Below, piece after piece: positions 1 through 26,322 of a DNA stretch of 26,322 bases. Both the position numbers and the translations under genes were made by a program. How positions within the stretch are numbered: position 1 is the first letter of the stretch; each line of letters starts with the position of its first letter. Source of the DNA: a virus; the IMG/VR virus record IMGVR_UViG_3300025168_000567, positions 1 through 26,322 of that record, one strand, 5' to 3'. The notes under the pieces were generated by a model, which saw only the letters and a program-made list of their open reading frames with translations, was not told where the DNA came from and searched no databases.

Positions 1-67
1 TGTGATCATGTGATCATGTGCAAATGTCCGTGGTCCATGGTTCTTGGTTCTGTGTAGATGATGTGAT

Positions 68-152
68 GATTACAGAGAATGATCCATGGATTACAGCGAA
101 GCCACGATCACATGATCTTGGACAACATCACATGATGCAAAGATTACAGAGA
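68..152 (+). repeat. Three GATTACAG[AC]GA direct repeats
   Basis: The 11-mer GATTACAG[AC]GA is present at 68-78, 89-99 and 142-152, each next to GATC/CATG-rich sequence. The first two start 21 bp apart, about two helical turns, which suits a protein binding one DNA face. Function is not known. Confidence 0.6.
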
Positions 153-202
153 TCATCTGATGCTGTCATAGTATAATAGATCATGGTCCATGGATGCTAT
201 TA

Positions 203-211
203 CCTATTAGC
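203..211 (-). repeat. Single GCTAATAGG iteron (minus orientation)
   Basis: CCTATTAGC here is the reverse complement of the 9-mer that is paired at 408-427 and at 23567-23586. Confidence 0.5.
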
Positions 212-407
212 TGGATCATGGTCCATTGTTCAATTACCGTAGCTATTTTACCGTTGTCCGTGTGCCTGATCAAAGTAGGTTCTATATATAGGTCTACAAG
301 ATCTACAATCCTATTGTCTAAGATGTATTGCTCGTTTTATCTGGGGTGTTTGGTGTTACCAACTTATTACCAAAATCATGGTCCATGATCCATATTGCCT
401 ACATTTT

Positions 408-440
408 GCTAATAGGTCGCTAATAGGGTAGCCAATAACC
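408..440 (+). repeat. Iteron pair, inverted partner of 23554-23586
   Basis: Two direct copies of GCTAATAGG (408-416 and 419-427) are spaced 11 bp apart, one helical turn. The 23-bp core 408-430 is an exact reverse complement of 23564-23586. After a 3-base difference the match resumes with AATAACC (434-440 against 23554-23560). A binding site shared by two distant control regions, or a replication origin element, is the likely role. Confidence 0.75.
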
Positions 441-495
441 ATCTTACAAGGACTTGTAACAATGGTTATAGCGTATTAGATATTGGTTTATTGGC
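431..495. repeat. Nested inverted repeats (cruciform-like)
   Basis: TTACAAG (444-450) pairs with CTTGTAA (453-459) across a 2-base loop, and outside it ATAACCAT (435-442) pairs with ATGGTTAT (462-469). An alternative longer pairing joins GCCAATAACC (431-440) with GGTTTATTGGC (485-495), with one extra base. No U-tract follows on either strand, so this is unlikely to be a simple terminator. It adjoins the iterons. Confidence 0.65.
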
Positions 496-556
496 TAGAA
501 TGAGATATTTTGTGAAAGTAAAAAGTATTTTCTGGGGATGCTAATATAGTAACAGC

Positions 557-1054
557 TTAGTAATTACTTTTTTCATTTGGGTCAGCATTAAAATATATAT
601 GATCTTCATCGGCAGGGTCAACTTGGTCAGGGTATTCATTATTAACTACTACTTTAAAGTATTCAGACAAGGCACTAGCCCCCCAGCTACCATTTAAAGA
701 TAAACAAATAAATTTATTCCTTACTTTTTTACCATTAATAGTTTTTACATCACCGTAACCTACCTGAATTATATTATAACCACTTGACGCTTGATCATGA
801 AGCCATGACGAATCATAAACAGTAGACCAATCATTAGGTAACTCATCATATATTTTTTCTACATCCGCTTCATCGACATATGCTGAGTGAACTTCATTAA
901 AGTACCAACCTACTTTATCAGGAGCATCATCAAGCAAGTCTGACATAATACGTATTACCGTATCTTGTTCAACACCCGTAGTAACAGCATCTTTGATGTC
1001 AATAGGTATATTCTTTTTAGGTATTATTTCCCAACCGTTTTTAAATTTATTCAT
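557..1054 (-). CDS. Hypothetical protein, 165 aa
   Basis: I do not recognise this protein. It is acidic and soluble-looking, with many aromatic residues and no membrane segment or signal peptide. The ATG is preceded by a CGAGGAAAAGATT ribosome binding site and by one copy of the recurrent phage promoter-like module (1090-1118), so it is probably transcribed from its own promoter. It is the last leftward gene before the repeat-rich region. ArdA-type antirestriction was considered because of size and acidity, but no ArdA motif is visible. Confidence 0.8.
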   Translation of the reverse strand: MNKFKNGWEIIPKKNIPIDIKDAVTTGVEQDTVIRIMSDLLDDAPDKVGWYFNEVHSAYVDEADVEKIYDELPNDWSTVYDSSWLHDQASSGYNIIQVGYGDVKTINGKKVRNKFICLSLNGSWGASALSEYFKVVVNNEYPDQVDPADEDHIYFNADPNEKSNY

Positions 1055-1089
1055 AATCTTTTCCTCGTTATTAAATTATTTATATATAA

Positions 1090-1118
1090 AGTATAGGGTT
1101 GATGGTTATACATCACTA
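1090..1118 (-). promoter_or_regulatory. Promoter-like module, copy 1
   Basis: Read on the minus strand this is TAGTGATG, 15 bases, then TATACT, about 35 bases before the ATG of the 165-aa gene. If TAGTGA is the -35 and TATACT the -10, the spacer is 17. At least six further copies with the same geometry occur in the window. Confidence 0.65.
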
Positions 1119-1139
1119 GGCGATTAATTAGAAAATATA

Positions 1140-1667
1140 TTACTGATCTAATATATACTCAAGATCGCTATACCCTTCATGAATTAAAAAGTACGGTAGC
1201 TGTAGACGTTTAGAAATAAAATCTAGAGCATTACCCACACCACCGTTAGTAGGATCTATTTGTTCAGTAACCGTAAAACCAGAACACGTTTGATAGTACT
1301 CGTGATCCATAAGTAAATAAACTACGCCATCTTCCCACAGTTTATATTGTTCGCCCAGTAAAGTAGTAGCCACATCAGGGCTTAATAGTTTACGTTGTTC
1401 AGCGGATAATTCTAGAACCATACAAGCCCCAGTTTCTTCACCCCATTGAGCATAGACCATAGGTATATTGCTACTAAAGTGTTCAGCAACTTCCCACAGA
1501 TTATGACGGTTTTTATCTTCAGTCATGAACGATAATAAGCCGTCTTCAACGGTAAGAGATCCAGCACTAAGATTATAATATTCAAGACAGTAAAACTGAT
1601 TATAGTTTTCTTTGAACGTCTTGACCAAAGGTTGAAGGTAGTCAACATATTTATTTAAGTTATTCAT
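1140..1667 (-). CDS. Hypothetical protein, 175 aa
   Basis: No family is recognised. The protein is acidic and rich in Leu, Tyr and Glu, with no transmembrane stretch and no obvious catalytic motif. The ATG start is supported by an upstream CGGAGAAAAATT site and by promoter-like module copy 2. It stands as a separate transcription unit between two modules, which is typical of phage early accessory genes. Function cannot be assigned. Confidence 0.8.
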   Translation of the reverse strand: MNNLNKYVDYLQPLVKTFKENYNQFYCLEYYNLSAGSLTVEDGLLSFMTEDKNRHNLWEVAEHFSSNIPMVYAQWGEETGACMVLELSAEQRKLLSPDVATTLLGEQYKLWEDGVVYLLMDHEYYQTCSGFTVTEQIDPTNGGVGNALDFISKRLQLPYFLIHEGYSDLEYILDQ

Positions 1668-1702
1668 AATTTTTCTCCGATTAGTTAATTATTTATATTT
1701 AA

Positions 1703-1731
1703 AGTATAGGGGGCATCATAAAACATCACTA
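1703..1731 (-). promoter_or_regulatory. Promoter-like module, copy 2
   Basis: The minus strand reads TAGTGATG, N15, TATACTTTAAATA. It is followed by CGGAGA and the ATG of the 175-aa gene. The flanking TTAATGTAT before TAGTGA is shared with copy 4. Confidence 0.65.
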
Positions 1732-1749
1732 ATACATTAAGTTGAAAGA

Positions 1750-1790
1750 CAGCGTGACCCATAGCGGTAAAAGAACCACGAGCCACGCTG
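1750..1790 (-). terminator. Possible weak terminator hairpin
   Basis: CAGCGTG (1750-1756) and CACGCTG (1784-1790) form a 7-bp GC-rich stem with a long 27-base loop. On the minus strand it follows the 86-aa gene and is succeeded only by TCTTTC. The position, just before promoter module copy 2, suits a terminator, but the long loop and poor U-tract make it weak. Confidence 0.3.
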
Positions 1791-1805
1791 AGAAATTAAT
1801 GAGCA

Positions 1806-2066
1806 TTAGTTTTTTTCCGACCTAAATACATCTGCCATATGTTTGAAATCAGACTTAGCTGTATCATCATAGTAGTAATGAACTATGTAAGAGTATTCAT
1901 CATCTTCAGCTACCATAATTCCTGTACCATTTATACCGCCAACTTCTTTGAAGTGTTCAATATTATTATTAACAATAGTCGCAATATCCTCACCATTGTC
2001 CATTGATTGATAAACATTATTAGGTATTTCTTCCCAATAATAAAACAAGTTACTTAATGATTTCAT
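1806..2066 (-). CDS. Hypothetical protein, 86 aa
   Basis: The family is not recognised; the protein is acidic, with a Tyr-rich centre. The frame is open a further ten codons upstream to an ATG at 2096, but that would overlap the preceding gene. The ATG at 2066 lies 8 bases after the upstream stop and follows a strong AGGGGGT site, so it is preferred. It is cotranscribed with the 110-aa gene immediately upstream. Confidence 0.75.
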   Translation of the reverse strand: MKSLSNLFYYWEEIPNNVYQSMDNGEDIATIVNNNIEHFKEVGGINGTGIMVAEDDEYSYIVHYYYDDTAKSDFKHMADVFRSEKN

Positions 2067-2074
2067 AGTACCCC

Positions 2075-2407
2075 CTACTGAGCAGTGACATACCAAGCAG
2101 GTAGGTCTTCACCGTTTATTTGAATAACCGTTTTATCTTCATTACTTTTAATAATCATTAATTCATGATTATATAGCATACTGATATCTTCTTCTTGACC
2201 TTCAGCAAGGAGGTCAAACTCCCAGTCTTCATATTTTTCCCAGAAACTATCTTCAAAATAGAAGGGTACTTTTACAGTACTCTCGATGATTTCATGAGTA
2301 CCCGTATATAGTACATCATCAGTACCTAATATTTCCCTAACCTTTTGAGTTAACTCTTCACTATTGTCAAGAGTTTTTTCTTCTAACTTTATTTTTAACC
2401 AAATCAT
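2075..2407 (-). CDS. Hypothetical protein, 110 aa
   Basis: Unrecognised acidic protein beginning MIWLKIKLEEK. A longer reading from TTG at 2419 is possible, but that TTG lies within the ribosome binding site TTGGAGAATGTT. The ATG at 2407, with GGAG about 8 bases upstream, is the better start. It is the first gene after the duplicated 75-bp promoter cassette, and its stop is 8 bases before the next gene. Confidence 0.75.
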   Translation of the reverse strand: MIWLKIKLEEKTLDNSEELTQKVREILGTDDVLYTGTHEIIESTVKVPFYFEDSFWEKYEDWEFDLLAEGQEEDISMLYNHELMIIKSNEDKTVIQINGEDLPAWYVTAQ

Positions 2408-2421
2408 AACATTCTCCAATA

Positions 2422-2496
2422 TTTATTAAATTTACTATAGTAAGTATAACTACGAACCTAGCCATCACTAGCTGATTAATAAGACTACTCCTCCCA
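2422..2496 (-). repeat. 75-bp duplicated promoter cassette, copy A
   Basis: This stretch matches 4266-4340 at 72 of 75 positions; the differences are at 2449, 2462 and 2471. On the minus strand it spans the last codons of the upstream gene (both copies end in Trp-Glu-Glu-stop), the promoter-like module at 2443-2470, and AT-rich leader. The downstream genes are unrelated, so a regulatory cassette has been copied, not a gene. Confidence 0.85.
2443..2470 (-). promoter_or_regulatory. Promoter-like module, copy 3
   Basis: The minus strand reads TAGTGATG, N14, TATACT. The spacer is one base shorter than in copies 1 and 2. It lies inside the duplicated 75-bp cassette and precedes the 110-aa gene. 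Confidence 0.65.
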
Positions 2497-2727
2497 CTGA
2501 ACTGATTCATCAAGTAAGTCATCTATACCTACGCTACCCCATTTATCAACACCGAGCGTTGCGTAAATACGCATCAACGTATAGCGTCTAGGATATTTCA
2601 AACTCCTAAATTCAGTATAAAGTTCTTCCTCAGGTAAGCCCCTTTTATATACTAAGTAACGAGTGCTGGAATCTATATTCCAGCCCTCATTTTTAAGTTG
2701 CTCAGCATTCATATTTTCTTCTTTCAT
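2485..2727 (-). CDS. Hypothetical protein, 80 aa
   Basis: Unrecognised small protein ending in QWEE, the end that lies inside the duplicated cassette. The ATG follows an AAGGAGGAG site that is also the coding end of the overlapping upstream 51-aa gene. Both genes start with the codons for Met-Lys-Glu-Glu in similar sequence, as if a start region had been copied. Function unknown. Confidence 0.7.
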   Translation of the reverse strand: MKEENMNAEQLKNEGWNIDSSTRYLVYKRGLPEEELYTEFRSLKYPRRYTLMRIYATLGVDKWGSVGIDDLLDESVQWEE

Positions 2728-2857
2728 AACTCCTCCTTGTAATTTTTATTGGATATGAAGGTAGAGTATGGGCTGTTGCCCTACCCGTTAATCCTTCTGT
2801 CAAATATCTCCTAAGTTTTTCATCATTTGGAGGTACTGATATTCTTTCTTCTTTCAT
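2702..2857 (-). CDS. Hypothetical small protein, 51 aa
   Basis: This short frame begins MKEERISVPPNDEK and ends in a basic stretch rich in Arg and Lys before Cys and TGA. It has an AAGGAGAAAGTT ribosome binding site and overlaps the start of the 80-aa gene by 26 bases in another frame. The overlap means its last codons carry the next gene's ribosome binding site. No family is recognised. The intact binding site and the resemblance of its start to its neighbour support it as real. Confidence 0.55.
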   Translation of the reverse strand: MKEERISVPPNDEKLRRYLTEGLTGRATAHTLPSYPIKITRRSYERRKYEC

Positions 2858-2875
2858 AACTTTCTCCTTTATATA

Positions 2876-3043
2876 TTAGCCGTTATTATTAACATCAAAC
2901 CAAGCTTTGAGTGCTGCTCTTATAGCGTTACTTCTACCAATCTTAGCTCCTGTTTGTAGCGTTAACATTTCTGCAATATAGTCAACATCGTCAACTATAT
3001 CTTTAGAGTTAATCGTTAAACTACTTTTCTTTTCTTCTATCAT
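2876..3043 (-). CDS. Putative ribbon-helix-helix protein, 55 aa
   Basis: The protein starts MIEEKKSSLTINSK and continues to an amphipathic helix containing IGRSNAIRAALKAWFD. A short beta-strand (SLTIN) followed by two helices, the second with RSNAIRAAL, is the layout of CopG/Arc-type ribbon-helix-helix DNA-binding domains, which fit in about 50 residues. It could regulate the repeated promoter modules, though that is inference. The start has a GAGGT site and lies just after promoter-like module copy 4. Alternatively it is an unrelated small helical protein. Confidence 0.6.
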   Translation of the reverse strand: MIEEKKSSLTINSKDIVDDVDYIAEMLTLQTGAKIGRSNAIRAALKAWFDVNNNG

Positions 3044-3075
3044 GTTTTACCTCGTTAGTAAGTTAATTATTATTA

Positions 3076-3104
3076 AGTATAAGTTTGATCATAAATCCTC
3101 ACTA
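3076..3104 (-). promoter_or_regulatory. Promoter-like module, copy 4
   Basis: The minus strand reads TAGTGAGG, N15, TATACT, directly downstream of a terminator hairpin and upstream of the 55-aa ribbon-helix-helix-like gene. One base of the 8-mer differs from TAGTGATG. Confidence 0.6.
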
Positions 3105-3118
3105 ATACATTAAAAAGA

Positions 3119-3148
3119 AAAAGCCCAGCGGGACTACACTGGGCTTTT
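3119..3148 (-). terminator. Rho-independent terminator
   Basis: AAAAGCCCAG (3119-3128) and CTGGGCTTTT (3139-3148) form a 10-bp stem with a 10-base loop. Read leftward the stem ends in TTTTCTTTTT. It lies 28 bases past the stop of the 95-aa gene, which it would terminate. Confidence 0.85.
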
Positions 3149-3176
3149 AATTTAGCTATGTATGAGGTATATACAA

Positions 3177-3464
3177 TTATGCTAAAGTCATAAAACCTTT
3201 GTCGAGGTCATATTTTATATCACGAGCGTCAACTAATCTAGACGCTAGTGCCTCTTCAACGGTTTTACCATCAAGCGTTTTTTGACGCTCAAGATTGCTG
3301 TCGGACCTTGGGGTTTTCTCAAAGTTAGCTTTTAATACAGCGGTTAATTGAAGCCCACCAGACCTTACATTAGGTTTAGTTTGAGCAATGGCTGCTAGAG
3401 GTTTACTAGCAGTTGGTGTGACCACTTTTTTAGTAGTGGTTTTTTTAGTAGCAGATTTTGCCAT
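3177..3464 (-). CDS. Basic protein with C-terminal DIKYD motif, 95 aa
   Basis: The N-terminal third is a Lys/Thr/Ala-rich, strongly basic, probably disordered tail that would bind DNA or another polyanion. The C-terminus, ARDIKYDLDKGF, closely resembles the C-terminus of the 193-aa protein at 9280-9861 (ADIKYDIKCGY). The two genes also share an upstream element. The start has GAGGAGGG upstream, and the gene has its own promoter and a strong terminator, so it is a single-gene unit probably made in quantity. A nucleoid- or virion-associated role is possible; no family is assigned. Confidence 0.75.
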   Translation of the reverse strand: MAKSATKKTTTKKVVTPTASKPLAAIAQTKPNVRSGGLQLTAVLKANFEKTPRSDSNLERQKTLDGKTVEEALASRLVDARDIKYDLDKGFMTLA

Positions 3465-3515
3465 ATTACCCTCCTCGGATAATTACAAGTCAATATAATT
3501 ATTAACCCTACATAT

Positions 3516-3543
3516 AGTATAGTTAGAATAAAGTATAAGTAAA
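3516..3543 (-). promoter_or_regulatory. Promoter with shared upstream element B, copy 1
   Basis: The minus strand has TTTACT, a 16-base spacer and TATACT, a fair sigma-70-type promoter. The 23 bases 3522-3544 match 9876-9898 at 20 positions. The TAGTGA box of the common module is absent, so this is a second promoter class. Confidence 0.55.
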
Positions 3544-3568
3544 TACATGGTCTAATTGTTGTAATTGT

Positions 3569-3826
3569 TCATTTATGGCGACCGTAAGGAGTTTTTTTAC
3601 GCACCCCATCTACTTGCCCTACCTCTCTATCTTTATAGTCATACACCTGTACATCTCCTCGGTGACCGACCCAACCTATATTCATATCTTGTTTATCTTT
3701 CATAAGCCAACCACCCATACGTGCAGAAGAATAATCAATAGAAGGCTCTTTATCATAATTCTTTGGTGTTTTTTCGTTAAACAAAACTACCGCTTCTTCA
3801 AAATTTCTTTTTATAAACTCACCCAT
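3569..3826 (-). CDS. Hypothetical protein, 85 aa
   Basis: Unrecognised, with mixed charge and a Gly/Trp-rich middle (RMGGWLMKDKQDMNIGWVGHRGDV). The start ATG lies one base after the stop of the upstream 138-aa gene, so the two are translationally coupled. No distinct terminator was seen after it. Confidence 0.7.
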   Translation of the reverse strand: MGEFIKRNFEEAVVLFNEKTPKNYDKEPSIDYSSARMGGWLMKDKQDMNIGWVGHRGDVQVYDYKDREVGQVDGVRKKTPYGRHK

Positions 3827-3827
3827 T

Positions 3828-4244
3828 TTACCACCATGTCTCCATTATACATTTATTTTCTGCTGCTATTTCAAATAACAACGCTAAATCTTCTAACTCT
3901 CTTATATAGTAACCATCAAACTCAGCTTCTAACACAACGTCGTCTGCTTGCAGAGAAGGATTCTCTTCTCGCAGTACTTCTAAGTAATCTTGTATAAGTT
4001 TACCGTACAATTGTAAAGTATCACTCTGTATGTGTTCTCCTGGTTCAATGTGCCATGTGTGCCCAACGCAGTCAGGGTCATTAAGTTCCATGAGCCATGT
4101 AATAAAATCTTCATACACTTTACCCCTAAACGAACCGTTACCATGACCGCTGAACATAGCACCGCACAAACCCAAGTTTTCAAGACGTTTACTTTTAAAC
4201 AACTTGTCCTCATTAGCATGTTTTATATAACAATCTAATCCCAT
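3828..4244 (-). CDS. Hypothetical protein, 138 aa
   Basis: The MGLDCYI start is of a kind I associate with uncharacterised phage proteins, but no function is known to me. Trp, His and Cys residues are scattered (GLCGAMFSGHGNGSFRGKVY, HTWHIEPGEH), so metal binding cannot be excluded. It has an AAGGAGAAATAGTT site and follows the second copy of the 75-bp promoter cassette. Confidence 0.75.
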   Translation of the reverse strand: MGLDCYIKHANEDKLFKSKRLENLGLCGAMFSGHGNGSFRGKVYEDFITWLMELNDPDCVGHTWHIEPGEHIQSDTLQLYGKLIQDYLEVLREENPSLQADDVVLEAEFDGYYIRELEDLALLFEIAAENKCIMETWW

Positions 4245-4265
4245 AACTATTTCTCCTTTTCTGTT

Positions 4266-4340
4266 TTTATTAAATTTACTATAGTAAGTATAGCTACGAA
4301 CCTAGACATCACTACCTGATTAATAAGACTACTCCTCCCA
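4266..4340 (-). repeat. 75-bp duplicated promoter cassette, copy B
   Basis: Partner of 2422-2496, with three differences in 75 bases (4293, 4306, 4315). It again begins inside the end of an upstream gene with Trp-Glu-Glu-stop and ends just before the ribosome binding site of an unrelated gene. Confidence 0.85.
4287..4314 (-). promoter_or_regulatory. Promoter-like module, copy 5
   Basis: The minus strand reads TAGTGATG, N14, TATACT, identical in geometry to copy 3. It precedes the 138-aa gene. Confidence 0.65.
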
Positions 4341-4499
4341 ATAAAACAAAACATCAACATCTTCATAGGTTTTTATAATACCTTGAGTTTCAATTTCTAC
4401 TTTTTCTTGGTCGGATAATGTACTAATAATTACCCAATTAGAATGTCCTAATTGATCTCTGCAATCATCATCAATAACTTCTGTTATATCTCTACTCAT
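4329..4499 (-). CDS. Hypothetical small protein, 56 aa
   Basis: This short acidic protein begins MSRDITEVIDDDCRDQLG and ends FYWEE. The ATG has a TGGAGAAATAATAAA leader with GGAG upstream and lies 4 bases after the stop of the 63-aa gene. The end is shared at DNA level with the 80-aa gene through the duplicated cassette; the rest is unrelated. No family is recognised. Confidence 0.65.
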   Translation of the reverse strand: MSRDITEVIDDDCRDQLGHSNWVIISTLSDQEKVEIETQGIIKTYEDVDVLFYWEE

Positions 4500-4503
4500 T
4501 TTA

Positions 4504-4695
4504 TTATTTCTCCATTGTATTTATAAATTCTTCAAATATTGGTGTATAAGTTTTGTTTCCTTCATAATCAACTTCATCTAAAGAATGAATTTGAAGATAA
4601 ATTTGATCTCCAATCTCTATTTCAAAAACAAAATTATTATCAATAGATTTAATTCTGATTTTGTTTCTAAACCTTATTTCAACTCCGTTATTCAT
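4504..4695 (-). CDS. Hypothetical protein, 63 aa
   Basis: Small protein with alternating hydrophobic and charged residues suggesting beta strands. Its ATG overlaps the upstream stop as ATGA, and a GAGGAGGAAGC site lies in the upstream gene's Glu-rich end. It is cotranscribed with its 136-aa neighbour. Function unknown. Confidence 0.7.
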   Translation of the reverse strand: MNNGVEIRFRNKIRIKSIDNNFVFEIEIGDQIYLQIHSLDEVDYEGNKTYTPIFEEFINTMEK

Positions 4696-5102
4696 GCTTC
4701 CTCCTCGTCGTTAAGTACTAACTTCAACGCCATGTCAAACTTTACGGATTTAGCGATTGTATCACCTGTTTCTTGTTCCATCTTTCTAATATCCCATAGA
4801 AACTGACTTTTTTCAACATCACTAAGTTTATTTAACACCGCATGATACTGTCTATCATTTTCTTGGTTTACTGACGAAGCAGGATATAGATGAAGGAAAC
4901 TAAAACTAAGTTCTGCTAAATCATAACCTTTATCAATATAACCGTGATCAATTAAATAAAACCGTAGGTCTTCTAAAGCTGCTGCCCTTTCAGGGTCTAC
5001 TACGCTATCTGTATGCCAATAGTAATCGTTCACTTCATTAGCTACCTTATATAAAATGCCATAAACAGCGTTTATGTCATCAAGTTTATTAAATATCAAC
5101 AT
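4692..5102 (-). CDS. Hypothetical protein, 136 aa
   Basis: A predominantly helical-looking acidic protein with no motif I can name. The start uses a GGGAGGTAATT site formed by the last codons of the 42-aa gene, so translation is coupled. It ends NDEEEA, whose codons supply the binding site of the next gene. Confidence 0.75.
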   Translation of the reverse strand: MLIFNKLDDINAVYGILYKVANEVNDYYWHTDSVVDPERAAALEDLRFYLIDHGYIDKGYDLAELSFSFLHLYPASSVNQENDRQYHAVLNKLSDVEKSQFLWDIRKMEQETGDTIAKSVKFDMALKLVLNDEEEA

Positions 5103-5104
5103 AA

Positions 5105-5233
5105 TTACCTCCCGATATATTTGATATCTGTTTTAGGGATCACCTGATACGCTCCCTTATTATACGCAGGGGCTATAGTATATTGACTACTAATACGCCT
5201 ACGCTCCTCAGGTGTAAGTTCTTTACCTTTCAT
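5105..5233 (-). CDS. Hypothetical small protein, 42 aa
   Basis: The frame encodes MKGKELTPEERRRISSQY and ends KYIGR. It has an AAGGAGTAACTT ribosome binding site, follows promoter-like module copy 6, and its end codes the binding site of the next gene. TPEERRRIS looks like the start of a helix seen in many small regulators, but the protein is too short to assign. Confidence 0.6.
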   Translation of the reverse strand: MKGKELTPEERRRISSQYTIAPAYNKGAYQVIPKTDIKYIGR

Positions 5234-5258
5234 AAGTTACTCCTTTATTAATAACTAA

Positions 5259-5287
5259 AGTATAAAAGCCATTACTATGCTTCCCTA
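5259..5287 (-). promoter_or_regulatory. Promoter-like module, copy 6 (degenerate)
   Basis: The minus strand has TATACT preceded, after 15 bases, by TAGGGAAG, matching TAGTGATG at 6 of 8 positions. It lies upstream of the 42-aa gene. Confidence 0.45.
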
Positions 5288-5299
5288 CCATAACTGTAA

Positions 5300-5884
5300 T
5301 TAATCATTATCTTCTAGGGCAGAAGGACTTAGCCAACCAGAAAAATGCTCAGCTTCGTCTTCAAAGTACCACTTTAGTTCCATAGTAAAAGAGTCTTCAA
5401 AATTACCTTCCATCGGGTTAAACAAATAATTTAGAAGTGCACCATAAACGGGTAGAGGTTCTGCCCATGCTGTGTGAAATTTGTAAACTATACTGTCATC
5501 TTCTAGAGAAAAAGAGGCATCAATACTATTCCACTTAGTCCCCCAGTTTTTTATACACCACTCATACCACCAAAGAAAGTTGTACTCTCTGTTATACCTA
5601 TTAAGGGTAAACTCATCGATACAGTTATCTTTTACCCACTCTGTAGAAGGGTGTTCTTCACCAGACTTTTCTGCTTTTTTCTTAGAATAGTAATAGTCTT
5701 TACCCTCAACTCCTGGGTATTGGATATAGATTTGTTGTGTATCTGCTATCTCATCGGGCATTTTAATTAGCGAGTTAAAATCAAAACAGTTTTCCTTTGA
5801 ATAACTCATTAAGTGCTTTTTTATTTTGACCAAGTTTTCTGGGTTGGCAGTAATAGTTACTACATTTTTGCAAAGATTTGCCAT
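5300..5884 (-). CDS. YubB/Api92-like ferredoxin-fold domain protein
   Basis: This 194-aa protein has the hallmarks of the YubB/DUF1281 (Api92-like, ferredoxin-like fold) family, common on plasmids and phages. These are an MANLCKNVVTI start, a WWYEWCIKNWGTKW block at about residues 105-118, and FHTAWAEPLPVY further on. The family's function is not established; proposals centre on mobile-element biology. The start has an AAGGAGTACCT site and promoter-like module copy 7 upstream. No truncation is seen. Confidence 0.8.
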   Translation of the reverse strand: MANLCKNVVTITANPENLVKIKKHLMSYSKENCFDFNSLIKMPDEIADTQQIYIQYPGVEGKDYYYSKKKAEKSGEEHPSTEWVKDNCIDEFTLNRYNREYNFLWWYEWCIKNWGTKWNSIDASFSLEDDSIVYKFHTAWAEPLPVYGALLNYLFNPMEGNFEDSFTMELKWYFEDEAEHFSGWLSPSALEDND

Positions 5885-5912
5885 AGGTACTCCTTATATA
5901 TAATTAAAATTA

Positions 5913-5941
5913 AGTATAAGGTTGATGTAAATGCACACCTA
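5913..5941 (-). promoter_or_regulatory. Promoter-like module, copy 7
   Basis: The minus strand reads TAGGTGTG, N15, TATACT, matching TAGTGATG at 6 of 8 positions with the same spacing. It precedes the YubB-like gene. Confidence 0.45.
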
Positions 5942-6149
5942 GCATTTTTCGTAAAATTGTTAAATGTGTTTTTTGTATTTAGTTTTTGTCCTCAGTGGTA
6001 AATTAGCCATTTTAAATGATAGGTTCTACAACCTTTCTCATGTCAAGACGTAGACGGCATCACACACATTTACCTAGATATACGACGCCTGAGGACACGC
6101 ACCGTTCGGATACCACGTCGATATTGGCAGATAATCTAACTGCCGAATC
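5942..6149. other. Structured, relatively GC-rich intergenic stretch
   Basis: There is no convincing gene. The right half is visibly richer in G and C than its surroundings and holds several possible stems. GGCAG/CTGCC lies at 6126-6144. TGTCCTCAG (5987-5995) is the inverse of CTGAGGACA (6089-6097). AGGTT/AACCT also occurs, with a 4-base loop. It sits between a stop codon and promoter module copy 7. A small RNA, a structured 3' UTR or a decayed gene are all possible. No tRNA T-loop was found. Confidence 0.4.
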
Positions 6150-6428
6150 TTAATTATGTTTTGGATCTTCAACCAAAACGCCATCTTTATTAATTTTTAT
6201 ACTATCTGAATATTCAATATCTTCGTTAACGAAATTTTCATGGTAATGAGATATTAAAAAATCTTGGTTAGCTTCATAATAGTCAGCCTTATCTAAAACA
6301 TCTCTTTCATTATGTGCTTCTTTCTCTATAGTGTAAGCTTGGTACATACCGTCTAGATAAACTTCGTAATCTGTTCGGTCGTCTACATATTTAAAGTTAT
6401 ATTCTCTAAGTATTTTTTCTATATCCAT
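6150..6428 (-). CDS. Hypothetical protein, 92 aa
   Basis: Acidic, Tyr- and Asp-rich protein with no recognised domain. The ATG is two bases after the stop of the 74-aa gene and has only a weak binding site, so expression probably depends on translational coupling. It is the last gene before the structured intergenic stretch. Confidence 0.7.
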   Translation of the reverse strand: MDIEKILREYNFKYVDDRTDYEVYLDGMYQAYTIEKEAHNERDVLDKADYYEANQDFLISHYHENFVNEDIEYSDSIKINKDGVLVEDPKHN

Positions 6429-6430
6429 AA

Positions 6431-6655
6431 TTAATCCAGTAAAATCATATAAGCTTCAGGTTCGTGTTCCGCAAACCAATTGATACCTTCCCGTAAATCT
6501 TCATAGTGACCTAACACTTCGCTACCTTTGATAAAATCGTAAACGGCAAGAGCATCGGGTTCTAACATTACGCTGTCTCCTGAAAAAGGGTTTGTAACCT
6601 TTAATGGCTCAGCATCCATTATTTTTATACCTGTTGGTAAAGTTCTGTCTGTCAT
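6431..6655 (-). CDS. Conserved phage hypothetical protein, 74 aa
   Basis: The centre (NPFSGDSVMLEPDALAVYDF) and the end (WFAEHEPEAYMILLD) are of a kind I associate with short uncharacterised phage proteins; I know of no function. The ATG is supported by TTAGGAGACAATT. An inverted repeat just upstream (6678-6703) could be an operator. Confidence 0.7.
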   Translation of the reverse strand: MTDRTLPTGIKIMDAEPLKVTNPFSGDSVMLEPDALAVYDFIKGSEVLGHYEDLREGINWFAEHEPEAYMILLD

Positions 6656-6677
6656 AATTGTCTCCTAATTTTTTTAT

Positions 6678-6703
6678 TACCCTTATATATTAGTTTAAGG
6701 GTA
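6678..6703. repeat. Inverted repeat upstream of the 74-aa gene
   Basis: TACCCTT (6678-6684) and AAGGGTA (6697-6703) form 7-bp arms around a 12-base AT-rich centre. Read leftward it is followed by an A-run rather than U, so it is more likely an operator or leader stem than a terminator. Confidence 0.4.
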
Positions 6704-6729
6704 AAGCGGAATAAACGGCATTAATTACA

Positions 6730-7197
6730 TTAATTAGACTCTTCATAATCACCTTCTATTACTTTTCCTGCGGGTAAAATACCATCTGTTTGGTAGTACA
6801 ATTCTTTCATTCTTTCTAAAACTTCATCTTTAGACATCGTATCTACTCGGTTCACAGTTAATTCACTACGAGTTACGTAAAGTCCTGCAGCTTTACCTCT
6901 TGCGACTTCCGCAGTCACCGCAGCAGACCACGCACCATTGCGTACAGCACCTTCCCGTATATCTTTTAAATCTGTTAAATGGCTGGTGAGGGTAAGCACC
7001 GCTTTTTCTGCAGCTTTGGTTTGCAACTCATTGATGCGGTTTTTTACTACAGGGTTAGAATCACTTGATAAAACTGTGCCAGCACGATCAGCATTTTTTT
7101 CACTATACCCTGCTTCTTTTGCAGCTTCTGTTTTTTTCATACCTTTCGCTACGTTTTGAGCGAACTTTTCTTGTTTAGGTGTGAGCTTTTTACTCAT
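6730..7197 (-). CDS. Terminase small subunit
   Basis: The 155-aa protein opens with LTPKQEKFAQNVAKGMKKTE, followed by AAKEAGYSEKNADRAGTVL. This is the helix-turn-helix start of Terminase_2-type small subunits, which recognise the packaging site and recruit the large subunit to cut concatemeric DNA. The length is normal for the family. Its start overlaps the preceding gene as ATGA with a GGAGAACTGA site. The large subunit is not next to it or elsewhere in this window, which is unusual, since the two are commonly adjacent. Confidence 0.85.
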   Translation of the reverse strand: MSKKLTPKQEKFAQNVAKGMKKTEAAKEAGYSEKNADRAGTVLSSDSNPVVKNRINELQTKAAEKAVLTLTSHLTDLKDIREGAVRNGAWSAAVTAEVARGKAAGLYVTRSELTVNRVDTMSKDEVLERMKELYYQTDGILPAGKVIEGDYEESN

Positions 7198-7421
7198 TCA
7201 GTTCTCCACACTCGTAATACTTCTATACCATCTTCATGAGTTTTACGAGTAGTAAACTGTTTATTGTTTCTACGACCATAGTTGCAGATCGCTACCCTAA
7301 GTTTTTGGGCTTTTTCTTCATCGAAAAATATACTAAAGCTATCTCCTTCTTCCATTTTATGAAGGTTATATTTATTATTTCTCGGTACTATCTCTGGGAT
7401 AGGTATTTCTGTATCGAACAT
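7194..7421 (-). CDS. Small conserved phage protein, 75 aa
   Basis: The pattern KYNLHKMEEGDSFSIFF, then NYGRRNNKQFTTRK, then EVLRVWRTE matches a short protein type I associate with many phages (K-Y-x-hydrophobic ... GDSF ... FTTR ... RVWR). Its function is unknown; the basic second half suggests nucleic acid contact. The ATG has AAAGGAGTAGA upstream. Its stop overlaps the terminase small subunit start, linking their translation. Confidence 0.7.
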   Translation of the reverse strand: MFDTEIPIPEIVPRNNKYNLHKMEEGDSFSIFFDEEKAQKLRVAICNYGRRNNKQFTTRKTHEDGIEVLRVWRTE

Positions 7422-7430
7422 TCTACTCCT

Positions 7431-7781
7431 TTAGTGTGTTGTTATGTTTAAATTAGGTAATTCATTCGTTATTTTTTCAAATGATTCCCATAAATGCATA
7501 TCGCAATCAATGATAATATTTTCATCTAAAAACCCTCCAAGATGTACACATACCCTCATGTGAGGCTCACATTTTTCACCCTGCTTGTGTTCATGTATGA
7601 GCAATGGCGATATTGGCCAAACGACATCTTCAAACTCACCGAAACCAAGATCAGTTACTAAACTTGATAATGTTTCTCGTAACTTATCTATATCTACTCT
7701 ACGGTTAAAACCTTTTTTATCCGCTAATTGGTTAATAAGCTCTATATCGCAGAACTTAACCATTTTTAATTCTTCTTTCAT
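7431..7781 (-). CDS. Hypothetical protein, 116 aa
   Basis: No recognised domain. It starts MKEELKMVKF; a second Met at position 7 exists, but the first has the GGAAGGAGTAAATT site at proper distance. The protein is mixed in charge, with several His and Cys residues in the middle (HEHKQGEKCEPHMRVCVHLG) that could bind a metal. It lies between small genes in one run. Confidence 0.7.
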   Translation of the reverse strand: MKEELKMVKFCDIELINQLADKKGFNRRVDIDKLRETLSSLVTDLGFGEFEDVVWPISPLLIHEHKQGEKCEPHMRVCVHLGGFLDENIIIDCDMHLWESFEKITNELPNLNITTH

Positions 7782-7784
7782 AAT

Positions 7785-8027
7785 TTACTCCTTCCAGTAA
7801 TATTGTTCTATCGGGTCATCCCCGTAAACGTGATTTGTATCGTAACCTATAACTAAGACCCAATCAGGGTTTTCCCTGTCATCAATTAACATACACCAAG
7901 CTTCTACATCATGCTTATTACCGCATTTAGTAGGTATGATATCGCTTGCTGCAATTTCTTTATCGTCGTTAGGTCCATGGTAAACGTACCAATATGGCTC
8001 TACCACCTCTATATCGTTCTCTGTCAT
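7785..8027 (-). CDS. Hypothetical protein, 80 aa
   Basis: Small, acidic, Trp- and Tyr-rich protein ending YYWKE, unrecognised. It has a strong AAGGAGTACTT site and a plausible promoter just upstream (TTGTTT, 16 bases, TATAGT), so it probably heads the small-gene run that includes the terminase small subunit. Confidence 0.7.
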   Translation of the reverse strand: MTENDIEVVEPYWYVYHGPNDDKEIAASDIIPTKCGNKHDVEAWCMLIDDRENPDWVLVIGYDTNHVYGDDPIEQYYWKE

Positions 8028-8049
8028 AAGTACTCCTTATTAATTTAAA

Positions 8050-8077
8050 ACTATACTTTAGTTTACTTCTAAAACAA
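8050..8077 (-). promoter_or_regulatory. Putative sigma-70-type promoter
   Basis: The minus strand has TTGTTT (8072-8077), a 16-base spacer and TATAGT (8050-8055), 22 bases before the ATG of the 80-aa gene. It lacks the TAGTGATG box of the repeated module. Confidence 0.45.
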
Positions 8078-8101
8078 AATAAATATATGATCTTATTATT
8101 G

Positions 8102-8500
8102 TTAAGTATCTTTACACCTGTCTCGGAGCTCTGTAGAAGAGAAGCTGTGCTTTCTTTTATTAAAGTAACATTTATCTTTACACAGTTCTTTGCCTGTAAA
8201 ATCAATCTCTTTATATTCTTCTCCAATAATTCTAATGTCCCACGGATAACAATCGAGTATATCAATAACATCTTCTTCTGTATCATAGACAAAGCTTTTA
8301 TCAACAAACCTACAAGCATCGATTTGAATCTGTCTTTCTACAATATTTTGCACAGGAGCATTTTTTTCAGGTCTGTCTATACTTGGGTCGCTTTGTATAA
8401 AAACTGTTAAATGATCACATGCATTATATGCCTCTTCTAACATTAATACATGACCTGCATGAAATAAATCAAAGGTTCCAAAAGTAATACCTTTAATCAT
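8102..8500 (-). CDS. Cytidylyltransferase-like nucleotidyltransferase
   Basis: The 132-aa protein has FGTFDLFHAGHVLMLEEA at its start, containing the HxGH nucleotide-binding motif (residues 14-17). SSTELR (121-126) near the end corresponds to the ISSTxxR signature. These mark the TagD/GCT-like family that joins CTP to a phosphorylated alcohol or sugar. The length matches single-domain glycerol-3-phosphate cytidylyltransferases; the substrate cannot be told. Its start overlaps the oxygenase gene upstream by 8 bases with only a weak binding site, so the two are coupled and may act on one product. Confidence 0.85.
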   Translation of the reverse strand: MIKGITFGTFDLFHAGHVLMLEEAYNACDHLTVFIQSDPSIDRPEKNAPVQNIVERQIQIDACRFVDKSFVYDTEEDVIDILDCYPWDIRIIGEEYKEIDFTGKELCKDKCYFNKRKHSFSSTELRDRCKDT

Positions 8501-9200
8501 CTACAGGACCTTTTAACCAGAACACAAGTAAATACCTGTCACCTTCCCCTACGGCTAGACCACGGTGCAGATGCGTAAAGCTAGGGAAAAATAAAGCATG
8601 ACCACGAGGTAACGGTTCAACTGTACCACGCTTAAAAAACTCTGTTCCACCACCCTCGTAGTCTCCAGTGTTTAAAGGCACAACAACGCTGATATCAGCA
8701 CTAGAGTCATGATGCCAAGCACCTTGTTTTTTATTCTCTAAATTATAGTTTGCTATCTGTATGCTACTTGCCGTTTCTATGTATCTTTGCCAGATTGAAA
8801 CAAATATTGGGTTTAATACATTATAGACTACGCCAAGCATCGAGTTATATAACTCAGGGCATCTTTCTGATAAAACTATCTCAGGTATCTGTCTAAGTGT
8901 ATCTTCTTCATAGTTAGGTATGAAATCAAAATGTTTTTTCATGTTTTCTATTTCATCTAACATCATGTCACAAAACTCTTCGGTGAATAAACTTACAGAA
9001 TACACATCATTACAGTGTTCTTTTACATAATCCTGTAGAACATTTGTGACACCTTCTTGACCTTCTGACTCAGCATATTCTTTAAGCGAATCAGCTGAGT
9101 CACGAACTAAACTTAGTGTAGTTTGGTTAAGCATCCATTCAGCTTTTATGGTTAATAAAAAGTTTTTAACTAAATACGGAGGGGTTATAGGGCTATCCAC
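8493..9200 (-). CDS. 2OG-Fe(II) dioxygenase, prolyl-4-hydroxylase-like
   Basis: The C-terminal half has the double-stranded beta-helix signature: HHD (first ligands, about H163 and D165), GGGTEFF, then THLHRGLAVGEGDRYLLVFW with the distal His (about H212) and the 2OG-binding Arg (about R222). This is the prolyl-4-hydroxylase-type fold, which hydroxylates proteins or small molecules. The first 130 residues are helical and unassigned. An in-frame TTG at 9212 lies inside the binding site TTGGAGCGTATA, so the GTG at 9200 is preferred, giving 235 aa. The gene overlaps the nucleotidyltransferase. The substrate is unknown. Confidence 0.85.
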   Translation of the reverse strand: MDSPITPPYLVKNFLLTIKAEWMLNQTTLSLVRDSADSLKEYAESEGQEGVTNVLQDYVKEHCNDVYSVSLFTEEFCDMMLDEIENMKKHFDFIPNYEEDTLRQIPEIVLSERCPELYNSMLGVVYNVLNPIFVSIWQRYIETASSIQIANYNLENKKQGAWHHDSSADISVVVPLNTGDYEGGGTEFFKRGTVEPLPRGHALFFPSFTHLHRGLAVGEGDRYLLVFWLKGPVDD

Positions 9201-9279
9201 TATACGCTCCAACAGTTTTTCATAGGGTTTATATAGGTAACTACCTTTTTATTTAGAAAAGGGCTCGAAAAGGCTGTAT

Positions 9280-9861
9280 TTAAGTGATTATTTCTGCGTA
9301 TCCACATTTTATATCGTATTTTATATCAGCTAGAGATAGATTTTTATGTTTTTCTAAAAGTTTATATATTTCTATATCTCCACTGTAGAGCGAGATCCTA
9401 AGTTTATTTTTCTCAGACTTAGCTTCTTTGTTTGTGTGTTTAATTTTATTGTTCACATCTATACTTTTATTTTCACGTGGTTTCGTATCACGGACGACGG
9501 TTTTTTGTTTTGGTTCCAAAGTATCTCCTAAATTAGATTTTAAATAGTTTTCCGAGTAATCTTGGTCTTTTGGCTTTTCAGCCTGAGTGAGTAAAATTTG
9601 CCATAATTCTATTAATTCTTTCTGTGTTACGGCAACTTTAACCTTCTTTTTCTTAGAGTACATGTTATACAGCATAAGAAATTTACTGGAAGTTAACCAT
9701 GGAGGACGGCTAATTTCAGAAGGGTCGTTAAACACAGGAGAACCTGCTTTTAACCTACCTACATGATAAGCATTTGTTTTAAGTATTCTTTTATAATTTG
9801 TTCCATCGGGTGTGTTTATAACAAACACCAAAGAATCTATGTTTTCAAATTTATTTTTCAT
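9280..9861 (-). CDS. Protein with C-terminal DIKYD motif, 193 aa
   Basis: The N-terminal 90 residues look globular (MKNKFENIDSLVFVINTPDG). A Lys/Glu/Asn-rich, probably disordered linker follows, then a C-terminal segment ending LADIKYDIKCGYAEI. That end resembles the last residues of the 95-aa protein at 3177-3464, and the two genes share a 20-of-23-base upstream element. Binding-site sequence before the ATG is poor. No family is recognised; a shared interaction motif or docking tail is my inference. Confidence 0.75.
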   Translation of the reverse strand: MKNKFENIDSLVFVINTPDGTNYKRILKTNAYHVGRLKAGSPVFNDPSEISRPPWLTSSKFLMLYNMYSKKKKVKVAVTQKELIELWQILLTQAEKPKDQDYSENYLKSNLGDTLEPKQKTVVRDTKPRENKSIDVNNKIKHTNKEAKSEKNKLRISLYSGDIEIYKLLEKHKNLSLADIKYDIKCGYAEIIT

Positions 9862-9868
9862 ATTATAA

Positions 9869-9898
9869 ACTGTATGTTAGAAGTAAGTGTAAGTAAAT
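9869..9898 (-). promoter_or_regulatory. Shared upstream element B, copy 2
   Basis: The 23 bases 9876-9898 match 3522-3544 at 20 positions. On the minus strand TTTACT is followed after 17 bases by TACAGT, a poorer -10 than in copy 1. It lies just past the DUF932 terminator and before the 193-aa gene. Confidence 0.5.
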
Positions 9899-9909
9899 GA
9901 TTGCTGTAC

Positions 9910-9937
9910 AAAAAGGACGCAGTATAACTACGTCCTT
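9910..9937 (-). terminator. Rho-independent terminator
   Basis: AAGGACG (9913-9919) and CGTCCTT (9931-9937) form a 7-bp stem with an 11-base loop; leftward it is followed by a run of T. It is placed 13 bases after the DUF932 stop. Confidence 0.8.
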
Positions 9938-9949
9938 GATTGTAAAGAG

Positions 9950-10978
9950 TTATGCTACGTTAGCATACTCAATAGCTTTGTCGACAGCTCTTTGTTTAAG
10001 TGCTGCGCGACCACCGAACCATGCGTTATGTAGTGATGCGTCACGGTCATAACCCCATTTATGGTCTACTACGAAAGTAACAGCATTCATAGCTCCCCAC
10101 CAAGTACCTTTAGAGGACTTTAGGTTAGCTCCTGGCTGTTCTTCGAGTGCTTGGTGTACCAAAGATGGTATGCGTTTAAACTCATCAACCATAGATTGAC
10201 GAGTAGCGATAGCTCGTATGTCAGACATATTTTCTATCTCTGCTTGAGCGGTAAGTAACTCAGGTTGAAACAGGTCAGCGATGTAATTTACTACGCTGTC
10301 CGATTTGTATTGTTTCCCACTTAGGTACTCGGCACTCTGTTTAAACTCTTCCATTTTATCACCTGCTAAGCCTAGAGCTTCTTCTGCAGAAGCAAACACT
10401 TGGCTATCAAGTGCCTTAACATGAGGCATTTTAAATGAGTTAGCAGTTTTACTACTTAATGCCATAGTAAGCGTGTTGTTACAAACTACACGAATAGGTG
10501 TAAACCTAATCTCATTAGACCTACCCCATTTATGAGATACATTTACTAATAAGTAACCTAGTACACGATCGTCACCAGGAAGCGTAAAGTCTTTGCTTAT
10601 ATTAGCTAAACCCCACACTTGCTCACCACCTTTTAGTGACCCAGCAGTTTCCATTTTCATATGCCCAGCATCGGTAAACTTTTTGAAAAACTCAAAAGCC
10701 TCACCGTTTTGACTAGGTACGAATCTTGGACCACATGGACCAAAGGTTTTATTATCGCTATCACGAACCAAGACAGAGTAGTTTTCTACTGCTACTAAAT
10801 CATTAGAAGCGTTTATGTTTGGATCAGCGTGTGTGAATAATTGTCTTTTACTAACTGTCCAGTCAAGTCCAGCAGCGACAACCATCTCCTGTGGTGTTAA
10901 GTTATCTTCAACTTGTACACCTAGCCCATGCCAAGGGGTTTCCCCAGCGTAAGCCATTGTTTCTACGGCATCTGCCAT
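9950..10978 (-). CDS. DUF932 phage/plasmid-like protein
   Basis: The 342-aa protein has the N-terminal pattern ETMAYAGETPWHGLGV and the central IRFTPIRVVCNNTLTMAL of the DUF932 family (TIGR03299 phage/plasmid-like proteins). The length is typical and the frame intact. The function of the family is not settled; members lie with DNA metabolism genes of phages and plasmids. It starts with CGGAGAAATATT, has a weak promoter-like sequence upstream, and has its own strong terminator, consistent with high expression as a single unit. Confidence 0.85.
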   Translation of the reverse strand: MADAVETMAYAGETPWHGLGVQVEDNLTPQEMVVAAGLDWTVSKRQLFTHADPNINASNDLVAVENYSVLVRDSDNKTFGPCGPRFVPSQNGEAFEFFKKFTDAGHMKMETAGSLKGGEQVWGLANISKDFTLPGDDRVLGYLLVNVSHKWGRSNEIRFTPIRVVCNNTLTMALSSKTANSFKMPHVKALDSQVFASAEEALGLAGDKMEEFKQSAEYLSGKQYKSDSVVNYIADLFQPELLTAQAEIENMSDIRAIATRQSMVDEFKRIPSLVHQALEEQPGANLKSSKGTWWGAMNAVTFVVDHKWGYDRDASLHNAWFGGRAALKQRAVDKAIEYANVA

Positions 10979-11061
10979 AATATTTCTCCGTTATGTATTT
11001 TGCTTAATTACTAAATACGCTATTAAGTTTAAAGTAACCACTAAAAGATACTAGGATGTTG

Positions 11062-11460
11062 CTAAAGATTATTAACAACAAGTACAAGCCAATCCTCAAA
11101 CGTAATAACAACAGTCTTTAAATTATTACCCTTATATAAGGTAGGGTTTATGTAATACATAGGAACACAAACCCGTATAGGCTGGTGGTTGTATTTCCAT
11201 ATAAGAACAGGTATCGTATCCCCGCAAGACCTAACCACTTGTTCCCACCAAACATCTTTATACCAGTTGCCAGAGGCATATCGTTTACATTCAATAGTGT
11301 GATTTGGTAAATCTAAATCACCTTGATCTTTTATTTGATACTGTTCAAGGTTTCTTTTGACTTTAAACTCTATGTTATTTTTTTCAAAAACTTTATTAAG
11401 ATGGCTAGCAACTTCTCTTTCAAAAGAGGCACCTTTGTTTCTAGAATTTATTTTACCCAT
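11062..11460 (-). CDS. Holliday-junction-resolvase-like PD-(D/E)XK nuclease
   Basis: The 132-aa protein begins GKINSRNKGASFEREVASHL and has the nuclease residues in order: E14 in FEREV, D48 in GDLD, and E57-C-K59 in the core strand. This is the layout of small phage resolvase-like PD-(D/E)XK enzymes that cut branched DNA before packaging. The start overlaps the HTH protein's end by 8 bases with no clear binding site, so translation is coupled. It lies just downstream of the polymerase genes. Confidence 0.75.
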   Translation of the reverse strand: MGKINSRNKGASFEREVASHLNKVFEKNNIEFKVKRNLEQYQIKDQGDLDLPNHTIECKRYASGNWYKDVWWEQVVRSCGDTIPVLIWKYNHQPIRVCVPMYYINPTLYKGNNLKTVVITFEDWLVLVVNNL

Positions 11461-11758
11461 AATTTACTTTGTTGTTTTTAATAATTCTTATATTTTTTAA
11501 TTTCAACCAATCCCTCAACAAAGCATTAGCTGTTTTTCTATCCTCAGTTTCGTTTAGAAAACTTTTATATACTGAATTGTATTGATTTAAACCTTTGTAA
11601 TAATCTCCGTTTCCTATTTTACAGAATCGTATAATTTGCCAAACTCTTTGTTTTGTTACACCATAATTAACACCGATATCTTCAAGTGTAAGTTCAGTGT
11701 TGCTATAGGTCATGTAAACATTGAAATACAATTTTTTAAGTTCAGTTTTACTACTCAC
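11453..11758 (-). CDS. Sigma-70 region 4-like HTH protein
   Basis: The protein contains LTLEDIGVNYGVTKQRVWQI, which closely follows the helix-turn-helix of sigma-70 region 4 (TLEEIG...GVTRERIRQI in sigma factors). It is about 101 aa, too small for a full sigma factor. The frame could start at a GTG at 11788 inside the polymerase gene. The GTG at 11758 overlaps the polymerase stop by 8 bases and has AAGGAGT six bases upstream, so it is chosen. It may be a transcription regulator or sigma-like fragment acting on phage promoters. Confidence 0.65.
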   Translation of the reverse strand: MSSKTELKKLYFNVYMTYSNTELTLEDIGVNYGVTKQRVWQIIRFCKIGNGDYYKGLNQYNSVYKSFLNETEDRKTANALLRDWLKLKNIRIIKNNKVNYG

Positions 11759-13628
11759 TAAAATACTCCTTGTAATCTTTAATTTCACCCCAGTTTCTAC
11801 CTATCTCACCATCTACTTTATTACGTACTTTTAGCTCTACGCAATCTTTCATGATTTCCATAATTTTCTCACACTCTGGTTTATCTTCTACGGATATGTT
11901 AAGTTCGTCGTGTACTTGTGTGTGAGACAAGATACCTTCTTTGTGTAATTCAAGCATTGCTTTTTTAGTCATATCTGCAGCTGAACCCTGTATCAAACGA
12001 TTCATAGCTTTGTATGTATAAGCTCTTTTCAGTTTACCTCCATATTCTTCCATTGCTCTATCCATAGGTAGGGGTAATGCCCTTTTATCGATAGGCTCGT
12101 ATAGATTAAATCTGCATTTACGACCTAGAATAGTTTTTACGTAACCTCTATTAGCCCCCATCCGAGCTGCAGAGTCTCTCAGACCACGGATAAAAGGCAC
12201 TCTTTCATGGTATTGGTTAAACAGTATTTCTGATTCTTCTACACTGATACCTAATTGACTCGTCAATTTATCTTTACCCATACCGTAACTAAGACCAAGA
12301 TTTATTATTTTAGCTTCCTTACGACTTATGTTAGCCATGTCCGCAACTATCTGATGAAAGTCAGCGTCATCATCTGCGTACTCGAGTGCTGCTTCTTCCG
12401 CACCGTCTTGTTGAGTCAACACAGAATAATGAACGGTGAGTCGAGGTTCTTGTTGAGAATAATCGAAACATCCCCAATGTTTACCTTCTTCTGGTATAAA
12501 TAAGCTTCTTATAAGTGGACCGATAACTGGGTCACGAGCTGGCACTTGTTGAAGGTTAGGGTTTGAACAACTAAATCTACCCGTAACCGTACCTCCATCA
12601 TCTGACTTTAACGGGTGCAGTTCTCCGTGTATCCTGCCGTCTACTAGATGACCGAGTATCATTTTATCTATAAAAGTAGTTCTAGCTTTGTTTATTTTTC
12701 TGGCTTTAGCTATGGTTATAGGAAGTTTGTGTTCGTGGTTTTCTAACCAAGAAGCTACGAAACTGGGAGCATCTGTTTTAGGTGTTCTAGGGTACGCAAG
12801 ACCTGCTCTATCAAATACCTGTGATAGAGATTGTGCTGCCCACAAGTCGGGTTCTATACCATACCAATTTTTTATTTGTTTTATTAATTTGTTTTCTTCT
12901 GTTTTAAGTTGTTTTTTAACTTCTTGAGCTCTGTCTGTATCGATGAGTACACCTCTCATCCTCATATCTATCAGGACAGGTAAAACTGAGCTTTCTAGCT
13001 CATATATCTCGGTTATATCTTCCTTAACTATGCCTTCTTTTAAAACTTGCCAAAGTCGATAAGTTAAATCAGCATCTTGCTCACAGTAAGGACCAACGTA
13101 CTCAGGAGCTAGTTTATACATCTCAGATTTAGCATCTATACCGAATACACTTGCTGCTTCTTTTAACAAGCTTTCATCTTTTTCCTCACCTAAGTATCGT
13201 TTACCTACTTTATTTAAAGAGTAGCCGTATTCGTTTTCGTTTAACAAAGGTGCAGCTATTGAAGTATCTTGTATTTTACCGTTAATGGTAAACCCCTCTC
13301 GTTTTAACCAACCTACATCATACTGAGCGTTATGAAATATCTTATCATTAGTCGCGTCTAGTTGTTTCTGTAACCACCTATATACTACAGTCTTATCTAA
13401 ATTTGCTCCAGTTGTGTGGGCTACTGGGAAATAACCTTTCCAACCTTCGGTTGCAACACCTATACCTATAATATAACCTCTATCTTTTGCTGCCCAACCT
13501 GGACCATGGGTCAAGAGCCACGGATCACATGTTTCTAAATCTATAGCTATCTCTCTTTGTCCAGTTAAATCTGGGAAAGAGCTAGGTGGAACCCAATCAC
13601 TTTCTGGGTGAAAAAATGTTAATTGCAT
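11751..13628 (-). CDS. polA: Family A DNA polymerase
   Basis: The 625-aa enzyme combines a 3'-5' exonuclease and a polymerase, without the 5' nuclease of bacterial PolA. Exonuclease residues are D30/E32 (AIDLET), N100-D104 (NAQYD) and Y181-D185 (YCEQD). Polymerase motif A is D389-Y-S-Q-Q-E, motif B is R436...K440...L444...Y448 in an O-helix ending LSYGMG, and motif C is VHDEL (H573-E575). Residue L444 corresponds to Phe762 of E. coli Pol I; Leu at this site is known from many marine virioplankton polymerases. The start overlaps the nuclease stop as TAATG. It is the replicative polymerase of the phage. Confidence 0.97.
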   Translation of the reverse strand: MQLTFFHPESDWVPPSSFPDLTGQREIAIDLETCDPWLLTHGPGWAAKDRGYIIGIGVATEGWKGYFPVAHTTGANLDKTVVYRWLQKQLDATNDKIFHNAQYDVGWLKREGFTINGKIQDTSIAAPLLNENEYGYSLNKVGKRYLGEEKDESLLKEAASVFGIDAKSEMYKLAPEYVGPYCEQDADLTYRLWQVLKEGIVKEDITEIYELESSVLPVLIDMRMRGVLIDTDRAQEVKKQLKTEENKLIKQIKNWYGIEPDLWAAQSLSQVFDRAGLAYPRTPKTDAPSFVASWLENHEHKLPITIAKARKINKARTTFIDKMILGHLVDGRIHGELHPLKSDDGGTVTGRFSCSNPNLQQVPARDPVIGPLIRSLFIPEEGKHWGCFDYSQQEPRLTVHYSVLTQQDGAEEAALEYADDDADFHQIVADMANISRKEAKIINLGLSYGMGKDKLTSQLGISVEESEILFNQYHERVPFIRGLRDSAARMGANRGYVKTILGRKCRFNLYEPIDKRALPLPMDRAMEEYGGKLKRAYTYKAMNRLIQGSAADMTKKAMLELHKEGILSHTQVHDELNISVEDKPECEKIMEIMKDCVELKVRNKVDGEIGRNWGEIKDYKEYFSE

Positions 13629-14308
13629 TATACAGCTGACTCCCTACACATATTTTGTTTACCGAAATAACACCACTTACAACCAAAAGTACTTGGTTTA
13701 GCTGGGAACTCCTCAGCAGTTGTCATAGCGATAGCCCTAGAATGTATTCTCTTTTGTTTTATTTCTATGGTTTTAGGTGTGTAGATATAGCGATCAATCT
13801 TACCGTGATCTAAATACCACATCTCGGTTGTTATTTTTTCTAACTCAGGGTAACGGTTAAGAGCTACGGCTCCATACAACTCACATTGTTCTCTATGACC
13901 TTCTTGATTACCTTCATACCTGCCTGTTTTAAAATCTATTACTCTAGCTTCTTTAGATTCACCTTCTTCATACACAAAAGCATCTACTTTAGCACGACCC
14001 CAAGTATCGTCTTCAAACCAACCTGTTTTATTCCAATTTATATCTATAGCCCAATCACTTTCACAAAGCACATGACCGTATAAATACATTTCCCTTAATA
14101 ACTCAAAAGCATCTTCAAAGTCTTTTAACTGTTTAGGCATCTCTTCGAGAGTACCTCTTATATAATCTTCACACAATTTATGTATATCTTTACCCCTGTC
14201 CATTGCAGCACTTCCAGGCTCTTTAATTTTTTTAATGAATTTAAACTCTGCTTGTTTGGGGCATTTTTCAAAACAACTTAATCTACTATAGGACCATTGA
14301 TTAATCAT
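13628..14308 (-). CDS. RecB/Cas4-like PD-(D/E)XK exonuclease
   Basis: The 226-aa protein starts WSYSRLSCFEKCPKQAEFKF, the usual opening of the PDDEXK_1 (RecB C-terminal/Cas4-like) family. The nuclease residues are H43, D109 (GRAKVD), D125-F-K127 (VIDFKTG) and the QxxxY motif Q141-Y145. Cysteines C16, C210, C213 and C221 are placed as in iron-sulfur Cas4/AddB-type nucleases. It probably resects DNA ends for recombination or replication. The ATG has AAGGAGTGAGTT and the gene overlaps the polymerase gene by one base. No cas genes are near, so a CRISPR role is unlikely. Confidence 0.88.
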   Translation of the reverse strand: MINQWSYSRLSCFEKCPKQAEFKFIKKIKEPGSAAMDRGKDIHKLCEDYIRGTLEEMPKQLKDFEDAFELLREMYLYGHVLCESDWAIDINWNKTGWFEDDTWGRAKVDAFVYEEGESKEARVIDFKTGRYEGNQEGHREQCELYGAVALNRYPELEKITTEMWYLDHGKIDRYIYTPKTIEIKQKRIHSRAIAMTTAEEFPAKPSTFGCKWCYFGKQNMCRESAV

Positions 14309-14319
14309 AACTCACTCCT

Positions 14320-15333
14320 TTATTTAGTTAATCTTCTATCTAACCATTCAAAACAAGCTTTCTTCCAATCTGTAGCAGCACAGTTTTGTATTTCTATTAT
14401 AGCTTCTTCTGTCTTACCTGACTTATGTAACCAAAAAGCATCCTGCATAGGTGCAGCAACTTCTGTGAAAAACCTATCGTTAAAGTCTATATCTTCAAAG
14501 GGTATTCTATCTAAGAAATTAATTAAATCGATATCCCAAAGTTGTGGGTCTACATTTATCATAGGGTAAGGTGAGACTTTAAATGTGCGGTATGGATTTC
14601 TTTCAATAGAGTTTTGTTGAGAATAAAAATCTAATGCATCTCTTTTTAATAATTTTTCTAAAAGTGTTTCATAAACTTTTTGGTAAGCGTGAAAGTTGTC
14701 ACTAATTTGGTAATACTTACCCACAGGTCTACCTATATTAGAAGCCATGTATTCGTGAAGCATGGACATATGTACTGCGTTAGCACCATAAGCACCCCAG
14801 ATAATATCATTCGACCTATTGCTAACTGTCATTTGTAAACGACCTGTAGGATCCTCTTTAAAATATATATTAGTGTTGCATGGGACATCCTTACCGTTTC
14901 TTCCTAAATCATTTTCAGCATCCCACATCTGTAACACAGACCTTCTGTCCTCACTGTCTTTTTTCAATCTTTCTATAATAACCTTTAGTTGATCATAACC
15001 GAAATAACTACGCCATCTCCAACCATAAGCTCCCCAAAGACTTTCGCCATCGTCGCTGTAATTTTCCATATTTTTAGCATAGTATTTTACAAACTCTAAA
15101 TCATTACGACCGTCTAGCATCCACAAACCTTCCATAAAATGAAAAAATGGATTAGCATCTCTTTCCTCCCAAAACAAAACTCTTTCTTTAGGTCTTTCAT
15201 AAACTGTAGTTACAGGTGTTCTAGCTTGATACACCGTACCATTTCTACTGGGACTTTTAAAGTTTTCTTCATCTAATAAAGCTATACCACGAATAAACGC
15301 ATCGTGTACGTTTCTAACTTCAAGAACTTGCAT
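14320..15333 (-). CDS. ThyA-like pyrimidine methylase or hydroxymethylase
   Basis: The 337-aa protein is a divergent thymidylate synthase homologue: FFHFMEGLWMLDGRND, RRSVLQMWD (R130/R131), the catalytic Cys in VPCNTN (C152), then SNRSNDIIWGAYGANAVH. N185 appears to take the place of the Asn that selects dUMP over dCMP, although the loop carries one extra residue. It acts on dUMP with methylene-tetrahydrofolate, giving dTMP or hydroxymethyl-dUMP; which one cannot be read from sequence. It overlaps the glycosyltransferase gene by 14 bases and belongs to the hypermodification-type block. The GGAGGG binding site is strong. Confidence 0.85.
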   Translation of the reverse strand: MQVLEVRNVHDAFIRGIALLDEENFKSPSRNGTVYQARTPVTTVYERPKERVLFWEERDANPFFHFMEGLWMLDGRNDLEFVKYYAKNMENYSDDGESLWGAYGWRWRSYFGYDQLKVIIERLKKDSEDRRSVLQMWDAENDLGRNGKDVPCNTNIYFKEDPTGRLQMTVSNRSNDIIWGAYGANAVHMSMLHEYMASNIGRPVGKYYQISDNFHAYQKVYETLLEKLLKRDALDFYSQQNSIERNPYRTFKVSPYPMINVDPQLWDIDLINFLDRIPFEDIDFNDRFFTEVAAPMQDAFWLHKSGKTEEAIIEIQNCAATDWKKACFEWLDRRLTK

Positions 15334-16102
15334 TTTCTAAACCCTCCTTATAGGCTTTTTTCCAACCAATGATAACATCTTTACGGGGTAAACCGTTCCA
15401 AGCTGTTTTAGTTTGTTTTTCTACTACTTTTACACAAGTTGGGTGAAGATCAGATAACAACTGGGCTCCTTCGTTGTGCACATCTATAGTTCGCCACTCA
15501 CTACAGCCACCTTTAGCGTTAGAACTTTTTTGACCTTGAGCATAGTAGTAACTGACTTTACAAGCTTTACCGCTTTTCAAAAGCTGTAAAGACATATCAA
15601 AATCTTCCATTATCTTAGTCCTACCCCACTCGATATTATCGGGGAAAGCATCTAAGTTATAAGCCAGGACTCTCATGTATCTAGTATTATCTACAGATAA
15701 ATCTTCTACCCTGTTATTACCTTCCCTAGCACTAACGCCACAGTGAGCGTACCCTTGTTTCATCCACTCTTCTAACAAACCAAACATAGCTAGATACTCA
15801 TTTTTTTCTAGATAACGCAAGTGCCAATCAGTGGGACTTTTGCGAATATAAAAACGTAAATCATCATCAAGCATAACTATATGTGGGTCTTCTGCATTTT
15901 CTACAATATACTTACGCTTTGGACCTATGCCGATACAGTCTTCTGGAACAACTATTTTAGGTTGGTCGTCGTGATAAAATTTGTATTGGTCTTCTTCATC
16001 TTTATCAATTACTAAGATAACTTCTTTCTTAAGCTCTTCTGGGAAGAAACTTAATGTTACTTGGTCTAGGGCTCTACCCCTAGTTGGTATATATATTTTC
16101 AT
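15320..16102 (-). CDS. TET-associated-type (TAGT-like) glycosyltransferase
   Basis: The 260-aa GT-A-like protein starts MKIYIPTRGRALDQVTLSFF and carries IGIGPKRKYIVENA followed by VMLDDDLRFYIRKS, with the metal-binding DDD at 79-81. A later IMEDFDMSLQLL (E166/D167) may hold the catalytic acid. This matches the TET/JBP-associated glycosyltransferases predicted to add sugars to hydroxymethylated pyrimidines in phage DNA. No TET/JBP gene is in the window; hydroxymethyl groups would then come from the neighbouring ThyA-like enzyme or from outside the window. The ATG overlaps the upstream stop as ATGA. A glycosyltransferase acting on a protein or glycan is the alternative. Confidence 0.75.
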   Translation of the reverse strand: MKIYIPTRGRALDQVTLSFFPEELKKEVILVIDKDEEDQYKFYHDDQPKIVVPEDCIGIGPKRKYIVENAEDPHIVMLDDDLRFYIRKSPTDWHLRYLEKNEYLAMFGLLEEWMKQGYAHCGVSAREGNNRVEDLSVDNTRYMRVLAYNLDAFPDNIEWGRTKIMEDFDMSLQLLKSGKACKVSYYYAQGQKSSNAKGGCSEWRTIDVHNEGAQLLSDLHPTCVKVVEKQTKTAWNGLPRKDVIIGWKKAYKEGLENASS

Positions 16103-16437
16103 ATTTTTTCCTCGTCATTATTATTCGTATCTACAAATGGACCAAGCCACTCAGGGTTTTTAACCACGTGTTCTTCTACTAATAAAAGATATCTCCTTAA
16201 ATCTTGTATATCATCTAGTATGCCAGAAGTGCTAGGGTCTTTTGAAATAGTTTCAAAAATATCATAGCCTTCTTTTACGACTTGGTTTTCTATCCTATCC
16301 CACTTACGGGCTAACATCATGAAGGCACCTACACCTCCTCTTTTTTTCCAGCTATCCCCATAACTTTTCTCAGCTTTCTTCAAACCGTTTATATCTAAAT
16401 TAGATATCATCTTCATTTTTGCAAATTTTGATGCCAT
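16099..16437 (-). CDS. Nmad1-like (DUF1599-like) nucleotide-modification-associated protein
   Basis: The 112-aa helical protein has YGDSWKKRGGVGAFMMLARK (about 26-45) and DDIQDLRRYLLLVEEHV (about 75-91). This YGxxW...KxxRIE...D-helix pattern recalls the nucleotide modification associated domain 1 (DUF1599), itself found in phage base-modification neighbourhoods. The reaction is unknown; a MazG-like fold acting on nucleotides is possible. Stop-start overlaps on both sides (TAATG upstream, ATGA downstream) lock it into the block. Confidence 0.55.
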   Translation of the reverse strand: MASKFAKMKMISNLDINGLKKAEKSYGDSWKKRGGVGAFMMLARKWDRIENQVVKEGYDIFETISKDPSTSGILDDIQDLRRYLLLVEEHVVKNPEWLGPFVDTNNNDEEKI

Positions 16438-16937
16438 TATATCCCTCCATATAGTTTTATTAATTGACCTAATAATCGCGAACCACGATCGTTTAGTTTT
16501 TGACTTGCTAAAAATTCTACACCTTTACTAAAAACTTTGTTCATATTAGTGTTACCCATCCTTCTTTGTTTCATACAAAAAAATAAAAGCTCAAACATAT
16601 CAGCTTGTTTGTATAGGATTTTTTCCTCAGCACTTATGATGCTGTATTGATCTACACCCAACAACTCTTCGTATTTTTCTTCTACTTTATCTAAAACTTT
16701 TTTAACTTCTGGATGTGCCCATTTCAAAGGAGAAGGCATGTCACCTGTATATGCTTCTGTAACGTCGTGTGTGAGTGCTTTCATAATTAAATCTTTACTA
16801 ACGTCAGGTTTAAGATATTCAAGTATTATAGCTACACCCCATGAATGACTTGCTATAGACTGTTCACCTATAGTTTCTAAAGTGTGGTATCGTTTAACAA
16901 CGCCACAGTCCATTATTTCAAATATATTATCTATCAT
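16437..16937 (-). CDS. HD-domain 5'-nucleotidase, YfbR-like
   Basis: The 166-aa protein has the HD metal ligands in order: H31 in SIASHSWG, H57-D58 in ALTHDVTE and D113 in YKQADMFEL. These correspond to the YfbR family, which removes the 5' phosphate from deoxynucleoside monophosphates. In a phage this can recycle host nucleotides or remove an unwanted canonical dNMP. The length fits the family. The start lies in the end of the aGPT-like gene with no separate binding site, so translation is coupled. Confidence 0.88.
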   Translation of the reverse strand: MIDNIFEIMDCGVVKRYHTLETIGEQSIASHSWGVAIILEYLKPDVSKDLIMKALTHDVTEAYTGDMPSPLKWAHPEVKKVLDKVEEKYEELLGVDQYSIISAEEKILYKQADMFELLFFCMKQRRMGNTNMNKVFSKGVEFLASQKLNDRGSRLLGQLIKLYGGI

Positions 16938-17772
16938 ATTTATATTTAGCTCTGGGTCTACCTTGACCTAAACGTGTCCTCTCATATTTATCAAACTCAC
17001 ACAAGCAGTGCTCAATATCTCTCATTTCTAAAGAAGGTACATGAGGCTCTAGGTATTTAGGGCTTTCAGATAATAAATCTTTCATCTCACAGTTCCACCC
17101 TATATAACCTATGTGTCCTCTAGTGGGACTCCAGGTTAGTTCTCTACCGTGTATTCTATTTAGTCCACGTTTAGCTCCTGGACCTGGATTAGCCCAAGTA
17201 TAGATATCACGAGCGTTACCCAGATATTTCGTGTGTCGTAAGTCAGTCACCACTTCATAAGCCATAAACCCACTAAACCCAGCATAAGATAAGTACTCAG
17301 ACCAAGTTTTCTGTAAACTTTCAGAGTGGATTTCAGGTTGATTCTCATAAAGTGGAGTAAGTATTTTATCAATAGTCTGTTGTACTTTTGTACCTCCTAA
17401 CGTACCTGTCAGCATGTAGGCACCTGTGTAGACTTTTTCACCCCTGTCCATTCTACCTTGCATTATAGCTTTGACACGTTCAGGGTTCCAATGCTCAGGA
17501 AACCCAATCTCTTGTAAAGTCTCTGGCCAATTTATTTGGCGAGCGACAGACATAGCGAAAGGTAAATTAGGGTGATCAGCGTAGGGTTCTTTCCAGTTTT
17601 CCCTTAACCATATAGTAACGCTATCTAGTTCACGAAACACATTACAAAAACTAAACTCTTTTATTATAGGATCTTCAGTCCAAGGAGGTTCCATACCAGC
17701 TTGTCTACGGCAATATATTTGATGCCTTTCATTTATGTAATTAAAAAACCCATTTATCTGTTCAAGAACCAT
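16927..17772 (-). CDS. aGPT-PPlase2 / 5-hmdU DNA kinase helical-domain protein
   Basis: The 281-aa protein has RHQIYCRRQAG (16-26), FCNVFRELDSVTIWLRENW (42-60), GPGAKRGLNR (197-206) and HCLCEFDKYERTRLGQGRPR (255-274). This order is typical of the alpha-glutamyl/putrescinyl-thymine pyrophosphorylase clade 2 family, also named the 5-hmdU DNA kinase helical domain. The fold is HhH-glycosylase-like. In phages with hypermodified thymine such proteins are predicted to act on pyrophosphorylated hydroxymethyl-uracil in DNA. No P-loop kinase domain is attached. A GGGAGG binding site inside the preceding gene and a 19-base overlap show coupling. Confidence 0.82.
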   Translation of the reverse strand: MVLEQINGFFNYINERHQIYCRRQAGMEPPWTEDPIIKEFSFCNVFRELDSVTIWLRENWKEPYADHPNLPFAMSVARQINWPETLQEIGFPEHWNPERVKAIMQGRMDRGEKVYTGAYMLTGTLGGTKVQQTIDKILTPLYENQPEIHSESLQKTWSEYLSYAGFSGFMAYEVVTDLRHTKYLGNARDIYTWANPGPGAKRGLNRIHGRELTWSPTRGHIGYIGWNCEMKDLLSESPKYLEPHVPSLEMRDIEHCLCEFDKYERTRLGQGRPRAKYKYDR

Positions 17773-18224
17773 TCTGGTACCTCCCGTTTAGTCCATTTAG
17801 CGAAATTGCTTTTTTCCCCTATATAGTATTTACGATAGGCTTTAATAGGGTCATTAACCACTTTATACTCATCGGGCATACATTGAGGATGCTGTTGTAA
17901 ACCTTTACTTTCTATTAAAGGATCTGATAATTCATTGACTACGTCTATAGATCTGTGACATGTATTCCTACCGTATCTCCAGCAAAACTCTTCATTAAGG
18001 TATATAGCTAATTCTTTTAACCAGAGCCAATTATCAAGACTGTCTCCAGCCCATAGAGTACAAGGGTGTTTAGCATGTACAGGTTTGTAGGGAGCGGTTT
18101 GACCGTTAGTCCATAATGCCGTACAAAGCATTTGAGTAGACTCTAGTATCATCTTAGACACATGTTTATCGCAATGCTGTTGAGCACTTTGAAGTGTAGT
18201 GTGGTCTAATTTAAAAATATTCAT
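17754..18224 (-). CDS. Conserved marine-phage protein, 156 aa
   Basis: The pattern MNIFKLDHTTLQSAQQHCDK, KMILESTQMLCTALW, YKPVHAKHPCTLWAGDS, then YRKYYIGEKSNFAKWTKREV is one I associate with uncharacterised proteins widespread in aquatic phages. The conserved Asp, Cys, His, Lys and Trp residues suggest an enzyme, perhaps acting on DNA or nucleotides, but no reaction is established to my knowledge. It is the first gene of the hypermodification-type block, has a separate promoter, and overlaps the aGPT-like gene. Confidence 0.75.
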   Translation of the reverse strand: MNIFKLDHTTLQSAQQHCDKHVSKMILESTQMLCTALWTNGQTAPYKPVHAKHPCTLWAGDSLDNWLWLKELAIYLNEEFCWRYGRNTCHRSIDVVNELSDPLIESKGLQQHPQCMPDEYKVVNDPIKAYRKYYIGEKSNFAKWTKREVPEWFLNR

Positions 18225-18236
18225 TTATATATTTTA

Positions 18237-18250
18237 CTTTACAAGTAAAG
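18237..18250. promoter_or_regulatory. 14-bp palindrome CTTTAC-AA-GTAAAG
   Basis: Six-base perfect arms flank a 2-base centre just downstream of the -10 box at 18255 and before the 156-aa gene. The position suits an operator for the block promoter. Confidence 0.4.
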
Positions 18251-18254
18251 GGAA

Positions 18255-18285
18255 AGTATAGGGATACTGCTATAATTTTTAGCAA
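18255..18285 (-). promoter_or_regulatory. Putative promoter of the modification block
   Basis: The minus strand has CCCTATACTTT, the same extended -10 as module copies 1 and 2, but the TAGTGATG box is replaced by CTAAAA at a 16-base spacer. It lies in the only gap between 11062 and 21876 longer than about 20 bases. Confidence 0.4.
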
Positions 18286-18293
18286 GAATACCA

Positions 18294-18875
18294 TCATATA
18301 CCCGTCCTAAATGTTAAGTTTATTCGTTCTTGACCACCTTTTACATCTAGTACCGAGTGAGTAGAATTCATTTGTGAATAGCCATCAAAAATAAACACGT
18401 CCCCATCTTCCATAAGGTAGTTAACCAATAGTTTTTTAGCTATGTATTTAGTGTTAATTTCACTAGAAGCTGTTTCTTTTTTAATTTCTTTTTGGTATTC
18501 TTGCCATTGAAATATTCTAGGTGAACCGAAAGATATTGAAACAACTAAATCATTTAAAGTAGGTACTGTATCTGAATGGTGCGGTATCCCCATGCCATCT
18601 TTACCGTAGTAGCCACATAAACAAAAATTAAAATCAATAGTTCTACCAAGTTTTTTCAAAACTAACCCTTCAGCTTTCAATTTAAACTCTTCCATACAAG
18701 CACTCCATGGTTCGGGTTTATATATCCTACCTGCGTACTTAAAATCTGAAGAACCGTAGGCTTTAGTTGGTCTGCCTTTAATTTGTTTACCATTAAACAT
18801 TCTATCTACAGGTTTATCCCAATCAGGTATGTCGGGGTAGCGATCTTGAAAAACTCCTTTAATAAATTTAATCAT
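18294..18875 (-). CDS. AlkB-like 2OG-Fe(II) dioxygenase
   Basis: The 193-aa protein contains FNFCLCGYYGKDGMGIPHHS, then SISFGSPRIFQW, GDVFIFDG and RINLTFR. The Fe ligands are H100, D102 and H173, and R184-I-N-L-T-F-R190 is the AlkB RxNxTxR motif. AlkB enzymes oxidatively remove methyl or alkyl groups from DNA or RNA bases. The phage enzyme may repair its own DNA, or oxidise a modified base, which is inference. It overlaps the helicase gene as ATGA and shares its operon; an AAGGAG site lies 11 bases upstream. Confidence 0.9.
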   Translation of the reverse strand: MIKFIKGVFQDRYPDIPDWDKPVDRMFNGKQIKGRPTKAYGSSDFKYAGRIYKPEPWSACMEEFKLKAEGLVLKKLGRTIDFNFCLCGYYGKDGMGIPHHSDTVPTLNDLVVSISFGSPRIFQWQEYQKEIKKETASSEINTKYIAKKLLVNYLMEDGDVFIFDGYSQMNSTHSVLDVKGGQERINLTFRTGI

Positions 18876-20365
18876 ACAAATAAAAACTCCTTTCTAGTTT
18901 TACCTTGAACAATGTGTAAGTTATTTTTAGTTCTTGTTACTCCTACGTAAAAAGCTCTACATTCATTATCGGGGTTATTATATAAGTCTTGCCAAGTTTT
19001 ATTAGCCAAGTCTGTCAGGAGTATAACATTTTCACACTCACCCCCTTTAGCAGCATGTATAGTATTTAATTTTATTTTAGATGCGTCTAGTTTTTCACCT
19101 TTCCTCAGACAAGATATTAGGTACTCTCTTTGCGTATTACCTATAAGTTCAAAACATTCATGCCAAATACAATTAACCATAAGACCATGGTTTTTAGTTA
19201 GTTCGTCTATATTAAGCATAGCGTCAGGTCTTACAGTTTTAAGGGTCTTGTATCCTGTTTTAACCCCTTTACCAGCCTTCATGTACCCATATACCTTTCT
19301 TATCCTATCAGCTTCTATAGTCTCTCCTCTCCTCAAAGATTCCCAATCTCTTATGGCGTGTATTAAATTTTGAGAAACAGAAGGTTTATTGTTTTTCTGG
19401 TAAACCCTACCGCTGAGTTTTAAATAGTTTTCTACGCCATTAAGTAAGTAATTATTCCTAGCTAAAAATAGCCAATCCCCTTCGCTTATATCTATATGTT
19501 CGTAGCTTGTATGAAAACTGACTGTCCCTTCTTCTACCTTAGGCTCCCAGACTTTTTCTTTTCTATTTTTTATTCGTTTGACTACACCCAAAGCTATGTC
19601 GTGTACTTTTCTAGGTACACGGTAAGATTGTCTCAAGTATGTAGTATCTCCTTTGAGTTTTATGAAGTGGTCTACATCAGCCCCAGCCCATCTATAAATA
19701 GCTTGATCATCATCACCAGCTATAAAAACATTCTCAACATTCTTAGCTAATTTCTCTACACACCGCCACTGTAGGGTAGATAAATCTTGAGCTTCGTCAA
19801 CTATAAGTACATCTAGATTAGGTGAGCCACCTGAGTCAATAAACATTTCGAGCATGTCCGTGTAATCTACAAGAAAATTACCGTCTTTATACTTAGAATA
19901 ATTTTTTACAAACCAATCGTAATGCATCCAAGATATATCTGAACCAGAATAATTCCATTGTTCGCGATAACCCACACATTTATTCCGAGCCATGTTTTCT
20001 AAGAAAAGCATATTGTCACCTTTGCTATTTAAAGACATCAAGTTTTCTCCATCCCAAGCAGAGTTTATCCTTTCGCCTATCGTTCTGCTAAAATCTCTAA
20101 GGTTATTACGAGCCATAACGTCTGTTCTACTTAAACCTAACCAATGGTAACAAAGAGAGTGAAGAGTGCGGAAGTAATTTAATTCCTTAGGGTCGTACCC
20201 AAACTTTTCAACAGCTCTTCCTAGAGCTTCGTTTGCAGCTTTTTTTGTAAAAGCTACGTAACCTATTCTATTAGGTTGAATACCTGAATCTAAAAACTCT
20301 TCTGATTTATTCAAAAGGTATGTAGTCTTACCCGTTCCAGGTGGACCAAGGACAATATTCCACAT
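18872..20365 (-). CDS. UvrD/Rep-type superfamily 1 DNA helicase
   Basis: The 497-aa protein has all the SF1 motifs: Walker A GPPGTGKT (7-14), motif Ia AFTKKAANEA (38-47), motif II VDEAQD (189-194), motif III GDDDQAIYRWAGAD (217-230), motif IV LRQSYRVP, motif V NTIHAAKGGECENVILL and motif VI FYVGVTRTKNNLHIV. It would unwind duplex DNA 3'-5' at forks or breaks. No nuclease domain is fused. The start overlaps the primase stop as TAATG. It may be the fork helicase of this phage, since no DnaB-like protein is present in the window. Confidence 0.95.
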   Translation of the reverse strand: MWNIVLGPPGTGKTTYLLNKSEEFLDSGIQPNRIGYVAFTKKAANEALGRAVEKFGYDPKELNYFRTLHSLCYHWLGLSRTDVMARNNLRDFSRTIGERINSAWDGENLMSLNSKGDNMLFLENMARNKCVGYREQWNYSGSDISWMHYDWFVKNYSKYKDGNFLVDYTDMLEMFIDSGGSPNLDVLIVDEAQDLSTLQWRCVEKLAKNVENVFIAGDDDQAIYRWAGADVDHFIKLKGDTTYLRQSYRVPRKVHDIALGVVKRIKNRKEKVWEPKVEEGTVSFHTSYEHIDISEGDWLFLARNNYLLNGVENYLKLSGRVYQKNNKPSVSQNLIHAIRDWESLRRGETIEADRIRKVYGYMKAGKGVKTGYKTLKTVRPDAMLNIDELTKNHGLMVNCIWHECFELIGNTQREYLISCLRKGEKLDASKIKLNTIHAAKGGECENVILLTDLANKTWQDLYNNPDNECRAFYVGVTRTKNNLHIVQGKTRKEFLFV

Positions 20366-21876
20366 TATATGTCACTCTCCGTAAAGTCTTGAGAATCCAA
20401 TAAATCATCATTAGCTCTATATTCAAACTCCTGTATAGACCAAACATTTGTACCTCTACCTTTTATATTAAAAAATTTGTGGTCTGCTTTTAAATCTCTT
20501 AGTTTAGATGCTATACGGTTAGTTTCCATATCTGTGAACCTATGTTTAACGAGGTATTCTTTTAAATCTTTTATCCTAAAATATGTTATACCGTTTTCTG
20601 TAAAGGGTTTGCCCAGTAAGATCTCATCTCTTGTGTTAGCTTGAGCCATATCTGTACAGAAAGATTCAAGCAGTTCCATAAATTGACCTTCTATAGTAAC
20701 GTCCTCACTTACCTCAATAATTTCCATACCAGAATCCATCAGAGTTTGTATTAAGTTTTGCCAAGACCTGTCTTGCATACGTTGAGGCATTATATTTAAT
20801 ACTTCCATACATGCTCTTTGAAATTTTATTTGATTTTGTAACTGTTCGGTGTTTAGTTCTAACCTTTTATCATTTATAGATAAAAACCAAAGAGGTGGTT
20901 TAGTATCTAATTTAGATAAACTAGAAAAAGTTGGTGTCGTATTACCGCCACCCACACCATATTTACAACCACGACACTTTGATACATTACAGAAAGACCT
21001 GATAGGTTCATCAGAACATTTGTAGTTGTATTCTTTTTTCTTTAGGGTACTTATGAGCGTTAACACTTCTTGAGCTGGTAACGGTGGGTGTACATACTTT
21101 CGGTTATACTCTTCTATCTCAGTTTCCCATTTTTCTGGGTTTGACTTTTTCAAATACACACCTACATTAAACAAACCATTATTACGAGTACCTTCAGGAA
21201 AGCCTTGTTTCAATAAAACTTGTAAGCAAGGTGGACCATCTTTTATATCATCTAGTATCGGTACTTCTAAATTAATTAAATCTTTATGTGATATAGATCT
21301 TTCTTCAACGAAGTCTATAAATTTTTCTACGGATAAAGCTTTCGCTTCTGTGCTGAAAGCATACCTAAGTGATTCATCTCCTTGGAAATACGGCATGTTT
21401 AACCAAGAACCTAGATCCCCTCTGTCCACTAAAATTTCTCTTTGTTTGGGGAATATTTCTACACCACCGTAACCTAGTCCTGCTGATATTTCTCTTAATT
21501 TGTCTTGCATATCCCCAGCTGGAACTTTTTCTTGAAGGAAACAAAATACATGTGCACCTCCACTTTTACTCCTACATACTATAAGAGGTAACTTAAATTC
21601 TTCTATTTTTAATACTAATTTTTCTAAGTTTAGTGAGTAGATATCTATATCTATGACACCCCACTTAACTGAGTTTTCTTCATCTATAGGTATAATACCT
21701 AAACCTTTTTTACCATCTAAATGATCTTTCCAATGCTGTAAACTAGCCCCAACAGTTTTAATTGTTTTAGCCGTACCTTGAGTTTTTTGACCTAAAGATC
21801 CATTCTCTACTACAAAGCTACCGTGAGCTCTAGCTGATCCATGAAAAATGTCAAATAATTTTTGGGCAGTGTCCAA
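20365..21876 (-). CDS. Archaeo-eukaryotic-type primase (TOTE/AEP-like)
   Basis: The N-terminal domain carries the AEP catalytic motifs WGVIDIDIY (D76, D78), SKSGGAH (105-109) and VEIFPKQ (139-145), so this is a primase or primase-polymerase like those of TOTE-type proteins. A Cys cluster near residues 288-308 (CNVSKCRGCKYG) may bind zinc, and the C-terminal 130 residues resemble a winged helix. The first codon is TTG, because an in-frame stop lies just upstream and GGAG sits 8 bases before it. The protein lays primers for PolA. Confidence 0.88.
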   Translation of the reverse strand: MDTAQKLFDIFHGSARAHGSFVVENGSLGQKTQGTAKTIKTVGASLQHWKDHLDGKKGLGIIPIDEENSVKWGVIDIDIYSLNLEKLVLKIEEFKLPLIVCRSKSGGAHVFCFLQEKVPAGDMQDKLREISAGLGYGGVEIFPKQREILVDRGDLGSWLNMPYFQGDESLRYAFSTEAKALSVEKFIDFVEERSISHKDLINLEVPILDDIKDGPPCLQVLLKQGFPEGTRNNGLFNVGVYLKKSNPEKWETEIEEYNRKYVHPPLPAQEVLTLISTLKKKEYNYKCSDEPIRSFCNVSKCRGCKYGVGGGNTTPTFSSLSKLDTKPPLWFLSINDKRLELNTEQLQNQIKFQRACMEVLNIMPQRMQDRSWQNLIQTLMDSGMEIIEVSEDVTIEGQFMELLESFCTDMAQANTRDEILLGKPFTENGITYFRIKDLKEYLVKHRFTDMETNRIASKLRDLKADHKFFNIKGRGTNVWSIQEFEYRANDDLLDSQDFTESDI

Positions 21877-21896
21877 CTGTCATACTCCATTAATGA

Positions 21897-21914
21897 GGCG
21901 AGTTTTACCTCGCC
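21897..21914. other. GC-rich hairpin between SSB and primase genes
   Basis: GGCGAG (21897-21902) and CTCGCC (21909-21914) form a 6-bp stem with a 6-base loop, flanked by further G and C. It is a conspicuous GC-rich stem in AT-rich DNA, lying after the SSB stop and 20 bases before the TTG start of the primase. With no U-run it is more likely an attenuation or RNA-processing site than a full terminator. Confidence 0.55.
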
Positions 21915-21927
21915 CCAAAAGTTATAG

Positions 21928-22734
21928 TTAAAATGGAGCTTCTGTAGTTTCGCTTGTACTAAAACTTTTTTCAAAGTTAATTGTACTAGCAAAGTTTTTT
22001 GCAGCTTCATAGAGATACATCTCTTCAGTAGAGAGTGGACTATCTAGTTCTATGTTCCAACCAAACCAATTACCACGGTCGTTAGACTCCGCAACAGTGC
22101 TTAGTTTATATTTGTGACTATAGGAAGGTGGGGTGAATACACTTCCACTCGCCGATTTAATTTTTAAACTAGCCATAACGGAGTTCCAAGTTCTAGATCT
22201 TTTCAATTGAGTCCCAGCCATAGGAATCATAACTTGTTGAAAAGAATCATCGCTTATAACTAAGCAGTAATGGTTAGCCGAAGTTTGGATATAGTTACCG
22301 TTAGGTAATACATCTTGACCTAGATTGTCTTTAGTAGTTTCACCCAATATATTAGGGTCAACATGTTGGTTGATTAAACCACCTCCACTATCACGTGGTT
22401 GCCATTCTAAAAACATACGTTTATATGCTACGGGTATCACAACGCAACCTGCTTCCTCTGTGTAGAGATCTTTAGTTACCGTATTAGTGATGTCACCAGA
22501 AGCAGCACCTTCTATGTACTTACCGTCTCTTTTATTAACTTCTGGGCTTAAAGCTTGAAGTATTTTTAAACGAGGTATAGTAAGATCTTCGGCTGTGATA
22601 TTTTCTAAACCGCTACCTGCATCTTCCTCAAACATGGAGGATGTAGCAAGAGCTGTAGACTTTTTCTCAGCTATCTCTTTTTTCTCAGTTACTGTTTCTT
22701 TTTTCTCAGTTACTGTTTCATTTTTCTCTGTCAT
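21928..22734 (-). CDS. Candidate single-stranded DNA-binding protein
   Basis: The 268-aa protein begins with an MTEKNETVTEKKETVTEKKE repeat tail. It then has a beta-rich domain (LTIPRLKILQALSPEVNK, GCVVIPVAYKRMFLEWQPRD) and ends SETTEAPF. An acidic Ser/Thr/Glu tail with a final Pro-Phe is typical of SSB-type proteins, which use the tip to dock replication enzymes. The LTIPRLKIL domain is of a type I associate with phage replication loci. The position, first in the primase-helicase operon, fits. An alternative is an annealing protein. ATGA overlaps the upstream stop. Confidence 0.55.
   Translation of the reverse strand: MTEKNETVTEKKETVTEKKEIAEKKSTALATSSMFEEDAGSGLENITAEDLTIPRLKILQALSPEVNKRDGKYIEGAASGDITNTVTKDLYTEEAGCVVIPVAYKRMFLEWQPRDSGGGLINQHVDPNILGETTKDNLGQDVLPNGNYIQTSANHYCLVISDDSFQQVMIPMAGTQLKRSRTWNSVMASLKIKSASGSVFTPPSYSHKYKLSTVAESNDRGNWFGWNIELDSPLSTEEMYLYEAAKNFASTINFEKSFSTSETTEAPF
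22663..22734 (-). repeat. Coding repeat, TEKKE-V heptads
   Basis: The first 24 codons of the SSB-like gene contain two perfect 21-bp copies (from GAAACAGTAACTGAG to AAAAAA) and one degenerate copy. They encode the Thr-Glu-Lys-Lys heptads. Such repeats can expand or contract by slippage. Confidence 0.7.
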
Positions 22735-23285
22735 TTTTTCACCTTTATTTTTTGACCTACATAAACTTTAAAGGCTTCAAGGGGTAGGTCATTACCCTTT
22801 TCTACCTGCTCTTTGACTACAGCTTTTAAAGTCATAGGCTCTACCCACTTCTTTTGAAGCAGGGAATGCCCTTTATTTTCCAGCTCTAGCATAAGTTCTT
22901 CTGCCTGTATATCCTCACCCCTACCGAAGTTAGCTGATACAGTATTTTTTATAACATCCCCTAACCCATTAGCTTCTAGCCAATTGAAACAAACGTCACG
23001 GTTTTCTGGGGTAATCCTAGCTGAGTAGTACTGCTGTATTGACATGCTAGTACCATCGTCTAGTTTAAATTCACTTACTCCCAGCTCTCTTAATTTATTG
23101 GGCAGTAAGTCTTCACTAACTTCTTTATGTTTTTCTTTTAATTTCTTTAGGTGGTTTTCTTGGGCTTCTATCTCGGAATCTAACTCAGTTAATTTTCTAC
23201 CCATCTCGCTTATATTACTCAGGTCGTTTTCTTTTATATCGACCTTGCTATCTTTTTCCATAGCTTCAAATATTTCGTTTGTCAT
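22731..23285 (-). CDS. Phage early protein with coiled coil, 184 aa
   Basis: Residues about 25-65 (MGRKLTELDSEIEAQENHLK and on) form a predicted coiled coil. They are followed by a conserved-looking domain with FKLDDGTSMSIQQYYSARIT and ending YVGQKIKVKK. Its place directly upstream of the SSB-like gene suggests a replication or recombination accessory role; function unknown. The ATG has GGAGAGTATAAACT. It is the first leftward gene after the divergent control region and so heads the early operon. Confidence 0.75.
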   Translation of the reverse strand: MTNEIFEAMEKDSKVDIKENDLSNISEMGRKLTELDSEIEAQENHLKKLKEKHKEVSEDLLPNKLRELGVSEFKLDDGTSMSIQQYYSARITPENRDVCFNWLEANGLGDVIKNTVSANFGRGEDIQAEELMLELENKGHSLLQKKWVEPMTLKAVVKEQVEKGNDLPLEAFKVYVGQKIKVKK

Positions 23286-23385
23286 AGTTTATACTCTCCA
23301 GTTTTAAGTTATTTAATATGTCTCTCGATTTTATACCTGAACGATAATAAAATAAATAGATATTTAAACATTAAGTTGACTGTGT

Positions 23386-23404
23386 GTCTTTTATGGTAAA
23401 AGAC
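23386..23404. repeat. Inverted repeat hairpin
   Basis: GTCTTTT and AAAAGAC are perfect 7-bp arms with a 5-base loop, ATGGT. It lies in the divergent region, about 100 bases from the leftward operon start, and could be an operator or leader stem. Confidence 0.5.
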
Positions 23405-23501
23405 TCATGGTAGCACAGCCACTACCTATCTACTACTAGCCTATTATTATAGGGGTAAATATATTTTATAAAAGCGAAAGTCGTTATTATGTAGTTTTAA
23501 G

Positions 23502-23517
23502 TAATAGGTTAATAGGT
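23502..23517 (+). repeat. Tandem TAATAGGT octamers
   Basis: Two exact TAATAGGT copies stand head to tail (23502-23509, 23510-23517). They contain the TAATAGG core of the 9-mer iterons and lie about 50 bases from the inverted iteron pair. Confidence 0.6.
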
Positions 23518-23553
23518 AGGTTTAGCATTTGTTAATCTACTAAGCTTGTTGGG

Positions 23554-23586
23554 GGTTATTAGATACCCTATTAGCGACCTATTAGC
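23554..23586 (-). repeat. Iteron pair, inverted partner of 408-440
   Basis: Two CCTATTAGC copies at 23567-23575 and 23578-23586 are 11 bp apart. The 23-bp core 23564-23586 is the exact reverse complement of 408-430, and GGTTATT at 23554-23560 extends the match after a 3-base difference. Confidence 0.75.
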
Positions 23587-23666
23587 TATTTCCTAGTGAT
23601 GGTAAAACATGTAATAAGATTTGTGTAAAATTAATTTATAATACAGAGACAACTATATATAAACGC

Positions 23667-25112
23667 ATGACAGATTTTATTTTCAAGACAAAACCTTACG
23701 ATCATCAATTAGATGCCTTACAGGATTCTTATCATAAAAAACAGTTTGCCTTGTTTATGGAGATGGGTTGTGGAAAATCTAAAGTAGCTATAGATAGTTT
23801 TGTCCAACTATATAGAGAAGACAAATTAGATGGTGTACTAATACTTGCCCCTAAGGGTGTGTATGACACATGGTATAGTAAAGAAATACCCACACACATA
23901 CCAGAGGAAATAAATTACCATACAGTTAAATGGTCAAACTCTAATACTTTAAAAAAGAAGAAAGAGTTAGCTTCTTTATATGAAGAGCCTGAAAGGTTAA
24001 ACATATTCATAATGAACATAGAAGCTTTGAGTACAAAAATAGGCACACAACAAGCTACGGATTTTTTATTCAAGCGAAGGTGCATGTTTATCATAGACGA
24101 GAGTACTACAATTAAAAACCACACAGCTAAGCGAACTCAAAATACAGTAAGGATAGGTAAATACGCATACTATAAAAGGATCCTTACAGGATCACCAGTA
24201 ACTAAAAGCCCACTTGACCTATATAGTCAATCATATTTCTTAGACCCCTCTTTATTGGGTTTCAGTAGTTATTTCGCTTTTAGGAACAGGTACGCAAATT
24301 TAATAGACAAAACACTTGGGAATGGTAGAAACTTTAAACAAATAGTTGGGTATAAAAACTTAGAAGAACTTAATGAAAAGTTAAGTAGCTTTAGTTACAG
24401 GGTATTAAAAAAAGATTGTTTAGAATTACCAGATAAAGTTTACTTAAAAAGAACTATAACTATGAGCGACGAGCAAAAAAAGGTATACAAAGATATACAG
24501 AAAAACGCAAAAGCTATGTTAAGCAAAGGTACAGTAACTATTAACCACATTATAACACAGATTATAAGGCTTCATCAAATATCTTGTGGGTTTGTTGGTC
24601 TAGACGGTGGCAATATATCTGAGTTAAAGTCCCAAAGGTTACCAGAACTGTTAGAAATATTAGAGGAGACAGATGGTAAGGCTATTATTTGGGCTAACTA
24701 TAGGCACGATATACAAAAAATAGAAGCAGAACTTTCTAGAATATATGGAGAAAATTCTGTTGGTTCTTACTACGGGGACGTTAGTCAAGAACGTAGAGAA
24801 GAAGTTATAGACAAGTTTCAAGACCCTGATAGTCCTCTCAGGTTTTTTGTAGGAAACACTCAGACAGGGGGTTATGGGATAACTTTGACAGCAGCAAGTA
24901 CCGTTATATATTACAGTAATAATTATGATTTAGAAAAACGTCTACAATCAGAAGACCGTGCTCATCGTATAGGTCAAACTAATAAGGTGACCTATATAGA
25001 TATTGTATGCGAACATACAGTAGATGAAAAAATAGTTAAAGCTTTACGTAGAAAACAAAATATCGCTCAAACTGTTTTAGGGGAAGACCATTGGAAAAAT
25101 TGGTTGGTTTAA
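23667..25112 (+). CDS. SNF2-type superfamily 2 helicase
   Basis: The 481-aa protein has MGCGKSK (Walker A, 33-39), IIDEST (142-147, DEST in place of DEAH), TGSP (174-177) and the C-terminal GYGITLTAAS and SEDRAHRIGQ motifs. This is the SNF2 family of DNA translocases, frequent in marine phages, used in recombination, fork remodelling or displacing bound proteins. It is the only rightward gene in the window, reading from the divergent region. Its ATG has no strong binding site in ACAGAGACAACTATATATAA. The stop shares TTAA with the stop of the converging gene. Confidence 0.93.
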   Translation: MTDFIFKTKPYDHQLDALQDSYHKKQFALFMEMGCGKSKVAIDSFVQLYREDKLDGVLILAPKGVYDTWYSKEIPTHIPEEINYHTVKWSNSNTLKKKKELASLYEEPERLNIFIMNIEALSTKIGTQQATDFLFKRRCMFIIDESTTIKNHTAKRTQNTVRIGKYAYYKRILTGSPVTKSPLDLYSQSYFLDPSLLGFSSYFAFRNRYANLIDKTLGNGRNFKQIVGYKNLEELNEKLSSFSYRVLKKDCLELPDKVYLKRTITMSDEQKKVYKDIQKNAKAMLSKGTVTINHIITQIIRLHQISCGFVGLDGGNISELKSQRLPELLEILEETDGKAIIWANYRHDIQKIEAELSRIYGENSVGSYYGDVSQERREEVIDKFQDPDSPLRFFVGNTQTGGYGITLTAASTVIYYSNNYDLEKRLQSEDRAHRIGQTNKVTYIDIVCEHTVDEKIVKALRRKQNIAQTVLGEDHWKNWLV

Positions 25113-25777
25113 CCTACTCTATACCCAGCCATACCAAAATCAGGCATACCAGTAAACCCTTCAAACCCTTGTAGGGCAGCCAAACCTTCTAAGTCTATAC
25201 TTCCTAAACCACCATTTGTAAGACTATTTATTTTACCAGCCATAAGACCCCCTCCTGAGTTTGATGTATTTTGATTAGGGTCTTGGTTTTGTATAAAATT
25301 ACCGAAAGTGCTTCTTTGGTTAGCCATAAATCTGTTTATATCATTACGAGCTATGTCTTGAGGGTCAAGTGGTGTTCGGATAAACCCGCCAAGACCTCCT
25401 TCACGATCACGATCAATTTTCGGCATAATATCTATAGGTTGGAAATCTGGATATTTTACTGGTCCTCCGTCATCTCTATAACCGAATGGTTCTGGAATGT
25501 CCATATTTTGTAGGTTATTTAAAGCACCCATAGAACCTATGCCCTCTTGAACTTGAGGATTAATAGAAGATTCTTCTATCAGCTTCCTTAATTTCATCAT
25601 AAAGTCTGAGTTTAAATCACCATTATTAGGTACTTTAGAATCAATAAGTTCTCTAACTGTCATTTGAGGAGCATTGCCTCTTGCCCCAAATATATCACCA
25701 GGACCTAAATCACCTATACCTCCCCTGTTATTAATTGTGTCATTCATTTTTCTACTCAATCTACTTAAAAAACCCAC
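25109..25777 (-). CDS. Probable virion protein, Gly-rich, 222 aa
   Basis: The sequence is low in complexity: GGLGGF, NSGGGLMAG and NGGLGSIDLEGLAALQGFEG, with Asn, Gly, Met and Pro abundant and a MAGYRVG end. No domain is recognised. Gly-rich proteins following other structural genes often belong to the virion (internal or tail proteins). The first codon is GTG, right after the upstream stop, with GGAGGATAGA as binding site. The stop is in TTAA shared with the SNF2 gene. Confidence 0.65.
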   Translation of the reverse strand: MGFLSRLSRKMNDTINNRGGIGDLGPGDIFGARGNAPQMTVRELIDSKVPNNGDLNSDFMMKLRKLIEESSINPQVQEGIGSMGALNNLQNMDIPEPFGYRDDGGPVKYPDFQPIDIMPKIDRDREGGLGGFIRTPLDPQDIARNDINRFMANQRSTFGNFIQNQDPNQNTSNSGGGLMAGKINSLTNGGLGSIDLEGLAALQGFEGFTGMPDFGMAGYRVG

Positions 25778-25778
25778 T

Positions 25779-26322
25779 CTATCCTCCGTAATTATATTTA
25801 AGGGGCATGCCTAGTTTTTTCTGCACGTGACCCCCTCTGTTTAATTGTTCTTGAAACCCTGGACCAAAGAGTGTAGTTTCTTCTGCTGTAGTTTGCGTGT
25901 CTTCTTCACTAAACTCAGGATCATCAGTTAAGTAATCCCCACCTTCTCTTCCAAGTACCCTAACTAAGCCTCTCACTACAGGGTTTTTTTGCCATTTGTT
26001 TTCCATCATAGCTTTGTATAATAAATCAGGGTTCCTTAAATATTCTAATCTTTTTCTGCCAAGTTCGGCACCCCCTATAGTTTTTGCTGCTGTAAGTACA
26101 CGCCCTGGAGTTGTAAATAAACCAACATACGCACGTGCTAAAGAATTCGTAGCCTGTAATACAGCATTTTCTTGTTTAGTCAACGCTGTAACGTTCCTGT
26201 TGTCGAAAGGTTCTAGTTTTTTAGAAATATTTTTTAAATTACCGACAAACTCATCACCAAACCACAAAGTCATAGCGTCACCGTATTCTTCAACATACTT
26301 AGCTATTGCTTTTCCATTAAAC
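25779..26322 (-). CDS. C-terminal part of a large probable virion protein (runs off the window)
   Basis: The frame is open through the right edge of the window. In-frame codons before the first visible Met read FNGKAIAKYVEEYGDA, so the gene starts beyond 26322. About 180 residues are visible, ending LNRGGHVQKKLGMPLKYNYGG. The Gly-His/Gly-Gly tail is reminiscent of internal virion proteins of marine phages; the Ala- and Leu-rich helices fit too. Only five bases lie between its stop and the Gly-rich gene's GTG start, so they are probably one transcript. Confidence 0.65.
   Translation of the reverse strand, partial: FNGKAIAKYVEEYGDAMTLWFGDEFVGNLKNISKKLEPFDNRNVTALTKQENAVLQATNSLARAYVGLFTTPGRVLTAAKTIGGAELGRKRLEYLRNPDLLYKAMMENKWQKNPVVRGLVRVLGREGGDYLTDDPEFSEEDTQTTAEETTLFGPGFQEQLNRGGHVQKKLGMPLKYNYGG

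Follow-up and report, generated by a model that had tools for sequence, protein, structure and literature searches.

The window analyzed here, a stretch of 26,322 nucleotides (IMG/VR virus record IMGVR_UViG_3300025168_000567), carries on its minus strand a block of five marine phage genes between positions 14320 and 17772. As an earlier note made from the letters of this DNA had described, the five genes form a single overlapping block, in which successive genes share 11, 1, 4, and 14 nucleotides. In order, they encode a helical protein of the HMUDK_hel (aGPT-PPlase1) family (281 amino acids; 16927..17772), a YfbR-like HD 5'-deoxynucleotidase (166 amino acids; 16437..16937), a 112 amino acid long Nmad1/DUF1599-like protein (16099..16437), a TAGT-family glycosyltransferase (260 amino acids; 15320..16102), and a ThyA-like protein (337 amino acids; 14320..15333). 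The block is preceded by an AlkB-like 2OG-Fe(II) oxygenase gene (18294..18875; PF13532, E-value 2e-16), whose relevance is uncertain and whose position differs among relatives, and by a PHROG 624 gene labeled "DNA binding protein" (156 amino acids; 17754..18224; phrog_624, 1.9e-51), which overlaps the gene of the helical protein by 19 nucleotides and is adjacent in most relatives. Downstream lie a PD-(D/E)XK exonuclease (PDDEXK_1; 13628..14308; PF12705, 1.3e-18) and then a family A DNA polymerase, PolA (625 amino acids; 11751..13628; PF00476, 2e-58; exonuclease domain, 2e-10), both also on the minus strand. The gene order is the same in a relative that is 94% identical (L003), and, barring small rearrangements, dozens of related marine phages keep it too, with the exonuclease and PolA alongside. 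Elsewhere on the minus strand is a cytidylyltransferase-like protein (8102..8500; PF01467, 1e-11), which might, at low confidence, be a donor-supply enzyme. In some relatives (e.g., L035, L044, and L048), a cytidylyltransferase-like gene lies inside the cluster and adjoins PolA.

The ThyA-like protein matches the thymidylate synthase family (PF00303, 2e-20; phrog_5131, 5e-123) and retains both the catalytic Cys146 and the dUMP-binding Asn177 (E. coli thymidylate synthase numbering). At the positions specific to thymidylate synthases it follows a different pattern, common to the window, M6, ViI, and SPO1 gp29, the last of which is annotated as a dUMP hydroxymethylase: W80 is gapped, L143 is changed to Asp, and H147 is changed to Asn next to the retained C146, while W83 is Tyr in the window and M6 and Phe in ViI and SPO1. 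The protein is 49% identical to M6 gp58, and in a search of solved structures the CMP hydroxymethylase MilA scores above all thymidylate synthases. Asn177 is kept in 56 of 58 ThyA proteins from other HMUDK_hel loci and is missing in the T4 dCMP hydroxymethylase (gp42), which has Asp there, unlike the window protein. In two TAGT loci (L112 and L114), the ThyA protein does have Asp at this position and is a cytosine-type enzyme. These residues strongly suggest that the product of the window enzyme is 5-hydroxymethyl-dUMP, rather than dTMP or hm-dCMP.

The TAGT protein scores 88 bits against PF20691 (E-value 1.1e-24; curated cut-off 27.5) and also matches phrog_842 (5e-52). Its Asp-rich donor motif (D79-D80-D81) is invariant across 21 aligned members; searches against solved-structure sequences gave chance-level matches only, and a GT-A fold has been predicted for TAGT (PMC13216743). 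No alpha- or beta-glucosyltransferase was recognized in the window. TAGT has been characterized only in T2 and T6, where it adds a second glucose onto glucosyl-hmC, so direct glycosylation of 5hmdU would be an activity new to the family. Of the 753 phage genomes examined in a 2026 study, 288 were reported to have solitary TAGTs, and the study described TAGT function as "yet to be defined" (PMC13216743); a paper from 2019 states that no phage genome had been reported to contain glycosylated 5hmdU (PMC6449724).

Two genes of the block may act on the nucleotide pool. The HD protein scores 62.3 bits against the YfbR-like profile (PF12917, 6.2e-17; cut-off 25.9), and the HD, ThyA-like, and TAGT-like labels of the earlier note are all upheld by Pfam. 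Its matches among solved structures are YfbR (2e-6) and DatZ (5.5e-5), it also matches the dATP triphosphohydrolase PHROG (1.6e-19), and in sister phages a dUTPase occupies the position of its gene. The 112 amino acid protein has a MazG-like DxxE...DxxD motif and is possibly a dNTP pyrophosphohydrolase. It has no Pfam match of its own, only chance-level matches to solved-structure sequences, and only weak MazG-like matches in a fold search with its model. Its supposed likeness to Nmad1 survives as a distant relation through a single family member (L131), the sole relative that matches DUF1599 (PF07659), with an E-value of 2.9e-4 and 14.4 bits, under the curated cut-off of 25.

The helical protein matches PF18723 over positions 5–276 of its 281 amino acids (158.9 bits, above the cut-off; 2.2e-46), has no P-loop, and is 41% identical to its M6 counterpart. 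Of the composite label given before, the kinase helical domain stands, and aGPT-PPlase2 falls away, as PF18723 is the only family that it matches and PF18724 (aGPT-PPlase2/ADDT) gave no match. Nothing was found among solved-structure sequences. With an AlphaFold2 model (pLDDT 92), the nearest fold in the PDB is the 5-PmdU glycinyltransferase PUGT (8z2n), followed by helix-hairpin-helix DNA glycosylases, all of these matches being weak (E-values 0.13–0.73; TM-scores up to about 0.47). Nine residues (R16, R47, D50, D177, D189, E259, D261, K262, and R265) are strictly conserved whichever partner, kinase or TAGT, is present. The family occurs in the T-modified phages ViI, M6, W-14, and SP10. It is not strictly tied to uracil, because the ThyA proteins of L112 and L114 are of the cytosine type. 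In the least certain part of our interpretation, HMUDK_hel may be a DNA-glycosylase-like helical protein that takes charge of the base, with the decorating enzyme that it serves varying from phage to phage.

The 5-hmdU kinase (PF18748), whose absence the earlier note had remarked on, is indeed missing from the window, as is ADDT. Neither PF18748 nor PF18724 is found in 17 sister records, among them six of 59.7–63.6 kb (the mean genome size of the lineage is 58.8 kb), with an M6-like control positive. A search for a hidden kinase in four near-complete sisters, using an HMM of 22 kinases, gave a best E-value of 0.55, and the only convincing Walker-A protein found in them is a UvrD-like helicase. 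We also surveyed 158 loci with HMUDK_hel, grouped into 67 clusters. Of these clusters, 61 have ThyA nearby, 18 the kinase, and 31 TAGT, while none has both kinase and TAGT (Fisher's exact test, p-value 1e-6, a test that ignores phylogeny and includes some loci with short flanks). ADDT and TAGT likewise never occur together in this survey. In whole records, PF18748 is absent from 27 that bear TAGT, and PF20691 above its cut-off from 12 with the kinase. On the HMUDK_hel tree the partner, kinase or TAGT, changes at least 8 times, with 5 changes of the kinase label forced by starred branches; the partner has switched at least 5–8 times. The comparison of kinase and TAGT loci points to a different and recurrent branch, with TAGT in the place of the kinase, and of the earlier suggestion that the chemistry is either incomplete or different, the second half is the one that holds.

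We estimate a probability of roughly 65% that the block encodes a kinase-free branch of thymine hypermodification, in which 5hmdU in DNA would be glycosylated by TAGT with the assistance of HMUDK_hel. The phage most likely swaps part of its thymine for a hydroxymethylated base and then adds a sugar. The ThyA-like enzyme would, with strong indications from its residues, make 5-hydroxymethyl-dUMP; the HD nucleotidase and the Nmad1/MazG-like protein would bias the pool to dUMP and 5hmdUTP, away from dTTP. PolA presumably incorporates 5hmdU into DNA, judging by its proximity and by ViI, M6, and W-14. TAGT would then move a sugar onto the hydroxymethyl group of 5hmdU in the DNA, and the product would be a glycosylated thymine resembling base J. 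Least certain is the role of HMUDK_hel, which might recognize or flip the 5hmdU base and so serve the phage's own decorating enzyme. Decoration with a sugar or an amine had been left as alternatives before; there is good support for a pyrimidine pathway that starts from hydroxymethyl-dUMP and finishes with a sugar, but not for the amine branch, since near-complete relatives lack both PF18748 and PF18724.

Could the kinase be encoded elsewhere, as part of an M6/ViI-type pathway that makes 5-PmdU and proceeds by amine substitution, with TAGT unrelated? HMUDK_hel, ThyA, HD, and PolA are common to M6 in a similar order, but the 17 sister records lack both families, the window has no PF18748, and in the surveyed loci TAGT never accompanies the kinase or ADDT, and we regard this as improbable. 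A cytosine pathway similar to that of T-even phages, with ThyA as a dCMP hydroxymethylase and TAGT glycosylating 5hmC, would agree with the glucosylated hmC substrate of T2/T6 TAGT and with the position of TAGT in T-even-like phages, where it adjoins a gene annotated as dCMP hydroxymethylase. It is quite unlikely in view of the uracil-binding Asn, which is shared with SPO1 gp29 and not with T4 gp42, the replacement of the HD gene by a dUTPase in sisters, and the linkage to HMUDK_hel, a protein of T-modified phages. Profile libraries label the ThyA protein thymidylate synthase, and HD and dUTPase genes are common among phages, as expected if the synthase is genuine and the other genes manage the pool or modify other molecules. 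Such ordinary nucleotide metabolism has little probability given the loss of W80, W83, and L143 in favor of the residues of the SPO1 enzyme, the best structural match to MilA, and HMUDK_hel and TAGT as fixed neighbors.

The dATP triphosphohydrolase and DatZ matches of the HD protein and the nearby family A polymerase also bring to mind a 2-aminoadenine (Z) genome with a DatZ-type dATPase, but YfbR is the better match and a dUTPase takes the place of HD in sisters, which leaves this reading very remote. PurZ-type PF00709 was found in none of 12 sister records, with 14 of 14 controls positive. One variant is compatible with the glycosylation pathway that we favor: HMUDK_hel itself could be an enzyme acting on the base, like its fold relative ADDT, rather than a recognition subunit. 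The glycinyltransferase as nearest solved fold and the polar residues conserved regardless of partner speak for it. We consider it rather unlikely, as there is no identifiable cofactor or donor site and the 637 amino acid SP10 protein named 5-hmdU DNA kinase matches the HMUDK_hel fold, which fits a shared substrate-handling role.

It is tempting to go further, at somewhat less than even odds, and to regard HMUDK_hel as a common DNA-handling core of 5hmdU decoration rather than a part of the kinase, around which the decorating enzyme is repeatedly swapped: a P-loop kinase with an amino acid transferase, a TAGT or GT-B-like glycosyltransferase, or possibly an APS kinase with a sulfotransferase. 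Many solitary phage TAGTs would in that case act as primary glycosyltransferases of 5hmdU, and marine phages would contain base J-like DNA. The analysis gives solitary TAGTs a specific predicted substrate, 5hmdU in DNA, and a cultured phage to which the prediction applies, LuckyBarnes. If the kinase-free branch is right, the base chemistry of phages is wider than amine-type thymidines, "5-hmdU DNA kinase, helical domain" as a Pfam name covers just one of several partners, and the enzymes are candidate tools to write sugars on T positions in DNA.

How does this block compare with known systems? M6, ViI, and W-14, which follow the 5hmdU DNA kinase route, share with the window a ThyA-type hydroxymethylase and HMUDK_hel, and M6 also has an HD nucleotidase and PolA close by; unlike them, the window lacks a P-loop 5-hmdU kinase, ADDT, and PLP or photolyase-like sculpting enzymes and has TAGT instead. 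The combination of genes had been thought possibly new, which is not entirely the case. The same set, namely TS, aG/PT-PPlase1, 5'-deoxynucleotidase, and beta-glucosyl-HMC-alpha-glucosyltransferase beside PolA, was reported in 2022 in HTVC023P-type pelagiphages (PMC9599517), whose polymerases are the closest to the window PolA (48–51% identity: 023Pt_psg01, 51%; HTVC027P, 49%; HTVC023P, 48%). In the portions of that report consulted, the genes are assigned to thymidine hypermodification from annotation and gene trees, with no chemistry, and the missing kinase, the uracil signature, and the partner exclusivity do not appear. The complete genome of Brevibacterium phage LuckyBarnes has ThyA-TAGT-TAGT-HMUDK_hel near PolA and no kinase; unlike the window, it has two TAGTs and a Nmad1-like stretch on ThyA, and its HMUDK_hel, used as a query, retrieved two loci only. 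The Manatee Spring phage MW202897 has TAGT-ThyA-HD without a kinase and, unlike the window, without HMUDK_hel, which is therefore not always needed. The T2/T6 TAGT belongs to the same family as that of the window (PF20691, beta-glucosyl-HMC-alpha-glucosyltransferase), but it accompanies an alpha-glucosyltransferase and adds the second sugar to glucosyl-hmC, whereas the window TAGT accompanies a uracil-type hydroxymethylase. Chemically, the predicted product is similar to base J, the glucosylated 5hmU of trypanosomatids; base J arises from T in DNA via the JBP oxygenases, whereas in the window a ThyA homolog is predicted to make 5hmdU at the nucleotide level.

Five genes overlap successively, by 11, 1, 4 and 14 nt, in a minus-strand block at 14320-17772 of this 26,322-base IMG/VR record. 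They encode the helical protein HMUDK_hel (16927-17772; Pfam, 158.9 bits), a YfbR-like HD protein (16437-16937; Pfam), a 112-amino acid protein (16099-16437) without a match in the Pfam search, a TAGT (15320-16102; Pfam, 88 bits; PHROG phrog_842, beta-glucosyl-HMC-alpha-glucosyltransferase) and a ThyA-like protein (14320-15333; Pfam Thymidylat_synt; PHROG phrog_5131, thymidylate synthase, 5e-123). An exonuclease and PolA come after the block; this PolA is 48-51% identical to that of HTVC023P-type pelagiphages. The stop-start overlaps, the position of PolA and the recurrence of the block in a 94%-identical relative confirm the earlier note's description of five overlapping genes beside the polymerase. 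The block is also found, rearranged, in dozens of IMG/VR contigs. The label "aGPT-PPlase2/5-hmdU-kinase helical" holds for the helical domain and fails for aGPT-PPlase2: the Pfam family is PF18723 (aGPT-PPlase1), and we take aGPT-PPlase2 to be ADDT (PF18724), of which M6 gp51 is a member. A PHROG 624 protein (17754-18224), a conserved neighbour lacking a Pfam match, overlaps the helical protein.

Which base is involved? We aligned the window ThyA with E. coli TS, T4 gp42, SPO1 gp29 (annotated as dUMP hydroxymethylase), the ViI and M6 homologs and 58 ThyA proteins of other HMUDK_hel loci. W80 (E. coli numbering) is missing, and W83, L143 and H147 are replaced by Y, D and N; the W83 position is F in SPO1 and ViI. 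C146 and the uracil-binding N177 are retained, the latter also in 56 of the 58 other proteins. Together these residues follow the SPO1/ViI/M6 pattern. The two exceptions (L112:6820 and L114:6902) have Asp at N177, i.e., a cytosine-type hydroxymethylase, together with HMUDK_hel and TAGT. The best solved-structure match of the window ThyA is MilA, a CMP hydroxymethylase, ranking above every TS entry. In several sister phages a dUTPase occupies the position of the HD gene (L009:6522-6980, L079:11191, L086:9101). The ThyA comparison and this dUTPase point to dUMP as the substrate, and hence to replacement of thymine.

Profile searches for the P-loop 5-hmdU kinase (PF18748) and ADDT found neither in 17 sister records; an M6-like control was positive in both. 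Six of these records span 59.7-63.6 kb and are probably near complete, since the mean genome of the lineage is 58.8 kb (PMC9599517). In four of the six, a Walker-A scan picked out the UvrD-like helicase and, elsewhere among the ORFs, a handful of matches attributable to chance. The kinase for which the earlier note proposed searching the rest of the genome is thus absent from these relatives, which makes the 5-PmdU/amine route very unlikely here; of the suggested sugar or amine, the amine was not borne out.

Grouping at 70% identity reduced the 158 HMUDK_hel loci to 67 clusters, of which 61 have ThyA close by, 31 TAGT and 18 the kinase. Kinase and TAGT never occur together (0/67; Fisher p = 1e-6, a value that ignores phylogeny and includes some loci with short flanks), and 18 clusters have neither. 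ADDT accompanies the kinase in 9 clusters and TAGT in none. Whole-record searches found no PF18748 in 27 TAGT-bearing records and no PF20691 (TAGT) above the cut-off in 12 kinase records. On a quick HMUDK_hel tree of 67 rows, the kinase/TAGT label changes at least 8 times, with 5 changes of the kinase label forced by strongly supported branches. Among loci with neither partner, L096, L132 and L143 contain group 1/4-type glycosyltransferases, and L066 (2031-3022) has APS-kinase-like (PF01583, 2.7e-12) and sulfotransferase-like genes between HMUDK_hel and ThyA. L096, L104, L105, L107 and L146 likewise have sulfotransferase-like genes, and together these loci hint at a sulfated 5hmdU. A radical-SAM-like gene lies between TAGT and ThyA at L071:8315-9328 and, by similarity to this seed, is present in L096, L115, L116, L128 and L167.

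HMUDK_hel is present in ViI, M6 and Brevibacterium phage LuckyBarnes alike, and its invariant residues are identical in kinase- and TAGT-partnered proteins. Among solved structures, its confident AF2 model (pLDDT 92) comes closest to the 5-PmdU glycinyltransferase 8z2n and next to 8-oxoG and AlkA-type DNA glycosylases, with weak E-values throughout (0.13-0.73). Among predicted viral structures, strong matches come from W-14 and SP10, the SP10 match being a 637-amino acid protein named "5-hmdU DNA kinase." On the simplest reading, HMUDK_hel would be a partner that recognises or flips the base and is shared by several kinds of decorating enzyme. The glycinyltransferase likeness would also fit a protein that is itself catalytic, as ADDT is, a role that we consider less likely.

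The 112-amino acid protein, previously called Nmad1-like, is a distant relation at best: the sole link is a relative (L131) that matches DUF1599 at 2.9e-4, below the cut-off. Its D47xxE50 and D76xxD79 resemble the MazG metal motif, and a fold search with its AF2 model gave a weak likeness to MazG-type pyrophosphatases. LuckyBarnes ThyA (L082:13436-14989) carries a similar stretch on its C-terminal side (YGKSWRKRG..., 28 columns, hhalign E 6.5e-6), and this joined arrangement suggests that the two proteins may work together.

Beside the observed gene identities, ThyA residue signature, absent kinase and kinase/TAGT exclusivity, we infer every chemical step of the proposed pathway. ThyA would produce 5hmdUMP, the HD, Nmad1-like or dUTPase proteins would adjust the nucleotide pool, and PolA would incorporate 5hmdU into DNA, where HMUDK_hel would present the base and TAGT would add a sugar. 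A cytidylyltransferase-like gene (8102-8500), inside the gene cluster in some sisters, is a low-confidence candidate for supplying the sugar donor. We put at about 0.65 the probability that the block encodes a variant of phage thymidine hypermodification that works with a glycosyltransferase and without the kinase.

The window fragment also carries two distinct 2OG-Fe(II) oxygenases, OGFOD2-like and AlkB-like (8493-9212 and 18294-18875), a pair likewise reported for HTVC023P-type pelagiphages. The function of a solitary TAGT has been left undefined (PMC13216743). The same gene set was already noted in pelagiphages, where the authors suggest that its function may extend further than in the Pseudomonas system (PMC9599517). 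The proposed kinase-free variant is directly testable and not categorically new.
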